DNA from: Thermosulfurimonas marina
GTDB taxonomy: Bacteria; Desulfobacterota; Thermodesulfobacteria; Thermodesulfobacteriales; Thermodesulfobacteriaceae
Direction: 5' to 3'
Assembly: GCF_012317585.1 (NCBI RefSeq)
Contig: NZ_CP042909.1
Coordinates: 1,674,001-1,738,000 of the forward strand
Length of the DNA: 64,000 nucleotides
Below, in pieces: positions 1 through 64,000 of the stretch. Under the pieces are notes generated by a model that ran no database searches, had not been told where the DNA came from, and saw only the letters and a program-made list of their open reading frames with translations. The position numbers were made by a program, and so were the translations under genes. Position 1 is the stretch's first letter. Each line of letters begins with the position of its first letter.

Positions 1-471
1 CCCCTTTCCCAGGGTAAGGAGGGCGTTGATGGCCCGTATACCCACATCCAGGGGCTCCTGAATGCGTTCTCTTTCAAAAGGGCGCAGGGGCTCGTTATAG
101 AGGGGATAGGTCTCGGAGAGATAGGGTAGGGGTCGCCCGTCCAGGGGTTCCCCCAGGGCGTTCACCACCCGGCCTAGGAGCTCCTGGCCTACCCGGGCTA
201 CCGGTTTTTCGTAGGCATAGACCCGATCCCCGGGCTCGATGCCTACCGGATTGCCCAGAGGAATGAGGAGAAGTCGGCGGTCGCGAAAGCCCGAGACCTC
301 GGCCAGAATTTCCCCGGAGGAGGTGGCAATACGGCAGAGATCTCCCACCCTCAGGGCCGGGCCTTCGGCCTCTACCACCAGGCCCACCACCTGGCTCACC
401 CGCCCGCAGGTTACGATGGGGCGGGCCTGGGCCAGGGCCAGCTTGAAGCGGGAAAGGGGACTAACTTTCAC
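1..471 (-). CDS. fliI: Flagellar export ATPase FliI (N-terminal part, cut by window edge)
   Basis: This is the first 157 codons of the ATPase that powers type III export of flagellar subunits at the cytoplasmic face of the basal body. The N-terminal beta-barrel covers roughly residues 1-90. The family motif GRVVNALGEPLDG is at 100-112, followed by LDVGIRAINALLTLGKG (141-157). The window ends just before the Walker A loop, so catalysis cannot be checked. The start is a GTG at 471-469 inside the end of fliH, an 11-base overlap that implies translational coupling. The gene order fliF-fliG-fliH-fliI is the classical one. Identity is secure; the C-terminus is not visible. Confidence 0.93.
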   Translation of the reverse strand, partial: MKVSPLSRFKLALAQARPIVTCGRVSQVVGLVVEAEGPALRVGDLCRIATSSGEILAEVSGFRDRRLLLIPLGNPVGIEPGDRVYAYEKPVARVGQELLGRVVNALGEPLDGRPLPYLSETYPLYNEPLRPFERERIQEPLDVGIRAINALLTLGKG

Positions 472-1174
472 CCTCGGCCGCCTCCTCTAAGGCCCGGAGG
501 AGATTGGTCCAGCGTCTTTCAAGGGTGGCGTCCACCAGGCCAAAATCGGTCTCCAGCAGACACCCTCCGGGAGAGATACTCGGGTCGGCCTCTACCCGGA
601 TCTCGGGGAAGGTCTTTTCGGAGAGGGCTCGAAGATCGGTTTCTTGAAGGATTCGGGCCTCCCGCGGATGGACCCGGACGGTCACCCGGGAGCCCTCCAC
701 TACCTCCCGCAGGGCTTCCCGAACCACCCGCAGGATCACGCTTTCGTCCCGGAGAAATTCCCGGAAAAAGAGTTTCTGGACCAGGAGTTTCAGAAGGGCT
801 AGGACCTCACGGTCCAGAGAGAGCACCCCCCGAGAGATCTCCTCCTGTAAGGAGGCCAGCAATTGATCGAGTTGTGCCCGCTTCTCTCCATACTCTTTTT
901 CCAGGCGGGCCCGGAGGGCCTGGGCCTCCTTTTCGGCCCGCGCCCGTCCCTCCGCATAGCCCTTTTCAAATCCCGCGGTCCGTCCCTCCTCCAGCCCCTC
1001 ACGGTAACCTTCACGATAGGCTTTCTCCGCAAGCTTCCACAGGATTTGGTCCTCTTTTTTGAGAGATTTTTTCTCCGGGGCTTTAGGGGCAAAGAAGTCC
1101 TCCAGGGACCGGAAACTTTCGGTCTCCTGGAACTCGATCCGCAGGGCCTCCACCCCTTTGAGTATTTTAGACAA
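461..1174 (-). CDS. fliH: Flagellar assembly protein FliH
   Basis: FliH (237 aa) is the stator-like regulator that binds FliI and links it to the export gate. The central part (about 50-110) is a helix with repeated glycines four residues apart (EGYREGLEEG, EKGYAEGRA), the GxxxG signature of FliH. The C-terminal domain (about 125-230) matches the FliH/V-ATPase E-type fold, including SISPGGCLLET. The start is a TTG at 1174-1172 overlapping the end of fliG by 8 bases, with GAGGAGGA just upstream as ribosome binding site. It lies between fliG and fliI as in most flagellar operons. Confidence 0.9.
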   Translation of the reverse strand: MSKILKGVEALRIEFQETESFRSLEDFFAPKAPEKKSLKKEDQILWKLAEKAYREGYREGLEEGRTAGFEKGYAEGRARAEKEAQALRARLEKEYGEKRAQLDQLLASLQEEISRGVLSLDREVLALLKLLVQKLFFREFLRDESVILRVVREALREVVEGSRVTVRVHPREARILQETDLRALSEKTFPEIRVEADPSISPGGCLLETDFGLVDATLERRWTNLLRALEEAAEGES

Positions 1175-2177
1175 ATTCCTCCTCCCCGCGGCCGAGGATA
1201 ATCTTCCCTTCCTGTTCCAAGCGCTTGGCCACCTTGATGATGTTCTGCTGGGCCTTTTCTACATCGGAAAGTCGCACCGGGCCCATGACCTCCAGGTCCT
1301 CCTTGAGGAGGGTGGCCGCCCGTTCGCTCATATTGCGGAAGAACTTCTCCCGCACCTCCTCGGAGGCCCCCTTGAGGGCCAAACGCAGGTCGTCGGTGGA
1401 GATCTCCCGCAGCAGGGTCTGAATGGCCAGATCGTCCACCTGCAGGAAGTCCTCGAAGGTAAAGAGATACTTCCGAATCTCTTCGGCCAGGTTGGGGTTT
1501 TCCTCCTCGATATCCGAAAGGATCTCGTCTTCCAGTTCCCGGCCGGCGTGAGTCAGGATTTCCGCGGCCTTCTCCGAGCCGCCGAGCTTCCGCCCCAAGG
1601 TCCCTCTCACGGCCTGAAGTTCTTCCTCCAGGGCGTTGCTGATCTCCTCCACGATCTCCGGGTCCACCTTGTCCAGAAGGGCGATCCTTAGGAGGACCTC
1701 AGAACGGATCTTTTCCGGAAGAAACTGGAGGATTTGTCCCGCTAGATCCGGCTCAAGGTGCACCAGGACGATGGCGATGGTCTGGGGGTGTTCGTTGCGC
1801 AGGAAGTTGGCCACGGTCTTGGGGTCGAGCTTCTTGAGCTTTTTAAAGGTCTCCGGCCCGAGTTCCTTACGGATCTCCTCCCAGAGCTGTTTGCCCTTTT
1901 CCCCGTAAGCCCGCACCAGGCTCTTTTCCAGGAACTCCTCGGGAGAGACGCTGAGGTCCGACATGAGTTCCTTGGCTTCAAGATTGGCCTCTTCCAGGAC
2001 CTTCTTTACGGCCTCCGCCGGAACATACTCCAGCTTGGCCATCTCCACCCCGATGCGCTTGATGTCTTCTTCATCAAGATACTTGTAGACCTCGGAGGTG
2101 AAGTCTTCCCCCATGACCATGAGGAAGATGGCCGCCTTTTGAGGACCGGTGAGTTTTTCCGGATCAAGCTTGGCCAT
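1167..2177 (-). CDS. fliG: Flagellar motor switch protein FliG
   Basis: FliG is the rotor protein of the C-ring that takes torque from the MotA stator and sits on FliF. At 336 aa it has the usual length. The EHPQ motif of the middle domain is at 129-132. The C-terminal torque domain is well conserved around FRNMSERAA, with the charged torque helix nearby and the phrase EDLEVMGPVRLSDVE following. It begins one base after the fliF stop. No oddities were seen. Confidence 0.97.
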   Translation of the reverse strand: MAKLDPEKLTGPQKAAIFLMVMGEDFTSEVYKYLDEEDIKRIGVEMAKLEYVPAEAVKKVLEEANLEAKELMSDLSVSPEEFLEKSLVRAYGEKGKQLWEEIRKELGPETFKKLKKLDPKTVANFLRNEHPQTIAIVLVHLEPDLAGQILQFLPEKIRSEVLLRIALLDKVDPEIVEEISNALEEELQAVRGTLGRKLGGSEKAAEILTHAGRELEDEILSDIEEENPNLAEEIRKYLFTFEDFLQVDDLAIQTLLREISTDDLRLALKGASEEVREKFFRNMSERAATLLKEDLEVMGPVRLSDVEKAQQNIIKVAKRLEQEGKIILGRGEEEFV

Positions 2178-2178
2178 C

Positions 2179-3732
2179 TTAGGCGGCCTCCTTCAGGGCC
2201 TTGGCCCTTTCTTCGGCGCTTTCTTCAAGGAGCCACTTTTTCACCAGTACCGCCGCCCGCTCCGGACTGCTCTGGACGATTCCCAAGGCCATCTCGTGGG
2301 GCAGAGGCTTGGCCTCTTCTTCAGGAGGGAGCTCTCCCGGGGCCTCTACCCCTTCCAGGGCCTCGGGGGCGGGCTTTTTCTCAAGCAGGGCCTTAAGCAG
2401 TGGACGCACTACCAGGAGGAGGACCAACAGGATGACCAGGAGTTCCACCAGGGGCTTGATCAGGCGATTCAGATACTCCAACCACACCGCCGGGCCCTTC
2501 ACCTCCTCTATCCGGAAAGGCTGGGCCGAGACTTCAACCACATCCCCCCGGTCGGGATTATAACCTACGGCCCCCTTAACCAGTTTTTCTATCCATTCTA
2601 GTTTAGCACCTTCCTGGCCCTGGGGGAGGGCCTTTTGATCCACCACCACCGCCACGGAAAGACGCTTGAGCTTGCCCGGGGAGAGGGAAATCTCTTTAAT
2701 CGTGCGACTGGGCTCATAGTTGCGGATGACTTTCTTCCGGGAGGAGGTCCCGCTCTGGCCGGCCGGAGAAAGGCTTCCCTCCACCTTGCCCGCCAGGGCC
2801 CCTTTGACTCCGGCAGGGCCTCCCACGCCCTGGGCACTCTTTTGACTTTCCTCGAGAGACTCCGAGACTACGGCCGCCATCTCCGGGTCGTAGCTTTCCT
2901 CCCTCACGGCCCCTCGGTCGAAGTCTACTTCTACCGAGATCTGGGCCACGGCCCGCCCTGGCCCCAGCACCCGGGAAAGCAGGGTCTCTACCTTTTCCTT
3001 GTAAGCCTCCTCCAAGCGGTGTTTGTAGGCCAGCTGAGTGGCGGAAAACCTTTCCTCTTCCTTTTCCCCTCGGTAAAGCACCCGTCCGTTGAGGTCCACC
3101 ACGGTAATATTTTCCGGGGTGAGTCCGGGAACGGCCCCGGAGACCAGGTTGACGATGCCCAGGACCTCTTTGCGGCTGAGGTGAAAGCCGGGCTTGAGAC
3201 TCACAAAGACCGAAGCCTTGGGGGGCTTTTCTTCTTCAATGAAAAGGCTTTCCCGGGGGAGGGCCAGGTGCACCCGGGCGTATTTCACCGCCCGCAAGGC
3301 CATGATGGTCCGGGCCAGCTCCCCCTCCAAGGCCCTTTGATAATTTACCCGCTGTAGAAATTCCGTGGCCCCGATCTGTCCCTTGTCGAAAAGTTCAAAA
3401 CCCGGGCCCGGACCGCCCACCAGACCCTGGGCGGCGATTTCCATGCGCAGCTCCGCCACCTTTTCCTCGGGCACGCGAATGGTCCCGTCGGGCTCAAGCT
3501 TGTAGGGGATGTTCTTGCTCTTGAGATAATTGACCACCTCTCCGGCGGTCTCCTCCGGAAGTCCCCGGTAAAGTAGTCCCCAGCGGGGCTGAGAGACCCA
3601 GAGGATGAAGCCCACGAAAAGGGCGGTGAGCAATACCAGAGACCCAGCGAGAACAAACTTCTGCCGCCGGTCGAGTCCCCGGTAAAAGGTCTGGAGCTGG
3701 GCGGCCACCTCTTGGGGCTGGGGTAGTTTCAT
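2179..3732 (-). CDS. fliF: Flagellar MS-ring protein FliF
   Basis: FliF (517 aa) forms the membrane/supramembrane ring that nucleates the basal body. Two membrane segments are visible, at about 27-46 (LAGSLVLLTALFVGFILWVS) and at about 435-455 (LVELLVILLVLLLVVRPLL). Between them lie the periplasmic ring-building motifs (YRGLPEETAGEVVNYLKSKN near 75-95 and ARVHLALPRESLF near 155). The cytoplasmic C-terminus would bind FliG, whose gene follows directly. The order fliE-fliF-fliG is conserved. Confidence 0.97.
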   Translation of the reverse strand: MKLPQPQEVAAQLQTFYRGLDRRQKFVLAGSLVLLTALFVGFILWVSQPRWGLLYRGLPEETAGEVVNYLKSKNIPYKLEPDGTIRVPEEKVAELRMEIAAQGLVGGPGPGFELFDKGQIGATEFLQRVNYQRALEGELARTIMALRAVKYARVHLALPRESLFIEEEKPPKASVFVSLKPGFHLSRKEVLGIVNLVSGAVPGLTPENITVVDLNGRVLYRGEKEEERFSATQLAYKHRLEEAYKEKVETLLSRVLGPGRAVAQISVEVDFDRGAVREESYDPEMAAVVSESLEESQKSAQGVGGPAGVKGALAGKVEGSLSPAGQSGTSSRKKVIRNYEPSRTIKEISLSPGKLKRLSVAVVVDQKALPQGQEGAKLEWIEKLVKGAVGYNPDRGDVVEVSAQPFRIEEVKGPAVWLEYLNRLIKPLVELLVILLVLLLVVRPLLKALLEKKPAPEALEGVEAPGELPPEEEAKPLPHEMALGIVQSSPERAAVLVKKWLLEESAEERAKALKEAA

Positions 3733-3745
3733 CTAGGAGCCTCCT

Positions 3746-4033
3746 TTAGATCTGCATGCGCATGATCTCCTGATAGGCCTCCAGCACCTTGTTGCGGACC
3801 CTCAAAAGGAGCTTGAAGGAAAGGTCGGCCCGGGTGAGGGCCAGGGTGAGTTGGGTAAGGTCGGTCTGGCGTCCGGCGGCCAGATCCTCCAAGGCCCGAA
3901 GGGCGGCCTTTTGATCCCGATCCACTTCCTGGATCTTCTGCCGCAGGAGTTCTCCGAAGGTGTTTTCTTGGACGGACTTTTTTTCTAGCCCTTGGCCCGG
4001 AAAATTTTTTAAGGGATTGAGATTGACCTTCAT
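3746..4033 (-). CDS. fliE: Flagellar hook-basal body protein FliE
   Basis: FliE (95 aa) is the small adaptor between the MS ring/export gate and the proximal rod. The C-terminal half is typical of the family (ADLSFKLLLRVRNKVLEAYQ, then EIMRMQI at the end), and the body is largely helical. It follows flgC by about 10 bases and precedes fliF by 13. Length and position agree with FliE in other bacteria. Confidence 0.93.
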   Translation of the reverse strand: MKVNLNPLKNFPGQGLEKKSVQENTFGELLRQKIQEVDRDQKAALRALEDLAAGRQTDLTQLTLALTRADLSFKLLLRVRNKVLEAYQEIMRMQI

Positions 4034-4043
4034 GGGGCACCTC

Positions 4044-4451
4044 CTAACGTAGGAGATCCAGGGTCTTTACCGCTAGATCCCGTGTAAGGGTGATCACGGT
4101 AAGATTGGCCTCGTAGGCCCGGCCGGCGGAAAGCAATTCCACCATCTCCGTGAGGACGTCCACATTGGGATACTTCACCATGCCCCTCTCGTCGGCATCG
4201 GGATGAGAGGGATCGTAGACCTCCTTGAAGGGGGAGGGGTCGTCTACGATGGCCTTCACCCGCACTTCCGCCAGAGCCGGGTCCTCCTCCAGGGGGTGGG
4301 CCTCAAGGACCACCTCCTTGGCCCGGTAAGGCCCGCCCTCGGCGGTGCGGGTCACCTGGGCGTTGGCCAGATTCATGGAGGCGATGTTGAGTCTTACCCT
4401 CTGGGCGGTGAGCCCAGTGGAGGCGATGCGCAGAGCGGTGAGGAGATTCAT
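4044..4451 (-). CDS. flgC: Flagellar basal-body rod protein FlgC
   Basis: FlgC (135 aa) is a proximal rod subunit exported by the flagellar type III system. The N-terminal rod signature (TALRIASTGLTAQRVRLNIA, followed by NLANAQVT) and the C-terminal heptad helix (ELLSAGRAYEANLTVI, then RDLAVKTLDLLR) are both present. PNVDVLTEMVEL in the C-terminal part is the usual FlgC motif. It starts 3 bases after the flgB stop. Confidence 0.95.
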   Translation of the reverse strand: MNLLTALRIASTGLTAQRVRLNIASMNLANAQVTRTAEGGPYRAKEVVLEAHPLEEDPALAEVRVKAIVDDPSPFKEVYDPSHPDADERGMVKYPNVDVLTEMVELLSAGRAYEANLTVITLTRDLAVKTLDLLR

Positions 4452-4454
4452 GGC

Positions 4455-4850
4455 TTATTTACCTCCTTCGGTGAGGGCTTCGCGGAGCATCTCGATCTCC
4501 TTCTTAAGGGCCTGAAGGGTGGCCTGGGAGAGGAGGTGATTTTCCATGAGCCGGGACATCTCTTCCTCGAGAGAGACGTTGTTCGGGGTCCCGGTCTCCG
4601 GGGCCTCCAGGGCCTCGGGCTCGGGCGGGATCTTCACCTGGGAAAGGTGTTTGGCCCGGGTGCGACGCAGGGGGAGTTCCCCCTCTCCCAGGTAGGCCTC
4701 CATGAGTTTGCGGAAGGGGATATCCTTTCGCCGGTAGCCCGGGGTGTCCACGTTGGCCACATTGGAGGCCAGAAGCTCCTGCCGCAGATTGCGCAGTTTA
4801 AGGCTTTGGGCCACGAGATTCCAGGTTTTTTCGAAGACCCTACCGAACAT
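4455..4850 (-). CDS. flgB: Flagellar basal-body rod protein FlgB
   Basis: FlgB (131 aa) is the rod subunit closest to the MS ring. It shows the family motif LRQELLASNVANVDTPGYRR (about 22-41) followed by DIPFRKLM. The C-terminal helix (EMSRLMENHLLSQATLQALK) is typical. It is the first structural gene after the FlrC-like regulator, with a 21-base gap carrying GGAGGGAAGG before the ATG. This gap is the only place for a separate promoter, but no clear sigma-54 -24/-12 element is visible in it. Confidence 0.94.
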   Translation of the reverse strand: MFGRVFEKTWNLVAQSLKLRNLRQELLASNVANVDTPGYRRKDIPFRKLMEAYLGEGELPLRRTRAKHLSQVKIPPEPEALEAPETGTPNNVSLEEEMSRLMENHLLSQATLQALKKEIEMLREALTEGGK

Positions 4851-4871
4851 GTCCTTCCCTCCGCCAGATTT

Positions 4872-6173
4872 TTATAGCAAACCTTGTGCCCGAAAGGCCT
4901 TGAGCTTATTGCGGAGGGTGCGGACACTTATGCCCAGGATCTCTGCGGCCCGGGTGCGATTGCCGCCGCAAGCCTTAAGGGCCGCCAGAATGGCTTCCTT
5001 TTCGAGCTCCCGGAGGGGTCTTATCGGAGGAGGGGATTCTTCCCGGGGGACGGTGGGGGAGAGGGGGCTTTCCCAGAGGAGATCCTCGGGGGTGATCTCC
5101 GGCCCACGGGCCAGAAGTACCGCCCTTTCCACCAGATTTTTTAGTTCTCGCACATTTCCCGGAAAGTCGTAGCCTTCAAAGATCTCCAAGACCTCCCGGG
5201 AAAAGCCCCGGATCTCTTTGCCGTAGCGCCGGGCAAATTCGCGCAGGAAGTGTTCGGCCAGATAGGGAATATCCGCCCGGCGTTCTCTCAAGGGGGGGAG
5301 TCTTACCGGGATCACATTTAAGCGAAAATAGAGGTCTTCCCGGAAGCGCCCCGCCCGGACCTCTTCTTCTATCTCTCGGTTGGTGGTGGCAATGACCCGG
5401 ACATCTACCTTTACGGGGTAAGCCCCACCGAGGCGGTCTACCTCTCCCTCCTGCAACACTCGCAGGAGTTTGGCCTGAAGGGGAAGGGGCATTTCGGTGA
5501 TCTCGTCAAGAAGGATAGTCCCTCCGTCGGCCAGTTCGAATTTCCCCTTTTTGCGGGTCAGGGCCCCGGAGAAGGCCCCTTTTTCATAGCCGAAAAGTTC
5601 GGACTCCAGGAGGGCTTCGGGAAGAGCCGCACAGTTTATGGCCACGAAGGGTCCCCGAGCCCGAGGGCTTACCTGGTGGAGCCAGCGGGCCAGGACCTCT
5701 TTTCCTGTACCGGACTCCCCGACAATGAGGACGGGAGCAGGGCTAGCGGCCACCGGCCGCAAACGCTCAAGCAGGGCCCGGAGGGCCGGATCCCGGGTGA
5801 GAAAGCCCTCCTCTCCTGAAAGAAGACGCCTTTCCTCTAGGGCGGCCAGGATCAGTTTCCGTAGAAGGTCTCTATCCGTGGAAAGGAGCCGGAAGTCATA
5901 GGCCCCGGCCCTTATAGCCTCCACCGCCTCTTCTACTCCGGCCCTTTCGGCCAGAAGCAGGACCGGAAGTCCGGGATGGTGGTGGCGAACCACGTCAAGG
6001 ATCTGACGAAAGGAAGGCCCCTCCCCTGACACCTCGGCCACTAGGATCTCTGGAGAATCTTCCCGGGGAAGGTCCGCCAGGAGGTCGGAAAGCAGACGCA
6101 CCGAGTGTTCCCGGGCCAGATCTTCGGCGAGCTCCCGGAGCCTTCCCGAGGGGGTCCAGAAGACAATGGCCAT
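4872..6173 (-). CDS. Sigma-54 activator of the FlrC/FleR type with a degenerate receiver domain
   Basis: A 433-aa NtrC-family transcription activator. Residues 1-115 have the size of a receiver domain, but the phospho-acceptor aspartate is replaced by E47 (ILVAEVSG), the acidic pair near the N-terminus is absent, and the conserved KP is missing. The AAA+ domain is intact: Walker A GESGTGKE 152-159, sigma-54 contact loop GAFSGA 199-204 (Ser instead of the usual Thr), Walker B TILLDE 219-224. A Fis-type helix-turn-helix ends the protein (GGNRTRAAEILGISVRTLRN). Sitting directly before flgB, it probably drives the flagellar rod and basal-body genes and perhaps acts without phosphorylation. Confidence 0.85.
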   Translation of the reverse strand: MAIVFWTPSGRLRELAEDLAREHSVRLLSDLLADLPREDSPEILVAEVSGEGPSFRQILDVVRHHHPGLPVLLLAERAGVEEAVEAIRAGAYDFRLLSTDRDLLRKLILAALEERRLLSGEEGFLTRDPALRALLERLRPVAASPAPVLIVGESGTGKEVLARWLHQVSPRARGPFVAINCAALPEALLESELFGYEKGAFSGALTRKKGKFELADGGTILLDEITEMPLPLQAKLLRVLQEGEVDRLGGAYPVKVDVRVIATTNREIEEEVRAGRFREDLYFRLNVIPVRLPPLRERRADIPYLAEHFLREFARRYGKEIRGFSREVLEIFEGYDFPGNVRELKNLVERAVLLARGPEITPEDLLWESPLSPTVPREESPPPIRPLRELEKEAILAALKACGGNRTRAAEILGISVRTLRNKLKAFRAQGLL

Positions 6174-6174
6174 A

Positions 6175-8088
6175 TCAGTATATAACCCTGCGGGCCCGAT
6201 CGATAAGCTGCAGCCCCCGGAGGATACCCTGGGCCAGACGTCCTTCGGTGGAGTTGGCGCTGGCCAGGCTCTGCCAAACCTTCAGGGCCTCTTCCTGGCC
6301 CCTTCTTTCATAATATACTCCCTCCAGCCAGCGCAAGGGGGTAGAGTCGGGGAAACGTTTTTTCCCGGCAGCCAGATACCGCTTGGCTCGGAGATAATCT
6401 TCGTTTTCCAGGGCCATTTGGATCAAAAAGGCGAAGTCTTCGTCTGTGGCCCGGTAGGAGGGATCTTCTAAGATCCGGAAGGCCAAATCCAGGTCCTTTA
6501 ATTGGAGGGCCAGCTGGAAGAAGATACCCAGGGCCTCCGGTCGAAGTTCCTTGGGGAAGTCCTTGCGGGAAAGAAGGCCTTCGAAAAGCCGCCGGGCCTC
6601 CTGGAGGTGGCCCGCCTGATAGAGCCAGCGGGCCTTGAGAAGGAGAAGACGGGGATGATCCCGGTAGAAGGGGAATTCCCGGGGAAAGATTTCCAGGATC
6701 TCGGAGGCCTCTTCCAGACGGCCCTCTTCCAGGGCCTCACGGATGAGGGCCAGATAGAGTTCCGGACGATAGGCCCGGGGGACCCCGAACTCATAAGCCC
6801 GCAGAAGATAGGCCGTACGGGTGAGGTCCAGATGAAAGACCCCGTAGGTCTTTCCCAGCCAGTAAAAATGGGCCCCACAGCGGGCCTTCTCCAACAGGGC
6901 CCCCTCCTGGCGATGGATCTTGAGAATGCGAGCGTAGGCCTTTTCGGCGAAAAGTTGGCCCAGGAAGAGATTGTCGGCCTCACAGAGTCTGCTTTCTACT
7001 TCCTTGCGAAGGGGGTCCCGAGGGTAACGCTTGAGAAAATCCAGAGCGGTCCAGAAGGCCTTTTCCGGCTTCTTGTCCTCCAGATAGAGGCGCACCTCGA
7101 AGGCGTGGGCCTCTCGGGTGATGGGGTGGTCGGGATGGGTGCGACGCAGTTCGTTTATCAGGGGGATGAGGACTTTGCGTTCCTTGAGGGTGGGGGCCCC
7201 GAGCCGGCGTTTGAATTCATAAGAAAGATGATAGAGCCGAAATTTGGCAAACTTGGCCTCATCGAGATGGGGCCAGACCGTAAGCAAAAGCTCGTAATAG
7301 GTCCGGGCCCACCGCAGGCGGCCGCGATGAAAGGCCGCCTCCGCCAGCTTCAGGAAAATTCCGGGGGCCTCCTCTTCGGAGCCCGAGAGATTCAGGTAGC
7401 GGAAATAGGCCTCCTTGGCCTTTTCCAGTTTCCCCTGCGCCAGCCAGCGATCTCCCAGGATCTTGAAGATTCCCGGGGCGTAGAGGCGAAGGGCCGGGCG
7501 CTCCTTAAGGATTTTCTGGACCTCCTCCAGGGCCTGGCCGCTTTCAAGCAAGACCTCCAGGGCCCCGGCCAGGGTCTTTTCTGAACAGCTTTCCCGAAGC
7601 ACTTCCAGGGCCTTTTGGGCGGCCTTGCGACGCAGTTTGGTGGCCAGATAGCTTTGGGCCAGCATCACCTGGGCCTCACAGCGCAATTCTCCTTGAGCCC
7701 GCTTTTCCACCAGGCGGGCCCAGAAGAGGGCCTGGGGGTAATTGTGGAGCCGCAGATGGGCCCGAGCTAAAAGGAGAAGGTCTTCGGGAGAGAGGGCATA
7801 AGAGGCCGTAAGGGGCTCCAGCCTTTTTATGACCTCTTCCACCTTTCCGGATTCAAAAAGTACTCGAGCCTCCAGAGCCCGTAGCGGAGGCACTAGTCTT
7901 CCCGGAAAGCGCTTTTCGGTCTCCTTGAGGATGCGCAGGGCCCCCAAGAGGTCCCCCTCTCCATAGGCAAAACGGGCCTGCTCCAGCCACCAGGCCGGAT
8001 CCTTCTCCGGAGCTTCAGCGGCCAGCCCGGGGAGGGCCACAGAGACCAGGAGCAGAAATATTCCTACTTTCCGCACCAAGGAATGCAT
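6175..8088 (-). CDS. Exported TPR-repeat protein in the flagellar operon
   Basis: A 637-aa protein with a clear signal peptide (MHSLVRKVGIFLLLVSVALP, cleavage likely near LAAEA, about 24). It is otherwise made of helical TPR-like repeats, for example WWLEQARFAYGEGDLLGALR (33 onwards), ALRILKETEKRFPG and AKRYLAAGKKRFPDSTPLRW near the end. No enzymatic motif was seen. It lies one base before the FlrC-like gene and 28 bases after the FlrA-like gene, so it belongs to the flagellar transcription unit. A periplasmic scaffold of the motor, comparable in design to PflA of Campylobacter, is one possibility; this rests on architecture and context only. Confidence 0.75.
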   Translation of the reverse strand: MHSLVRKVGIFLLLVSVALPGLAAEAPEKDPAWWLEQARFAYGEGDLLGALRILKETEKRFPGRLVPPLRALEARVLFESGKVEEVIKRLEPLTASYALSPEDLLLLARAHLRLHNYPQALFWARLVEKRAQGELRCEAQVMLAQSYLATKLRRKAAQKALEVLRESCSEKTLAGALEVLLESGQALEEVQKILKERPALRLYAPGIFKILGDRWLAQGKLEKAKEAYFRYLNLSGSEEEAPGIFLKLAEAAFHRGRLRWARTYYELLLTVWPHLDEAKFAKFRLYHLSYEFKRRLGAPTLKERKVLIPLINELRRTHPDHPITREAHAFEVRLYLEDKKPEKAFWTALDFLKRYPRDPLRKEVESRLCEADNLFLGQLFAEKAYARILKIHRQEGALLEKARCGAHFYWLGKTYGVFHLDLTRTAYLLRAYEFGVPRAYRPELYLALIREALEEGRLEEASEILEIFPREFPFYRDHPRLLLLKARWLYQAGHLQEARRLFEGLLSRKDFPKELRPEALGIFFQLALQLKDLDLAFRILEDPSYRATDEDFAFLIQMALENEDYLRAKRYLAAGKKRFPDSTPLRWLEGVYYERRGQEEALKVWQSLASANSTEGRLAQGILRGLQLIDRARRVIY

Positions 8089-8116
8089 CCTATGGGAGCT
8101 TATGCAAAATCAGGGC

Positions 8117-9085
8117 CTATTCCAGACCGAGGCGTTTCATCTTCTCTACCAGGGTAGTGCGTTTGAGGCCCAGAAGTTTGGCAGCGTGAGTCCGTACCCC
8201 TCCCGAAAGCTCCAGGGCTTTCAGGATGAAGGTCTTTTCGATCTCCAGAAGCATCTGTTTGAGATCGATGCCCTGAGGAGGGATCTCTACCGGGATCAGG
8301 CCCGGAGGAGGGGTCAGCCCTCGGAAGTGCTCCGGAAGATCCTCTTCCCGGATCACATCCTCTTCTACCAAGATGACCAGCCTTTCCATCAGGTTTTCCA
8401 GCTCCCGCACATTCCCGGGCCAGGGATAATTCATCAGGCATTCCAAGGCTCCGGGGGAGAGGCGTTTCAGAGGAACTTCTTCCCGCTCGCAGAACTTCTG
8501 GAGAAAATGTTCAGCAAGGAGGGGAATGTCTTCTTTTCGTTCTCGAAGGGGAGGCATGCGAATGGGAATAACGTTGAGGCGAAAGTAAAGGTCTTCACGG
8601 AAGCGGCCCTGGGCCACTTCCTTTTCCAGGTCCCGGTTAGTAGCGGCAATGATCCGGATATCTACCGGGCGGGGTTCTTCGGAGCCCAGGCGCTCCACCA
8701 CCCTTTCCTGGAGCACCCGCAGGAGCTTCACCTGGAGCTTGGGGCTCATCTCCGAGACTTCGTCCAGGAAGATGGTCCCCCCGTGGGCCAGCTCGAAACG
8801 GCCGGGTTTGCTGCGGGAGGCCCCGGTAAAGGCCCCGCGTTCGTAACCGAAAAGCTCGCTTTCCAGGAGTTCTTCCGGGATGGCCCCGCAATTTACCGGA
8901 ACGAAAGGGCCCTCCTTCCGCCGGCTTTTGGCGTGAATGGCCCGGGCCACCAACTCCTTTCCGGTCCCGGACTCTCCCAGGATGAGGACCGTACTGTCCC
9001 GCGGAGCTACCTTCTCTATAAGTTGGAGGACCTTCTTTATGGCCGGGCTTTTTCCCAGGATCTCCATCAAACCTATTTTTTTCAT
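8117..9085 (-). CDS. Receiver-less sigma-54 activator of the FlrA/FleQ type
   Basis: A 322-aa sigma-54-dependent activator consisting only of the AAA+ domain and a Fis-type HTH. Walker A GESGTGKE is at 37-44 and GAFTGA at 84-89. Walker B (TIFLDE) and the arginine-finger region REDLYFRLNV are present. The C-terminal HTH reads AAKLLGLKRTTLVEKMKRLG, a wording typical of FlrA/FleQ. It is the promoter-proximal gene of the flagellar cluster and probably the master activator. The usual N-terminal FleQ domain is missing. It is divergent from nadC with only 64 bases between; GAGAGGGAAA serves as ribosome binding site. Confidence 0.83.
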   Translation of the reverse strand: MKKIGLMEILGKSPAIKKVLQLIEKVAPRDSTVLILGESGTGKELVARAIHAKSRRKEGPFVPVNCGAIPEELLESELFGYERGAFTGASRSKPGRFELAHGGTIFLDEVSEMSPKLQVKLLRVLQERVVERLGSEEPRPVDIRIIAATNRDLEKEVAQGRFREDLYFRLNVIPIRMPPLRERKEDIPLLAEHFLQKFCEREEVPLKRLSPGALECLMNYPWPGNVRELENLMERLVILVEEDVIREEDLPEHFRGLTPPPGLIPVEIPPQGIDLKQMLLEIEKTFILKALELSGGVRTHAAKLLGLKRTTLVEKMKRLGLE

Positions 9086-9115
9086 GGATTTCCCTCTCTG
9101 TCAAATTTTTGAAAG

Positions 9116-9143
9116 TTGAGTCCCGAGGGGGGCTCTGTAAAAT
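9116..9143 (+). promoter_or_regulatory. Putative promoter of nadC (leaderless)
   Basis: TTGAGT at 9116-9121 and TAAAAT at 9138-9143 are separated by 16 bases. Only six bases lie between the -10 box and the nadC ATG at 9150, and no Shine-Dalgarno sequence is visible, so the transcript would start at or next to the ATG. Confidence 0.5.
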
Positions 9144-9149
9144 AGGCCT

Positions 9150-10004
9150 ATGCTTTCTCGTTGGCTCTATGAGGAGTTGGTGCGGCAGGCCCTCAAAGAG
9201 GACGCCCCCTTCGGGGATCTCACTACCGAGGCCTTGGTGCCCCCAGACCTCCGGGGACGGGCAATTATCCGGGCCAAGGAGGCCCTGGTGGTCTGCGGGC
9301 TTCCGGTGGCCGAAACCGTGCTCAGGGAGGTAGACCCGGAGCTGGCCGTAAACTTTCTGGTGGAAGAGGGGAGGGAGGTTTCGGGGGGAACGGTGCTGGC
9401 CGAGATTGTGGGCCGGGTGGCCTCCATCCTTCAGGCCGAAAGGGTGGCCCTTAATTTCCTGCAGCACCTTTCCGGGGTGGCCACCTATGTTCGACAGGTG
9501 GTGCGGGCCGTGGAGGGGTTGCCGGTGAGAATTGTGGACACCCGCAAGACCACCCCGGGCCTGAGACTTCTTGAAAAATACGCCGTCCGGATAGGGGGTG
9601 GGCACAACCACCGCTTCGGACTTTCGGAGGGGATTCTGATCAAGGATAACCATATCCGGGCCTGTGGCGGAGTGGCCGAGGCCGTACGCCGGGCTCGGGA
9701 AAGACTCCCCCATGTCTTTCGCATTGAGGTGGAGGTGCGCACCCTGACTGAACTGGAAGAGGCCCTTTCGGCCGGGGCCGAGGTCATCCTTCTGGACAAC
9801 ATGTCTTTGGAAGAGTTGCGGGCGGCGGTGGAGCTGGCCCGCCAAAGGGCTCCAGGGGTCCTGCTTGAGGCCTCCGGTGGGGTCACCTTGGAAAATGTGC
9901 GGGCCGTGGCCGAAACCGGTGTGGATCTCATTTCCCTGGGGGCCCTTACGCACTCTGCCCGTGCGGTGGATATCCACCTCAAGGTGGTGGAGATCTTTCC
10001 GTAG
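9150..10004 (+). CDS. nadC: Nicotinate-nucleotide pyrophosphorylase (quinolinate phosphoribosyltransferase) NadC
   Basis: NadC (284 aa) converts quinolinate and PRPP to nicotinate mononucleotide in de novo NAD synthesis. Diagnostic segments are QAERVALNFLQHLSGVAT (about 96-113), the PRPP/quinolinate motif DTRKTTPGLRLLEKYAVR with GGGHNHRFGLSEGILIKDNH just after it, EVEVRTLTELEEAL, LLDNMSLEEL, and the closing SGGVTLENVRAVAETGVDLI. nadB of the same pathway is in the window (19820-21430); nadA is not. The gene lacks an SD sequence and seems leaderless. Confidence 0.97.
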   Translation: MLSRWLYEELVRQALKEDAPFGDLTTEALVPPDLRGRAIIRAKEALVVCGLPVAETVLREVDPELAVNFLVEEGREVSGGTVLAEIVGRVASILQAERVALNFLQHLSGVATYVRQVVRAVEGLPVRIVDTRKTTPGLRLLEKYAVRIGGGHNHRFGLSEGILIKDNHIRACGGVAEAVRRARERLPHVFRIEVEVRTLTELEEALSAGAEVILLDNMSLEELRAAVELARQRAPGVLLEASGGVTLENVRAVAETGVDLISLGALTHSARAVDIHLKVVEIFP

Positions 10005-10029
10005 ACTTTGTGAAATTTTTCTATTCCTA

Positions 10030-10058
10030 TTGCTTTGGTAGGAAATTGTGGTTAAAGT
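10030..10058 (+). promoter_or_regulatory. Putative promoter of thi4
   Basis: TTGCTT at 10030-10035 and TAAAGT at 10053-10058 with 17 bases between, in the 81-base gap between nadC and thi4. A good SD (AAAAAGGAGG) lies just before the thi4 ATG. No TPP riboswitch core motif was recognised in this short leader. Confidence 0.35.
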
Positions 10059-10085
10059 TCCCCAAATCTCAAAAAGGAGGCTCGT

Positions 10086-10871
10086 ATGGCGCTGGACGAG
10101 GTCAAGATCACCCAGGCTATTGTGGAAAGTTTCACAAAGAAACTGGAGGAAGCTCTGGAGGTGGATGTGGCCATCGTGGGAGCCGGGCCTTCGGGGCTTA
10201 CGGCAGCCTATAAGCTGGGGCGAGAGGGCTTTCGGGTAGCGGTCTTCGAGCGCAAACTCTCCATCGGCGGCGGCATGTGGGGCGGGGGCATGATGTTCAA
10301 TGAGATCGTGGTCCAGGAAGAGGGGGCCCGCATCCTTCGGGAAGTGGGGGTAGAGGTCCGCCCCTGGAAGGAGGAATATTACACGGCCGATGCCGTGGAG
10401 TGCGTCTGCGCCTTGGGGCTGGCGGCCCGCAAGGCTGGGGCCAAGATCTTCAACCTGGTAAGTGTGGAGGACGTGATGGTGCGGGAGGACCGGGTGGTAG
10501 GGCTGGTGATCAACTGGACCGCCGTGGAGATGGGCGGACTCCATGTGGACCCCCTGGCCATCCGGGCCCGCTACGTGGTGGAATCCACCGGACACGAACT
10601 CTCGGTGCTTCACGTCCTACAGCGGAAGATGAACGTGAAACTTTTCACGCCCAGCGGGAAGATCGAGGGCGAGCGCTCTCTCTGGGCGGAGGTGGCGGAA
10701 ACCACCACTCTCGAGAACACCCGGGAGGTCTATCCCGGAATGTTTGTGGCCGGGATGGCGGCCAACGCCACTTTTGGCTCCTTCCGAATGGGTCCCATCT
10801 TCGGGGGCATGCTCCTTTCCGGGGAGAAGGTGGCTCAAGAGATCGCCGAAAGGCTGCGCCAAGAAAAATAA
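10086..10871 (+). CDS. thi4: Sulfide-type thiamine thiazole synthase (Thi4/ThiF4 family)
   Basis: A 261-aa FAD/NAD-binding enzyme that makes the ADP-thiazole precursor of thiamine from NAD and glycine. The dinucleotide motif [14 protein letters not shown] begins at 32. [12 protein letters not shown] follows (61-72), and STGHELS and [15 protein letters not shown] are conserved further on. At the position where the yeast suicide enzyme has its sulfur-donating cysteine, this protein has His153 ([10 protein letters not shown]), as in methanogen enzymes that use free sulfide with iron as true catalysts. That fits a sulfidic anaerobe. It follows nadC in the same direction; sharing NAD chemistry may explain the pairing. 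Confidence 0.93.
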
Positions 10872-10875
10872 AAAA

Positions 10876-10898
10876 GGGGCGGGCGCCAGGCCCGCCCC
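10876..10898 (-). terminator. Rho-independent terminator after ppaC, between convergent genes
   Basis: A perfect 9-bp GC stem (GGGGCGGGC / GCCCGCCCC) with a 5-base loop. Read on the minus strand it is followed by TTTTTTATTTTT, a strong terminator for the long ppaC-ending run. On the plus strand there is no U-tract, though the hairpin could still end thi4 mRNA. Confidence 0.9.
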
Positions 10899-10922
10899 CT
10901 CCGGGCTCACGCCAGGTCTCTC

Positions 10923-11882
10923 TTAGGCCCCAAAGGCCTTCTCGAGCGGCGGCACCACCTGCTTTTTCCGGCTCATGACCCCGTCAAGCCAGATGCTCTT
11001 TCCTTCGAGCTTCTTGCCAAAGGCCTTTTCGATCACCGAAGGATCGTCGGTGACCACCAGGAGCTCCGTCCCCTCTTTCATGATGTCCGTGAGCATAAGA
11101 ACAATGGTGTGATAGCCGCCTTCGGCCTTGACCTTCTGCATCTCTTCGTAGATGGCGTCTTTGACCTCGGCCAGGAGATCGAGGCTTACCACCTCGATCT
11201 GTCCGGCCCCTACTTTCTTTCCGGCCATCATGTAGTCCTTGAAGTCCCGGTAGAGAAGATCCCGCGGGCTCTTTCCGGCCACGTCACTTTTGGCCTTGAA
11301 CATCTCCATGGCAAAGGCCATCAGGTCCTCGATGCCCGCAATCTTGGCCAGCTCTTCGGCGGCCTTCTTGTCAAACTCCGTGGTGGTCACGGATTTGAAG
11401 GCCACGGTGTCCGAAAGGATGGCCGCAAGGAGGATTCCCGCGATCTCCTTGGGGATCTCCACCTTGAAGAAGTCAAAGAGGGCCTTCACGATGGAGGCTG
11501 TGCACCCGGTGGGCATGTTAATGAAGGTGATGGGATTGGGGGTGGTCACATCTCCGATCTTGTGGTGGTCGATGATGGCGATGATTTCCGCCTGGTCAAT
11601 GTTGTCCAGGGTCTGCCCCCGCTCGCTGTGGTCCACCAGGATGACCTTCTTGCCGGCCCCGTCGGTCATGAGCTCCGGCGTGGGAATCCCGAAGTGCTTG
11701 AGGACGAACTCGGTCTCCGGATTGAGATCCCCCTGGCGGACGGCCACCGCCTCCTCTTTATGGGTGGAGGCGTAGGGGCTTCCGGCCTTGACCAACTGAT
11801 TCCTAAGGTAGGCGTAACCGATGGCCGAACAGACGGAATCCGTATCCGGACTCTTGTGCCCGGCAACATAGATCTTACTCAT
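10923..11882 (-). CDS. ppaC: Manganese-dependent inorganic pyrophosphatase (family II, DHH)
   Basis: PpaC (319 aa) hydrolyses pyrophosphate to phosphate, pulling reactions such as sulfate activation forward. Metal-site motifs of the DHH superfamily are present: GHKSPDTDS (8-16), LVDHSERGQ, and IAIIDHHKIGD. The C-terminal DHHA2 domain contains SRKKQVVPPL near the end. There are no CBS or DRTGG inserts, so it is the short, unregulated form. The SD GGAGGGAGGAA directly precedes the ATG, and a strong terminator follows the gene. Confidence 0.96.
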   Translation of the reverse strand: MSKIYVAGHKSPDTDSVCSAIGYAYLRNQLVKAGSPYASTHKEEAVAVRQGDLNPETEFVLKHFGIPTPELMTDGAGKKVILVDHSERGQTLDNIDQAEIIAIIDHHKIGDVTTPNPITFINMPTGCTASIVKALFDFFKVEIPKEIAGILLAAILSDTVAFKSVTTTEFDKKAAEELAKIAGIEDLMAFAMEMFKAKSDVAGKSPRDLLYRDFKDYMMAGKKVGAGQIEVVSLDLLAEVKDAIYEEMQKVKAEGGYHTIVLMLTDIMKEGTELLVVTDDPSVIEKAFGKKLEGKSIWLDGVMSRKKQVVPPLEKAFGA

Positions 11883-11924
11883 TTCCTCCCTCCTTCAAGC
11901 TAGAATTTGGCCCTCTTTTGGGTA

Positions 11925-13562
11925 TCACGCCGGGCGTTGGCTGTCAAGGAAGGAAGCAATGCGCGAGAGGAGAGGAGGGAGAGTTTCCGGATTAATGGCG
12001 GAAATTGCTTCCGCGCGGAAACGATTTCGCAGGGCCAGGACCTCTTCTGGACTCAGACGATCGATCTTGTTAAAGACCAGAAGCCGCGGCGTGCGGAGGA
12101 GATCCATCTCCTCCAGGAGGCTTTCCACGGCCTCCAGGTGTTCCTCGTAGGATGGGTGGCTCGCGTCCACCAGATGGAGGAGGAGATCGGCCTCGTAGAG
12201 TTCTTCCAGGGTGGCCCGAAAGGCCCGCTTGAGGTCCGCAGGAAGGTCCCGGATGAAACCCACGGTGTCCGTAAAGAGGACCACCTGACCGTCGGGAAGC
12301 CGCACCCGGCGAGTGGCCGGGTCCAGGGTGGCGAAGAGCTTGTCCTCGGCCAGGAATTCCTCCCGGGAGAGGGTATTGAGGAGGGTGGTCTTTCCGGCGT
12401 TGGTATAACCGATAAGGGCCACCACCGGCAGGCCCTGCCGTCGGCGGCGCTTGCGCCGCAGGGCCCGCTGGGAGGAGATGGCCTTGAGTTCTCGTTCCAG
12501 ACGGGCCATGCGCTCCCGAATGCGCCGCCGGTCCACCTCAAGCTTGGTCTCTCCCGGACCCCGGCCCCCTATGCCTCCGGTCAGCCGGGAGAAGGCGTCG
12601 TCTTTGGCCCGCAGTCGGGGGAGCATATAGCGCAGTTGGGCCATCTCTACCTGGATCTTGCCTTCCCGGCTGCGGGCCCGCTGGGCAAAGATGTCCAGGA
12701 TGAGTTGCGTGCGGTCGATCACCCTTAGATCGGTAATCTCGGTGAGGGCCCTTACCTGGGAGGGGGAAAGCTCCCGATCAAAGATCAGGAGGTTGGCCGA
12801 GGTCTGCATGGCCTGGATGATGATCTCCGAAAGCTTTCCCTTACCCACCACGTAGCGCGGGTCTGGAGAGGACCGCCGCTGAAGGACCTCCCCCACCACG
12901 GCCACCCCGGCGGTACGGGCGAGTTCCCGCAACTCCGCCAGGCGATCCTCAGCCAGAAAGCGCGGCCCCTCGTAGACCCCCACGAGAAGGGCCCGGTCCT
13001 CCCGGTCGCTCACCTCCTTGAGGGGGCGCTGGCGTTCTAACTCCTCCTCCAGGGACTCCACCAGATCCCGAAAGTCCCCGCGCAACTCCCAGGGGAAAAG
13101 GGGTTCCAAAAAGCCGTAGTAACCGTTCCCTTCTTTTCGGGGAAGGAGATAGGCGGTGTAGAGCCTTCCGGGGAGCCCCTCGGGTTGGACCTCGAGGGCG
13201 GTCATGGTGTCCAGGCGCAGGAAGGCCAAGTCCAGAAGGTCGTCCTGATCCAGCCCCGGATGAGAAAGATGGGTATGGAGGCAGCGCAGACCCAGGAGGC
13301 GCCCCGGGGCTTTGCGGGGCCTTTCGAGCTCCGGAATCACGATGCGGTGATAATCCCCGAGGATGACGTATTCTACCTCTCCTCGGCGGTTCAAGAGAAG
13401 GCCGATCTGGCGGTTGAGTTCTTTAGAAAGGTGGGCCAGTTCTCGACAGAGTTCGTGGGTGACCAGATAATCCGGGGGCACTCGCCTCCGGTAAAGGCGC
13501 TCCAAGGCTCGGAGTTGGCTGGGGGAAAGACCGGTGGTCTGACCGTAAACCGTCTTGGACAT
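11925..13562 (-). CDS. hflX: Ribosome-associated GTPase HflX with long N-terminal extension
   Basis: HflX splits stalled or stressed ribosomes. The canonical part is complete: GGIGGRGPGETKLEVDRRRI, G1 loop ALIGYTNAGKTTLLNTLS, DTVGFIRDLP (G3) and VFNKIDRL (G4). At 545 aa it is about 120 residues longer than E. coli HflX. The extra N-terminal ~190 residues contain GEVEYVILGD and the segment LHTHLSHPGLDQDD (95-108), which resembles the HxH...D metal motif of JAB/RadC-type domains although the serine is not kept. It abuts der and is 42 bases upstream of ppaC. Confidence 0.93.
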   Translation of the reverse strand: MSKTVYGQTTGLSPSQLRALERLYRRRVPPDYLVTHELCRELAHLSKELNRQIGLLLNRRGEVEYVILGDYHRIVIPELERPRKAPGRLLGLRCLHTHLSHPGLDQDDLLDLAFLRLDTMTALEVQPEGLPGRLYTAYLLPRKEGNGYYGFLEPLFPWELRGDFRDLVESLEEELERQRPLKEVSDREDRALLVGVYEGPRFLAEDRLAELRELARTAGVAVVGEVLQRRSSPDPRYVVGKGKLSEIIIQAMQTSANLLIFDRELSPSQVRALTEITDLRVIDRTQLILDIFAQRARSREGKIQVEMAQLRYMLPRLRAKDDAFSRLTGGIGGRGPGETKLEVDRRRIRERMARLERELKAISSQRALRRKRRRRQGLPVVALIGYTNAGKTTLLNTLSREEFLAEDKLFATLDPATRRVRLPDGQVVLFTDTVGFIRDLPADLKRAFRATLEELYEADLLLHLVDASHPSYEEHLEAVESLLEEMDLLRTPRLLVFNKIDRLSPEEVLALRNRFRAEAISAINPETLPPLLSRIASFLDSQRPA

Positions 13563-14879
13563 CTAGCGCCGAGGCCGAAAGAGGACCTTTATCGGGGTTT
13601 TAGTGAACCCTAGATATTCGCGCAAGCGATTGCGCACAAATCGTTCTACACTTTTGGGAATCTCTTCCGGATAGTTAGTAAATATTACGATGGTCGGCGG
13701 CCTAATTTCCGCCTGGGTAGCATAGTAAAATTTTAATCTCTTACCGGAGGGAGTGTAAAGGGGTCTTTCCTTACGGATCTCTTCCAGGGCCCGATTGACC
13801 TGAGAGGTAGGAACCCTTCGAGAGTATTCGGCGTAAATTTCGTCCACCAGGGGAAGGATCTCGGCTACCCGTCGCCCGGTCTTGGCCGAAACGGTAAGGA
13901 TGGGGGCCCAGGGCACAAAGCGCGCCCCATAGCGGATCTGTTGCAGGAGGATGTTTCCCTCCTCCCGTTTTCCGTCCAGGAGGTCCCATTTGTTGACCAG
14001 GATGAGGCAGGCCTTGTGACGCTTTTCGATCTGGGAGAGGATTTTCTGATCCTGGTCGGTGATGCCCTCTTCCGCAGTGAGCACCAGGAGGGCCACCTCC
14101 GCCCGCTCCAGGGCCTCAAAGGCCTTGTCCACACTGAACTTTTCCACCCGTTCCTTGATGCGGGCCCGGCGGCGGATGCCTGCGGTGTCAATGAGGAGAT
14201 AGCGGCGGCCGTCCGGAAGCTCGAGCAGGGTATCAATACTGTCCCGAGTGGTGCCGGGGATGTCCGAGACAATCATACGTTCGTAGCCCACCAGTCGGTT
14301 AAGAAGGGAGCTTTTGCCCACATTGGGTCTTCCCAGAAGGGCTACTTTTACCACCGGGGCCTTTCCTTCCTCCTCCGGAGGTCCTTCTTCCGGAAGTCTT
14401 TCCAGGATAAGCTGGATCAGGTCTTCTAGACCCCGGCGATGCTTGGCCGAGATGGGGACCAGGGGTTCAAGCCCCAAGGCGTAAAATTCGGAAAGGTTCA
14501 GGAGATCCCTTTTTCCATCCACCTTGTTGACCACCAGGATAAGGGGCTTTCCCGAGGCCCGGACCAACTCCGCTACCTCTTCATCCAGAGGGGTGAGCCC
14601 GGTCTTGGCCTCCACTACCAGGAGAACCAGATCGGCCTCCTTCAGGGCGGCTTCGGCCTGACGCAGGGTCTCCTGCTTGAGGAGGTCTCCCTCCTCGGGC
14701 TCAAGCCCCCCGGTATCGATAAAGGTCACCCGTCGTCCCTCGATCTCCGCCTCTCCGTAAACCCGGTCCCGGGTGACCCCCGGGGTGCGTTCCACCACGG
14801 CCTTGCGTTCCCCGATCAGGGTGTTGAAGAGGGTGGATTTGCCCACGTTGGGGCGTCCGATAAGGGCTACTTTAGGCAT
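13563..14879 (-). CDS. der: Double GTPase Der (EngA)
   Basis: Der (438 aa) is needed for 50S subunit assembly. Two tandem GTPase domains are seen: the first has GRPNVGKSTLFN at 9-20, DTGGLEP and NKVD; the second has LLGRPNVGKSSLLNRL, DTAGIRRRARI and NKWDLL. The C-terminal KH-like domain ends in GFTKTPIKVLFRPRR. The ATG at 14879 is chosen over an upstream ATG because the preceding 33 codons overlap the next gene and do not resemble the family. The start overlaps the stop of the ASKHA gene by 8 bases. Confidence 0.96.
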   Translation of the reverse strand: MPKVALIGRPNVGKSTLFNTLIGERKAVVERTPGVTRDRVYGEAEIEGRRVTFIDTGGLEPEEGDLLKQETLRQAEAALKEADLVLLVVEAKTGLTPLDEEVAELVRASGKPLILVVNKVDGKRDLLNLSEFYALGLEPLVPISAKHRRGLEDLIQLILERLPEEGPPEEEGKAPVVKVALLGRPNVGKSSLLNRLVGYERMIVSDIPGTTRDSIDTLLELPDGRRYLLIDTAGIRRRARIKERVEKFSVDKAFEALERAEVALLVLTAEEGITDQDQKILSQIEKRHKACLILVNKWDLLDGKREEGNILLQQIRYGARFVPWAPILTVSAKTGRRVAEILPLVDEIYAEYSRRVPTSQVNRALEEIRKERPLYTPSGKRLKFYYATQAEIRPPTIVIFTNYPEEIPKSVERFVRNRLREYLGFTKTPIKVLFRPRR

Positions 14880-16401
14880 TTCGAGCCACCTTTTCCTTGA
14901 CCGAAGGAAAGAGATCCAGATCGGTATGGGGGAGAAAGAGGGCCCCGGTAAGGAGTTGCATAAAACGGTTTTCCACATTCATCTCCAGATAGGTGAGCCG
15001 GCGTAAGATCTCCCGCAATTCCTGAAAACCTCCCTCAAGGAGGAATTTCACCGCCCCCTTTCCGGCGGCGTTTCCCACCGGACGAAATCTCTCCCGGGGT
15101 AGATCCGGAAGCATCCCGATGGTTACCGCAGACTCCGGATCAATATGGTTGCCGAAGCTTCCAGCAATAAAAATTTCTTCAATATCATCAAAAGTTACAC
15201 CAAGATTTTCACATATTACTCTAAGAATGGTAAACATTGCTCCCTTGGAGCGGATAAGATTTTTAACTTCTCCCTGGGTAAGATAGAGGGGTTTTCCGTG
15301 GGCCGTCTCCTTTTCGTCGGCGAGGATGAAGGCCAGCTCGCCTTTAATTTCCCGGAAATGTTCGGGGGCCTTTTCCGGCCGGAAAACCCCTTCGGGGGAG
15401 AGGAGGCCGGAGAGAAAAAGGGCGGCCAGGAGATCTATGGCTCCAGAGCCACAGATCCCGCGGGGCTTTTCTCCTCCGATGGTCTGATAGACGAATTTCC
15501 CCTCCTCCCAGCGCACGCGTTCTATGGCCCCGGGGGCGGCCTGCATACCGCAGGAGAGGATGCCCCCTTCGAGGGCCGGGCCGGCGGCTCCGGCGCAGGC
15601 CAAAAGAAAGTCCCGGTTTCCCAGAACCACTTCCGCGTTGGTCCCCACGTCCACGAAAAGGGCCAGTCCCTCCTTCCGAAGGAGCTCTACGTAGTAGAGT
15701 CCGGCCAAGAGGTCTCCTCCGAAATAGCTCCCCCCGGAGGGAAAAAGGAAGATTAGGGCCTCGGGATGTCCGGGAAGACCCACCTCCCGGGCCTTGAGGA
15801 CGTCCAGCCAGTTGGCCGCCGGGATATAGGGTTCGCGGTAGAGCCAACGGGTGGGAAGCCCCAGAAGGAAGTGGGTCATGGTGGTGTTCCCGCAAAGGGC
15901 GTAGTAAAAAACCCTTGAAACCTCTGGGCCCAGGAGTTTGCGGATCTCTTCGGAGAGCCCCTCTAGAGTAATTCGACGAAGCTCTTCCAGACCCTCCGGC
16001 TTGGAGGCAAAATGCAGTCGGGTGAGGATGTCTTCCCCGTAAGGAATCTGAGGATTGCGAAAGGAGCGTTTGGCCAAGACCTCCTTTCGGGAAAGATCCA
16101 CCAGATAGAGGACCACCCCGGTGCTTCCCAAGTCGATGGCCAAACCCAGGGGCTCCGGTCCCTTGCGGGGCCAGACTTCCAGCACTTCCCAGGATTGCTC
16201 CCTTTTTCCCACCACGGTCGCCACCTGAAAATCCCCGGCCCGCAAGGTCTCCGGAAGTTTTTTTAATACGGAAAGGGGAATCTCCGGGGCCTCTCCCAGG
16301 ACTTCGCTTAGGGCCTCTCGCAGGCGCCTTTCATCCGCACGCTGGTCGGAAAGGGAGGGCGGAGGGAGGAAAAGAGAGATTTTTTCGGCTACCGCTCTCA
16401 T
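14872..16401 (-). CDS. RACo-like ASKHA-domain protein (DUF4445) without ferredoxin domain
   Basis: About 509 aa. The sugar-kinase/Hsp70/actin-like fold of corrinoid-protein reactivators is evident: phosphate-1 loop LGLAIDLGSTGVVLYLVDL (about 84), FVDVGTNAEVVLGN, ACAGAAGPALEGG, ICGSGAIDLLAALF, and IFIAGSFGNHIDPESAVTIG. Family members such as RACo normally begin with a 2Fe-2S ferredoxin domain; here the first ~100 residues contain no cysteine, so electrons would have to come from a partner. No corrinoid protein or methyltransferase gene is in the window. The ATG at 16401 forms an ATGA overlap with archease and is preferred over 16416. Molecular role is inferred only. Confidence 0.72.
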   Translation of the reverse strand: MRAVAEKISLFLPPPSLSDQRADERRLREALSEVLGEAPEIPLSVLKKLPETLRAGDFQVATVVGKREQSWEVLEVWPRKGPEPLGLAIDLGSTGVVLYLVDLSRKEVLAKRSFRNPQIPYGEDILTRLHFASKPEGLEELRRITLEGLSEEIRKLLGPEVSRVFYYALCGNTTMTHFLLGLPTRWLYREPYIPAANWLDVLKAREVGLPGHPEALIFLFPSGGSYFGGDLLAGLYYVELLRKEGLALFVDVGTNAEVVLGNRDFLLACAGAAGPALEGGILSCGMQAAPGAIERVRWEEGKFVYQTIGGEKPRGICGSGAIDLLAALFLSGLLSPEGVFRPEKAPEHFREIKGELAFILADEKETAHGKPLYLTQGEVKNLIRSKGAMFTILRVICENLGVTFDDIEEIFIAGSFGNHIDPESAVTIGMLPDLPRERFRPVGNAAGKGAVKFLLEGGFQELREILRRLTYLEMNVENRFMQLLTGALFLPHTDLDLFPSVKEKVARNA

Positions 16402-16832
16402 ACGTCCACCACGCACTGAGCTACCCAGAGATCTCCCTCCTTTTCCACCCGGGCCAGGGTAAAAGTGGCCCCCTTGACCTCCACTCCCAGGAGGTGTCTT
16501 TCCGGGTCGAAGGGCTCGCCCCAGGCCTGGCCCGTAAGACGGAATTCCTGCCCTTCACGCCGAATCTCCACCTCGAAATCCGCAAAGACTCGATGTTCCA
16601 GGGCCGAAAGGGTGAGAAGGCGGTTGAGCCAGGTCACGAAGAGCTCGTCGAGGAGTTCCGCCGAGACCGTGACCGGGGTTTTTTCCCGGGGGGAAACCTC
16701 CTCGAAGTTTTCTACCATGAGGGCGAAAAGGGCCCGGGCTCCGTTGGCAAAGGCCTCCTCCAGCGTCCGTCCGTATCCCCGGACTCCGATGTCCGCTCCG
16801 TGTTCAAAGGTCTCGTAAGGTGTGAAGTTCAT
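16398..16832 (-). CDS. Archease
   Basis: A 144-aa archease, the small metal-binding protein that speeds guanylylation and turnover of RNA ligase RtcB. Recognised by YETFEHGADIGVRGYG (6-21), TLEEAFANGARALFALM, the EHRV..EV core, HLLGVEVKGATF, and the closing QCVVDV. The conserved aspartate of HGADIG and the C-terminal aspartate (metal ligands) are present. No rtcB gene is in the window, so the partner must lie elsewhere. It overlaps comEC upstream by 29 bases and the ASKHA gene downstream by four. Confidence 0.93.
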   Translation of the reverse strand: MNFTPYETFEHGADIGVRGYGRTLEEAFANGARALFALMVENFEEVSPREKTPVTVSAELLDELFVTWLNRLLTLSALEHRVFADFEVEIRREGQEFRLTGQAWGEPFDPERHLLGVEVKGATFTLARVEKEGDLWVAQCVVDV

Positions 16833-19158
16833 AAGCCTCGCAGTACTCTCCCGAAACTACATAGGGAATATAAGGCCAGAGGAGTTCTTTCGGAAGTCCC
16901 TTCCGCAGCCTCTTTTCCGGACAGAGGAGGAATTGGTCTCCACGGACAAAGAGGGTGAGGGCTCCCTCTCGGGCGGTCTCGTAGAGGGGGATCCCGTGGA
17001 CCTTGAGCCAGCGGCGTACCGCGGGGTGAGGGTGTTTCCGGCCCCGGGCCGAGGCCAGGGCCACCCGGGGTTTCAAGGCCTCCCAGGCCGGGGCGAAAAG
17101 GCCGCTTGCAGCCCCGTGATGGGGCAGGATAAAGACCTCCGAGGGCAGAAGGGCGCCTTCCCTGAGGAGTCTCAAGAGTCTTTCCCTATCGGCATCCCCG
17201 GGAAAGAAGACCGTAAGCCCTCGATATTCCAAAAAGCTCAGCAGGCTCTCCCGGTTTTCAAGGCGCGCCGGGGGAGCGGGTCTCCCGGGAAGGAGAAAGA
17301 TTTGGGCCCTTTCCAGAGAAAGGACCATGGGTTTTTTAAGGGCCTCGGGGATCTCTCCCAGGGGCCTCCAGGAAGACGGCCGGAAGGCTCCGGAAAGGAC
17401 CTTCCGCAGAGGATAATCTTCTTTCAAGGCCGGGAGTCCTCCGGTGTGGTCAAGGTCTGGATGGGAGAGAAGGACCAGCTTCGGGTCTGGAAAGCCCAAC
17501 TTTTTCAAAAGGGGCCTGAGGACGTATCTTCCGGCCTCGAAATTTCCAAAGCGGGCCCCGGCATCGAAGAGGACTCCCTGGTTTCCGGGCAGATGGACGG
17601 CCACGGCGTTGGCTTTGCCGATATCGCTCACCAAAAGGTAAAAGACCCTCTCCCGAGCCCCCCAACCCAGGGCACTTAAGAGCAAAAATAGCCCGCAGGA
17701 GAAAAGGGCCGCCGATCTCCGTTGGTAAAAGAAAAGAACCAGAGAGGCGAGAAGGGAGGCCAGGGCCAGGCTGAAAAGTCCCACCGGCCAAGGGGGACGG
17801 AGGACGGGGGAGGGGAGGGGGAGGTTGCGGAAAATTCCGGCGAGATGCCCCAGGGTCTCGGCCATCGGCGTAGCGGTTCCTGGAGAGATCAGGGCCAGGA
17901 GCCCGCAGAGGAGTTCCCCAGGAATGAGGATCGCACACCAAAGGGGGAAAGTGAGGAGAGTATTCAGGGGGCCCAGGAGGGCGGCTTCTCCGAAATAATA
18001 AAGCACCAAAGGAAGGGTGAAGGCCCAGGCCCCGAGGGAGAGGGCCAGGGCCTCCAGGGGCCAGGCCAGCAGGCGTCGTTGGGGAAGACGGCCTTTCAGG
18101 AGGCCGTGGGCCAAAAGGATGCCGGCTACGGCGGCCACGGAGAGCCGGAAAGAGACCGAGAGCACCTCTTGGGGTTTCAGGAAAAGAAGAAGGACCACCG
18201 CTCCGGCCAGAAGTTCCCAGCCCGAGACCCGCCGGAAAAAGATCCGGGAGAGGGTGAAGAGCCCGAGCATGGCCAGGGCCCTTTCGGCCGAAGGGGGGAA
18301 ACCGGCCAGGGCCGCGTAAAAGATCGCGGAAAAAAGACCGGCCAGGGCCGCGGGGATCTGGACCGGGATCCCGGAGAAAGACCAGAGGCGGGAAAGAAGG
18401 TTCCGGGTGGCCCAGAAGATGAGGCCGTAGAGGAGACCCAGATGAAATCCGGAGACCGCCAGGAAGTGAAAGAGGCCCAGGCGAGTGATCCTTTCCCGGA
18501 AATCCTCCTCCAAAAAGACCTTTTCTCCCAAAATCAAGGCCGAAAAGAGGCCCCGGGCCTCCGGGGAAAGCCCCAGGGCAAAACCGTAAAGCCTGGCCCT
18601 CAAGGCGGAGATTCCCCGAGATTTACGAGGAAAACACTCCAGATCCCGGCTATTTTTCAGGCGGAGCCGGAAACGGAGCCCCTGGGCGAGGAGGCTTTCG
18701 GAAAGCGTTGGGGAAAACGGATTGAGGAAGCCCCGGGGTCCGGGCCAGAGCCGGGCCACGAAGTCCGCCCCTGCCCGGCACTCCGGAGGGATCCTTCGGG
18801 CCAGGATCTGGCCCCGGCCCTTTCGGGTCTGAACCTCAAGGAGGGTCCCTCCGAAGGAGGCTTTCTCTTCAAGGATCTTTCCCGAGAAAACCTGCGGGGT
18901 CTTGAGAAAGAGGTTCCGGTCTTTTTGGAGGTGCCAGGACCCGAGGAGGAGCCCCAGGAGAAGGGCCAAGGGGACGGTCGGCCGGCGCAGGAGAAGACTT
19001 GTTCCCAGGAGGAGGGCTTTGAGGAAAGGGGAGGTTTCCCAGAAGGAGAGTAGGAGACCCAGGGCCAGCGCCGGGGTGGCTAAGAGCAGCGGAGGGCTTT
19101 TAGGCCTTGGGCGGCCGGGGGCCGAAAAGGGCCCTTCCCAGGCGCACAAGGGTGGCAC
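16804..19158 (-). CDS. comEC: DNA uptake channel ComEC/Rec2
   Basis: ComEC (784 aa) forms the inner-membrane channel for single-stranded DNA in natural transformation. The N-terminus has several hydrophobic helices, then a DUF4131/OB-like segment (about 90-160). The competence domain follows (LFHFLAVSGFHLGLLYGL near 225, then many helices to about 500). The C-terminal metallo-beta-lactamase-like domain contains LLSHPDLDHTGGLPALKEDY, FFPGDADRERLL, LPHHGAASG, and SARGRKHPHPAV. The listed start is a GTG inside the end of yggS (59-base overlap); no better start is visible and the first membrane helix begins just after the yggS stop. Pilus genes (pilC, pilR, pilS) elsewhere in the window would complement it. 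Confidence 0.93.
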   Translation of the reverse strand: MPPLCAWEGPFSAPGRPRPKSPPLLLATPALALGLLLSFWETSPFLKALLLGTSLLLRRPTVPLALLLGLLLGSWHLQKDRNLFLKTPQVFSGKILEEKASFGGTLLEVQTRKGRGQILARRIPPECRAGADFVARLWPGPRGFLNPFSPTLSESLLAQGLRFRLRLKNSRDLECFPRKSRGISALRARLYGFALGLSPEARGLFSALILGEKVFLEEDFRERITRLGLFHFLAVSGFHLGLLYGLIFWATRNLLSRLWSFSGIPVQIPAALAGLFSAIFYAALAGFPPSAERALAMLGLFTLSRIFFRRVSGWELLAGAVVLLLFLKPQEVLSVSFRLSVAAVAGILLAHGLLKGRLPQRRLLAWPLEALALSLGAWAFTLPLVLYYFGEAALLGPLNTLLTFPLWCAILIPGELLCGLLALISPGTATPMAETLGHLAGIFRNLPLPSPVLRPPWPVGLFSLALASLLASLVLFFYQRRSAALFSCGLFLLLSALGWGARERVFYLLVSDIGKANAVAVHLPGNQGVLFDAGARFGNFEAGRYVLRPLLKKLGFPDPKLVLLSHPDLDHTGGLPALKEDYPLRKVLSGAFRPSSWRPLGEIPEALKKPMVLSLERAQIFLLPGRPAPPARLENRESLLSFLEYRGLTVFFPGDADRERLLRLLREGALLPSEVFILPHHGAASGLFAPAWEALKPRVALASARGRKHPHPAVRRWLKVHGIPLYETAREGALTLFVRGDQFLLCPEKRLRKGLPKELLWPYIPYVVSGEYCEAYELHTLRDL

Positions 19159-19816
19159 CCTCCTCTATGGCCACCTCGAAATCATGGCTCATTCCCATGG
19201 AGAGTTCTCCGGGGCCAGGCAATTTCAGGGTTTCCCAGAGGTGATCCCGCATCTCCCGCAGGCGCCGAAAATAGGGGCGCACCTCCTCGGGGTCTTCAAA
19301 ATAAGGAGGAATGGTCATGAGTCCGCGCGGTTCCAGACCCGGAAGCTCAAGCACCCGGCGGGCCAGAGCCGGGACCTCCTCCGGAGGAGCCCCGGCCTTG
19401 CGCTCTTCCGGGGCCAGTTTGACCTGGATGAAGACCGGAAACCTCCGTCCCTCCTCTAGGGCCAGACGAGAAAGCCTTTCGGCGATTTCTGTCCGATCCA
19501 CGGTCTCGATGAGATCGAAGACCTTCAGGGCCTTGCGAGCCTTGTTGCGTTGGAGGTAGCCGATGAGGTGCCAGGAGAGGGGAAGGTCCTCGAGAAGGGG
19601 ACGCTTGCGCTCGGCCTCCTGCACGTAGTTTTCGCCCACCAGGCGCAGGCCGGCCTCGGCCGCGGCCCGGATCTTTTCCGGATTTTGGCCCTTGGCCGCC
19701 CCCAGGATGCGGATCTCCTCCGGGCGGCGGCCGACCCGCAGGGCCGCCTCCGCCACCCGCTCCCGAATTTCCTTAAACCGGCGGGCGATTTCTTCCGGTC
19801 CCCAAACTCTACCCAT
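19100..19816 (-). CDS. Pyridoxal phosphate homeostasis protein (YggS/PLPBP)
   Basis: A 238-aa PLP-binding TIM-barrel protein without known catalytic activity that buffers free PLP. The lysine that holds PLP is K42 (ILGAAKGQ). Other family words are LVGENYVQEA, WHLIGYLQRNKARK (family: HFIGxLQxNK), GLEPRGLMTIPPY, and LSMGMSHDFEVAI near the end. The start is 3 bases after the nadB stop. Context (NadB, ComEC) gives no extra hint. Confidence 0.94.
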   Translation of the reverse strand: MGRVWGPEEIARRFKEIRERVAEAALRVGRRPEEIRILGAAKGQNPEKIRAAAEAGLRLVGENYVQEAERKRPLLEDLPLSWHLIGYLQRNKARKALKVFDLIETVDRTEIAERLSRLALEEGRRFPVFIQVKLAPEERKAGAPPEEVPALARRVLELPGLEPRGLMTIPPYFEDPEEVRPYFRRLREMRDHLWETLKLPGPGELSMGMSHDFEVAIEEGATLVRLGRALFGPRPPKA

Positions 19817-19819
19817 GGC

Positions 19820-21430
19820 TCAAAGCCGTAAGACCTCCCGGGTGACCAGGGTCTCCCGGCAGAAGCGTTCGTCCTTTTCCGGGTATTCCTTGAGAAAATG
19901 GGCCCCGCGAGACTCCCTGCGGGAAAGGGCTGAGGCCACAATGAGTCGGGCCACCTGGCAGAGGTTGCGCAATTCCACAAATTCCGGGGTGAGAATATAA
20001 CGCCAGTAGTGGTCTTCTACCTCCCGGGCGATGAAATCCAGGCGCCGGCGGGCCAGCTCCAGCCGATCCAGGCTGCGGACGATTCCCACATAGTTCCACA
20101 TGAGGCGCCTTATGGCGTCCCAGTTGTGGGAGATGAGGACCTTTTCTTCCATGTCCACCGCCCCTCCGGGGTCCCAGTCCGGGACTTCTACCTGGGGAAG
20201 TTCCCGCAGGGCGGACCAGTTTTCGCGGATGGAAAGGGCGGCCTGGTGGGCGAAGACCAGGGCCTCAAGGAGGGAGTTGGAGGCCAGGCGGTTGGCCCCG
20301 TGAAGCCCGGTGCAGGCGCACTCTCCCACGGCATAAAGCCCGAAAAGATCGGTCTCGGCCCGCAGGTTGGTGAGCACTCCCCCGCACATATAATGGGCGG
20401 CGGGGACCACCGGAATAGGCTCCCGGGTGATGTCGATCCCGAAACGCAGGCAGGTCTCGTAGATGTAAGGGAAGCGTTGACGGACAAAGTCTGCGGGTTT
20501 GTGGGAGATATCCAACCACACATGGTCGGCCCCGCTGCGCTTGAGTTCCAGGTCGATGGCCCGGGCTACGATGTCCCGAGGGGCGAGCTCCCGGGCAGGA
20601 TGATACTTGTGCATGAAGGGACGGCCTTCAGGATCAAGGAGCACGGCCCCCTCTCCCCGCAGGGCCTCGGAGATAAGGAAGTTTTTGGCCCGAGGATGGT
20701 AAAGACAGGTGGGGTGGAACTGGACAAACTCCAGGTTGGCCGCCCGGGCCCCCGCCCGCACCGCTAGAGCCACTCCGTCCCCGGTAGCGTTGTCCGGGTT
20801 GCTGGTGTAAAGATAGACCTTGCCCGCCCCTCCGGTGGCCAGCACCACCACCGGGGCTAGTACGGTCTCGATGTGCCCGTCCCCCCAGCGCAGGATATAG
20901 GCCCCAAGGACCCGATCTCTTCCGGTATCCCTTCGGAGTTTCCCTAAAGTGATAAGGTCTACCGCCAAATGACCTTCAAGAAGGCGAATGGAGGACCTTT
21001 CCCGGGCCCGAGCCAGGAGTACCCGTTCGATCTCTCGACCGGTGTGGTCCTCCACGTGAAGGATCCGCCTTCGGGAATGGCCTCCCTCGAGGCCCAGATC
21101 GAAACGGGAGGGGTCCCGGGGATCCCGGCTAAATTCCACCCCCCATTCCAGGAGCTCCCGGATCCTTTCCGGGGCCTGGCGGACTACCAGTTCTACGGTC
21201 TCCCTTCGGCAGAGCCCGTCTCCGGCCCGAAGGGTGTCCTCGATATGGAGCTCGAAGGAATCGTCCTCGGCCATCACACAGGCAATACCCCCCTGAGCCA
21301 GGGCCGTGGCCGTTTCTTCGGCCCGCTTTTTGGTAATTACGGTGATTTCGGCCAGATCCGCCAGTTTTAGAGCCAGGGTGAGTCCGGCGATGCCGGAGCC
21401 GATGACCAAGATATCCGTGCGGAGGGCCAT
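19820..21430 (-). CDS. nadB: L-aspartate oxidase NadB
   Basis: NadB (536 aa) oxidises aspartate to iminoaspartate, the first step of de novo NAD synthesis; in anaerobes fumarate or a quinone can replace oxygen. FAD motif VIGSGIAGLTLALKLADL is near 10. Typical segments are ALAQGGIACVM, DDSFELHIEDTLRAGDGLC, VEFVQFHPTCLYHP-like EFVQFHPTCLYHPRA, ARELAPRDIVARAID, and GLYAVGECACTGLHGANRLA. The C-terminal helical domain has the usual WNYVGIVRS. It starts one base before apgM ends. Confidence 0.97.
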   Translation of the reverse strand: MALRTDILVIGSGIAGLTLALKLADLAEITVITKKRAEETATALAQGGIACVMAEDDSFELHIEDTLRAGDGLCRRETVELVVRQAPERIRELLEWGVEFSRDPRDPSRFDLGLEGGHSRRRILHVEDHTGREIERVLLARARERSSIRLLEGHLAVDLITLGKLRRDTGRDRVLGAYILRWGDGHIETVLAPVVVLATGGAGKVYLYTSNPDNATGDGVALAVRAGARAANLEFVQFHPTCLYHPRAKNFLISEALRGEGAVLLDPEGRPFMHKYHPARELAPRDIVARAIDLELKRSGADHVWLDISHKPADFVRQRFPYIYETCLRFGIDITREPIPVVPAAHYMCGGVLTNLRAETDLFGLYAVGECACTGLHGANRLASNSLLEALVFAHQAALSIRENWSALRELPQVEVPDWDPGGAVDMEEKVLISHNWDAIRRLMWNYVGIVRSLDRLELARRRLDFIAREVEDHYWRYILTPEFVELRNLCQVARLIVASALSRRESRGAHFLKEYPEKDERFCRETLVTREVLRL

Positions 21431-22657
21431 CTAGGCCTCCTCTGGAAGCCGGGGTTCCCTTTCCAGGAAGCGGCTCATCAGGCTCTGTCCGTCGGGGATG
21501 AAAAGTCCGCTGGCCTGGGCCGTTCTTTCGGAAAAGCCCTCGGCCCGCCTTTCCTCTCCGGAACGGGAGTCAAAGAGGACGAAGGGCACGGGTTTGGAGG
21601 AATGCGTGCGCAGGGGAATAGGGGTGAGATGGTCGGTGGCGGCCAGGATGCGGTAGGCCTCAAAACGGGCGGCAGCCTCTTCGATGACCGTGCGAACCAC
21701 ATAACGGTCGAAGTCTTGAATGGCTTTAATTTTGAGATCCACATCCCCCTGATGGGAGGCCTCGTCCGGGGCCTCCACATGCACCAGGACAAAATCCCGG
21801 CTTTCTAAGGCCTCCAGCGCCGCCAAGGCCTTGCCCTCGTAATTGGTGTCGAGGTACCCCGTGGCTCCCTCTACCTCGATCACCTCCAGTTTCGCCAGGC
21901 GCCCCAGTCCCTTGACCAGGTCCACGGCAGCCACTACGGCCCCGGTAAGGCCCCATTTTTGGGAAAAGGGCTCCAGAAGAGGCATACGCCCCTGTCCCCA
22001 GGGCCAGAGGGCGTTAGCCGGGGGTTTGCCCTCGGCGATGCGTTTCTGGTTGAGGGGGTGTTTTTCCAGAATGCGGATGGCCCGCATGAGGAAATTCCTT
22101 AACAGGGGCTCTTCCCGATAGGCCTGCCAGGCATGGTAGATGTTTTTCCCCAGGAGATCATGCGGAGGGACGGTGCGCAGGCCCTCCGGCCCTCCGCGCC
22201 AGAGGAGGATATGGCGGTAGCTTTTCCCACAAAAGAGTTCCAACTTTTCGTCGGCCAGTTCCCGGTTAAGGTCCTCGATGAGGATGCGGGCCTCTTCGGT
22301 GGAGATGTGTCCGGCACTGTAGTCTTCCATGATCAGGTTCTGCCCCACCCTTTTTAAGGTCACCAGGTTGCACCGGAAGGCCACATCCTCGGGCCGCATA
22401 GGGATACCTAAGCTTGCGGCCTCAATGGGTCCCCGGCCGGTGTATTTTTTCTCTGGGGGATATCCCAGGAGGCTCATGTTGGCCACGTCGCTTCCGGGAG
22501 GCATCCCCTGGGGCACGGTTTGAACCAACCCTATTTCTCCGTGTCGGGCCAAAAAATCCAGCCCCGGTATGGTGGCCACCTCGAGAGGGGTGCGCCCGTC
22601 AAGCTCCTTTAAAGGGAAATCACCCATACCGTCGCCGATCAGCAGAATGTATTTCAT
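21431..22657 (-). CDS. apgM: Cofactor-independent phosphoglycerate mutase, archaeal type (ApgM)
   Basis: This 408-aa enzyme interconverts 3- and 2-phosphoglycerate. It is the archaeal-type aPGAM, not the bacterial GpmI: MKYILLIGDGMGDFPLKEL at the N-terminus, PPGSDVANMSLLGYPPEKKY (with the nucleophilic serine region), then YTGRGPIEAA. VHVEAPDEASHQGDVDLK is the metal-binding segment, and RILAATDHLTPIPLRTHSS provides the last ligands. The start overlaps the slyD-like gene by 4 bases. Such enzymes are common in Desulfobacterota and other anaerobes. Confidence 0.95.
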   Translation of the reverse strand: MKYILLIGDGMGDFPLKELDGRTPLEVATIPGLDFLARHGEIGLVQTVPQGMPPGSDVANMSLLGYPPEKKYTGRGPIEAASLGIPMRPEDVAFRCNLVTLKRVGQNLIMEDYSAGHISTEEARILIEDLNRELADEKLELFCGKSYRHILLWRGGPEGLRTVPPHDLLGKNIYHAWQAYREEPLLRNFLMRAIRILEKHPLNQKRIAEGKPPANALWPWGQGRMPLLEPFSQKWGLTGAVVAAVDLVKGLGRLAKLEVIEVEGATGYLDTNYEGKALAALEALESRDFVLVHVEAPDEASHQGDVDLKIKAIQDFDRYVVRTVIEEAAARFEAYRILAATDHLTPIPLRTHSSKPVPFVLFDSRSGEERRAEGFSERTAQASGLFIPDGQSLMSRFLEREPRLPEEA

Positions 22658-23121
22658 ATCTTCTGGCCTCCTTGGGGCTCGGAGATCTTTTCCACCTTGA
22701 GGATTTCCAGGTCAAAGCGCAGGGGTTTTCCGGCTAGGGGATGGTTGAGATCTACTACCGCCACTCGGGAGTCTCTCCGGGCAAGCCTTGCCGGGTGAAG
22801 TACCCCCAGTTCGTCTGGGACGAAGATGGTCTCCCCGGGCCGGGCCTGGGGAGGGATCTTTTCTACGGGCAGAAATTGGATCTTACGGGGGTCATACCAG
22901 CCGTAATGTTCGTCCGGGGGGACCCACACTGAAAGGACTTCCCCCTCCGTGTGCCCCAGGAGGGCCTTTTCCACGGAAGGGGGAAAGCGGCCTTCCCCCA
23001 CGATAATGGTCACCGGCTCCTCGGAGGCGTCCACCAGGCCGCCTTCGGCCAGCACCCGATAGCGGAAGGAGACGCGATCCCCCGGGCCGATCCTTTTTTC
23101 GGAAACTACTTCCCCCGCCAT
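22654..23121 (-). CDS. FKBP-type peptidyl-prolyl isomerase, SlyD-like
   Basis: A 155-aa SlyD-family prolyl isomerase/chaperone. The FKBP half-domain (DRVSFRYRVLAEGGLVDASE, 19-38; then VGEGRFPPSVEKALLGHTEG) is interrupted by the insert-in-flap domain (about 70-120), which bears the chaperone activity (WVPPDEHYGWYDPRKI). The fold closes with VDLNHPLAGKPLRFDLEIL. There is no His-rich metal tail as in E. coli SlyD. It follows the trihaem cytochrome by 44 bases and might assist folding of redox proteins. Confidence 0.92.
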   Translation of the reverse strand: MAGEVVSEKRIGPGDRVSFRYRVLAEGGLVDASEEPVTIIVGEGRFPPSVEKALLGHTEGEVLSVWVPPDEHYGWYDPRKIQFLPVEKIPPQARPGETIFVPDELGVLHPARLARRDSRVAVVDLNHPLAGKPLRFDLEILKVEKISEPQGGQKI

Positions 23122-23165
23122 CCAGGGGGAAGATAATCCCTCGGCCCGGGGGAGGCAAGGAGGTT

Positions 23166-23579
23166 TTAGTGTTCTCCTTTTTCTTCAGCTTCTTCGGTCT
23201 TTTGAGTCAGTCTCTTCCACCCCATAACTCCGATATGACAGGTGGCACAGCGGGTATTGGAGGCAAAGGCCGTCTCTCCATCGTGACAGGTCCCACAGTA
23301 ATTTCCGTTATAGAGGGATTCCATGTTGAAGTCCTCATTTTCTTGAGTGGCTCCGGCTTCCATAGGAAAGACCTCCTCATGGCAGTCTTCACAGGAAAGG
23401 CCGGCCTCTTCCACGTGGATCTTGTGGTCGAAAAGGACGGCCTTTAGAGGTTTGGTAAAAATAATGGGGTAGGTGGGATACTCCGCCTCCTCTTCACCAT
23501 CCTGCCCTACCGAGGGCAAGGCATGCAGGATGAGTCCCAGGGTCAAAAATATGGTGATGAGAAGTAGGCTCTTTTTCAT
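23166..23579 (-). CDS. Periplasmic trihaem c-type cytochrome (c7-like)
   Basis: A 137-aa exported cytochrome. A signal peptide covers about 1-26 (MKKSLLLITIFLTLGLILHA). Three haem sites are at C63-H67 (CEDCH), C95-H99 (CGTCH) and C111-H115 (CATCH), with H52 and H55 as candidate distal ligands: a c7/class III-like arrangement. The ATG at 23579 is chosen because AGGAGG sits 6 bases upstream and a signal peptide follows at once; the longer reading would run into the neighbour. It is the last gene of the NrfD/ferredoxin unit and is its probable electron partner in the periplasm. Confidence 0.88.
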   Translation of the reverse strand: MKKSLLLITIFLTLGLILHALPSVGQDGEEEAEYPTYPIIFTKPLKAVLFDHKIHVEEAGLSCEDCHEEVFPMEAGATQENEDFNMESLYNGNYCGTCHDGETAFASNTRCATCHIGVMGWKRLTQKTEEAEEKGEH

Positions 23580-23592
23580 GGCCTTACCTCCT

Positions 23593-24354
23593 TTAGTTAA
23601 TAGTGTAAAAGACATTGGGCCGGGCCCCCATCGAGGGTCTCAGGACCCAGATGGCTCGCTGAGGATCATGGACCAGCTGATAGACCTGGCTTTCAGGATC
23701 GGAAAGATCGCCGAAGATCCGCACCCCTGCCGGACAGGCCTTGGCACAGGCCGTGGGAAATTCTCCCTCGGAGAGCCGGGACTCCCAGCAGAAGTCGCAC
23801 TTGTCAATGGCCCGTTTTTCTTCGTTGAAATACCGCATATCGTAAGGACAGGCCGCCATGCAGGTTTTGCAGCCGATGCACTTTTTGATGTTCATCCGCA
23901 CGATACCGGTCTTGGGGTCTTTGAAAGTGGCCTTGGTGGGACAGGCCCGCACACAGGGGGGTTCATTGCAGTGATTGCAGAGGATGGGCATGAAGCGTCG
24001 TTCCCACTCTCCCGGGCCTTTAGGAAAATGTTGTTCCAGGATACGCGTGCGCCAGCCGTAAGGGGGGACGTGGTTGGTCTTGCGACAGGCCTCCATGCAC
24101 CGTTCGCAATCGATACAGCGGTCGGTCCGAAGGACCATGCTGTAGTGGGGTTTATAGGGGTAATGTCCCACATACTCGGGGATATCCGCATAGACCTCCC
24201 TTACCCTGGAGACCACCGAAAGAAGGGTTCCCCCGGCGTAGACCCCGGTAATCACCAGGCCCAGTTTGAGAAAGGCCCGCCTTTCTTCTACGGAAATATG
24301 TTCTACCCCTTCGTTTTTAAGATTTTTGAGCCATTCGGCAAAACCCTTGAACAT
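23593..24354 (-). CDS. Periplasmic four-cluster 4Fe-4S subunit (NrfC/HybA/PsrB type) with Tat signal
   Basis: A 253-aa iron-sulfur protein. A twin-arginine signal is visible (EERRAFLKLG, R25-R26, then a hydrophobic stretch to about 48). Sixteen cysteines form four clusters: C80/83/86/90, C126/129/134/138, C159/162/165/169 and C186/189/203/207. This is the pattern of subunits that carry electrons between an NrfD/PsrC-type quinone protein and a periplasmic partner. It starts 21 bases after the nrfD-like stop and ends 13 bases before the cytochrome ATG. The window has no molybdopterin catalytic subunit beside it, so the partner is likely the cytochrome. Confidence 0.93.
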   Translation of the reverse strand: MFKGFAEWLKNLKNEGVEHISVEERRAFLKLGLVITGVYAGGTLLSVVSRVREVYADIPEYVGHYPYKPHYSMVLRTDRCIDCERCMEACRKTNHVPPYGWRTRILEQHFPKGPGEWERRFMPILCNHCNEPPCVRACPTKATFKDPKTGIVRMNIKKCIGCKTCMAACPYDMRYFNEEKRAIDKCDFCWESRLSEGEFPTACAKACPAGVRIFGDLSDPESQVYQLVHDPQRAIWVLRPSMGARPNVFYTIN

Positions 24355-24375
24355 ATTTTCACCTCCTTAAGAGTT

Positions 24376-25536
24376 TTAATGTTTCACCGGAGGATGACCC
24401 TTAAAGGCCATCTCTCCCCAGGAAAAAAGAGCCCCGAAAAGACCGAAAGAACCCAAGACTACCAGCCACTCCGAAAGGGAAGGGGTGTAGTGGTAGTATT
24501 CGGGAAGTCCGTAGATATGCATACCGTGATAGTGGGGCACGATCTGACCCCCAACAACTAGGTCATAGCGCATGACAAAGATGGCCAAAAGGGCCAGTCC
24601 GGCCACATAGGCCATGGCGTTGATATCCCGGGCCCGTACCCCGATTACCACCAGGAAGGGCAGCACCAGTCCCAAGAAGATCTCAAAGACCCAGAAATTG
24701 AAGGCGAAGGGTCCTTTGAGCATGGCCATAATGGTTTCCCATTTTCCGTGAGGTTTTCCGGCCAGGCTGGCGATGATCTTCCAGATGGTAAAGAAGATCA
24801 CTACCGCGGTAAGGAGGGCGTAGACTTTTCCGGTTACCTGTAAGGCGCGCACCACCTCGGGTTCCATCTGGCGATCGGTCAGGCGATAGGCCAGCCAGGT
24901 AAAAAAGAGGATAGCTGCCGCCCCGCTCATCATGGCCGAGGCGATGAAGTAGATGGGCATGTAGGGGCCATACCAAAACTCGTGGGCATGCAAAAGCCCG
25001 AAGACCGCTCCTAGGTTACTGTGAGCCGCCACACCGGAGATCACCCCCAGGAGACCGGCAAGCCCCGCCTCTTTGTGCTTGTGGAGCTGGATGAGCCCAA
25101 ACTCCACCAGCATGAAAAAGAGGTAGGCCCCATAGAGGGTTCCCATCCACCAGATGTTGGACCGCAGATTGGGAGAAAGGGTGTTCCATATGGGAAGCCT
25201 CCAAGGATTTTCTAGCTCTAGGCCAATGGCTAAAAAACCCGAAACAATGGTGGCGATGGCCAGAAAAATGCTCCGGCTGGCCACCGGCTCCATGGGCTTG
25301 TAACCAAAGACATGCCCGATGGAAGAGGTTAGACATAGACCGGTGGAGGTGACCACCCAGAAGACGTAAGTGGAGATCAGGATGCCCCAGGGGATCTCCC
25401 GGGTCACTCCGTAAACTTCCGTGTGTCCTACCAGAAAACCCCGGATCCCGGCGGCCACCCCCACCCCCAAAAGGATCAAGGAGATCACAAATAAAACCAT
25501 TATTCGACCTTGCCTAACATTACCAGCTACTACCAT
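24376..25536 (-). CDS. NrfD/PsrC-family quinone-interacting membrane protein
   Basis: A 386-aa integral membrane protein with about nine or ten hydrophobic helices (e.g. IMVLFVISLILLGVGVAAGI near 12 and AIATIVSGFLAIGLELE near 95). Family hallmarks of NrfD/PsrC/HybB are seen: WGILISTYVFWVVTSTGLCL, ENPWRLPIWNTLSPNLRS, and SNLGAVFGLLHAHEFWYGP. It exchanges electrons with menaquinone. It is the first gene of a three-gene unit with the 4Fe-4S and trihaem proteins, giving a quinone:cytochrome oxidoreductase without its own catalytic enzyme. An operator-like palindrome lies upstream (25603-25615). Confidence 0.92.
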   Translation of the reverse strand: MVVAGNVRQGRIMVLFVISLILLGVGVAAGIRGFLVGHTEVYGVTREIPWGILISTYVFWVVTSTGLCLTSSIGHVFGYKPMEPVASRSIFLAIATIVSGFLAIGLELENPWRLPIWNTLSPNLRSNIWWMGTLYGAYLFFMLVEFGLIQLHKHKEAGLAGLLGVISGVAAHSNLGAVFGLLHAHEFWYGPYMPIYFIASAMMSGAAAILFFTWLAYRLTDRQMEPEVVRALQVTGKVYALLTAVVIFFTIWKIIASLAGKPHGKWETIMAMLKGPFAFNFWVFEIFLGLVLPFLVVIGVRARDINAMAYVAGLALLAIFVMRYDLVVGGQIVPHYHGMHIYGLPEYYHYTPSLSEWLVVLGSFGLFGALFSWGEMAFKGHPPVKH

Positions 25537-25602
25537 AGGTCCCTCCTTTAAATCTGGAATTTAAAATTTCCACTTCTTAGGATAAAAACCTTACCGACAG
25601 GA

Positions 25603-25615
25603 GACCTTAAAGGTC
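25603..25615. promoter_or_regulatory. Operator-like palindrome upstream of the nrfD unit
   Basis: GACCTTAAAGGTC is a perfect 6-bp inverted repeat around one base, 67 bases before the nrfD-like start, in an AT-rich 203-base gap. On the minus strand it overlaps a TTGACC hexamer, although no convincing -10 at the right distance follows. A regulator binding here is possible but unidentified. Confidence 0.4.
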
Positions 25616-25703
25616 AAATGGAATTTTAAGGGAGAAGAGACTTTTGGTGGACCCTAAGAGAACTTTAAAGAATTTTTTGGAGAGTTTTTAGACGAAAGGA
25701 AAA

Positions 25704-25730
25704 GGGGAGCCGGACGGAAACCGGCCCCCC
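25704..25730 (-). terminator. Rho-independent terminator after the ImcH-like gene
   Basis: On the minus strand GGGGGGCCGG and CCGGCTCCCC can pair over 10 bp (one G-U) around a 7-base loop, followed by TTTTCCTTT. It lies 10 bases past the stop of the multihaem cytochrome gene and separates it from the nrfD unit. Confidence 0.8.
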
Positions 25731-25739
25731 GTCTTGGAT

Positions 25740-27140
25740 TTATTCTCCCAGAAGGGTTTCCAGAATTTCCGGGGATTCCTCCTCTTCCGCCAAGAGATTG
25801 TGGCACAGGGAGCAATCCTGAGAGATAACTTCGCCGTCTTCGCTTTCCAGCTCCTCGTTGTGGCAGCGAAAACAGCCGTCATGGCTGAGGAAGTTGGTAT
25901 AGGTCCCCCAAGTAATCTTCATTTCCGGAAAGACATTGAGGAGATAGGCTTCCTGAGCCGCGGCAATAACCTGTTCTATCTTTTCTGGGGAATTTTTGAC
26001 TAGATCCGGATAGTTTTTCTGATAATAGTTGCGAATATATTCTGCGATCTTGACCTTAGCCTCCTTGCGGGAAGGATAATTCTGGGTGATAGCCTCCAGG
26101 GTTACCTTTTTTACGAAAGGCAGGTCTTCGGGCATGGCTCCGCTTACGAACTCGAGATCCAGGGCCTCTTCTGCGGAGTGGAAGATGTGGGTAGGGCGAT
26201 TGTGACAATCCATACAGTCCATGAGGCGTACCTCTCCTTCCCGGGCCTCTTCGCTCCCTTTAAAGACCGTCTTTTTACCCTTTTCGATCTTGACCACTTC
26301 TACGATATTTTCCCGCTTCGGGTCCGTATATTTGTAGTAGATCTTGACCTCCGGAGAGACGTGCCAGTGGATCCCGAAGGCCTTTCCCTTCATTCCACCG
26401 CTTCCGGTCTTCATAAGGAGCACGGTATAGAGTTTGCTATTATTTTTGTCGGTCTGGCGCTTTTCTTTGATGACCAGCTTATAACCCACAAAGTATTCCG
26501 GACGGTGACACTCTTCACAGGTTTCTCGCGCCGGCCGGAGGTTGTGGACCGGGGTGGGAAGGGGCCGGGGATAGGTATTAGTGAGGTATTCCACGACCTC
26601 TTTCATTCCGCTCAACTTGGACTTTACAAACCAGCTGGCCCCAGGACCGATATGACAGTGCACGCACTTGACATGGGCATGGGGGGAATGCTGATAAGCG
26701 GTGAATTCGGGGGTCATGACCCGGTGGCAGAGTTTTCCGCAGAAATTCACGGATTCCGTGTAGTGGTAAGCGCTGTAAACGATGGCCCCCATGCAAATGA
26801 GGACCACGGTGAGTATGACCGAGGTAAGAAAGGCCGTCTCCCTCAGGACCTTGGCCTTGTCGGCCTTGGCCATCAATTCCTGAACGGTCTCCCGAGAGAA
26901 AAACCCCTGGCGAGAGATAAAGATGCCCACACAAAAAAGCCCTAGACCTAAAAGCATCAAGGGAAAAAGTCCCAGATAAAAGATTTCTTGCCAAACGTGG
27001 GATTCTACATGATGGATATTGTCGTAAATAGAGAAGATGGTTAACGGGGGGACCGTAAGCAAGAGAATAAGGGTTCCCAGTAAGCAAAACTTGTTCTGCC
27101 TTACGAAGTTCCTAAAAAAAAGCCACCCCTCCTGCCACAT
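25740..27140 (-). CDS. ImcH-like inner-membrane multihaem cytochrome (NapC/NirT-related)
   Basis: A 466-aa protein with three N-terminal membrane helices (about 17-38, 52-75, 102-124) and a periplasmic haem domain. Haem motifs: C134-GKL-CH139 (a CxxxCH variant), CVHCH 159-163, CEECH 208-212, CMDCH 309-313, CFRCH 423-427, CSLCH 443-447. HxH and MxH pairs near 152-163 suggest the NapC/NrfH core. Three helices plus six or seven haems recall Geobacter ImcH, which passes electrons from menaquinol to periplasmic carriers during respiration with high-potential acceptors; the resemblance is from memory. It follows a 57-residue membrane peptide gene and a MerR regulator. Confidence 0.82.
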   Translation of the reverse strand: MWQEGWLFFRNFVRQNKFCLLGTLILLLTVPPLTIFSIYDNIHHVESHVWQEIFYLGLFPLMLLGLGLFCVGIFISRQGFFSRETVQELMAKADKAKVLRETAFLTSVILTVVLICMGAIVYSAYHYTESVNFCGKLCHRVMTPEFTAYQHSPHAHVKCVHCHIGPGASWFVKSKLSGMKEVVEYLTNTYPRPLPTPVHNLRPARETCEECHRPEYFVGYKLVIKEKRQTDKNNSKLYTVLLMKTGSGGMKGKAFGIHWHVSPEVKIYYKYTDPKRENIVEVVKIEKGKKTVFKGSEEAREGEVRLMDCMDCHNRPTHIFHSAEEALDLEFVSGAMPEDLPFVKKVTLEAITQNYPSRKEAKVKIAEYIRNYYQKNYPDLVKNSPEKIEQVIAAAQEAYLLNVFPEMKITWGTYTNFLSHDGCFRCHNEELESEDGEVISQDCSLCHNLLAEEEESPEILETLLGE

Positions 27141-27187
27141 TTTAACCCTCCCTTAACATTTTTGAAACGGCTTTCTAACACGCCATC

Positions 27188-27231
27188 CCCTATGACAAGG
27201 GCCCCCTAGCCAGGGGCCCCTTGTCATAGGG
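27188..27231 (-). other. Long intergenic hairpin between the membrane peptide and ImcH-like genes
   Basis: The arms 27188-27207 and 27212-27231 are inverted repeats matching at 19 of 20 positions around a 4-base loop. On the minus strand no U-tract follows, so it is more likely an mRNA processing/stabilising element or attenuator that sets different levels of the two genes than a plain terminator. Confidence 0.7.
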
Positions 27232-27244
27232 AAAGTGGACTAGG

Positions 27245-27418
27245 TTAGGCGGTAGCCAGCTCCGGCTGCTCTTCCTTTTCGGTAGCCGTGTGGTAAGCGG
27301 TTCCCATCCGAGAGATAAAGGCCAGACCCGCAATGGCCGGAATAATGGCAAACGGTCCTAGCACCATAAACCCCAAGAGCCCCAATCCCAAAAGCCCCAC
27401 TTCTTTGAGTCCCTTCAT
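27245..27418 (-). CDS. 57-residue single-span membrane protein upstream of the ImcH-like cytochrome
   Basis: A small open reading frame encoding 57 residues: a hydrophobic glycine-rich span (about 7-36, GLLGLGLLGFMVLGPFAIIP and onward to AGLAF) and a short charged tail (TEKEEQPELATA). A perfect AGGAGG lies 8 bases before the ATG and a promoter-like TTGACA further up, which supports translation. It lies between the MerR gene and the ImcH-like gene, same strand, with a long hairpin after it. I do not recognise a family; a small subunit or assembly partner of the cytochrome is a guess from position. Confidence 0.7.
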   Translation of the reverse strand: MKGLKEVGLLGLGLLGFMVLGPFAIIPAIAGLAFISRMGTAYHTATEKEEQPELATA

Positions 27419-27449
27419 CACCAACCTCCTAGATTAGATTCTTCGTAAA

Positions 27450-27477
27450 AATTTAATACGTCGAAAATTATTGTCAA
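27450..27477 (-). promoter_or_regulatory. Putative promoter of the membrane peptide / ImcH unit
   Basis: On the minus strand TTGACA (27477-27472) and TAAATT (27455-27450) are 16 bases apart, in a strongly AT-rich stretch 30-60 bases before the small gene. The palindrome at 27503-27520 lies just upstream of the -35 box. Confidence 0.45.
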
Positions 27478-27502
27478 TATCCATGTATAATTTTCCTTTT
27501 TC

Positions 27503-27520
27503 TGGAAATTTTTATTTCCA
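27503..27520. promoter_or_regulatory. Operator-like palindrome TGGAAAT-N4-ATTTCCA
   Basis: A perfect 7-bp inverted repeat with a 4-base centre, flanked by further GGAAA/TTTCC half-sites (27492-27535). It sits between the MerR gene and the promoter of the membrane peptide/ImcH unit and is a natural candidate binding site for that MerR regulator. Function is inferred. Confidence 0.5.
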
Positions 27521-27589
27521 AATTCCCGGAAATAATTTTTCAGGACTTCTTGAGGCCTTTAAAAGAAAGAGAGGAAAAGAGGGGAACCT

Positions 27590-28027
27590 CTACCGAGAGG
27601 GGTCTTTCCGGAGGAGATGGGCCTTGTCTCTCAGATAGATCTCACAGGTTTCGCATTTTTCCATCTTTTTGCAGGCGGAATTGATTAGCTGCCAACAGGG
27701 ACGGGTGCGATCCCGATAAGCCGTACAATTTTTGCGCACCTCTTCCGGGCAGTTTTTGATATCCCAGCAGGGGGTAAGTTCTAGGAGTTTCTTAATTCCC
27801 GCCAGACTAATGCCTTCCTCATGGATGAAAGAACGCAGGCACTTGAGCCATTCAATATCGTTATAAGAAAAATAGCGTTTATTGCCCTTCTTTACCGGTT
27901 TGACCAGGCCTTCCTGCTCGTAAATTTTGAGAGTCCGGGGGTTCACTCCCAGAATCTTAGCCGCCACCCCAATGGGAAAGACCGGCTCGTCCTTTTCGGT
28001 GACCATTTTCTCCAACCACTTGGGCAT
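27590..28027 (-). CDS. MerR-family regulator with Cys/Trp-rich C-terminal domain
   Basis: A 145-aa regulator. The winged-helix MerR domain runs from about 16 to 86 (IGVAAKILGVNPRTLKIYEQ, then EGLVKPVKKGNKRYF). The C-terminus carries seven cysteines in 42 residues (C87, 93, 101, 111, 119, 125, 128), with Trp after C87 and C111 (CWDIKNC, CWQLINSAC, CETC). This resembles the 'two-CW' module found in sensory proteins and may bind metal, an Fe-S cluster or respond to redox state; no ligand can be read from sequence. Located directly upstream of the membrane peptide/ImcH unit and near cytochrome c3. Confidence 0.83.
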   Translation of the reverse strand: MPKWLEKMVTEKDEPVFPIGVAAKILGVNPRTLKIYEQEGLVKPVKKGNKRYFSYNDIEWLKCLRSFIHEEGISLAGIKKLLELTPCWDIKNCPEEVRKNCTAYRDRTRPCWQLINSACKKMEKCETCEIYLRDKAHLLRKDPSR

Positions 28028-28057
28028 TCCTGTCCTCCTGGGCAGGACTTTGCATTT

Positions 28058-28086
28058 ATTATAACGAATGTCTTGGGTAAAGGCAA
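28058..28086 (-). promoter_or_regulatory. Putative promoter of the merR-type gene
   Basis: On the minus strand TTGCCT (28086-28081) and a perfect TATAAT (28063-28058) are 17 bases apart, 30 bases before the ATG. The leader contains CCTGCCCAGGAGGACAGG, a small hairpin that would include the SD. Confidence 0.55.
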
Positions 28087-28129
28087 GGGAGAAATTCCTA
28101 AAAACTAGAAGTGGCAGAAATAAAAAAAA

Positions 28130-28147
28130 GGGGGGACATTGCCCCCC
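28130..28147 (-). terminator. Rho-independent terminator after cytochrome c3 gene
   Basis: On the minus strand GGGGGG-N6-CCCCCC is followed by TTTTTTTTATTTC, a good terminator 35 bases after the cytochrome stop codon, isolating this gene from merR. Confidence 0.85.
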
Positions 28148-28182
28148 ATTTTTCAGCGAGACCCCTGAAACCTACTTCTTAC

Positions 28183-28584
28183 TTACTTCTTATGGCAGCC
28201 GGTGCACTTGGTAGGACCGGTCTTCTTTCCGGCCTTTTTCATCTCCTTGTGGCAGCCCTTGCAGTTGGTGTGCATGGCCTTCTTTACGGAGTTAAGCTTT
28301 TTGTTGGGGTGGTTTTTGTTGTGGCAGGTCTTGCACTCCTGGATTTTCATCCCCTCTTTGTAAGGCACCTGCTTCCAGTCCGCGGTGCGGCTGTGGTGAC
28401 ACTCTCCGCAGTTGCCCTTAAGGACCTCCTGATGCTTCCAATGAGGGAAGACCACCGTGCTGTGTTTCATCTTGGGGGCCGGGAGCTTGATAACCTCCGG
28501 ACCCTTATCACAGCCCCCGATACCCACTCCGTAGGTCCCAAGAATCAAACCTACCATTCCGAGCATTACCAGCCACTTACGCAT
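28183..28584 (-). CDS. Class III tetrahaem cytochrome c3-like protein
   Basis: A 133-aa exported cytochrome. The N-terminus is a signal sequence ending GVGIGGC (C25), which could be a lipobox, so it may be membrane-anchored. Four haem sites are CGECHH (59-64), CKTCH (84-88), CKGCH (108-112) and CTGCH (127-131). H41, H48 and H51 (KHSTVVFPHWKHQ) are the distal-ligand region typical of c3. The start at 28584 is preferred because AAGGAGGAGGG precedes it; an earlier ATG adds 19 residues that do not fit an export signal. It is a likely soluble or tethered carrier for the nearby quinone-linked complexes. Confidence 0.9.
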   Translation of the reverse strand: MRKWLVMLGMVGLILGTYGVGIGGCDKGPEVIKLPAPKMKHSTVVFPHWKHQEVLKGNCGECHHSRTADWKQVPYKEGMKIQECKTCHNKNHPNKKLNSVKKAMHTNCKGCHKEMKKAGKKTGPTKCTGCHKK

Positions 28585-28612
28585 AGCCCTCCTCCTTAAA
28601 CTTTTTGTTACA

Positions 28613-28641
28613 CATATAGTCCTTTTCTCCCTCCGGGTCAA
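28613..28641 (-). promoter_or_regulatory. Putative promoter of cytochrome c3 gene
   Basis: On the minus strand TTGACC (28641-28636) and TATATG (28618-28613) with exactly 17 bases between, 28 bases before the chosen ATG. Confidence 0.5.
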
Positions 28642-28720
28642 AGTCCATAAAATCCTTTGGGAGCTTTTTTAAACCTTTGGCAGGATTTAAAAAGGACTTA
28701 TCTTAAAGGCCGTGAACTTT

Positions 28721-29443
28721 TTAAAGGAATCTAGCCAAAAGAAAGCCCAGCTCTAAAAAGAGGTAGAGGGTAAGAAGAAGGAGAATCTGGGAAAGAAAAT
28801 CTCCCGGAGTAAGAAAGAGGGCCACCAGGTAAAGACCTCCCAGGAGGTGCCAGCGCCGGCGGGAAAGCACTCGCCGGGAGATAATTTTTACCCGGGTAAG
28901 CAGGGCCACCAGGAGGGGGATTTCGGAAAGGAGCACGGAAACCAGCAGGGTCTTGGCCATGAAGGAGAGATAATTCTGGAGACGGAGGTTGGCCTCAAAG
29001 TGGGCGTAACCGAAGGAGAGGAAAAAGTGTAGCAGGGCCGGGAGAAAGACGAAATATCCGGCCAGGCCTCCGGCCAGCATCAGGAAAAAGGAGATCACCA
29101 GAAGGCGTCGGCCCAGACGACGTTCTTCCGGAAAAAGCCCGGGAGAGATATAGGCCCAGCCCTGGTAGAGGAGAAGGGGAAGCATTAGGGCCAGGGCCAA
29201 GAAGAAGGTGGCCTTGAGGGCGGCCATGATGGCCTCAGGGAGGGTGGTAAAGACCATGCGGGCCGAAAAATCTCCCAGGGCCCTCCGGTAGGGCCAGAGG
29301 AAAACGGGAGTAAGGCGGGGGAAGAAAGAAAAGAGAAGGACCCAGAGGCCGAAAAGAAAGGCCAAGGAGACCAGAAGCCTCCGGCGCAGTTCGGCGAGAT
29401 GGACCTCAAGGGGTAGCCGAGGGAGATCCCTGCGGGGAAGCAT
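28721..29443 (-). CDS. tatC: Twin-arginine translocase subunit TatC
   Basis: TatC (240 aa) is the signal-peptide receptor of the Tat pathway, exporting folded proteins. Six hydrophobic helices are seen. Family motifs: LEVHLAELRRRLLVSLAF at the N-terminus, FFLALALMLPLLLYQGWAYI, SPGLFPEERR (with the conserved F/E), and FLTPGDFLSQILLLLTLYLFLE near the end. It overlaps tatB by 38 bases. The twin-arginine 4Fe-4S protein at 23593-24354 is an obvious client. Confidence 0.96.
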   Translation of the reverse strand: MLPRRDLPRLPLEVHLAELRRRLLVSLAFLFGLWVLLFSFFPRLTPVFLWPYRRALGDFSARMVFTTLPEAIMAALKATFFLALALMLPLLLYQGWAYISPGLFPEERRLGRRLLVISFFLMLAGGLAGYFVFLPALLHFFLSFGYAHFEANLRLQNYLSFMAKTLLVSVLLSEIPLLVALLTRVKIISRRVLSRRRWHLLGGLYLVALFLTPGDFLSQILLLLTLYLFLELGFLLARFL

Positions 29444-29681
29444 CCTCTTTTTCCTCTTTGGCCGAAGGCTCTTTTAGGGGATCGGCCAGGCTGCGGATTT
29501 CCTCCCGGGCCTCTTCCAGTTCGTCCACTCCCAGCTCCCGTTTGAGCTCCTCCGTGGCCCGCCGGAACTCCACCACCAGGCGGGCCATGGCCCGCCCCAC
29601 CTCCGGCAATTTCTCCGGGCCGAGGACCAGAAGGGCCACCACCAGGATGGTTACCAGTTCCGGGAAACCAATATTAAACAT
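29406..29681 (-). CDS. tatB: Sec-independent translocase protein TatB
   Basis: A 91-aa TatA/B-family protein: short N-terminus MFNIGFPEL, one membrane helix (about 8-24), the hinge GPEKLPEVGRAMARL, then a charged amphipathic helix. The glutamate at position 8 and the pairing with tatC point to TatB rather than TatA; a separate TatA-like gene is at 43431-43595. Start overlaps the alr stop by 8 bases, so alr-tatB-tatC are co-transcribed. Confidence 0.88.
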   Translation of the reverse strand: MFNIGFPELVTILVVALLVLGPEKLPEVGRAMARLVVEFRRATEELKRELGVDELEEAREEIRSLADPLKEPSAKEEKEDASPQGSPSATP

Positions 29682-30795
29682 CTCGATAACGCCTCTCGAG
29701 GCTTTTGCCCAGCCTGCAAAATAACTCGTAACTGATGGTTCCGGCCAGCTGGGCCAGTTCGTCGGCCGGGACTTCCTCTTTCGGCCCTCCGAGGAGAAGG
29801 ACCTCTTCTCCCGGGTTCACCGGGGGCTCTAGACCGCTGACCCCTAGGGCCAGGGTGCGCATAGAGACCGCCCCCCGGAGGGGGACCCTTTGACCGCGTA
29901 AGACGGCAAAACCCTTGTTGCTCAAAGCCCGAGGGTATCCGTCGTCGTAGCCCACCGGGACTAGGGCCAGCCTTTCCCGCTTGCGGGCCCGGTAAAGGGG
30001 ACCATAGCCCACCGCCCCCCCGGCCGGGACCTCCTTGACCTCGAGCACCCGGGCCTTCAGGGTCATGACCGGTTTCAATTTTACATAGGCCCGGGCCCGA
30101 AAGGAGGGATAGGCCCCGTAAAGGGAAAGTCCCGGGCGAACCAGATTGCCCCCGGCCCCCCGCAGGAAGATAATCCCTCCCGAATTGGCCAGATGGAAAA
30201 AACGGATCCCGGAAAGGCCCTGAGAGAGGATTTTTCTTTTTAATTCCTCGAAAAGGGCTATTTGTTCTCGGGTTAAGGGATCTTCGGGATTTTCGGCTGC
30301 GGCAAGATGGGTCATGAGGCCGGTCACCTGGAGCTGGGGGTTGGCCTTAAGGATCTCCAAGGCCCGGGGGACCTCCTGCGGGGCGATCCCCAAGCGATGC
30401 ATTCCGGTCTCCAGCTTGAGATGGATCTCCAGGGAGAGGGCCTTCTTTCGGGTGAAATCCGCTACGGCCTCTAACATTTTCACGGAGGCCACGGCCGGAA
30501 TAAGCCGGAGTTGGACTATTTCGGGAAGCCAGTGCCTTTCAAAGCCTGAAAGAAGGAGGATGGGTAGGGCCAGCCCCGCCCGTCTCAAGCGGAAGGCCTC
30601 TTCCGGCTCGGAGATCCCGAAGCCGTAAACCCCCTCCTGGGCCAACACCCGGGCTACCTCCACCAGACCGTGTCCATAGGCCTCGCTCTTTACCACCGGG
30701 AGAAGGGCTGTCTCCGGCGGAAGAAGCCCCTTTAAGGCCCGCAGGTTGGCCCTCAGGGCCCCCAGATCAATTTCCAGCCAGCGCGACCAGCGGAT
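29674..30795 (-). CDS. alr: Alanine racemase with non-canonical (ATC?) start
   Basis: Alr makes D-alanine for peptidoglycan. The PLP lysine is in VVKSEAYGHG and the catalytic tyrosine in VGYDDGYPRALS; MTLKARVLEVKEVPAGGAVGYG is also typical. The frame is open upstream of the first usable GTG (30696), and those 33 codons encode the expected start of the fold (WLEIDLGALRANLRALKGLL), so the gene must begin earlier. No ATG, GTG or TTG exists in that stretch before the in-frame stop near 30891. An ATC at 30795 lies 8 bases after AGGGAGG, exactly where homologues have ATG. Either a rare start or a sequence error. With it, the protein is 373 aa, the normal length. Confidence 0.88.
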   Translation of the reverse strand: MRWSRWLEIDLGALRANLRALKGLLPPETALLPVVKSEAYGHGLVEVARVLAQEGVYGFGISEPEEAFRLRRAGLALPILLLSGFERHWLPEIVQLRLIPAVASVKMLEAVADFTRKKALSLEIHLKLETGMHRLGIAPQEVPRALEILKANPQLQVTGLMTHLAAAENPEDPLTREQIALFEELKRKILSQGLSGIRFFHLANSGGIIFLRGAGGNLVRPGLSLYGAYPSFRARAYVKLKPVMTLKARVLEVKEVPAGGAVGYGPLYRARKRERLALVPVGYDDGYPRALSNKGFAVLRGQRVPLRGAVSMRTLALGVSGLEPPVNPGEEVLLLGGPKEEVPADELAQLAGTISYELFCRLGKSLERRYRDV

Positions 30796-30895
30796 AGGAC
30801 CGGCCTCCCTTTTGAGGATCCCTCCTAACCTAACCCGGAGCCTCCAAAAGGAAAAGCCCGCCTTGCCAAATCTTAAAAGCCCTATAAGTTAGACC

Positions 30896-30924
30896 TTGAC
30901 AGGTTGGAAAGAGTAGTTTATATA
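30896..30924 (+). promoter_or_regulatory. Promoter of the sufC-sufB... operon
   Basis: Consensus TTGACA at 30896-30901 and TATATA at 30919-30924, 17 bases apart, 35 bases before the GTG start. The SD AAGGAGG follows. This is among the best sigma-70-type promoters in the window and may drive the whole plus-strand run to pilC. Confidence 0.65.
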
Positions 30925-30958
30925 GTTGATGAATTAAATCCACTTTAAGGAGGCCCTG

Positions 30959-31708
30959 GTGAAGGAGCCGCTTCTGGAGGTGCGGGATCTCTGGGTAGAG
31001 GTGGAGGGCAAGGAGGTCCTCAAGGGGGTGAGTCTGACCATTCCCAAGGGGGAGACCCACGCCCTTTTCGGACGCAATGGCTCGGGAAAGACCACCCTTC
31101 TCATGACCATTATGGGTTTTCCTACCTATCGGGTGAAACACGGAAAGATTATTTTTAAGGGCGAAGACATTACCCAACTTCCCCCCTACGAGAGGGCCCG
31201 GAGGGGCATCGGCATCATGTTTCAGCGCCCGCCCACCATCCGGGGGGTTAAGCTCCGGGAGATGCTCAAGCTCTGCGCCAAGGAAAACGGGGTCAAGATT
31301 GAGGAGTTGGCCCGGGAGTTCGGTTTCGAGGCCTTCCTGGATCGGGATGTTAATCGCGGCTTTTCCGGAGGGGAGCTCAAAAAGAGCGAGCTTCTCCAGC
31401 TTCTTATCCAGAGTCCGGACCTTTCCCTGATCGATGAGCCGGAATCCGGAGTGGATGTGGAGAACCTCCAGGTCATCGGACGCATGATCCGCAAACTCCT
31501 TCAGAAAGACACCCATCGCCCCCGCACCAAAAGCGGCCTCATCATCACCCATACGGGCTTTATTTTGCAGTATGTCCCGGCGGATCTGGGATATGTGATG
31601 ATGGACGGACAGATTTACTGTCAGGGGAACCCTCAGGAGATCTTCGAGGGTATTCAGAAACACGGCTACGAGGAGTGTATATCATGTCTGAGAAGAATCG
31701 AAGCCTAG
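30959..31708 (+). CDS. sufC: Fe-S assembly ATPase SufC (SmsC-type)
   Basis: A 249-aa ABC ATPase that powers the SufB scaffold in iron-sulfur cluster assembly. Walker A GRNGSGKTTLLM (about 38-49), Q-loop region MFQRPPTIRG, signature GFSGGELKKSELLQLL, Walker B LSLIDEPESGVDVENL, and H-loop ITHTGFIL are all present. The start is GTG with AAGGAGG upstream. Only SufB follows; there is no sufD, sufS or sufU nearby, the two-gene layout called SMS in archaea and anaerobes. Confidence 0.94.
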   Translation: MKEPLLEVRDLWVEVEGKEVLKGVSLTIPKGETHALFGRNGSGKTTLLMTIMGFPTYRVKHGKIIFKGEDITQLPPYERARRGIGIMFQRPPTIRGVKLREMLKLCAKENGVKIEELAREFGFEAFLDRDVNRGFSGGELKKSELLQLLIQSPDLSLIDEPESGVDVENLQVIGRMIRKLLQKDTHRPRTKSGLIITHTGFILQYVPADLGYVMMDGQIYCQGNPQEIFEGIQKHGYEECISCLRRIEA

Positions 31709-32853
31709 AGCCCAGAATAGAGGAATTTCGTCCGGCTAAAGAGGCCCAGGCCCCCCGCTCTCTGGAGGAGCTTTCTCCGGAGGAGCTAGCCCGTCTCCGG
31801 GAGGCCGGGTTTGACCAGGAGGCCCCCAAGGAGGGGGAGTTTCTTCAGGCGGATGCCCGGGTGGTCCAGTGCCGGAGTCTTCCCGAGGGACTGGAGCTCC
31901 TTCCGGTCACTGAGGCCCTCAAAAAATACGACTGGATTGGGGACTACTGGTGGAAGGCCGTCCCTGCGGAAAAGGACGAATACACCAAGGCCACGGCCGA
32001 AGACCTGGACGACGGGTATTTCATCCGGGTCCTTCCCGGATACCGCCTGGTCTACCCTGTAACCACCTGCCTTTACATCCGCACCCCTCAGGTAGTCCAG
32101 AAGGTGCACAATCTCATCATCGTGGAGGAGGGGGCGGAACTCAACCTCATTACCGCCTGTACCACCCACCCCGGGGTGCGCTCTGGCTTCCATATCGGGG
32201 TCTCGGAATTTTACGTCAAGCGCAACGGAAAGCTCACCTTCACCATGATCCATCAGTGGAGTGAGGAGACCCATGTGCGTCCGCGGACCGGGGTCATCGT
32301 AGAAGAAGGGGGCACTTACATTTCCACCTACGTAACCCTGCACCAGGTAGCCACTATTCAGGCCTATCCCAACTGTCGTCTCCTGGGGCCCGGGGCCCGA
32401 GCCACCTTCGGCTCGGTGGTTATCGCCCCTGAAGGAAGCCTCCTTGATCTGGGAGCCCGGGTCTCGCTTGAGGCCCCGGGGACTCGGGCGGAGATTATCT
32501 CCCGCAGTGTCTCCACCGGGGGGGAGTCTATTGCTCGGGGGCACCTTATCGGCCAGGCCCCGGAAATTAAGGCCCATCTCGAGTGCCAAGGGCTCATGCT
32601 TTCGGACAAAGGGGCCATCAAGGCCATTCCCCAGCTGGATGCCTATTACGCCAACGTGGATATGTCCCACGAGGCCGCGGTGGGAAAGATCGCCCAGGAG
32701 GAGATTGAGTACCTCATGGCCCGAGGGCTTTCCGAGGAGGAGGCCACCTCGCTTATCGTCCAGGGTTTTCTCAACGTGCGTATCGAGGGACTTCCGGCGG
32801 AACTTCAAAAGCGGATCGACCGGGCCGTGGAATTAGCTCGGGCCGGGCTATAA
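31684..32853 (+). CDS. Fe-S scaffold SufB/SufD family protein (SmsB-type)
   Basis: About 389 aa, the beta-helix scaffold partner of SufC. The body contains VHNLIIVEEGAELNLITACT, FYVKRNGKLTFTMIHQWSEE and SLLDLGARVSLEAPG. The C-terminus has the conserved GLMLSDKGAIKAIPQLDAYY region, then SHEAAVGKIAQEEIEYLMARG and EEATSLIVQGFLNVRIEG. It overlaps sufC by 25 bases. The ATG at 31684 is chosen over one 9 bases upstream as less overlapping. A lone scaffold suggests a homodimeric (SufB2C2-like) complex. Confidence 0.92.
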   Translation: MSEKNRSLEPRIEEFRPAKEAQAPRSLEELSPEELARLREAGFDQEAPKEGEFLQADARVVQCRSLPEGLELLPVTEALKKYDWIGDYWWKAVPAEKDEYTKATAEDLDDGYFIRVLPGYRLVYPVTTCLYIRTPQVVQKVHNLIIVEEGAELNLITACTTHPGVRSGFHIGVSEFYVKRNGKLTFTMIHQWSEETHVRPRTGVIVEEGGTYISTYVTLHQVATIQAYPNCRLLGPGARATFGSVVIAPEGSLLDLGARVSLEAPGTRAEIISRSVSTGGESIARGHLIGQAPEIKAHLECQGLMLSDKGAIKAIPQLDAYYANVDMSHEAAVGKIAQEEIEYLMARGLSEEEATSLIVQGFLNVRIEGLPAELQKRIDRAVELARAGL

Positions 32854-32861
32854 TATCCTCC

Positions 32862-33953
32862 ATGGAGATAAAGCCCTGGCTGAGGGAGCTTTCCCCTTAT
32901 CCTCCGGGAAAATCCCTGGAGGAGGTCCGACGGGAGCTCGGTCTTACCGGGCCCATTTACAAACTGGCCTCCAATGAGAATCCCCTGGGGCCCTCTCCGC
33001 GAGCCCTGGCGGCCCTTAAAGAGGCCCTTTCCCGGGTGCACCAGTATCCGGAGGCCTCTTATCGCCGCTTGCGGGAGGCGCTGGCTGCGCGCTTTGGGGT
33101 CTTGCCGGAGATGGTGGTCCTGGGAAACGGCTCAAACGAAGTCCTGGACCTCCTTTTTAAGGCCCTGGTCTCCCCGGGGGATGAGGTCCTGATGAGCGAG
33201 CCCTCCTTTCTGATGTATGAAAAGCTGGCCCAGACCGCGGGGGCCCGGATCACCAGGATTCCCTTGCATAAGGGGCGTCACCATCTGGCGGCCTTCCTTA
33301 AGGCCTCGGGGCCCCGGACCCGGATGATCTTTCTCGATCATCCCCACAATCCTACGGGCTCGGTGCTCGCGGCTTCCGAACTGAAGGCCTTTCTTGAGGA
33401 GCTTCCTTCGGGGGTCCTGGTGGTGATCGACGAGGCCTACGGGGAGTTTGTGCGCGATCCGGAGGCTGCCCGGGGGGTGGAGTTTCTCCAGGCCGGTTAT
33501 CCGGTGGCGGTCCTGCGCACCTTCTCCAAGGCTTACGGCCTTGCCGGACTGAGGATCGGCTACGGGCTCATGCCCGAAGAACTGGCTCGGGTCCTTAACG
33601 CCATTCGTCAACCCTTCAATGTTAATCTCTTGGCGGCCGTAGCCGCGGAGGCGGCCCTGGCCGACGAGGAACACCTGCAACGCACCCAGGAGTTGACCTG
33701 GGAGGGACGGGATTTTTTGCTCCGGGAGCTTTCCGCCCTGGGTCTCAAGCCCTATCCCTCGCAGGCCAACTTCGTCCTGGTGGACTGTGGCCGGCCGGCC
33801 CGTCCCCTTTACGAGGCCCTCCTTAAGCGGGGCCTTATTGTGCGCCCCATGGAGGCCTACGGTTTCCCTGAGGCCCTGCGTATCTCCGTGGGGCTTCCCG
33901 AGGAGAATCAAGCCCTGGTCGCGGCCCTGAGGGAGATGTTGGAAAAGGCATGA
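32862..33953 (+). CDS. hisC: Histidinol-phosphate aminotransferase HisC
   Basis: A 363-aa class I/II PLP aminotransferase of histidine synthesis. Motifs: KLASNENPLGPSPRALAAL (37 onwards), LGNGSNEVLDLLFKAL, LDHPHNPTGS, VIDEAYGEFV, and the PLP-lysine segment RTFSKAYGLAGLRIGYG. The N-terminal YPPGKSLEEVRRELGL is typical of HisC. No other his gene is close. The ATG has no SD; a TATAAT ends 7 bases upstream, overlapping the sufB stop, so an extra leaderless transcript is possible. Ends in an ATGA overlap with cmk. Confidence 0.92.
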   Translation: MEIKPWLRELSPYPPGKSLEEVRRELGLTGPIYKLASNENPLGPSPRALAALKEALSRVHQYPEASYRRLREALAARFGVLPEMVVLGNGSNEVLDLLFKALVSPGDEVLMSEPSFLMYEKLAQTAGARITRIPLHKGRHHLAAFLKASGPRTRMIFLDHPHNPTGSVLAASELKAFLEELPSGVLVVIDEAYGEFVRDPEAARGVEFLQAGYPVAVLRTFSKAYGLAGLRIGYGLMPEELARVLNAIRQPFNVNLLAAVAAEAALADEEHLQRTQELTWEGRDFLLRELSALGLKPYPSQANFVLVDCGRPARPLYEALLKRGLIVRPMEAYGFPEALRISVGLPEENQALVAALREMLEKA

Positions 33954-34624
33954 GGGCTCCGGAAATCATTACCATTGATGGTCCGGCGGGAAGCGGAAAG
34001 ACCACCGTGGCCCGGATGCTCGCTCGGCATCTAGGCTGGCGGCTCCTGGAGTCGGGAAGTCTTTACCGGGCCCTTACCTGGCTGGCCCTTTCCGAGGCCC
34101 CGGAACTTCTCAAGGAGAGGGGACCTCGGCTGATGAAGTTTTTGCGGGAGCGCCTTCCGGATTTGCGTTTTGAGGCCTCGGAGAAGGGGCTTTCTCTTTT
34201 TTTCCGGGAAAAGCCCCTCAGGGAAGAGTTGCGCCTTCCGGAGGTGGAGGCCCGGGTTTCCGAGCTTGCGGCGGTGCCCGAAGTGCGGGAGCTGGTGGGC
34301 GAGATCCTCCGGGAGCTAGCCCGGGAGGGCCGGGTGGTGGCCGAGGGCCGGGACATGGGGACCGTGGTCTTTCCCGAGGCTCAGGCCAAGTTCTTTCTTA
34401 CGGCCTCGGACGAAGTTCGGGCCGAAAGACGCCTTCGGGACTGGCGGGCCCAGGGGCTTTCCGTAACCCGGGAGGAGGTTCTCGCCAGCCTTAAGGCCCG
34501 CGACCAGAAGGATTCCACCCGCAAGACCGCTCCGCTGACCATCCCTCAAGGGGCCTTGGTGATCGACACTTCGGAAAAGAGCCCGGAGGAGGTCCTGAAA
34601 GAGATCCTCTCCCGCCTCCCTTGA
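33950..34624 (+). CDS. cmk: Cytidylate kinase
   Basis: Cmk (224 aa) phosphorylates CMP/dCMP. P-loop IDGPAGSGKTTVARML at 9-24, LESGSLYRALTWLAL (CMP-binding), EGRDMGTVVFPEAQAKFFLT, and the lid segment RDQKDSTRKTAPL are all in place. The triad cmk-rpsA-sppA is conserved in many Proteobacteria and Desulfobacterota. Confidence 0.96.
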   Translation: MRAPEIITIDGPAGSGKTTVARMLARHLGWRLLESGSLYRALTWLALSEAPELLKERGPRLMKFLRERLPDLRFEASEKGLSLFFREKPLREELRLPEVEARVSELAAVPEVRELVGEILRELAREGRVVAEGRDMGTVVFPEAQAKFFLTASDEVRAERRLRDWRAQGLSVTREEVLASLKARDQKDSTRKTAPLTIPQGALVIDTSEKSPEEVLKEILSRLP

Positions 34625-34684
34625 AGCCTCCCCGCTTCGGTGGTATAAGCTCTTCAAAGTCCCTTTTCATCCCAGGAGGTCGTA

Positions 34685-36358
34685 ATGTCGGAAACACAGG
34701 TCACGGAAAACTTTGAATCCCTTCTTGAAACCCAGAGCGAGCCCGTGCACCTTCGTCGAGGGGCGGTGGTGGAAGGCCGGGTGCTCGCCATCAATCCCGA
34801 CTGGACCTTTGTGGATATCGGGTATAAGTCCGAAGGGATCGTGGCTACGGAGGAATTCCGGCGGGCCGACGGCACGCTTAGGGTGCAGGAGGGGGACCGT
34901 ATAGAGGTTCTGGTGGAGCGGGTGCGTGGTCAGGACGGCCTGGTCCGGCTTTCCTTTGCCAAGCTCCTTCAGTCTCGGGCCTGGGAGCGCATCCTTTCCG
35001 CCCAGAAAGAAGGTGGGGTGCTTGAGGCCTATGTGGTGGAACCGATCAAGGGAGGTTTTGCCGTAGAGATCGAAGGGGTGCGGGCCTTTCTCCCCTTCTC
35101 GCATGCCTATCTGGAGCCCCCGCGGGAGCGCAACGAGATTGTGGGGAAGACCATTCGGGTGGAGGTCCTTTCGGCCTCCCGCAGGCGGAACAACGTGGTG
35201 GTCTCTCATAAAAACGTCCTGGAGAAAGAAAGGGAGGCCCGCCGCCGCGAGCTCCTGGAGTCCCTGGAAGAGGGACAGGTGGTGGAGGGTACGGTAAGCA
35301 AGATCTTGGACTACGGAGTGTTTGTGGATCTCGGGGGTCTGGATGCCTTTATGCATCTTTCGGACCTTTCCTGGGGCAAGGTCCGCCATCCGGAAGACCT
35401 CCTGCGGGAAGGGGATCGTCTCCGGGTGCGGGTCCTTTCGGTGGACCGGGAAAAGGCCAAGATCAAGGTGGGTCTCAAGCAGCTCACCCCGGACCCCTGG
35501 GAGAGGGTGGCCGAAAAGTATCGTGAGGGAGACCGGGTGACCGGAAGGGTGGTCTCCCTGACCTCCTTTGGGGCCTTTGTGGAGGTGGAGCCCGGGGTAG
35601 AGGGTCTGATCCACATCTCCGAGCTTTCCTGGACCAAGAGGGTCAAGCATCCCCGAGAGATGCTCTCGGTGGGCGACCAGGTGGAGGTGGTCATCCTCAA
35701 GGTGGATCCCGAGGCCCGGAGGCTTTCTCTGAGTCTGCGCCGGGTAGAACCCAATCCCTGGGAGATCCTGGCGGAAAATATGCCTCCGGGAACGGTGATC
35801 GAGGCCCCGGTAAAGACGGTGACCGATTTCGGAATCTTTGTGGAAGTGACCCAGGATATCGACGGCTTTATCCATATTTCGGACCTTTCCTGGGGGCGCT
35901 TGGAGCACCCTTCGGAAAGATTCAAACCCGGGGATGTGGTCCGGGCGGTGGTCCTTAAGATCGATCCCGAAAGGGAAAAGCTCAGTCTGGGAATCAAGCA
36001 GCTCCGTCCGGACCCCTGGGAGGTGGCTCCTCAGAAGTACCCGGTGGGGAGCACCGTGAGCGGTCGGGTGACCAAGGTGACCGACTTTGGGGTCTTTGTG
36101 GAGGTGGAGGGGGGCCTGGAAGGGCTGGTCCATGTTTCGGAGATCAGCGAGGAGCGGGTGGAAGACCCGGCCAAGCTCTTTGAGGTGGGCCAGGAGGTCA
36201 AGGCCAAGGTCCTGCGGCTCGATCCCGAAAAGAGGCGTCTTTCCCTTTCCATTCGCCGTTATCAAGAGGAGGCGGAAAGGGAGGCCTATCTCGGAGAGGG
36301 CAGCCGGGCCGGAGTCACCCTGGGGGATTTTCTGAAAGAGGCCACCCCATCTAAGTAG
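34685..36358 (+). CDS. rpsA: 30S ribosomal protein S1 (six S1 domains)
   Basis: RpsA (557 aa) binds mRNA at the small subunit. Six S1 repeats can be counted from their start phrases: VVEGRVLAINPDWTFVDIG, VLEAYVVEPIKGGFAVEIEG, VVEGTVSKILDYGVFVDLGG, VTGRVVSLTSFGAFVEVE, VIEAPVKTVTDFGIFVEV, and VSGRVTKVTDFGVFVEVEGG. It is preceded by TATAAG (34644) and AGGAGG before the ATG. The acidic N-terminus is short, as in other S1 proteins of this length. Confidence 0.96.
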   Translation: MSETQVTENFESLLETQSEPVHLRRGAVVEGRVLAINPDWTFVDIGYKSEGIVATEEFRRADGTLRVQEGDRIEVLVERVRGQDGLVRLSFAKLLQSRAWERILSAQKEGGVLEAYVVEPIKGGFAVEIEGVRAFLPFSHAYLEPPRERNEIVGKTIRVEVLSASRRRNNVVVSHKNVLEKEREARRRELLESLEEGQVVEGTVSKILDYGVFVDLGGLDAFMHLSDLSWGKVRHPEDLLREGDRLRVRVLSVDREKAKIKVGLKQLTPDPWERVAEKYREGDRVTGRVVSLTSFGAFVEVEPGVEGLIHISELSWTKRVKHPREMLSVGDQVEVVILKVDPEARRLSLSLRRVEPNPWEILAENMPPGTVIEAPVKTVTDFGIFVEVTQDIDGFIHISDLSWGRLEHPSERFKPGDVVRAVVLKIDPEREKLSLGIKQLRPDPWEVAPQKYPVGSTVSGRVTKVTDFGVFVEVEGGLEGLVHVSEISEERVEDPAKLFEVGQEVKAKVLRLDPEKRRLSLSIRRYQEEAEREAYLGEGSRAGVTLGDFLKEATPSK

Positions 36359-36369
36359 GACTTTTTTAT

Positions 36370-37242
36370 ATGCGCAAGGGGGTCCTATACGCTTTAGCCC
36401 TGGTAGGGGCCTTCTTTCTTTTCTTAGTGGCCCTGGCCTTTCTCCTTTCCTTTTGGACCCTTAAGGGTCAGGGCCTTCCGGGGAGGGAGGCCGTCGGAGT
36501 TGTAGAGATTCGGGGGCTCATCACCCAGGTTCGGGATCAGATAGACCTCTTAGAAAATTTCCGGCGTCGCAAAGAGATTCGGGCGGTGGTGGTCCGTATC
36601 GAAAGTCCCGGGGGCACGGTGGGGGCCTCCCAGGAACTTTATGAAGAATTGCGTCAGGTCTCTCAGGAAAAACCGGTGGTGGTCTCCCTGGGCTCCCTGG
36701 CCACTTCCGGGGCCTATTATGTGGCTCTCGGAGGGCAAAAGATCCTGGCCCTTCCCGGCACAGTCACCGGAAGCATTGGGGTCCTTTTGCAGGTGCCCAA
36801 TCTGGAGGGGCTGCTTAAGAAACTGGGCATCAAGCCCCTGGTGCTAAAAAGCGGGGCCCACAAGGACCTGGTTTCCTATTATCGGGAGCCTACCCCGGAG
36901 GAAAAGCGTCTCCTTCAGGAGGTCCTCGACGATATTCACACCCAGTTTATAAAGGCGGTGAGTGAACGCCGGGGGCTTCCGGAGGAGAAGGTGCGCCGGA
37001 TCGCCGACGGCCGGATTTTTACCGGACGCCAGGCCCGGGCCTTGGGGCTGATCGACGATTTCGGGAATTTGGCCCGGGCGGTAGAGGTTGCGGCAAAGAT
37101 GGCCGGCCTTTCCGGCCCTCCCCGGGTGATCTACGGGCGTCCTGAGCAAGGGCTTCTCCGTAGGCTTCTTGAAGGTCGGGTGGAGGGCCGGCTTCTGGGA
37201 CTTTGGGCGGCGCCCTGGTTTGTCTGGACGGGAGGGTCATGA
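36370..37242 (+). CDS. sppA: Signal peptide peptidase SppA
   Basis: A 290-aa short-form SppA, a membrane serine/lysine protease that degrades cleaved signal peptides. One N-terminal membrane helix lies at about 8-30. Catalytic region: VVVSLGSLATSGAYYVALGG (nucleophilic Ser in ATSGAYY) and LVLKSGAHKDLVSYYREPT (general-base Lys). ESPGGTVGASQELYEEL and TGRQARALGLIDDFGN are family words. It ends in an ATGA overlap with the IHF-Ppx fusion. Confidence 0.94.
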   Translation: MRKGVLYALALVGAFFLFLVALAFLLSFWTLKGQGLPGREAVGVVEIRGLITQVRDQIDLLENFRRRKEIRAVVVRIESPGGTVGASQELYEELRQVSQEKPVVVSLGSLATSGAYYVALGGQKILALPGTVTGSIGVLLQVPNLEGLLKKLGIKPLVLKSGAHKDLVSYYREPTPEEKRLLQEVLDDIHTQFIKAVSERRGLPEEKVRRIADGRIFTGRQARALGLIDDFGNLARAVEVAAKMAGLSGPPRVIYGRPEQGLLRRLLEGRVEGRLLGLWAAPWFVWTGGS

Positions 37243-38405
37243 AAAAAAGAGATCTGGCCCTGAGGCTTTCGGTCCACTTTCCGGATCTTCGGAGGAAGGA
37301 TCTGGAGGCCCTGGTGGAGGCGGCCTTTGAGGAGATGACCCAGGCCCTCCTCGAAGACCGTCCGCTGGAATTTCGGGGCTTTGGCCGCTTGGAGGTCCAT
37401 CACGGGCGGGAGCGTCTTTTTGTCAATCCCAAAAATCAGAAGACCTACCATGTCCGGGGCAACCGCCGGGTGGTCTTCAAGGTGGGAAAGGATCTCCAGG
37501 AGAGATTGAATCGTCCTCCTCGGGCCGTCTTAGATCTGGGCACCCAGACCTTTCGTCTGGCCCTGGGGAAAGGAGAGGGCCGGGGCCTGCGGGTCATCTT
37601 CCGGCACCGGGTAAATGTTCGGCTAGGGGAGGGATTCCGGGAAGGAAAGTTGAGTCCGCAGGCCATCCAGAGGGGTCTGGCGACCCTTGCGGAATTCCGG
37701 AAGATCCTGGACCACCTGGGGGTCGAGCAGGTGCAGGCCGTGGGGACGGCCATCCTGCGGGAGGCCCAAAATGCCGAGGACTTTCATCGCGAGGCCCGGC
37801 GCCTGGGCTTTGCTATAAGACCTATCCCTGGCGAGGAGGAAGCGGAGCTGGTCTTAAAGGGGGTGCTCCACGGCCTCAAACTTGCCGACCCCTTTTTCCT
37901 GGTAGATGCCGGAGGAGGAAGTACGGAGGTCTCCCTGGTACGTGAAGGCCGGCGTATCTGGGGGGTGAGTCTTCCCTTTGGAGCGGTGAAATTGCGGGAG
38001 CGCTTTGTCCGAGATTATCCCCTGACCCGGGAGGAGTTTCAGGGCCTGCGGAACTATTTGGTGCGGGAGTTCCAGAATCTCCGTCCTCCGGAGATTCCTT
38101 CCCGGTTCGTGGCCTGCGGGGGCACGGCTAGCCTTCTGGCCGCTCTGGATCTCCGCCTGGCCTACTATCTCCCGGAGAAGCTTCACGGCCATCGTCTCCC
38201 TCTGGAAAGGGTTCAGGCCCTGGTGGACCACCTGCGGGGGCTTTCCCTTTCCAAAATTGCTCGCCTGCGGGGTATGGAGCGCGGGCGGGAGGATATCGCC
38301 CTTCCGGGAATCCTGATCTATGAACAGCTTATGCGTCACTTCGGCCTCAAGGAACTTCTGGTCAGCGAATGGGGTCTTTTGGAAGGCCTCCTCTTGTCTT
38401 TTTGA
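37239..38405 (+). CDS. Fusion: IHF/HU-type DNA-binding domain + Ppx/GppA phosphatase
   Basis: A 388-aa single frame joining two families. Residues 1-~92 are an IHF/HU subunit: KKRDLALRLSVHFPDLRRKD, LVEAAFEEMTQALLE, FRGFGRLEVHHGRERLFVNP (body and DNA-intercalating arm with its proline), and VVFKVGKDLQERLN. After about four linker residues the exopolyphosphatase/pppGpp phosphohydrolase domain begins: AVLDLGTQTFRLALG (phosphate loop), VGTAILREAQNAEDF, FFLVDAGGGSTEVSLV, LPFGAVKLRERF, and CGGTASLLAALDLRLA. No stop or good internal start separates them. In related genomes a free ihfB follows sppA. The ATG at 37239 overlaps the sppA stop. Confidence 0.88.
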   Translation: MKKRDLALRLSVHFPDLRRKDLEALVEAAFEEMTQALLEDRPLEFRGFGRLEVHHGRERLFVNPKNQKTYHVRGNRRVVFKVGKDLQERLNRPPRAVLDLGTQTFRLALGKGEGRGLRVIFRHRVNVRLGEGFREGKLSPQAIQRGLATLAEFRKILDHLGVEQVQAVGTAILREAQNAEDFHREARRLGFAIRPIPGEEEAELVLKGVLHGLKLADPFFLVDAGGGSTEVSLVREGRRIWGVSLPFGAVKLRERFVRDYPLTREEFQGLRNYLVREFQNLRPPEIPSRFVACGGTASLLAALDLRLAYYLPEKLHGHRLPLERVQALVDHLRGLSLSKIARLRGMERGREDIALPGILIYEQLMRHFGLKELLVSEWGLLEGLLLSF

Positions 38406-38419
38406 GGAATTTCACCTAA

Positions 38420-39916
<1,497 letters not shown>

Positions 39917-39918
39917 GG

Positions 39919-41124
39919 ATGCCCCTCTATCACTGGGTAGGCAAGACCCTTTCCGGAGAGGTCCGGCGGGGGGAAATGGAGGCCGCAGACGCCAAGTTAG
40001 TGGAGGCCCGGCTAAGGCGTCTCCAGATTACGCCCCTTAAGGTCGAAGAGCGCAAAGAATCCTTCCTGGCCCGCTTCCAGCCCAAGAAGGTAAGCGGAGG
40101 CGAACTTGCCGTCTTCACCCGGCAGCTGGCCACCATGCTGGAGTCGGGGCTCCCTCTGGTGCAGGCCCTAGAGGCCCTGGCCAGCCAGCAAAAAAATCCC
40201 TACTTTCGGGAGGTCATCCGGAAGGTCAAGAGTTCGGTGGAGGGAGGAAGCAGTCTGGCAGATGCCCTGCGGGAATTTCCCAAGGTCTTCGACACCCTCT
40301 ATTGTCAGATGGTGGAGGCCGGAGAGGCCGGGGGAAATCTGGATACCATTCTCTCCCGCCTGGCCACTTATCAAGAAAAGATTCAGGCCATCAAATCCAA
40401 AATCAAGCACGCCATGATGTATCCGATAGTGATTATCGTAGTGACCATCCTGGTCCTCTCCGTGATTATGGTCTTCGTGATTCCCAAGTTCGCCCAGATG
40501 TTTGCCGAAGCCGGCCAGGCCCTGCCGCTTCCCACCCAGATCGTGATTGCCGCCAGCAACCTCACCAAGAGATACTTTCCTTTCTTTGTTTTGGGAGTGA
40601 TCGTTTTAGTTTTTCTCTTAAAACGTTACTACGCCACAGAAAGAGGGCGCTATCAGATAGACAAGCTTCTTTTACGTCTTCCTCTTTTCGGAGATCTCTT
40701 TCATAAATCGGCTTTGGCTCGGTTTTCCCGCACTCTGAGCAGTCTCATTGCCAGCGGAGTGCCTCTTCTCCAGGGGCTTTCCATTGCCGGAAGGGTCTCA
40801 GGCAATCGGGTCATCGAAAGGGTGGTGGAGGAGGTTCGGGTAAGTGTCTCGGAGGGGCAGTCCATTGCCGAACCTATGGCCGTAAGCGGGTATTTCCCCC
40901 ACATGGTCACCCAAATGATTTCTGTAGGAGAGGCCACCGGGGCCCTGGAACAGATGCTAGACAAGGTGGCCGATTTCTACGAGGACGAGGTGGACCGCAC
41001 CGTGGACACCATGTCCACCCTCATTGAGCCCATATTGATTGTTTTTCTAGGAGGCATAATCGGAAGCATTATCGTATCCCTTTATCTACCCATCTTTAAG
41101 CTAGCCAGTGTGGCTGGAGGTTAG
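39919..41124 (+). CDS. pilC: Type IV pilus assembly platform protein PilC
   Basis: A 401-aa inner-membrane protein of the type II secretion F family. Two T2SF domains (about 68-190 and 270-395) contain [20 protein letters not shown] and [20 protein letters not shown], plus [15 protein letters not shown] and [20 protein letters not shown]. Three membrane helices are visible (about 170-190, 215-235, 370-392). It starts 2 bases after guaB, an unusual neighbour; pilB/pilT are not in the window, while pilR/pilS are at its far end. Its stop overlaps the convergent dnaJ-like stop. Confidence 0.94.
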
Positions 41125-42044
41125 AGGCCGGCCTCCTTCAAGGCCTTGAGAAGTTCCTTCTGTTTGGAAGTGAGCTTTTTGGGAAGAAGAGCTTCCAGAC
41201 GGAGATAGAGGTCCCCTCGGGTTCCGTTCCCGGAGGGAAGCCCCAGTCCCCGCAGACGCAGGCGCGCGCCCGGGGCGGTGGCCGGGGGGATTTTTACCTT
41301 GATCCGTTTTCCCTCCAAGGTTTCCACCTCGTGTTCTCCACCCAGAAGAAGGGTGGTGAGAGGGACTTTTACCGTAGTTTCCAGATCGTTTCCTTCTCGG
41401 CGGAAGCGGGGATGAGGCTCAATCTTGACCCGTAAGAATAGGTCCCGTCTGCGTCCATCTGGCCCCAGGGGGCCTTTGGCCCGCAAGCGGAGTCGCTGGC
41501 CCTCTTTTACTCCCGGGGGAAGATGCACCTTTACCTTTTCAGGCCGCCCCAAGGGGGCCACCATGAGGACTTTTTCTCCCCCCTGAAGGACCTCTTCGAG
41601 AGAGACCGGGAGTTCCAGCTCCATCTCCGTTTCTTTAGAAGCCTGATAGGTCCGCGGCCCGGTCCCGAAAAGATGGCTGAAGAGGTCTCCCAGGTTAAGG
41701 GTGAAGTCCCGGGAGCCCTCTCCGAAACGGAAAAAGCCTCCCAGATCAAAATCTATCCCTAGATCCCGGAAGATGCTTTCAAAATTGAAACCTCGAAAAA
41801 TGTCTTCCTGGCTGAAGCGCCGTTCAAATTCGGCCGAGCCGAAAAGATCGTACTGCCGGCGCTTTTCGGGGTCGGAAAGGACGGCGTAGGCCTCGTTGAT
41901 CTCTTTGAACTTTTCTTCGGCCTCCTTGTTGCCCCGGTTGCGGTCCGGATGATACTTGAGGGCCAGGCGGCGGTAGGCCCTTTTGATTTCTTCCTGGCTG
42001 GCGTTACGGGGCACTCCCAAGATTTTGTAATAGTCCTTGGGCAT
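41121..42044 (-). CDS. DnaJ-family co-chaperone, CbpA type
   Basis: A 307-aa J-domain protein without zinc finger. J domain 4-70 with HPD in [10 protein letters not shown] Gly/Phe-rich linker (about 72-125) is followed by two C-terminal substrate domains ([38 protein letters not shown]). It activates the ATPase of DnaK. The ATG lacks an SD, and TACCTT ends six bases before it, so the mRNA may be leaderless. It ends overlapping the convergent pilC stop. Confidence 0.92.
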
Positions 42045-42050
42045 GCCTAA

Positions 42051-42078
42051 AAGGTAACTCTGTAGGCAAAGACGTCAA
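42051..42078 (-). promoter_or_regulatory. Putative leaderless promoter of the dnaJ-like gene
   Basis: On the minus strand TTGACG (42078-42073) and TACCTT (42056-42051) are 16 bases apart; six bases separate the -10 box from the ATG at 42044 and no SD is present. Confidence 0.4.
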
Positions 42079-42086
42079 TAGAAAGG

Positions 42087-42165
42087 GGCTCCCCGAGGGT
42101 TTGAGGGGGGTGGAGGTGGGTATCGTCTGAGGGTAGAGACGATGAGGGGGGTCCCCCGGGGAGCC
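42087..42165 (-). other. Structured intergenic element (nested inverted repeats) after resB
   Basis: A perfect 9-bp outer inverted repeat (GGCTCCCCG 42087-42095 / CGGGGAGCC 42157-42165) encloses an inner 7-bp stem (ATCGTCT 42122-42128 / AGACGAT 42137-42143). On the minus strand the outer stem is followed by CCTTTCTATT. It starts 5 bases past the resB stop and precedes the dnaJ promoter. It may be a branched terminator or a small structured RNA; it matches no RNA family that I recognise. Confidence 0.45.
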
Positions 42166-42169
42166 TCCT

Positions 42170-43450
42170 TTAACTTAACTCCCTTTCCAACTTCGTCAAG
42201 AGGTCCTCGATCTCTCTCTTGAGGTCGGCCCGGTAGCGTTTGCGATATCCGCCTATGGTGACCCGTACTCCGTCTTTTTCGGGGACTAGATAGACCCAGA
42301 GTCGGCGGTGGGTGAAGAAAAAGGCGGCAAAGACTCCGAGGATCATGAGGATACAGCCTAAATAGACCAGGGGCGCCCCCGGATCTTTGCGCACCTGAAA
42401 GCCGCTCATAAATACTGGACGAACCCCTTGAAGGCTAAGGGTGAATTTTTCTGGAGAAAAGGAGAGGGTCTGCTGGTGTCCTTCAATAAGCCAGACCATC
42501 TGGGGCTCGGCCCCCTCCTTCTTGACCCACACCTGGGCCATACGGAATCCGTGGGCCTCTCCGTAGCGGATAAGCCCCACGGTGAGGCCCTCCTCCAGCC
42601 ATTCTCCATCGGCAAAAGGCTTTACGATGAGTTCCTTGGTATGCCGGCCTTTTTTTACTTCTACGGTAAGGATGGCGTACTCCTGATAGGTGGCCTGATA
42701 GACTTTCACCCCCTTATAGGTCAAGGGGTGGTTCACCCGGATGAGGTAAGGGAAGGAACGTGGGCCATCTATGACCGTGACCTGAGAGCGATAGTCTTTG
42801 GGCATCCCGTTGGGATAGAACTCGATCTCAAATTTTTCGAGTTTTAGGGCAAAGGGCAGGGTGATAAAGGCTTTTTTCCGGGAAAAGGGGATCACCCTCC
42901 GACCGGTCTCCCCCTCGAGGATACTCAGGGAGCCCCGGAAACCCCAGAGGGCCCCGATCAGGGCCCCGAGGATGATGATCAGGATGGAGCCGTGGACGAA
43001 ATAGACCGCAAAATAACTCCAGCGATAGCGATCTTTTACTCCCAAGAATCCCGACTCTAAGGGACGGAATCGGAAGCCTTCCAGGCGCTGACGTATTTCT
43101 TCCAGTGGGGCCCGGATCAAGAGGCTTCGGGCCTGGGGCAGGCGAGCCGGATCCACCCCGAAGGGGTCCTTGCGATAGAGCCCCAGAGAGACCGGGAATC
43201 TCTTCCAGGAACAAAAGATAAGATTGAGCAGAAAGAGGGAAAGGAGGGCTACATACCACCAGGAATGATAGGCATCATAGAGAGAAAGGAAGTTAATAAG
43301 CTTTCCCCAGAAGGGGCCGTATTGGGCCAGGTAAAATCCGGGCTCCCTTCCCTGGGGAATGAAGGTTCCCAGGATGGAGGTCGCAGCCAGGATCAAAAAA
43401 AGGACTATGGCCAGACGCAGAGAGGCCAGGCTATCGAAGATTCTTCTCAT
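42170..43450 (-). CDS. resB: Cytochrome c biogenesis protein ResB
   Basis: A ResB/CcsB-type protein (426 aa) of system II haem attachment. Membrane helices at about 10-30, 65-85 and 135-160 are followed by a large periplasmic domain and a final helix near 360-380. Typical words: LRLAIVLFLILAATSILGTF, SWWYVALLSLFLLNLIFC, and SYFAVYFVHGSILIIILGAL. The ATG at 43450 is chosen because family members start with this phrase; upstream codons belong to tatA. Its partner ResC/CcsA is not in the window. System II suits the many c-type cytochromes encoded at 23-28 kb. Confidence 0.9.
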   Translation of the reverse strand: MRRIFDSLASLRLAIVLFLILAATSILGTFIPQGREPGFYLAQYGPFWGKLINFLSLYDAYHSWWYVALLSLFLLNLIFCSWKRFPVSLGLYRKDPFGVDPARLPQARSLLIRAPLEEIRQRLEGFRFRPLESGFLGVKDRYRWSYFAVYFVHGSILIIILGALIGALWGFRGSLSILEGETGRRVIPFSRKKAFITLPFALKLEKFEIEFYPNGMPKDYRSQVTVIDGPRSFPYLIRVNHPLTYKGVKVYQATYQEYAILTVEVKKGRHTKELIVKPFADGEWLEEGLTVGLIRYGEAHGFRMAQVWVKKEGAEPQMVWLIEGHQQTLSFSPEKFTLSLQGVRPVFMSGFQVRKDPGAPLVYLGCILMILGVFAAFFFTHRRLWVYLVPEKDGVRVTIGGYRKRYRADLKREIEDLLTKLERELS

Positions 43451-43595
43451 TTTCTTCCTCTTTGATCGACTTTTTGAAATTGCGAATCCCTTCTCCCAGC
43501 CCACGTCCCAGCTCCGGGAGTTTGCTGGCCCCGAAGATGAGGACAATAATAAGCACTACCAAAAGGATTTCTGGAAGCCCTATTCCGCCGAACAT
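43431..43595 (-). CDS. tatA: Small Tat translocase subunit TatA
   Basis: A 54-residue protein: MFGGIGLPEILLVVLIIVLI is the membrane helix, then the hinge FGASKLPELGRGLGEGIRNF and a short charged tail. It is the pore-forming TatA type, shorter than usual. It overlaps the start of resB by 20 bases and lies away from tatB-tatC (28.7-29.7 kb). Coupling to cytochrome c maturation may reflect shared need for exported redox proteins. Confidence 0.88.
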   Translation of the reverse strand: MFGGIGLPEILLVVLIIVLIFGASKLPELGRGLGEGIRNFKKSIKEEENEKNLR

Positions 43596-43647
43596 TAGAG
43601 ACTCCTTTTCGAAGTTTGGCGTATTTTAAAACGGGAAAGGAGGGTCT

Positions 43648-44124
43648 TCAAGGAAGATAAGAAATGAGTTTCCCTGGAAGATGGAGACCGCAGCCCCAGA
43701 TGCGGCCCTCACAGGTAAGGATCACGTAGCCCGGCTCGACCTTTCCCTCCCAGGGGATTTTCCTTTCTAGGCGCAGGCGATCCAGAGTCAGGCGGTCTAG
43801 TTCCACCACGTTTCGGGTAGCCAGGTGACCGAAGCGCTGGAGGGCCGCAGAGGTAGGTTTCAAATATTCCGAGACCTTCCGGAGGAAAAGAAGCCCTGCG
43901 GTCTGGATGCGGAGCCTTTGGAGGTCCGCCAGATGCGGCGTGCGGACGAAAAGCCAGTAGTTTTTGGCGGTGCGCAGGAGTTCGTAGCCTTCAAAGGTCG
44001 AGGAAGGGATCCCGAAACGGGCCTCGAGATAGCCCAGGACTTCCTCCCTTTCTTCCCGGGGGACCGGCTGGGGCCAGACGGCCCGCGGGTCCATCTTTTT
44101 CCGGCCTTGACGAGAACGACTCAT
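43648..44124 (-). CDS. Stand-alone NOL1/NOP2/Sun-type PUA domain protein
   Basis: A 158-aa protein that matches the C-terminal RNA-binding part of RsmF-like rRNA methyltransferases: YLEARFGIPSSTFEGYELLR (about 32-51), TAKNYWLFVRTP, EYLKPTSAALQRFGHLATRN, VVELDRL and the closing PGYVILTCEGRIWGCGLHLP. In many relatives this domain is fused to the methyltransferase. Here it is a separate gene that overlaps the methyltransferase stop by four bases, so the two are probably translated together and act as one enzyme. Confidence 0.78.
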   Translation of the reverse strand: MSRSRQGRKKMDPRAVWPQPVPREEREEVLGYLEARFGIPSSTFEGYELLRTAKNYWLFVRTPHLADLQRLRIQTAGLLFLRKVSEYLKPTSAALQRFGHLATRNVVELDRLTLDRLRLERKIPWEGKVEPGYVILTCEGRIWGCGLHLPGKLISYLP

Positions 44125-45047
44125 ATCCTTCTCCGTAATTTGGCCACGAAAAACCCTACGGCCTGTATTTCATGGGGAAAAAACCGCTTGGCCTTCACCA
44201 GCTCCGGATGAAAGGGACGTCCTTCCCATTCGGTAAGCCCGGGGCGGGCGGGAAGGGGGGCCTCCCAATCCAAGAGTTCGGCCTGGCGCTTACGCAGGAG
44301 GTAGTCCACCACGGCCTCGTTCTCCTCGGGATTGATGGTGCAGGTGGAATAGACCAGGATCCCTCCGGGCTTGAGGAGATCGAAGGCCCGTACCAGGAGG
44401 CCTTTCTGAATTCCCGAAAGGTTGGTGCGCCCTTCTTTTTGATAGAGGAGTTCTCCCTCGTAGCCCTTCCGGTAGCGTCCCTCTCCAGAGCAGGGGGCGT
44501 CCACCAGGACTTTGTCGAAACTCACCTCCAGGGGATACATCTCTCCCCGGTAGACGGTAGTGAGGGCACAGGCTACCCCTAAGCGCCGGAGATTGGCCAC
44601 CAGGGCGGTAATGCGGTCTAGACGCCGGTCGTTGGCTGCGATGACCGCCCGATCTTCGGTCCACTGGGCGATCTGGGTGGTTTTGCTCCCTGGGGCCGCA
44701 CAGAGATCCAAAATGAGCTCTCCGGGTTGAGGGTCCAGGGCATAGACCGGAAGAGAACTCGAAAGGGTCATGGGGTAGATGAGTCCCAGATAATACTCTT
44801 CAGTGTTTCCCAGGGAGGCCTCCCGAGGTTCCACCCGGAAAAACCAGGGGATCTCTGTTTTTTCTACCCGAAACCCCTGTCGGGTGAGCCCGGAAATCAC
44901 CGGTTCGGGATCTTTGGTTTTGAGGGTATTCAGGCGGAAGTAGAGGGGAAGAGGCTCGGAGAGGGACTCCAGAAATCCCTCATAGTCAGGGATAATCTCT
45001 CGGTAGCGGGCAAAGTAGTCCTCGGCCCGTTCAAGAGATCTTTCCAT
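44121..45047 (-). CDS. RNA m5C methyltransferase (RsmB/RsmF, NOL1/NOP2/Sun family)
   Basis: A 308-aa S-adenosylmethionine-dependent cytosine-5 methyltransferase, probably for rRNA. SAM site LILDLCAAPGSKTTQIAQ (about 113-130). The two catalytic cysteines are in VLVDAPCSGEGRYRKG and YSTCTINPEENEAVVDYLL. PLYFRLNTLK near the N-terminus is typical of the family. No NusB-like RNA-binding domain is attached; the PUA part is the next gene. It overlaps the HAD gene by 17 bases. Confidence 0.93.
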   Translation of the reverse strand: MERSLERAEDYFARYREIIPDYEGFLESLSEPLPLYFRLNTLKTKDPEPVISGLTRQGFRVEKTEIPWFFRVEPREASLGNTEEYYLGLIYPMTLSSSLPVYALDPQPGELILDLCAAPGSKTTQIAQWTEDRAVIAANDRRLDRITALVANLRRLGVACALTTVYRGEMYPLEVSFDKVLVDAPCSGEGRYRKGYEGELLYQKEGRTNLSGIQKGLLVRAFDLLKPGGILVYSTCTINPEENEAVVDYLLRKRQAELLDWEAPLPARPGLTEWEGRPFHPELVKAKRFFPHEIQAVGFFVAKLRRRI

Positions 45048-45687
45048 TCTTCAAGACCTCGGCCAGCCGCCGGTGATCCTCGAGCACTAGGTCGGCCTCG
45101 GAAAGGTGCTCCGGGGGAAGGGTGGTGGTCAGAGCCAGACAGAAGAGCCCGGCTCCCTTGGCCGAACGCACCCCGGCCGGGGCGTTTTCCACGGCCAGGG
45201 CCTCCTCTCGCGGGGCCCCGAGCCCGGAAAGACCCACGAGGTAGGGGTCCGGGTGGGGCTTGCGTCGGGGGACCTGGTCTCCGGTGACTATGAAATGAAA
45301 GAGCCGCCGGAGGGCTTCGGGCAGGACCTCTTCCAGGATCTCCCGGTGGGAACTGGTGACCAGGGCCAGGCGCCGGCCTTCCCGCCTCAAGTCCGCTAGA
45401 AGGTCCGGGACCTCCGGGAAGGGTCGCACATATCGCCGGTATTTTTCTACAAAAATCTTCTTCTGAAGCTGAAAGATCTTTCGAAAAAATTCCGCGCTAG
45501 GCTCCACTCCTTGATCTTCAAAGATCTTACGGGCGGTCTCCAGTTCTATGGCTCCCTCATGGAGGTAAAGGGCCTCCTCGGGCACCTGGAGCCCCAACTC
45601 ACGAAAGGCCTCCTGCCAGGCCCGCACATGCCAGGGCATGCTGTCCAGGATCACCCCATCCAGATCGAAAAGAAGGGCCTTTTTCAT
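45031..45687 (-). CDS. HAD-superfamily phosphatase (beta-phosphoglucomutase/Gph-like)
   Basis: A 218-aa HAD hydrolase with helical cap. Motif I LLFDLDGVILDSM (5-17) has the nucleophile and acid/base aspartates, motif II ALVTSSH, motif III lysine in RRKPHPDPYLVGL, motif IV VENAPAGVRSAKGAG. In motif IV the usual acidic pair reads E-N, so substrate or metal handling may differ a little. Substrate cannot be read from sequence. Embedded in an operon of RNA-modification and division-site genes. Confidence 0.88.
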   Translation of the reverse strand: MKKALLFDLDGVILDSMPWHVRAWQEAFRELGLQVPEEALYLHEGAIELETARKIFEDQGVEPSAEFFRKIFQLQKKIFVEKYRRYVRPFPEVPDLLADLRREGRRLALVTSSHREILEEVLPEALRRLFHFIVTGDQVPRRKPHPDPYLVGLSGLGAPREEALAVENAPAGVRSAKGAGLFCLALTTTLPPEHLSEADLVLEDHRRLAEVLKNGKIS

Positions 45688-45974
45688 CTCAGATCCAACC
45701 TCCGGGAGACCTCCTCCGGGGAGACCCCCCTGATCAGTACGGTCTTTTCTCGAGACCTCTCCCCGGAAAGAAGCTCTAGATCGGCCTTTTTGAGGTCCAG
45801 GGTCTGGGCCAGAAATTCCAGCAGGGCCCGGTTGGCCCGACCCTCGAGCGCCGGGGCCGCCACCCTTATCTTCAGGGCCTCTCCGTGGGAACCGGCCAGC
45901 TCAGTCCGTCGGGCCTTCGGCTGCACGTGAATCCGCAGGAGCGTCCCCTCTGGATGGGGCTTTATCGCGCTCAA
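45684..45974 (-). CDS. DUF167 (YggU) family protein
   Basis: A 96-aa protein of the DUF167 family, identified by GTLLRIHVQPKARRTELAG, ALKIRVAAPALEGRANRALL, EFLAQTLDLKKADLELLSGE, then RSREKTVLI. Function is unknown; it commonly sits with yggT and PLPBP genes. The start is a TTG at 45974 with GGAGG 7 bases upstream, lying 74 bases inside divIVA; the conserved part begins about ten codons later, so the long overlap is real. ATGA overlap with the HAD gene. Confidence 0.87.
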   Translation of the reverse strand: MSAIKPHPEGTLLRIHVQPKARRTELAGSHGEALKIRVAAPALEGRANRALLEFLAQTLDLKKADLELLSGERSREKTVLIRGVSPEEVSRRLDLR

Positions 45975-46377
45975 GGCGTTCCTCCAGGTGCTCAAGATAG
46001 GAAATAAGCAGGGCCCGCAGGTCGAGCCGGATCTTTTCCCGCAACCTCCAGAGCCTTTCGATATCCTTTTCCAGGGCCTCGGCCTCGGCCTCGGCCCTTT
46101 CCACAATCTTTTTGGCCTCGGCCTCCGCCTGGGCCTTAATGGTCTCCGCAAATTCGTCAAGCCTCCGCAAGGCCTCCCGGAAGGCCCGGGCCTCCTCCTG
46201 GAGTTCCTGAATTTCTTTTTCCTTGCGGGCCAGCTCGTCCTTGAGTTGGTGGTTTTCCCGGACCAGTTCCTTGAGCTGATCCGCCACCTCTTCCAGGAAG
46301 GCCCTTACCGCTTTGCGGCTATAGCCGATGGGGACCACGTTGAAGCTCTTTTCGCGAATTTCCTTAGGGGTGATCAT
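45901..46377 (-). CDS. DivIVA domain protein
   Basis: A 158-aa coiled-coil protein. The N-terminal DivIVA motif is clear: MITPKEIREKSFNVVPIGYS, then RKAVRAFLEEVADQL. It is followed by a long heptad coil (about 35-140). DivIVA proteins bind curved membrane at poles and septa and recruit partners. Here it is in the yggT-DUF167 neighbourhood, as in Gram-positives, although the window otherwise suggests a diderm. Confidence 0.87.
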   Translation of the reverse strand: MITPKEIREKSFNVVPIGYSRKAVRAFLEEVADQLKELVRENHQLKDELARKEKEIQELQEEARAFREALRRLDEFAETIKAQAEAEAKKIVERAEAEAEALEKDIERLWRLREKIRLDLRALLISYLEHLEERLERDKAPSRGDAPADSRAAEGPTD

Positions 46378-46673
46378 CAGCGCAACCTCAGGGCCATCTC
46401 GTAAAGCACCGGTACCAGAAACTGTTGCAGGAAGACGATCCCTAGGATAACTACCAGGGGCGAGAGATCAAGCCCGGAGATAGGGGGGAGGACCCGGCGC
46501 ACGCGCCAGAGGACCGGCTCCGTGATCTGGTAAAGAAAACGCACTATGGGATTAAAGGGGTCGGGATTTACCCAGGAGATCAGGGCCCGGATGATGATAA
46601 TCCACATGTAAAGGGTGAGGACCATGTCCAGCACCCGGGCTAACGCGGTCAAAAAATAGGAAAGCACAAACAT
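46377..46673 (-). CDS. YggT family membrane protein
   Basis: A 98-aa protein with two hydrophobic segments (about 3-30 and 65-90). The family pattern is IRALISWVNPDPFNPIVRFL and YQITEPVLWRVRRVLPPISG, then LDLSPLVVILGI. YggT proteins are linked to envelope or division-site functions, but the role is not settled. The stop shares a base with the divIVA start. Confidence 0.92.
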   Translation of the reverse strand: MFVLSYFLTALARVLDMVLTLYMWIIIIRALISWVNPDPFNPIVRFLYQITEPVLWRVRRVLPPISGLDLSPLVVILGIVFLQQFLVPVLYEMALRLR

Positions 46674-46676
46674 CCT

Positions 46677-47708
46677 TTACCCCCTTCCGAAAGGACAGAC
46701 CGGGAAGCGGCATTCCTTACAGTGAAGACAATAACCTCCGTGCCCTAGCGCGGCGATCTCTTTGCGGGTGAGGACCTCCCCGGCCAGTACCCGGGGAAGC
46801 ACCAGATCGAGAATGGTCACTCCGTGATACATTCCGCAGGCCGGGACCCCCAGGAGGGCCTTTTCTCCCAGATAGGCTACCAGAAACATGTTCCCCGGAA
46901 GCACCGGGGCCCCGTAAGTAAAGGGCTCGGGCCCCAGGTCGGCGATGGCCAGACGGGTCACGTCGTCCGGGTCCACGGACATTCCTCCGGTAACTAGGAC
47001 CAAGTCCACCCCCTCCGCCAGGAGACCTTCGATGGCCTCCCGAATGCGGGCCCGGTCGTCGGGGACGAAAACCGGACCGGAAACAGAAAGGCCATAGGCC
47101 TCGAGCTTGGGAATCATCACCGGGGCAAAGGCGTCTTTTATGCGGCCGTAATAGACCTCATTTCCAGTGATGACCAGTCCCGCCCGTTCCATTTTCCGGG
47201 GAAGCACCCGCAACACCCCGGGACTTTCGGAGGCGATTCGCTCCACTTCTTCCAGAAGACCTTTTTTGACCACCAGGGGAATGGCCCTTCCTCCAGCCAG
47301 TTTCTCCCCCTTTTTCACCCAGAAATTTCCGTGCCGGGTGGTCAGGGCAATTTCCCCCAGGAGATTGATGCGGTAGAGGGCCTCCGTGTCCACCTTAAAA
47401 AGGCCCTCCCGGGCGGCGGTAAAGGTGACCTTACCCTCCCGCACCTCCTCGGAGAAGGTCACCCCCTCTCCGGCTACGGCCCGGGCCAGACGCAGAGCGG
47501 CCTCGTCCTCGTGGGCCTCGTCCGGTTCCATCTCCAGAACGTAAATGTGGTCTTTGCCCAACCGCTTGAGATGGGACACATCCTCGGGCCGGATGATGTG
47601 CCCCTTACGGAAGGCCGCTCCCTTAAATTCCCCGGGACGGATTTCCGTAATATCGTGGGGCAGAACCATCCCCACCGCCTCTTCCACCGGGACCGTCCTA
47701 GCCCTCAC
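46677..47708 (-). CDS. MoeA/MoaB-like molybdopterin-binding protein with C-terminal Cys motif
   Basis: A 343-aa protein with the molybdopterin-binding (MoCF) fold: [39 protein letters not shown], and [20 protein letters not shown], then PACGMY. The N-terminal ~170 residues resemble the linker part of MoeA ([20 protein letters not shown]). The C-terminus ends with [18 protein letters not shown], four cysteines that could bind a metal or Fe-S cluster. Likely a cofactor-maturation or enzyme-specific accessory factor for a molybdenum/tungsten oxidoreductase; none is in the window. Confidence 0.83.
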
Positions 47709-48672
47709 GGGCTCCCTCCTTCTTTTCGTAGGCCTCGATAATCCGCTGGACTAGGGGATGGCGCACCACGTCCTTTTTGGTGAAAAAGACAAAGGCGATC
47801 CCCTCCACGTCCCGCAGAAGCTCTACCGCCTCGACCAGCCCGGACTTTTTGGGATCCGGAAGGTCGATCTGGGTGATGTCTCCGGTAATGACCGCCCGGG
47901 AGCCGAAGCCCAGACGGGTGAGAAACATCTTCATCTGGTCCGAAGTGGTGTTCTGGGCCTCGTCCAGGATAATGAAGGCCTCGTTTAGAGTGCGGCCGCG
48001 CATAAAGGCCAGCGGGGCCACCTCGATGACCCCCTTCTGGAGGAGACGCGAGGCCTTGTCGAAGGGAAGCATGTCGTAAAGGGCGTCGTAAAGGGGCCGC
48101 AGATAAGGGTTGACCTTTTCCACCAGGTCCCCCGGCAGGAATCCCAGTTTCTCCCCGGCCTCCACCGCCGGGCGCACCAGGACGATCCGGGAGACCTCTC
48201 CCCGCATAAGAAAGGAAATGGCCATGGCCATGGCCAGATAGGTCTTCCCGGTCCCGGCCGGGCCCACTCCAAAGACAATGTCGTGGTTGCGGATGGCCTC
48301 GATGTAACGCTTCTGGGTAAGGCCCTTGGGGGTGATGACCTTGCGGCCGGAGGTCACAAAGACCGTGTCCAGAAAGATTTCTCTAAGATTGGCCTCCGGG
48401 TTTTCCGCAAGAATGCGGGCGGCATACTCTACGTCACTGGGATAAAGGGTGTAGCCCGCCTTCAGCAGCCCGTAGAGCTCCTCCACCGCCCGGTCGGCCA
48501 GTTCGGTGTCTACCGGATCTCCGGTGATCATGACCTGGTTGCCCCGGGCGGTAATCTGGACCCGGAAGGCCTTCTCTAAGGCCTTCAGATGGGCCCCCCG
48601 TTCTCCGAAGAGATGACGGGCCAGTTTGTAATCCTCAAAGGTCCTTTCTACCGTGTTGGTCAAGTCCGACAC
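47698..48672 (-). CDS. PhoH family ATPase
   Basis: A 324-aa PhoH-like protein (PhoH/YbeZ type). A KH-like N-terminal part (about 15-85) is followed by the ATPase with Walker [37 protein letters not shown], Walker [21 protein letters not shown], and [17 protein letters not shown]. Relatives act with the RNase YbeY in rRNA handling; no ybeY follows here. It overlaps the MoeA-like gene by 11 bases. Confidence 0.93.
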
Positions 48673-48702
48673 ACCTCCTTACTTTATTTTTCGTCTTTAA
48701 TT

Positions 48703-50478
48703 TTACACCACGTAGGCTGCCTTTTCAGCCCGGCGTACCTTTTCCAGTTGTTGATTGTAGAAGTTAATCACCTCGCGTCGGCTGATCATCCCCAGAAAGA
48801 CCCGGGGGTCATCGGTCTTGACCACCGGCAGTTGATCGATGTTGCGGATGGTGAACTTGCGGAGCACGGTGTTGATGTCCTCTTCGGGGTGAGTGGTGAT
48901 CACATCCTTGCGGGCGATATCCTTGAGGATGATTATGTCCCAGAGGTCCTCGTTGAGGAGATAGGGACGCACGTCATTGATGGAAAAGATGCCGGAAAGG
49001 TAGCCTTCGGAGTCCACCACCGGGAAGTAATGTTGCTCGGTGCGCCCGAAGAGCTTGACGAACTGGCGCAGGGTCATGTCCTCCGGGACCACGGCATAGA
49101 CCCTTTCGGGCCGAAAGATATCCTTTACCTTGATGTCCGCCAGGATGTCCGTGAAGAATTCTCCCCGATGGGCCGGAGAGTGGACCCGACTGGGCACCTG
49201 GGAATCGTAGAGGCTCTTGACCGGAAGAGGGGAGGAAAGGGTAATTTGCACGAAATAAGCGGTCATTACCGAAAGGGCTGTGGCCGGCATGAGGCCAAAG
49301 GCCCCGGTGATCTCCAGCACGATGAAGATGTTGGCCATGGGGGCCCGGGCCGCGGCCCCGAAGACCGAGGCCATACCGATGACCACATAGGGGGCCGGAG
49401 GTTGATGAAAGAGATAGGCCACGAACCCCCCCAGCATGCCCCCCACCACCAGACTAGGGGCAAAGTCTCCCCCGGAGCCTCCGGAACCTATGGTCAGAGA
49501 AAAGGCCAGGATTTTAACCAGACAGATGGCCAGCATGAGCTTTCCGGAAAGCTCTCCGTCGATGGCCTTCTGCAACCAGCCGTAGCCGATGCCCAGCACC
49601 TGGGGAAGGGCCAGCCCTAAAAGGCCTACCAGGAGACCCCCCAGGGCCGAACGTACATAGAGGGGAAAGGGCAGGCGATCAAAGGTCTCCTTGGTGTAGT
49701 GAAAGACCAGAGGGGCCAGGGTGCCCACCACTCCGGCCAGGATCCCCAGGACCAGAAAGCCCAGATACTCTTCAAGGGAGGTCACTGCAAGCCCTGGAGG
49801 GACCCGAAAGAGGGGCTCCCACCCTACCACGAAACCGCTCAGGAGATAGGCCACCCCTGCGGAAAAGATGCAGTAGATCAGGGCCTGGGCTTCAAATTCG
49901 ATCTGACTGTAGAGGACCTCCACGGCAAAGAAGGCCGTGCCCATAGGAGAGCGGAAGATGGCCGAAAGGGCCCCGGACATGCCCATGAGAAGGAGGAGAC
50001 GCCTCTCACTGGGGGGGCGCCGGGTGAAGGTCCCATAGAGGGACCCCAGCCCGGCTCCGATTTGAGAGGCCGGTCCCTCTCGGCCGGCCGAACCCCCGGA
50101 ACCCAGGGTGATGGCCGAGGCCAGCATCTTGACCAGGGGCACCCGGGCCCGAATGTAACCCTCCAGGAAATGGAAGGCCCGGATGGCGGCCTCTGTTCCG
50201 TGTCCCCGGGCCTCGGGGGCCAGGAGATAGACCAAAAGCCCCGAGAGAAAACCGCCAAGGGTGGTCACCAGCGGGACAAGGGTGTAGCCGTAAGGGCCCA
50301 CGATTTCTTGGGGAAGGCCCCCCTCGTTGGGAAGCCCCGGGGGGTGGTAAAGGGCAATCTTTCCCAGAAAGAAGGCCTGGGAATAGTCCACCATGAGGCT
50401 GAAAACACGGGCCACCACGGCCCCCGCCAGCCCGAGGAGGATTGCGTCTAAAAGAAGGCGAAGCTGTCTTCTTTTCAA
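48703..50478 (-). CDS. ClC-family chloride channel/transporter with CBS domains
   Basis: A 591-aa ClC protein. Signature regions: TLGSGGSAGREGPASQIGAG (gating glutamate of GREGP), GSGGSGGDFAPSLVVGGMLG, then a cytoplasmic pair of CBS domains (about 445-575; VKDIFRPERVYAVVPEDMTL and DVITTHPEEDINTVLRKFTI). At the site of the proton-relay glutamate of E. coli ClC the motif reads FAVEVL, i.e. the second residue is valine, as in channel-type members. The start is TTG with GAGGTGGAG upstream. Divergent from the flavin reductase. Confidence 0.9.
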   Translation of the reverse strand: MKRRQLRLLLDAILLGLAGAVVARVFSLMVDYSQAFFLGKIALYHPPGLPNEGGLPQEIVGPYGYTLVPLVTTLGGFLSGLLVYLLAPEARGHGTEAAIRAFHFLEGYIRARVPLVKMLASAITLGSGGSAGREGPASQIGAGLGSLYGTFTRRPPSERRLLLLMGMSGALSAIFRSPMGTAFFAVEVLYSQIEFEAQALIYCIFSAGVAYLLSGFVVGWEPLFRVPPGLAVTSLEEYLGFLVLGILAGVVGTLAPLVFHYTKETFDRLPFPLYVRSALGGLLVGLLGLALPQVLGIGYGWLQKAIDGELSGKLMLAICLVKILAFSLTIGSGGSGGDFAPSLVVGGMLGGFVAYLFHQPPAPYVVIGMASVFGAAARAPMANIFIVLEITGAFGLMPATALSVMTAYFVQITLSSPLPVKSLYDSQVPSRVHSPAHRGEFFTDILADIKVKDIFRPERVYAVVPEDMTLRQFVKLFGRTEQHYFPVVDSEGYLSGIFSINDVRPYLLNEDLWDIIILKDIARKDVITTHPEEDINTVLRKFTIRNIDQLPVVKTDDPRVFLGMISRREVINFYNQQLEKVRRAEKAAYVV

Positions 50479-50530
50479 TTCTCCACCTCTTGAAGGCCTA
50501 TCTACTATAAATTACTAGGTCTCTCAATGC

Positions 50531-50560
50531 TTGACGGACAGAACCCGCTCAAGGTATAAA
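50531..50560 (+). promoter_or_regulatory. Putative promoter of the flavin reductase unit
   Basis: TTGACG at 50531-50536 and TATAAA at 50555-50560 with 18 bases between, 30 bases before the ATG; CAAGGAGG precedes the start. Confidence 0.55.
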
Positions 50561-50589
50561 AAGCAGAGACCCCTTCAAGGAGGCCTCCT

Positions 50590-51069
50590 ATGGGACTGCA
50601 GAGACTTATCTCCCAGTATATCGTTCAGGGCGTTTATGTAATTACCGTGCGACACGGCGACAAAATCAACGGGATGACTGCGGCCTGGGTGAGCCAGGTT
50701 TCCTTCAGACCCCGGCTTCTGGCCGTGGCCATTGCTCCCGAGAGATATACCTATCAGTTACTCAAGGAGTCGGGGACTTTTTGCATTAACGTTTTGGGAG
50801 AAGATCAGGTGGATCTGGCCCGGCACTTCGGGTTTAAGTCCGGAAGGGACACGGACAAGTTTGCCGGCATTCCTTATCTCAACGCCCTCAAGGGTTCTCC
50901 GGTCCTCAAGAGTGCCATCGCTTACTTTGAATGCGATGTGGTTTCTACCTGTGAAGTGGGAGATCACGTACTCTTTGTGGGGGAGGTGGGGGATCACGCC
51001 GTCCAGGTAGAAGGAGCCCGTCCCCTCATCTTCCGCTGGGACGACTACTTCGGCGGAGTGGAGGCCTAG
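50590..51069 (+). CDS. Flavin reductase-like / FMN-binding protein
   Basis: A 159-aa split-barrel FMN-binding protein of the flavin reductase (DIM6/NTAB) family. MTAAWVSQVSFRPRLLAVAI (27-46) and YTYQLLKESGTFCINVLGED (about 51-70) are typical. GDHVLFVGEVGDHAV closes the core. Such proteins reduce flavins or, in anaerobes, act with flavodoxin/rubredoxin oxygen-reductases. No partner gene is adjacent. First gene of a three-gene unit. Confidence 0.88.
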   Translation: MGLQRLISQYIVQGVYVITVRHGDKINGMTAAWVSQVSFRPRLLAVAIAPERYTYQLLKESGTFCINVLGEDQVDLARHFGFKSGRDTDKFAGIPYLNALKGSPVLKSAIAYFECDVVSTCEVGDHVLFVGEVGDHAVQVEGARPLIFRWDDYFGGVEA

Positions 51070-51071
51070 TG

Positions 51072-51719
51072 ATGCCCCAGAGTGAGGCCGGAGAGGAGAT
51101 CCTGGTCCTACACGAAAAGTGGGTGCGGGTGGCCCGGGGCCATCTGCGAGAGATCGTGGCCACGGTAGTGGGGCTGGTCCTGGTCCTTTCCCTCTGGGCG
51201 GGCTACCGCTATTACCGGGACCGCAGGGAGGTCCAGGCGGTAAGGCTTTATGTAAAGGCCCTAAGCCAGAAAGATCGCGATTCTCAGATAAAACTCCTGG
51301 AAAATCTGGTCCACAACTATGGAGACACGGTGGCCGGAAGGGAAGCCCGGCTCAATCTGTGGGAGAGCCGACTTTCTTCGTCCTCTCCCGAGGAATTGCT
51401 TAAAGAACTCAAGGCCTTAGAGAAGGGGGCCCGGGCCGAGGTGAAGTCTTCTTTGAGGCTGGGAGAGGGCTATCTCCTTGAGGAAAAGGAAGACTTCAAG
51501 GCCGCGGCGGGACTTTACGAGGAGGTCCTCAAGGAGGCTCCCTTTAGTGAAGGGGTGGTGAGTGCGGATCTGGCCCGGGTTTACGAAAGAATAGGGGATT
51601 TTCGGCGGGCTCTGGAATATTATCGCCGGTTTGTGGCCCAGAAGCCCCCTCTCGAGGCCCTTTCTTTTGTAGAATACAAACTTTCAATCCTGGAAAAACG
51701 CCTGGGTCAAAGCTCGTGA
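51072..51719 (+). CDS. Membrane-anchored TPR protein (YfgM-like)
   Basis: A 215-aa protein with a short cytoplasmic N-terminus, one membrane helix (about 27-47; EIVATVVGLVLVLSLWAGYR) and a TPR-like periplasmic part (AAGLYEEVLKEAPFSEGVVS, RRALEYYRRFVAQKPPLEAL). The layout recalls YfgM/tetratricopeptide anchors near the Sec translocon. Either the GTG at 51069 or the ATG at 51072 could start it. Ends in a GTGA overlap with the next gene. Confidence 0.72.
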   Translation: MPQSEAGEEILVLHEKWVRVARGHLREIVATVVGLVLVLSLWAGYRYYRDRREVQAVRLYVKALSQKDRDSQIKLLENLVHNYGDTVAGREARLNLWESRLSSSSPEELLKELKALEKGARAEVKSSLRLGEGYLLEEKEDFKAAAGLYEEVLKEAPFSEGVVSADLARVYERIGDFRRALEYYRRFVAQKPPLEALSFVEYKLSILEKRLGQSS

Positions 51720-52201
51720 GTCTTCTCATCTTTCAGCGTCTGGCCGAGGAGCGCATTCAGGAGGCCATTCGGAACGGGGAGTTTGACGATCTCCCGGGCA
51801 AGGGGAAGCCTCTCCAGATGGAGGATCTTTCCTTTGTACCGGAGGAAGTACGTCTGGCCTACAAGGTGTTGAAAAATGCGGGCTTTGTACCTCCGGAGGT
51901 GGAGTTGCGCCGGGAGATCCGAACCTTAGAGGATCTCCTGGAGAGTCTGGGCGAGGAAGAGGTGGAGGAGCAATATCGGATCATGCGCCGACTGGATTTT
52001 CTTCTTCTCAAGTTGCGGGAGACCCATCGTCGTTCCGCCCTTCTTGAGGAGGATGCCCGTTACTATCGTTTGGTAGCCCGAAAGGTGGCTCGTCTGCGGG
52101 AGAAGGAGAGGCGTCCGGTGGGGGGAAAGATCGACTGGTCCGGCCTTTCTCACCGTTTGGGCCTCAAGTATTTGGCGGGCTCTTTCCGCCGGCGTCCCTG
52201 A
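51716..52201 (+). CDS. DUF1992 family protein
   Basis: A 161-aa protein of the DUF1992 (DnaJ homologue subfamily C member 28, conserved part) family: RLAEERIQEAIRNGEFDDLP, GKGKPLQ, and VPEEVRLAYKVLKNAGFVPP are diagnostic. No J domain is present. Function is unknown. The start is GTG overlapping the previous stop; it is followed 49 bases later by tRNA-Pro. Confidence 0.88.
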   Translation: MSLLIFQRLAEERIQEAIRNGEFDDLPGKGKPLQMEDLSFVPEEVRLAYKVLKNAGFVPPEVELRREIRTLEDLLESLGEEEVEEQYRIMRRLDFLLLKLRETHRRSALLEEDARYYRLVARKVARLREKERRPVGGKIDWSGLSHRLGLKYLAGSFRRRP

Positions 52202-52210
52202 TGGTTGAGC

Positions 52211-52239
52211 TTGACACTTTAGGCTGGCGGTTTAAGTTA
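52211..52239 (+). promoter_or_regulatory. Putative promoter of tRNA-Pro
   Basis: TTGACA at 52211-52216, then TAAGTT (52233-52238, spacing 16) in an AT-rich tract just before the tRNA. The start site would be within a few bases of the mature 5' end. Confidence 0.5.
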
Positions 52240-52249
52240 TGGCCTGGGT

Positions 52250-52326
52250 CGGGGCGTAGCTCAGCCTGGCAGAGCACTGGCTTCGGGAGTCAGGGGTCGC
52301 AGGTTCAAATCCTGCCGCCCCGACCA
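52250..52326 (+). tRNA. tRNA-Pro (anticodon CGG)
   Basis: A full cloverleaf: acceptor CGGGGCG/CGCCCCG with the C1-G72 pair typical of tRNA-Pro, D stem GCTC/GAGC, anticodon stem CTGGC/GTCAG with loop TTCGGGA (anticodon CGG at 52284-52286), 5-bp T stem GCAGG/CCTGC with TTCAAAT. Discriminator A and the CCA end are encoded. A run of seven T follows directly and may end transcription. Confidence 0.96.
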
Positions 52327-52470
52327 TTTTTTTGCAATTTCAAGCGGACTTAGGAAACACCCTCACCCCTCTGGGGGAAGGTTGGGGGAAAATTTCTAAA
52401 ACCCTTGATACTCAAGGCTTTCCCGCTGAGACTCATTCGCAATAAGCCCACTTTTCTAAAACTCGATCTC

Positions 52471-52500
52471 GATTTTCGGCGATTTTTCCCGATTTTCACT
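52471..52500. repeat. Three tandem 10-bp repeats (GATTTTCGGC-like)
   Basis: GATTTTCGGC, GATTTTTCCC and GATTTTCACT follow each other with a 10-base period directly outside the left end of the insertion sequence. One helical turn of spacing suggests protein-binding sites or slippage; meaning unknown. Confidence 0.5.
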
Positions 52501-52520
52501 CAAACTTGGGTTTGACAGTC
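52498..52520 (+). repeat. Probable left inverted end of the insertion sequence
   Basis: Contains TTTGACA (52511-52517) followed by GTCGGG; the reverse complement of the right end reads TTTGACACCCCGGG. The match is good over 7 bases and partial beyond. Confidence 0.45.
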
Positions 52521-52691
52521 GGGAAGGATCGACGAATCTGAAGTAAGCATTTTCGGTCCAAAATACCCCAAAAATGCCCTCTATTTTCTCCTCTCTTTTC
52601 ATGCTCTACTGTTTTTATTTTCAAATGTTGTGCTACTTATACAAGAATTACCTCTTGATATAAAGAGAGATAATGCTAGCATGTTAGTGCT

Positions 52692-54317
52692 ATGTATATC
52701 CGAACCAAAACCTTCAAAAACAAGGACGGGTCCACTAGAACCTACCTCTATATTGTGGAGGGCAAGCGGGTCAACGGAAAGGTACGCCAGAGGATCGTGG
52801 CCAACCTGGGGCGCCTGGAAAAACTCCAAGAGGGAGAACTGGATAAGCTGATAGAGGGGCTGGCCAAGTTTTCCCGGAGACAATGGATAGAAGCTCAGGC
52901 TCGAAGCATTCAGGCCCAATGGGCCAAGGACTTTGGTCCGGCTTTGATTTTCAGAAGACTTTGGGAAGATCTTAAGCTTAGTAGCATACTGAAGGAGCTT
53001 CTTGCCGGAACGGAGATTGCCATAGATGTGGAGGAAGCGGTTTTTGCCATGGTTTTGAACCGGCTCTGTGATCCGGCCTCAAAACTCGGGGTCAGCCGAT
53101 GGAAGGAGACAGTCTATCGGCCGGAGTTTGAAAGGCTTAAGCTACACCATTTCTACCGGGCTCTTGATTTTCTGGCCGATCATAAGGAGGAAATAGAGGA
53201 GAAGCTTTTTGAGAGGATAAGGGATCTATTTCATTTGGAGCTTGATTTGGTGTTTTGGGACACGGCGAGCGTGTATTTTGAGGGGAGAGGGGCGGAGGGG
53301 TTTTGCGAGTATGGATTTTCGAAGGATCATCGTCCGGACAGGGTGCAGGTGATATTGGGGTTTCTTATGACGCGGGAGGGGATACCGATAGCCCACGAGG
53401 TATTTCCGGGGGCTACGGCGGACGTAGAGACCTTTCGGGTGGTGCTAAAAGACTTACAGAATCGGTTCAGGATAAGGCGGGTCATTCTTGTGGCGGACCG
53501 GGGGATGGTGAGTCGGGAGGTGTTAAAGGAGATAGAGGCTATGGGGCTTGAGTACTTGGTGGGGGTGAGGATGCGGAGGCTCAGGGCCATGAAGGAAGTG
53601 CTGGGCAGAGGGGGGCGTTTTCGGGAGGTGAAGGGTAACCTTAAGGTGAAGGAAGTCTGGCATGAGGGGAGGCGTTATCTGATTTGTTTCAATCCGGAGG
53701 AGGCGGAGAGGGAGAGGCTTTCCCGTGAGGAGATGGTAGGGAAGCTTGAGGAGAAGCTCAAGGCCGGGGGTCTTAAGGGGCTTATAGGGAACCGGGGTTA
53801 TCGTCGGTATTTGAAGGTGGAGGGGAGTTCGGCGGTTGTTGATCGGGAGGTTTTGGAGGAGGAGGCTAGATATGATGGGAAGTATGTGCTTGAGACGAAT
53901 GCGGGGTTAAGTGTGGAGGAGGCGGCTTTGGCGTATAGGGGACTTTGGCAGGTAGAGAGGGCCTTTCGGGAGATGAAAAGCGGTCTGGATCTTAGGCCGG
54001 TGTATCACTGGACGGAGAAGCGGATTCGGGGGCACATCATGGTATGTTTTTTGGCCTTTGTGCTGGAGGTGGTGCTGATGAGGAGGCTGAGGGAGGTTGG
54101 CTACGAGGGAAGTTATCAGGAGGTGATGACGGATCTTGAGCGGCTTAAGGCGGTGGAGGTTACGGTGGATGGGAGGAATTACTTGGTGAGGACGGAACTT
54201 GAGGGGAAGGCCTATGAGGTATTCAAGGCGGTGGGGATAAGGGTACCAGGGAGGTTTCTTGAGGTGGGAGGAGAGGATGTTGTGGAACGCGGGGGTAGTA
54301 TGCCCGGAAACCGTTGA
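52692..54317 (+). CDS. IS1634-family DDE transposase
   Basis: A complete 541-aa transposase. N-terminal MYIRTKTFKNKDGSTRTYLY and VRQRIVANLGRLEKL are typical of IS1634 relatives. The catalytic residues can be placed at D190 (LVFWDTASVYFEG), D269 (ILVADRGMVSRE) and E422 in LWQVERAFREMKSGLDL, with the Y-x2-L-x3-E-x6-K signature of the IS4 superfamily (Leu replacing Arg). The frame is unbroken, so the element may still be active. Codon use in the 3' half (GGG, GAG, AGG-rich) differs from its neighbours, supporting transfer. Confidence 0.92.
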   Translation: MYIRTKTFKNKDGSTRTYLYIVEGKRVNGKVRQRIVANLGRLEKLQEGELDKLIEGLAKFSRRQWIEAQARSIQAQWAKDFGPALIFRRLWEDLKLSSILKELLAGTEIAIDVEEAVFAMVLNRLCDPASKLGVSRWKETVYRPEFERLKLHHFYRALDFLADHKEEIEEKLFERIRDLFHLELDLVFWDTASVYFEGRGAEGFCEYGFSKDHRPDRVQVILGFLMTREGIPIAHEVFPGATADVETFRVVLKDLQNRFRIRRVILVADRGMVSREVLKEIEAMGLEYLVGVRMRRLRAMKEVLGRGGRFREVKGNLKVKEVWHEGRRYLICFNPEEAERERLSREEMVGKLEEKLKAGGLKGLIGNRGYRRYLKVEGSSAVVDREVLEEEARYDGKYVLETNAGLSVEEAALAYRGLWQVERAFREMKSGLDLRPVYHWTEKRIRGHIMVCFLAFVLEVVLMRRLREVGYEGSYQEVMTDLERLKAVEVTVDGRNYLVRTELEGKAYEVFKAVGIRVPGRFLEVGGEDVVERGGSMPGNR

Positions 54318-54342
54318 TACAAGCGAATTTTTTTGCCCGGGG

Positions 54343-54356
54343 TGTCAAAGTTGAGT
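54343..54356 (-). repeat. Probable right inverted end of the insertion sequence
   Basis: TGTCAAAGTTGAGT, 26 bases after the transposase stop, pairs with the left end through TGTCAAA. Preceded by CCCGGGG. Confidence 0.45.
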
Positions 54357-54386
54357 CTGAAGGGAACGAAAAGAACTTATAAATCA

Positions 54387-54405
54387 GGTGCCCCAATGGT
54401 GCCCC
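54387..54405. repeat. Direct repeat GGTGCCCC x2, between IS and tRNA-Leu
   Basis: GGTGCCCC-AAT-GGTGCCCC, an 8-base direct repeat with 11-base period, 49 bases from the 3' end of tRNA-Leu. Such short repeats beside a tRNA can be arm sites or scars of an integrated element, but no integrase gene is present. Confidence 0.4.
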
Positions 54406-54453
54406 GGCCGAAAAGTCCGCTTTATAGCTCCGCAAGAAATCGTAAATTTTAAA

Positions 54454-54538
54454 TGCGGGAGGGGGGACTCGAACCCCCACGGGGAAAGACCCCAGCGGAT
54501 CCTAAGTCCGCAGCGTCTGCCAATTCCGCCACTCCCGC
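54454..54538 (-). tRNA. tRNA-Leu (anticodon UAG)
   Basis: On the minus strand the sequence folds as a class II tRNA: acceptor GCGGGAG/CTCCCGC, anticodon stem GCGGA/TCCGC with loop CTTAGGA (anticodon TAG), a long variable arm (TGGGGTCTTTCCCCGT) and T arm GGGGG-TTCGAGT-CCCCC. Discriminator A73. CCA is not encoded, unlike the tRNA-Pro in this window. Confidence 0.95.
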
Positions 54539-54621
54539 TTTCGAGATTTAAGTTTATCCTTTAGGGAAAGAGCTTCAAGAAGCTTGCCTTTTTCTCCTCT
54601 CAGGGGTAAAGATTGTCCGGG

Positions 54622-55227
54622 ATGAAGAGCTCGCAGGTCTACTGGCATCCCCAATTGGTTACCCGGGCGGACCGGGAACGCCTTAACAAACACCGCAGCG
54701 GTGTTATTTGGTTCACGGGTCTTCCGGCCTCGGGCAAGTCTACCATAGCCCATTTTCTGGAAAAGGAGCTTTTTGAGCGCGGCATTCGGGCTTATGTCCT
54801 GGATGGAGACAACATTCGCCACGGCCTTTGCGGGGATCTGGGCTTCTCCCGGGAGGAGCGCCGGGAAAATCTGCGTCGCATCGCCGAGGTCTGCCGCCTA
54901 ATGGTAGACGCCGGGATCTTGGTGCTCGCGGCCTTTGTTTCCCCCTATCGGGAAGATCGGCAATACGTGCGCGAAAGGGTAGGGGATGGGGCCTTTTTCG
55001 AGGTGTATGTAAAATGTAGTCCCGAGACCTGCGAAAAACGGGACCCCAAAGGGCTTTACCGCAAGGCCCGCGAGGGAAAAATCCAAGGCTTTACCGGGGT
55101 CAACGCTCCCTACGAGGAGCCCGAAAATCCTGACCTGGTACTGGATACCGAAGAGGATGACCTCGAGACTTGTGTCCAGAAGGTCCTCCAGATGCTCTCC
55201 GAAAAGGGCTTCATCCTCCTTCTCTAG
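54622..55227 (+). CDS. cysC: Adenylyl-sulfate kinase CysC
   Basis: A 201-aa APS kinase making PAPS. P-loop WFTGLPASGKSTIAHFLE (about 29-46), VLDGDNIRHGLCGDLGFSRE, the serine loop VLAAFVSPYREDRQ, and DPKGLYRKAREGKIQGFTGV are complete. There is no fused sulfurylase, and no cysN/cysD nearby, so its APS would come from a separate Sat. PAPS may serve sulfonation rather than assimilation. A TTG at 54613 has a better-placed SD (CAGGGG) than the ATG at 54622; either may start it. Confidence 0.94.
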   Translation: MKSSQVYWHPQLVTRADRERLNKHRSGVIWFTGLPASGKSTIAHFLEKELFERGIRAYVLDGDNIRHGLCGDLGFSREERRENLRRIAEVCRLMVDAGILVLAAFVSPYREDRQYVRERVGDGAFFEVYVKCSPETCEKRDPKGLYRKAREGKIQGFTGVNAPYEEPENPDLVLDTEEDDLETCVQKVLQMLSEKGFILLL

Positions 55228-55270
55228 TTTTAGTCATTCCGGATCTAACGCGTCAGCCAAACTCTAGGGA

Positions 55271-56476
55271 TCAGGAAGGGGGAGCTTCTTGCGGGAGGGC
55301 CTTGAAGACCACAGGAACCAGGAGGAGAGGGGGAAGAGAAATCCAGAAGGTGAAAAAGAAGAACCCGGCATAGCCCCAGGCCTGCGCCCCGAAACCCCCT
55401 AGGGCCCGGGAGAGATTAAAAGAAAGGCTGAAAAGAGTGGCCAGAAGGGCGTACTGGCTGGCACTTAGGTCCCGCCGGCAGAGGCGCATAAGAAAGGCCA
55501 AAAAGGCCGCCGTGCCGAGCCCTCCGGTAAAGCTTTCTACCAAAGAGGCCACATAGACCGTCCAGCGGGCCGAAGAAGGCAGGGCCGCGTAAGCATAGCC
55601 CAGATTGGAAAGAGATTGGGTGAGCCCCAGCATCCACAGGGCCCGGAAAAGACCCAGGGAACGTACTAGCCCTCCTCCCACCAGTGAGCCCGCAATGGTG
55701 GCCAAACTCCCCAGGGTTCCCGAAATCAGTCCGATTTCCAGCTTGGTAAACCCCCGGTCCACCCAGAAAGGGTAGATCATGGAACCCATAGTGGCATCTC
55801 CAATCTTAAAAGTAAGGATGAAAAATAGAAGGACCGGAGCATAAGGTCTCTTAAGAATGTCCTTTAAAGGTAAAATATATTGCCCGAATAAATCGTGAGT
55901 TTTGGTAGACATTGAGGGAAGATGGGTGTCTGGGAGGAAGGCGATGAGGGCGGCCAGGGCTAGGAAGATCACCGTGAGGGCCAGAAAGGCCGGCCGGAAG
56001 CCCCAAAAATGGGCCAGGGCTACCAGCCCTCCTCCGGAGCCGATCATGGCTACCCGATAGGCCGAGACCCGGACTCCATTGCCTGGGCCGAGCTCTTCTT
56101 CCTCCAGAAGTTCGATGGTGTAACCATCCACGGCGATATCGAGGGTGGCCGAAGAGAGGGTACAGAGAAAGACGAAAAGAATATAGAGTTTTCCTGCGGG
56201 AGGAACCAGCGAAAGCAGAGTCACCGAGAGGGCGAGCCCCAGGAGGGCTCCCACCATCCAATAATATTTTCGTCCGTAGCGGTCCACTAGGGGGGCCCAG
56301 AGGGGTTTGAGACTCCAAGAAAGGCCCGCCAGCGAAAGAAGCCCGATCTCCACGAGGTTGACCCCTTCGGTGCGTAGATAGACCGGGAGGGTCACGTAAA
56401 CGAATCCAAAGGGCAACCCTTCGGCCAGATAAAGGAGGGCCACCACGGCCATCTTGCGATAGAAGGCGGTTTTCAT
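55271..56476 (-). CDS. AmpG-like MFS transporter
   Basis: A 401-aa transporter with about 12 hydrophobic helices. The N-terminus VVALLYLAEGLPFGFVYVTL and PVYLRTEGVNLVEIGLLSLA, then SWSLKPLWAPLVDRYGRKYY, are the hallmark of the AmpG/PAT (acetyl-CoA or muropeptide transporter) group; DIAVDGYTIELL is also conserved. AmpG imports anhydro-muropeptides for wall recycling. The ATG at 56476 makes an ATGA overlap with the methyltransferase gene; a longer reading runs antisense-like through it and is rejected. Confidence 0.87.
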   Translation of the reverse strand: MKTAFYRKMAVVALLYLAEGLPFGFVYVTLPVYLRTEGVNLVEIGLLSLAGLSWSLKPLWAPLVDRYGRKYYWMVGALLGLALSVTLLSLVPPAGKLYILFVFLCTLSSATLDIAVDGYTIELLEEEELGPGNGVRVSAYRVAMIGSGGGLVALAHFWGFRPAFLALTVIFLALAALIAFLPDTHLPSMSTKTHDLFGQYILPLKDILKRPYAPVLLFFILTFKIGDATMGSMIYPFWVDRGFTKLEIGLISGTLGSLATIAGSLVGGGLVRSLGLFRALWMLGLTQSLSNLGYAYAALPSSARWTVYVASLVESFTGGLGTAAFLAFLMRLCRRDLSASQYALLATLFSLSFNLSRALGGFGAQAWGYAGFFFFTFWISLPPLLLVPVVFKALPQEAPPS

Positions 56477-57057
56477 AGGGATCTCCAGCGGGGAAGCACC
56501 CGAGGAGTGCGGCGGGCGTATTCCCGCCAGAGGGCTCCGAAACGCTCCTCGAGTTCGCGTTCTTCCCGGGGGACGATGACCCCCCAGGTGAAAATCAGGT
56601 CGCCCAGGGCCACCAGGGCTACGGCCGGATAACCCGAAAAGAAAAAGATTCCCCAGAAAAAGAGGGCATGAGCTACATAGGTAGGGTGCCGGAGATAGCG
56701 GAAAGGTCCCTCGGTAACTAGCTGGTCTTCCGGCCGAGGGTCTAAGATTCCCCGGCCCAGGATATGCTCCCGGAGCCAGAAAGCGGTAAGCACCTGGAGC
56801 AGGGTCCCACCAAGGAGGGCCAGGGCCCCCAAAAACCTCACCGGGGCTGGGAAGGAAAGAGGAGGCCAGCGGGTGGGAAAATTGGCCAGAGCCAGAACTA
56901 AAGCCCCAAGGCTCCAAAGGCCGATAATCACCGGGTAATAGCGGCGCCCCAGTCTGCGTCTCAGGGAGGGAAAGAGATGGAGGGGGACCCAGAAGAGGGG
57001 GATTATCGGCCAGAGGAGGACCGCCAGCCAGGCCAGGAATTTAGAAAGCTCATCCAT
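56473..57057 (-). CDS. Isoprenylcysteine carboxyl methyltransferase (ICMT/PEMT-like) membrane protein
   Basis: A 194-aa membrane protein with about five helices and the C-terminal SAM-binding signature of the ICMT/PEMT family: LVTEGPFRYLRHPTYVAHAL (about 113-132), then IVPREERELEERFGALWREY and ARRTPRVLP. Bacterial members methylate lipids or unknown substrates; substrate is not readable here. Co-transcribed with the AmpG-like gene. Confidence 0.83.
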   Translation of the reverse strand: MDELSKFLAWLAVLLWPIIPLFWVPLHLFPSLRRRLGRRYYPVIIGLWSLGALVLALANFPTRWPPLSFPAPVRFLGALALLGGTLLQVLTAFWLREHILGRGILDPRPEDQLVTEGPFRYLRHPTYVAHALFFWGIFFFSGYPAVALVALGDLIFTWGVIVPREERELEERFGALWREYARRTPRVLPRWRSL

Positions 57058-57177
57058 AGGGGCGATTTTAAACCCCCTCGGGGTCCCTTCTCAAGACATC
57101 CGAGGTCTCTTCTTGACCACAGTTTTTACTTTGAATAGATTGATACTTAAAATCGAGATACGAGATAGGAGACTTCC

Positions 57178-57837
57178 ATGTTTTTTACCGCCGGCTGGAT
57201 AGAGGAGGCCCTGGAGCGCTACCGGAGGCGCAGTCTCCAGGATACCATTATGGGCAAGAAGATCGCTTTTTCCGACCGCCATTATTTGGCGGCTCTTCTT
57301 CATATCTATACCGGGACCTTCAGGCTGGAGAGCTTGGCATGCCTGGCCGGTCTTTCTCTGGAGGAGCTTTTACATCAGCGCTCACAGGTGGACTTTATGA
57401 GTTTGGTGGACTATTTGCGCACCCGCTTTGCCGAGTGGTTTCGGGAACATCTTCTGATGCGAGACTTTACCCTTCCAGAGTATGGACTCTTGGCCCTAGA
57501 ATATCTCCACCTGGAGGAACAGGTACGGGCCCAGATTCGCATTCCCCTTTTGAATCAGCTCAAACACCTCTGTGAAGAACTGGAAGACAAGCTAGCCGGG
57601 GGAAAGACTTTAGCTCCCTATGACGAGCGTCAACTCCGGAGGCTTCTTTTCTTTTTCCTCTCGGCGGAGGCCCTTAAACCCAGTCTGTGTGGACGCTTGG
57701 TGAACCGCACCCGGGAGGCGGCCGAAAGGGCCTATCCTGGTGAATTCTCCCGGTTAGAACTTCCGGAAAAGGAAGGATTTGCCGAAAGTCTTTACCGCTA
57801 TCTTGAGGAGTCTCTGGGCTATGTCGCGCGAGCTTGA
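57178..57837 (+). CDS. Uncharacterised helical protein (219 aa)
   Basis: I do not recognise a family. The protein is predicted largely helical, soluble, without signal peptide, and starts MFFTAGWIEEALERYRRRSL. ALLHIYTGTFRLESLACLAG followed by LSLEELLHQRSQVDFMSLVD could hold a helix-turn-helix-like unit. Only one Cys pair (C110, C171 region) and no catalytic pattern stands out. It has AGGAG before the ATG, and nth starts inside its last codons, so the two are coupled. A DNA- or repair-linked role would be a guess from this coupling. Confidence 0.72.
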   Translation: MFFTAGWIEEALERYRRRSLQDTIMGKKIAFSDRHYLAALLHIYTGTFRLESLACLAGLSLEELLHQRSQVDFMSLVDYLRTRFAEWFREHLLMRDFTLPEYGLLALEYLHLEEQVRAQIRIPLLNQLKHLCEELEDKLAGGKTLAPYDERQLRRLLFFFLSAEALKPSLCGRLVNRTREAAERAYPGEFSRLELPEKEGFAESLYRYLEESLGYVARA

Positions 57838-58453
57838 GATCCTGGACCGTCTGAAAAAGGCCTACCCCGAGGCCCGCATCGCCCTCAAGTTTGAAAACCC
57901 TCTACAACTGCTCATCGCGACCATCCTTTCGGCCCAGTGTACCGATGAAAGGGTCAATCAGGTTACCCCGGAACTTTTTAAAAAGTATCCTGACGCCCGG
58001 GCCTTTGCGGAGGCCGATCTGGAAGAACTGGCCCAAGACATCCGCTCCACCGGCTTTTACAAGCAGAAGGCCCGTTACATAAAAGAGGCCTGCCGGATCC
58101 TGGTAGAAAAGTACGGGGGAGAGGTCCCCAAGAGTCTGGAGGCCCTGCTGGAGCTTCCGGGGGTAGCCCGTAAGACGGCCAATATCGTGCTGGCCAATGC
58201 TTACGGAATCGTGGAAGGGATCCCAGTGGATACCCATGTACGACGCCTGGCTCGCCGGTTGGGGTTTACTCAGGAGAAGGACCCGGACAAGATCGAACGC
58301 GACCTCATGCGCATTATTCCCCGAGAGGACTGGGCGGTCATTCCCTACGTCCTTCAGGCCCATGGACGCACCATCTGCACCGCCCGCAAACCCAAATGTG
58401 ACCGCTGTCCGGTGCGCGATCTCTGCCCCTCGGCCGGAAAGGACCTTGCCTGA
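57821..58453 (+). CDS. nth: Endonuclease III
   Basis: Nth (210 aa) is a bifunctional glycosylase/AP lyase for oxidised pyrimidines. ATILSAQCTDERVNQVTPEL is near 30. The helix-hairpin-helix LPGVARKTANIVL carries the catalytic lysine and VDTHVRRLARRLG the aspartate. The [4Fe-4S] site is C-x6-C-x2-C-x5-C (CTARKPKCDRCPVRDLC). The ATG at 57821 gives the E. coli-like length; it lies 17 bases inside the preceding gene. Confidence 0.96.
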   Translation: MSRELEILDRLKKAYPEARIALKFENPLQLLIATILSAQCTDERVNQVTPELFKKYPDARAFAEADLEELAQDIRSTGFYKQKARYIKEACRILVEKYGGEVPKSLEALLELPGVARKTANIVLANAYGIVEGIPVDTHVRRLARRLGFTQEKDPDKIERDLMRIIPREDWAVIPYVLQAHGRTICTARKPKCDRCPVRDLCPSAGKDLA

Positions 58454-59378
58454 GGAAGTCTTCCGTCTTAAAGTGGATCCAGCCTCCGAGGGAAAGCGTC
58501 TTGATGTTTTTCTTTCCGAAAGGCTTCCCGGACTTACCCGCTCCCGAATAAAAAGACTGATCTCCGAAGGACGGGTTTCTATTTCGGAAGAAGGCAAGAT
58601 CAAGCCTTCTCGCCCGGTAAGGGCTGGAGAGGAGATTTTGGTGCGGGTTCCCCCTCCGGAAGAAGTGCCCCTGGAGCCGGAGCCGGTACCCCTGGAAATC
58701 CTCTATGAAGACGAAGATCTGGCGGTGATTGTGAAGCCTCCCGGGGTGGTGGTCCATCCTGCGGTAGGCCACCTTCGGGGCACCTTGGTGCATGGGCTCT
58801 TAGGGAGGCTTTCGGGACTTTCCGGGGTGGGAGGAAGCCTCCGTCCCGGGATCGTGCATCGGCTGGACAAGGATACTTCGGGGCTTATGGTTGTGGCCAA
58901 AAACGACCGGGCCCATCTGCGGCTTGCGGCCATGTTTAAAGGACGGGAGGTAGAGAAGTGGTATCTGGCCCTGGTCCACGGGGTACCTGAGCCCCGTTCT
59001 GGAAGGATCACCGTTCCCATCGGGCGCCACCCGGTGCACCGCAAGAAGATGCTTGCCGGGGCTCCCCGGGGTCGGGAGGCCGAGACCTTTTACCGAGTGC
59101 GGGAGGTCTTCCGTAAATGGGCCTTGCTGGAGGTGCGACCGGTGACCGGACGCACCCATCAGATCCGGGTGCACCTTTCTCACCTCGGACATCCCATTGT
59201 GGGAGACGTCCTTTATGGAGGAAAGCGCCCCGGAGGGCCCCCGGCCGCGCGACAGATGCTCCACGCCTGGCGTCTGAGCTTTGTACACCCGGTGACCGGA
59301 AAGCGGATGGTCTTCGAGGCCCCGCTTCCGGAAGATTTCGAAAACATTCTCGAGGAACTTCGCCGGTGCGCAAAGTAG
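58446..59378 (+). CDS. RluD-family 23S rRNA pseudouridine synthase
   Basis: About 310 aa. An S4 RNA-binding domain comes first (KRLDVFLSERLPGLTRSRIK, 12-31), then the synthase core with VVHPAVGHLRGTLVHGLLG and GIVHRLDKDTSGLMVVAKND (catalytic aspartate). VEVRPVTGRTHQIRVHLSHL-like text (LEVRPVTGRTHQIRVHLSHL) and LHAWRLSFVHPVTGK follow. The start is a TTG (58446) with GGAAAGG upstream, overlapping the nth stop; no ATG/GTG exists nearby. Which of RluD or another paralogue is not decidable. Confidence 0.9.
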   Translation: MPEEVFRLKVDPASEGKRLDVFLSERLPGLTRSRIKRLISEGRVSISEEGKIKPSRPVRAGEEILVRVPPPEEVPLEPEPVPLEILYEDEDLAVIVKPPGVVVHPAVGHLRGTLVHGLLGRLSGLSGVGGSLRPGIVHRLDKDTSGLMVVAKNDRAHLRLAAMFKGREVEKWYLALVHGVPEPRSGRITVPIGRHPVHRKKMLAGAPRGREAETFYRVREVFRKWALLEVRPVTGRTHQIRVHLSHLGHPIVGDVLYGGKRPGGPPAARQMLHAWRLSFVHPVTGKRMVFEAPLPEDFENILEELRRCAK

Positions 59379-59953
59379 GGATTACCGGGGGGGCGGCCAC
59401 CGGAAAGAGTACCCTGCTTAAGATCCTTTCCGAGCTAGGTTATCCCGTCTTTTCTGCTGACGAGGTGGTGCGCCGGCTGCTGGCTCCCCAAGGGCGGGCC
59501 TTCTCCCAGGTGAAAACCCTTTGCCCCTGGGCCCTGAGCCCTGAAGGGACCCTCGACCGGCGAAAGATTTTAGAAAGGATGGTTCGGGACGAAAGTTTGC
59601 GTCGCAAGTTGGAGGCCTTATTGCATCCTTTGGTGCGGGAGGAACTCTTGGCCTTTTTCAAGGAAGCCGAGTCCAAGGGAGCGTCCTGGGCCTTTGCGGA
59701 GATTCCGCTCCTTTTTGAGGCCGGCTGGGAGGGGCTCTTTGACGAAATTTGGGTCGTGACCTGCAAGGAAGACCTTCAGCGGAGCCGGCTCCGGGAGAGG
59801 GTAGGGGAGGAGCTGGCCGAGGCCCTTCTTCGGCTTCAGTGGCCCCTTTCCGAAAAGGTAGCCCGGGCCCATCGGGTATTTTCCTCGGAAGATCCCCCAG
59901 AGAGTTGGCGACGGGAACTTCAGGAACTTCTTTCTAGAAGCCGGACCCCTTGA
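59366..59953 (+). CDS. coaE: Dephospho-CoA kinase CoaE
   Basis: CoaE (195 aa) performs the last step of coenzyme A synthesis. VGITGGAATGKSTLLKIL (P-loop, 4 onwards), YPVFSADEVVRRLL (ADEV in place of the common DADxI), HPLVREELLAF, and EIPLLFEAGWEGLFDEIWVV are present. The start is a GTG at 59366, 13 bases inside the rluD-type gene. The last 34 bases overlap the convergent ribD gene. Confidence 0.93.
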   Translation: MRKVGITGGAATGKSTLLKILSELGYPVFSADEVVRRLLAPQGRAFSQVKTLCPWALSPEGTLDRRKILERMVRDESLRRKLEALLHPLVREELLAFFKEAESKGASWAFAEIPLLFEAGWEGLFDEIWVVTCKEDLQRSRLRERVGEELAEALLRLQWPLSEKVARAHRVFSSEDPPESWRRELQELLSRSRTP

Positions 59954-61050
59954 GGAGAAAGTCCCTGAACCAGGAGGCTTTCAGAGAGTCTTCTGACCTT
60001 TATCTCCGAGAGCCAGAGGGCCTCTTTGAGCGAGGCTGCGCCCCTTCCGGCGAAGGCCTGAGGGGCCCTGCGGCCTCCAATGATCACCGGTCCGAAAAAG
60101 AAAAAGACCTCATCCACTAACCCTTGGTCCAAGAAGGCTCCCTGGACCTCTCCTCCCCCTTCTACCAAAAGAGAAAGGATCCCCCGTTCGGCGAGCCGGA
60201 AAAGGAGATCCTCCAAATTCACCCGATCCTCCCGCTCTTTCACCCGGAGGATTTCCACCCCTAGCTCCCGAAAAGGGATTTCTCTTTCCCGGGGGGCTTT
60301 CTCTCCACAGACCAGCCAGGTGGGGATCTTCCTGGCCGTGCGGAAGAGTCTTCGGTCCGGGGAAAGCCGCAGGCGGGTATCGAGGACAATCCTTACCGGA
60401 TTTCGGCCTTTGACCAGTCGGCAGGTGAGTTGGGGATCATCCTCTTCTACCGTACGCCGGCCCACGAGGATGGCGTCGCAGAGGGCCCGGAGGCCATGGC
60501 CCAGGCGCCGGGCCCTCTCCCCGGTGATCCACCGGGAGTCCCCGGTGCGGGTGGCCAGGCGGCCGTCGAGACTTGCAGCCACCTTGAGAATCACCCAGGG
60601 CCGGCCGTCCTGGACTCGGCGCAGAAAAAAACGGGCCAGATAGCGGCATTCCTTCTCCAGAACGCCACTCCGAACTTCAAGTCCCCTTTCGGCCAAATAT
60701 TCCAACCCTCCACGGGCCCGGGGGTTGGGATCCCGGGTCCCGGCCACCACCCGGCGGATGCCCGCGGCCAGGATGGCCTCCGTACAGGGCGGGGTGCGGC
60801 CGTGGTGGTTGCAGGGCTCGAGGGTCACATAGAGGGTGGCCCCCCGGGCTCGCTCTCCCGCCCGGCGCAGGGCCTCCACCTCGGCATGAGGCCGGCCCGC
60901 GGCCCGGTGATATCCCCGACCCAGGACCTCACCACTTTGGGGATCCACCACCACCGCGCCCACCGGAGGATTGGGGCTGGTGCGCCCCAGCCCCCGGCGC
61001 CCTTCCCGCAGGGCCAGCCGCATGTAGAACTCGTCCTCTCTTCTTTGCAT
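59920..61050 (-). CDS. ribD: Bifunctional riboflavin deaminase/reductase RibD
   Basis: RibD (376 aa) carries out two steps of riboflavin synthesis. The N-terminal deaminase has SPNPPVGAVVV and the zinc site HAEVEALRRAG with TLEPCNHHGRTPPCTEAI. The C-terminal reductase (from about 155) has VILKVAASLDGRLATRTGDS, RWITG, and LLVEGGGEVQGAFLDQGLVD. The ATG at 61050 is chosen because homologues begin with EDEFYMRLALREG. No other rib gene is in the window. Confidence 0.95.
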   Translation of the reverse strand: MQRREDEFYMRLALREGRRGLGRTSPNPPVGAVVVDPQSGEVLGRGYHRAAGRPHAEVEALRRAGERARGATLYVTLEPCNHHGRTPPCTEAILAAGIRRVVAGTRDPNPRARGGLEYLAERGLEVRSGVLEKECRYLARFFLRRVQDGRPWVILKVAASLDGRLATRTGDSRWITGERARRLGHGLRALCDAILVGRRTVEEDDPQLTCRLVKGRNPVRIVLDTRLRLSPDRRLFRTARKIPTWLVCGEKAPREREIPFRELGVEILRVKEREDRVNLEDLLFRLAERGILSLLVEGGGEVQGAFLDQGLVDEVFFFFGPVIIGGRRAPQAFAGRGAASLKEALWLSEIKVRRLSESLLVQGLSPQGVRLLERSS

Positions 61051-61092
61051 AGATTTTGAACCCCCCACCCTTAATTTTTTGCTCGACATCCT

Positions 61093-61098
61093 TATAAT
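61093..61098 (+). promoter_or_regulatory. -10 box (TATAAT) of pilR, leaderless arrangement
   Basis: A perfect TATAAT ending 8 bases before the pilR ATG at 61107; a weak TTAATT lies 16 bases upstream as -35. No SD precedes the ATG. Confidence 0.45.
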
Positions 61099-61106
61099 AA
61101 GATTCG

Positions 61107-62453
61107 ATGAAGGAGGAAAGCCCCACCATCCTTCTGGTGGACGATGATCGGAGTTTCCGAGAGTTTTTGACCCTTTTTTTGAAAAAGGAAGGCTATCAGG
61201 TCTTGAGTGCGGGCGACGGGCTAGAGGCCTTGAAGATCTTGGAGACGGAGGCCCCGGATCTCATCCTCCTGGACTTACGCATGCCCCATCTGGGGGGCCT
61301 TGATTTTCTGGGGCGCATTCGAAAAAAGGGCCTGGAGATTCCGGTCATCGTGATTACCGCCTACGCCTCCCTGGATTCGGCGGTGAGGGCGAAAAAAGAA
61401 GGGGCCTTTGATTACCTTCCTAAGCCCTTCAAGCTGGAAGAGTTACGTCAGAAGTTGAAGGCCGCTCTGAAAAGACGTCCGGCCCCTGAGCCCCCTCCGG
61501 AAGAATTTATGGGGATCGTGGGGCGGAGCCCGGCCATGCGCCGGATCTTCACCTTACTTCCCAAGGTGGCCCAGGCCGAAAGCAACGTGCTCATTACCGG
61601 GGAGTCCGGAACGGGGAAGGAACTGGTGGCTCAGGCCATCCATCAGCTCTCTCCTCGCCGGGAAAAGCCCTTTGTAGTGGTTAACTGCGGAGGTATACCT
61701 TCTTCCCTCCTGGAGTCGGAACTTTTTGGATATAAGGCCGGGGCCTTTACCGGGGCCACCCGCGACAAACCCGGACTTTTTGCCCTGGCCGACGGAGGGA
61801 CCATCTTTCTCGATGAAATCGGGGATCTTCCAGCCGAGCTCCAGGTAAAGCTCCTGCGGGTGGTGGAAAATAAGAGCTTTACCCCGCTGGGAAGCACGCG
61901 GGAGATCCGGGTGGACGTGCGGATTATCTCCGCCACCAATAAGGACCTGGAAGAGGAGGTCCGGGCGGGCCGCTTTCGGGAGGATCTTTATTTCCGGCTC
62001 AATGTCCTTTCCCTGCATCTTCCTCCCCTGCGGGAGCGTCGGGAAGATATTCCCCTTTTAGTACAGCATTTCCTCCACAAATATGCCCGCAAACTGGGCC
62101 GGGAAGAGGTGGGGATTTCCCCTTATGCCCTCAAGGCCCTCATGGAATATGATTTTCCGGGAAACGTGCGGGAGCTTGAAAATATCATTGAGCGGGCGGT
62201 GGCCCTGGAGACCGGCCCCCTCATCCTTCCCGAAAGTTTGACTCTGCGCTCCGGGGGCTCGTCCAGGACGGAACTCAAGGCGGAACTTCCCCCGGGAGGT
62301 CTGGATCTCGAGGCCTATCTGGCGGAGATAGAAAAGGACCTCCTTCGGCAGGCCTTGGAGAGGACCGGAGGCCGTCGGGAGGAGGCCGCCCGGCTTCTGG
62401 GCCTTACGCCACGTTCCCTGCGTTACCGACTCCAAAAGTACGGTCTGGCATGA
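61107..62453 (+). CDS. pilR: NtrC-family response regulator, PilR-like
   Basis: A 448-aa sigma-54 activator. Its receiver domain is intact: acidic pair in LLVDDDRS (9-16), phospho-aspartate in ILLDLRMPHLGG, and KP in YLPKPF. AAA+ domain with Walker A GESGTGKE, sigma-54 loop GAFTGA, and Walker B TIFLDE. The C-terminal Fis-type HTH is RREEAARLLGLTPRSLRYRL. It is coupled (ATGA) to a PAS-containing membrane kinase, as in pilR/pilS; naming relies on this layout and on pilC in the window. Confidence 0.82.
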   Translation: MKEESPTILLVDDDRSFREFLTLFLKKEGYQVLSAGDGLEALKILETEAPDLILLDLRMPHLGGLDFLGRIRKKGLEIPVIVITAYASLDSAVRAKKEGAFDYLPKPFKLEELRQKLKAALKRRPAPEPPPEEFMGIVGRSPAMRRIFTLLPKVAQAESNVLITGESGTGKELVAQAIHQLSPRREKPFVVVNCGGIPSSLLESELFGYKAGAFTGATRDKPGLFALADGGTIFLDEIGDLPAELQVKLLRVVENKSFTPLGSTREIRVDVRIISATNKDLEEEVRAGRFREDLYFRLNVLSLHLPPLRERREDIPLLVQHFLHKYARKLGREEVGISPYALKALMEYDFPGNVRELENIIERAVALETGPLILPESLTLRSGGSSRTELKAELPPGGLDLEAYLAEIEKDLLRQALERTGGRREEAARLLGLTPRSLRYRLQKYGLA

Positions 62454-63889
62454 AGCGATATTTTTGGGCCCGCCTGCCCTTGATCTTTCTTCTGGGCGTC
62501 TTTTTTTACCATTTGCAGCCGGAAATCGTCTGGATTCTCCTAATGTATTTCTTTGGGTCTGGATTTTTCTTCTTTTTGGTACCTCGCCTTTTTGGCGAGG
62601 AGATTTCTTTTTGGGGGCAGAAGATCCTGGACTTTTTGGCCGTTTTTCTTCTGATCCGGAGTACCGGAGGACGAGAAAGCCCTCTCTTTTTTCTTCTTTT
62701 TTTGCCTCCAGCCGAGACTGCCCTCCTCAAAGAGGCTCCAGAGGCTGATTTAACGGCCTTGGTGAGTCTTCTTCTAATGGGCTACTTCTTTTTTGCACAA
62801 GGGCCGTCCCAGCTCTCGGAGGAGTGGTTTTCCTTTTTTATGTATGTGGGGGCCCTAGGGCTTATCAGTATTCTGGCGCTTAAACTTTCCGAACTGCGGG
62901 CCGAGATCCTTCACCACGAAGATCTTCGGAGGACCCTACTCACTTCTCTGGCCGCAGGACTGGTCTTTCTAGATCCGGATCTGCGCGTGGTTTCCTGGAA
63001 CCCTCGGGCGAAAGAGATTCTACCCCGCCTAGAAAAGGGGCGTTTTTTGCCAGAAATTTTAGGGAAGACCCTCCCCTTCCGGAGTTGCCGGGGGGAGGCC
63101 CGTCTTGACAACCGCATCATTGGTTACTCTCTCTTCCCCTTACGTAGAGGGGAGCGGACTCTGGGATGGGGCTTTCTTTTTCAGGACATCACCGAGGCCC
63201 GAGAAAAAGAAGAGGCCTTGGCCGAGGCCCGAAGGCTGGCCTCGTTGGGGACCATGGCCGCGGGGCTTATCCATGAAATTCGTAATCCGCTGGCCACTAT
63301 CAGCGGAGGAGTGGAGTTCTTACGGGAACGCCTTGCCGGGGTGGAAGATCTGGCCCCGGTGCTTGAGATGATGGGGCGGGAGGCCGAGCGCCTTAACCGC
63401 CTGGTTACCCATTTTCTCTTTTTTGCGCGTCCGGAAAGAGGAGAGACCGAAGAATTTGCGGTAGAGGATCTCCTGGAGGAGACCCTTTCCTCTCTAGGGG
63501 ACCTCTTTTCCGGGATCGAAGTTCGCCGAAGAGTAGAGCTGGGACGGATACAGGCCAATCGGGATCAGTGGCGCCAGATCCTGGAGAATCTCCTTTCCAA
63601 CGCCGCGGAGGCCACCCGGGAGGCCGGAGGTCGCTTAGTAGAGGTAGAAATCTTAGAAAAAAGCAGCTATTATGTTTTAAGGGTTCGAGATACCGGCCCG
63701 GGAATTCCTCCGGAGGTGCGCCCCAAGATCTTTGACCCCTTCTTTACCACCAAGGCGCAGGGGACCGGACTGGGGCTGGCGGTGGTCTATCGCATCGTGA
63801 AGAACCTGGGAGGTGAGGTCTTAGCCTTTTCGGAAAAGGGACAGGGGAGTCTCTTTGAAGTCCGAATTCCCAAAAAGGAAAGGGCATGA
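62450..63889 (+). CDS. pilS: Membrane histidine kinase, PilS-like
   Basis: A 479-aa sensor kinase. About six hydrophobic segments cover 1-150 (e.g. [32 protein letters not shown]-like regions). A PAS-like domain runs about 160-255 ([20 protein letters not shown]). The HisKA box is [20 protein letters not shown] with the phospho-histidine, followed by HATPase motifs [21 protein letters not shown] and [13 protein letters not shown]. Many membrane spans plus PAS match PilS. It is flanked by pilR and an unknown cut gene, both with ATGA overlaps. Confidence 0.82.
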
Positions 63890-64000
63890 CCAACGGATTT
63901 GAAGATTTGGCCGAAGGCCTTTCTTTAGAGGTCCGCCGGGAGATTGCGGAAAAATATTTTACGCACCGGAAGATCCTGGAAGAAGATCTAGATGAATATC
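63886..64000 (+). CDS. Start of an unidentified gene, cut by window edge
   Basis: An ATG at 63886 overlaps the pilS stop and has GGAAAGGGC upstream. The 38 visible residues begin [20 protein letters not shown] and are acidic and helical. Too little is present to name it; its coupling to pilS suggests a part in the same regulatory unit. Confidence 0.6.
   Translation, partial: MTNGFEDLAEGLSLEVRREIAEKYFTHRKILEEDLDEY

Follow-up and report, generated by a model that had tools for sequence, protein, structure and literature searches.

A single gene of Thermosulfurimonas marina, at positions 37239-38405 of the window (the 64,000-nucleotide stretch of contig NZ_CP042909.1 analysed here), encodes a full IHFβ-type domain that passes straight into a full short-form Ppx/GppA domain. 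IHF acts on chromosome structure and on gene expression, and the pppGpp:ppGpp balance is set by Ppx/GppA. The best reading of this protein, which in our judgement has about an even chance of being right, is that of an IHF that would carry a nucleoid-tethered pppGpp phosphatase. The two functions form one polypeptide throughout the order of the window, and one complete genome has no further copy of either. The fusion opens to experiment the question whether alarmone turnover is located on the nucleoid or read out through it. To our knowledge no described protein joins IHF and Ppx/GppA, and a published description of an IHFβ-Ppx/GppA fusion was not found in the open-access literature, in agreement with the sequence-only reading, which had known of no protein of this build. 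The families of both halves are well known; judged by the open-access literature, the novelty lies in their combination, in its fixation across the order and in the fact that this gene alone covers both functions. Public genomes already contain the sequence, and domain databases may show the architecture.

The gene and its two domains

The ORF reading of the window gives 388 uninterrupted codons on the forward strand (Table 1). The initiating ATG shares its bases with the sppA stop (ATGA), and guaB begins 35 bases 3' of the fusion stop. A promoter and terminator scan gave no signal clearly exceeding chance. The build of two domains in one frame, proposed from the letters of the sequence, was borne out with correct coordinates by Pfam and NCBIfam matches to both halves.

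Table 1. Features of the fusion gene and its neighbours in the window
Feature	Position	Strand	Remarks
cmk	33950..34624	+	neighbour; retained in part of the order's loci
rpsA	34685..36358	+	neighbour of the fusion, conserved
sppA	36370..37242	+	upstream neighbour, 4-base overlap with the fusion start
ihfB-ppx fusion gene	37239..38405	+	388 aa, single open frame, ATG to TGA
IHFβ-type domain	37239..37514	+	residues 1-92; E44, R46, N63-P64, G83-K84, C-terminal helix 84-90
junction	37515..37520	+	residues 93-94, between HU domain and Ppx strand 1 (residue 95)
short-form Ppx/GppA domain	37521..38402	+	residues 95-388; D99-x-G-T-Q103-T, R174, E201, D223-x-GGG-S-T-E230
guaB (IMP dehydrogenase)	38441..39916	+	downstream neighbour in all order loci examined

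The N-terminal half matches Bac_DNA_binding (PF00216) at residues 1-91 over profile positions 1-90 of 90 (64 bits, 1.2e-17, cut-off 22.4), and among the NCBIfam subfamilies it scores 59 bits as IHF-beta, 40 as IHF-alpha and 23 as HU. The IHFβ equivalog PRK00199 scores 59.3 bits against a cut-off of 115, which the free outgroup protein of locus L126 (94.6) also misses and that of locus L128 (118.1) exceeds. E44, R46, F48, G49, N63, P64 and G83 are identical in all 30 fused sequences; E44 and R46, in E. coli IHF the β-subunit residues reading the TTR part of the site, match the numbering of E. coli IHFβ. The proline at the arm tip of IHF/HU proteins intercalates in DNA (PMC8421141). The arm around it is altered in the fused proteins, with F61 in 30 of 30 and a variable residue 62. 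On these sequence grounds the N-terminal half is of IHFβ type, by its best subfamily score, by E44/R46 and by its syntenic place after sppA, as had been proposed. The HU fold is supported by sequence profiles and by the structure model, the VIA structural list spanning residues 87-388 only.

The C-terminal half matches Ppx-GppA (PF02541) at residues 115-387 (191 bits, 4.6e-56), like the N-terminal match well in excess of the Pfam cut-off, and by NCBIfam the domain begins at residue 96. Foldseek pairs it with 1t6d (9.3e-31), a protein of the ASKHA fold, VIA Z values between this half and Ppx/GppA chains lie at 30-40, and the nearest solved relative by sequence is the Aquifex PPX/GPPA. Residues R174, E201, D223, G225-G227, S228 and E230 are identical in all 30 fused sequences, and E201, D223 and E230 align with E121, D143 and E150 of enterobacterial PPX (alignment to 8jgw, Klebsiella PPX, whose chain seems to include a 20-residue tag). 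Arg, Glu, Asp and Glu residues of this kind are assigned roles in catalysis of hydrolysis and in metal binding (PMC3411833). The catalytic Arg and Glu and the metal-binding Asp and Glu are all present, and we predict that the enzyme encoded by the Ppx half is intact. All 30 fused proteins have DxG(S/T)Q(S/T) as their first phosphate loop; the position of Gln103 is occupied by Asn in nearly all free relatives and by Gln in one of them (L106).

In an AlphaFold2 model of the whole protein (mean pLDDT 92.1, pTM 0.82) the C-terminal helix of the HU domain spans residues 84-90 and the Ppx part opens with a strand at 95-100, leaving a linker of about 2-4 residues, close to the four or so counted previously. 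The pLDDT falls to 75 at residues 81-90, and the relative orientation of the two domains is therefore less certain than the domains themselves. Not one of the 30 fused sequences has a gap or indel at residues 80-110. Pairwise omega lies between 0.03 and 0.12 in the HU half and between 0.07 and 0.29 in the Ppx half; several pairs are close to saturation at synonymous sites. Such low values point to purifying selection on both halves. Production of two proteins by internal initiation was considered and rejected: the window has a TTG at L90 after AGGAGAGA, TTG or GTG stands there in only 6 of 30 sequences, and no conserved internal start codon was found at the junction in the 30.

Distribution in the order and origin of the fusion

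The fused protein is matched in 39 of the 41 genomes of the window's order, where the sequence-only reading had suggested looking, at 38-64% identity to the window protein, and in 36 of them it is full length and in one frame. These include, besides the window genome (complete, one contig, 1.76 Mb), six single-contig genomes (G028, G065, G100, G128, G198, G204). Of the three partial matches, two (G217, G205) end at contig edges and one (G226) is frameshifted; the two order genomes with no match are 64% and 93% complete. When 395 genomes of the phylum were scanned with a profile of 30 fused proteins, the end-to-end matches among those listed, a listing limited to the stronger ones, were confined to the order (families f1, f2 and f78), and in the other listed families the alignment begins near profile position 92, as expected of a free Ppx. 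A shallow scan of 12 loci in other phyla gave no HU domain beside Ppx.

The frameshift in G226, a fragmented genome of the window's genus, lies in the Ppx half near residues 214-221 (L162, G226:C136:6400-7900) and is either a sequencing error or a real loss.

That an assembly or sequencing artefact joined two genes has a negligible probability and was rejected: the frameshifted copy of G226 is the one observation in its favour, and the 36 full-length fused frames, those of the six other single-contig genomes among them, speak against it. The sequence-only reading had named relatives with separate genes as a sign of such an error. Relatives within the order are fused, the split form being absent from every order genome that holds the locus, and separate genes occur only outside the order.

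In the complete window genome the fusion is the sole PF02541 gene. The HU-type genes besides it encode an HU (L001), an IHFα-like protein (L002), a further HU-like protein, encoded next to alaS (L004), and a probable remnant (L005). L002, which lies upstream of an ORF that is MerR-like by eye, scores 85 bits as IHFα and 59 as IHFβ, and its orthologues are likely present throughout the order. IHFβ is not the best-scoring subfamily for any of these four, which leaves the fusion as the genome's one IHFβ candidate, and the earlier suggestion of looking for a second ihfB or ppx ended with a sole IHFβ-like and sole Ppx/GppA gene and, elsewhere in the genome, a gene for an IHFα-like partner.

Two of these genes deserve a description. 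The HU-like protein of L004 (L004:1489-1782, C1 about 1496812) has 97 residues, is weakly IHFα-like and is encoded convergently, overlapping the end of alaS. That of L005 (L005:1375-1722, C1 about 543571) has 115 residues with a basic N-terminal extension and without the DNA-binding arm, and looks like a remnant or a specialised HU.

The order sppA-fusion-guaB is kept in 14 of 14 order loci with wide flanks, and in 13 of these rpsA precedes sppA. Outside the order, in family f40 (L128), a free ihfB following cmk-rpsA-sppA has its last base at 5264 and, after a gap of 20 bp, ppx begins at 5285 in a different frame; in family f19 (L126) a convergent gene lies between ihfB and ppx, and guaB follows ppx. 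The gene guaB adjoins free ppx in several outgroup families. In an HU tree that has 95 columns only and is weakly resolved, the fused domains group together (88/94) beside the free IHFβ of f19 (85/70, modest); E. coli IHF and HU served as its controls, and its rows IHFA_L136 and IHFA_L141 are a distant pair, probably read on the wrong strand, which leaves the conclusion unaffected. The fused Ppx domains likewise form one group in the Ppx tree (96/89). As unfused ihfB and ppx lie at this same place in relatives, one ancient merger of operon neighbours, which became fixed in the order's common ancestor, explains all of these sequence data. The placement after cmk-rpsA-sppA as the usual seat of ihfB was recognised correctly from the window alone. 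The companion proposal, that a phosphatase was added to the resident ihfB by loss of its stop, comes close and holds for the resident gene and for the merger; more exactly, the gene merged with ppx, already its downstream neighbour in related families. The locus is a clean example of how operon neighbours can merge into a fusion that is then conserved, and relatives still show the two genes apart.

A genome of another family (G121, L019) has a free ppx at 1432-2328 with an HU-like gene directly downstream at 2390-2650, a second and separate HU/ppx neighbourhood in the phylum.

Substrate and function

We predict that the fused IHFβ half forms a heterodimer with IHFα, the product of a separate gene, and that this heterodimer would bend DNA at IHF sites. 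The C-terminal half would remove the terminal 5' phosphate, converting pppGpp to ppGpp. Because the genome has no IHFβ or Ppx/GppA gene besides the fusion, one phosphatase would be carried per IHF heterodimer, presumably anchored where the C-terminal helix of IHFβ ends, and the trimming of pppGpp would be located on the nucleoid. DNA binding, IHFα pairing, the substrate and any functional coupling of the halves are properties that we infer for the fusion.

With respect to the substrate, PPK1 was found in none of the 41 order genomes and PPK2 over the cut-off in none, and a RelA/SpoT gene is present in 39 of them. The product of the adjacent guaB is the first enzyme of the GMP/GTP branch. Since the order has RelA/SpoT and neither kinase, with guaB alongside the fusion, pppGpp appears a likelier substrate than polyphosphate, and the polyphosphate side of the metabolism first envisaged for this protein becomes less likely. 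Neither PPK1 nor PPK2 was found in 14 outgroup genomes (ten genera) selected for free ppx. As these genomes, several with ppx beside guaB, are without both kinases, this Ppx/GppA lineage seems not to serve polyphosphate from known kinases. The order and its outgroups are natural material for the role of Ppx/GppA in cells without polyphosphate kinase.

The missing kinases in these 41 order and 14 outgroup genomes also weigh against the protein being a nucleoid-bound exopolyphosphatase or NTPase in place of a pppGpp phosphatase, an alternative that we regard as unlikely. It would agree with exo_poly_only (TIGR03706) being the best NCBIfam model of the Ppx half, yet the match reaches 229 bits against a cut-off of 307, and with short-form homologues of M. 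tuberculosis, two of which do not hydrolyse pppGpp, Ppx1 preferring short polyphosphate and leaving pppGpp uncleaved (PMC3411833). By analogy those homologues also argue against the best reading, a pppGpp phosphatase on IHF, as would the replacement of a near-universal Asn by Gln103 and, in the IHFβ half, an altered arm and a score of 59 bits compared with 95-118 for free IHFβ. Furthermore, the merging of adjacent operon genes can be neutral. The main rival, possible though clearly short of an even chance, builds on this: the halves would keep their ancestral jobs with no interaction, joined by a lost ihfB stop whose reversal is unlikely. The neighbouring ihfB and ppx of relatives, the motifs that each half retains and a distribution accounted for by a single event all fit such a neutral fusion; the absence of the split form from all order genomes with the locus does not, nor does a junction of constant length in 30 sequences, where free IHFβ ends and free Ppx starts are variable.

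A rather improbable alternative is that (p)ppGpp binding is the chief role of the Ppx domain, whose movement alters DNA binding or bending by IHF, which would make the protein a direct stringent-response regulator. A junction that is short and without indels could pass movement between the domains, and PPX/GppA of H. pylori was crystallised with ppGpp (6pc1), as was, going by a paper title cited in PMC7552824, the 31-32% identical PPX/GPPA of A. aeolicus; a pure sensor would, on the other side, have no need of the catalytic residues, all of which are retained. Returning to the pppGpp phosphatase tethered to IHF, it is conceivable, though doubtful, that the nucleoid protein is itself a component of the stringent response, in which (p)ppGpp binding or hydrolysis would change IHF bending or bridging, or DNA would gate the phosphatase. 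If true, alarmones would control chromosome structure directly.

Comparison with known systems

With IHFβ (PF00216; PRK00199/TIGR00988) the fusion shares a full-length HU/IHF domain, the arm N63-P64, E44 and R46, and the genomic place after cmk-rpsA-sppA. It differs in an enzyme domain of about 294 residues added at the C-terminus, and in changed residues around the arm proline with a score under the equivalog cut-off (59 against 115 bits). Compared with the separate genes of L128, the order rpsA-sppA-ihfB-ppx is common, but there ihfB ends at its own stop and ppx has its own start; the order in L126 is also common, including guaB after ppx, but a convergent gene intervenes. The PPX/GPPA of Aquifex aeolicus (1t6c, 2j4r) is 31-32% identical across the whole domain and has in common the ASKHA fold (VIA Z 33-34) and the four key catalytic and metal residues, whereas the fusion has the extra N-terminal IHFβ domain. 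The phosphate loop of the fusion is DxGTQT in contrast to the usual DxG(S/T)N(S/T). Unlike E. coli PPX/GppA, both the fusion and the Aquifex protein are without the C-terminal domains.
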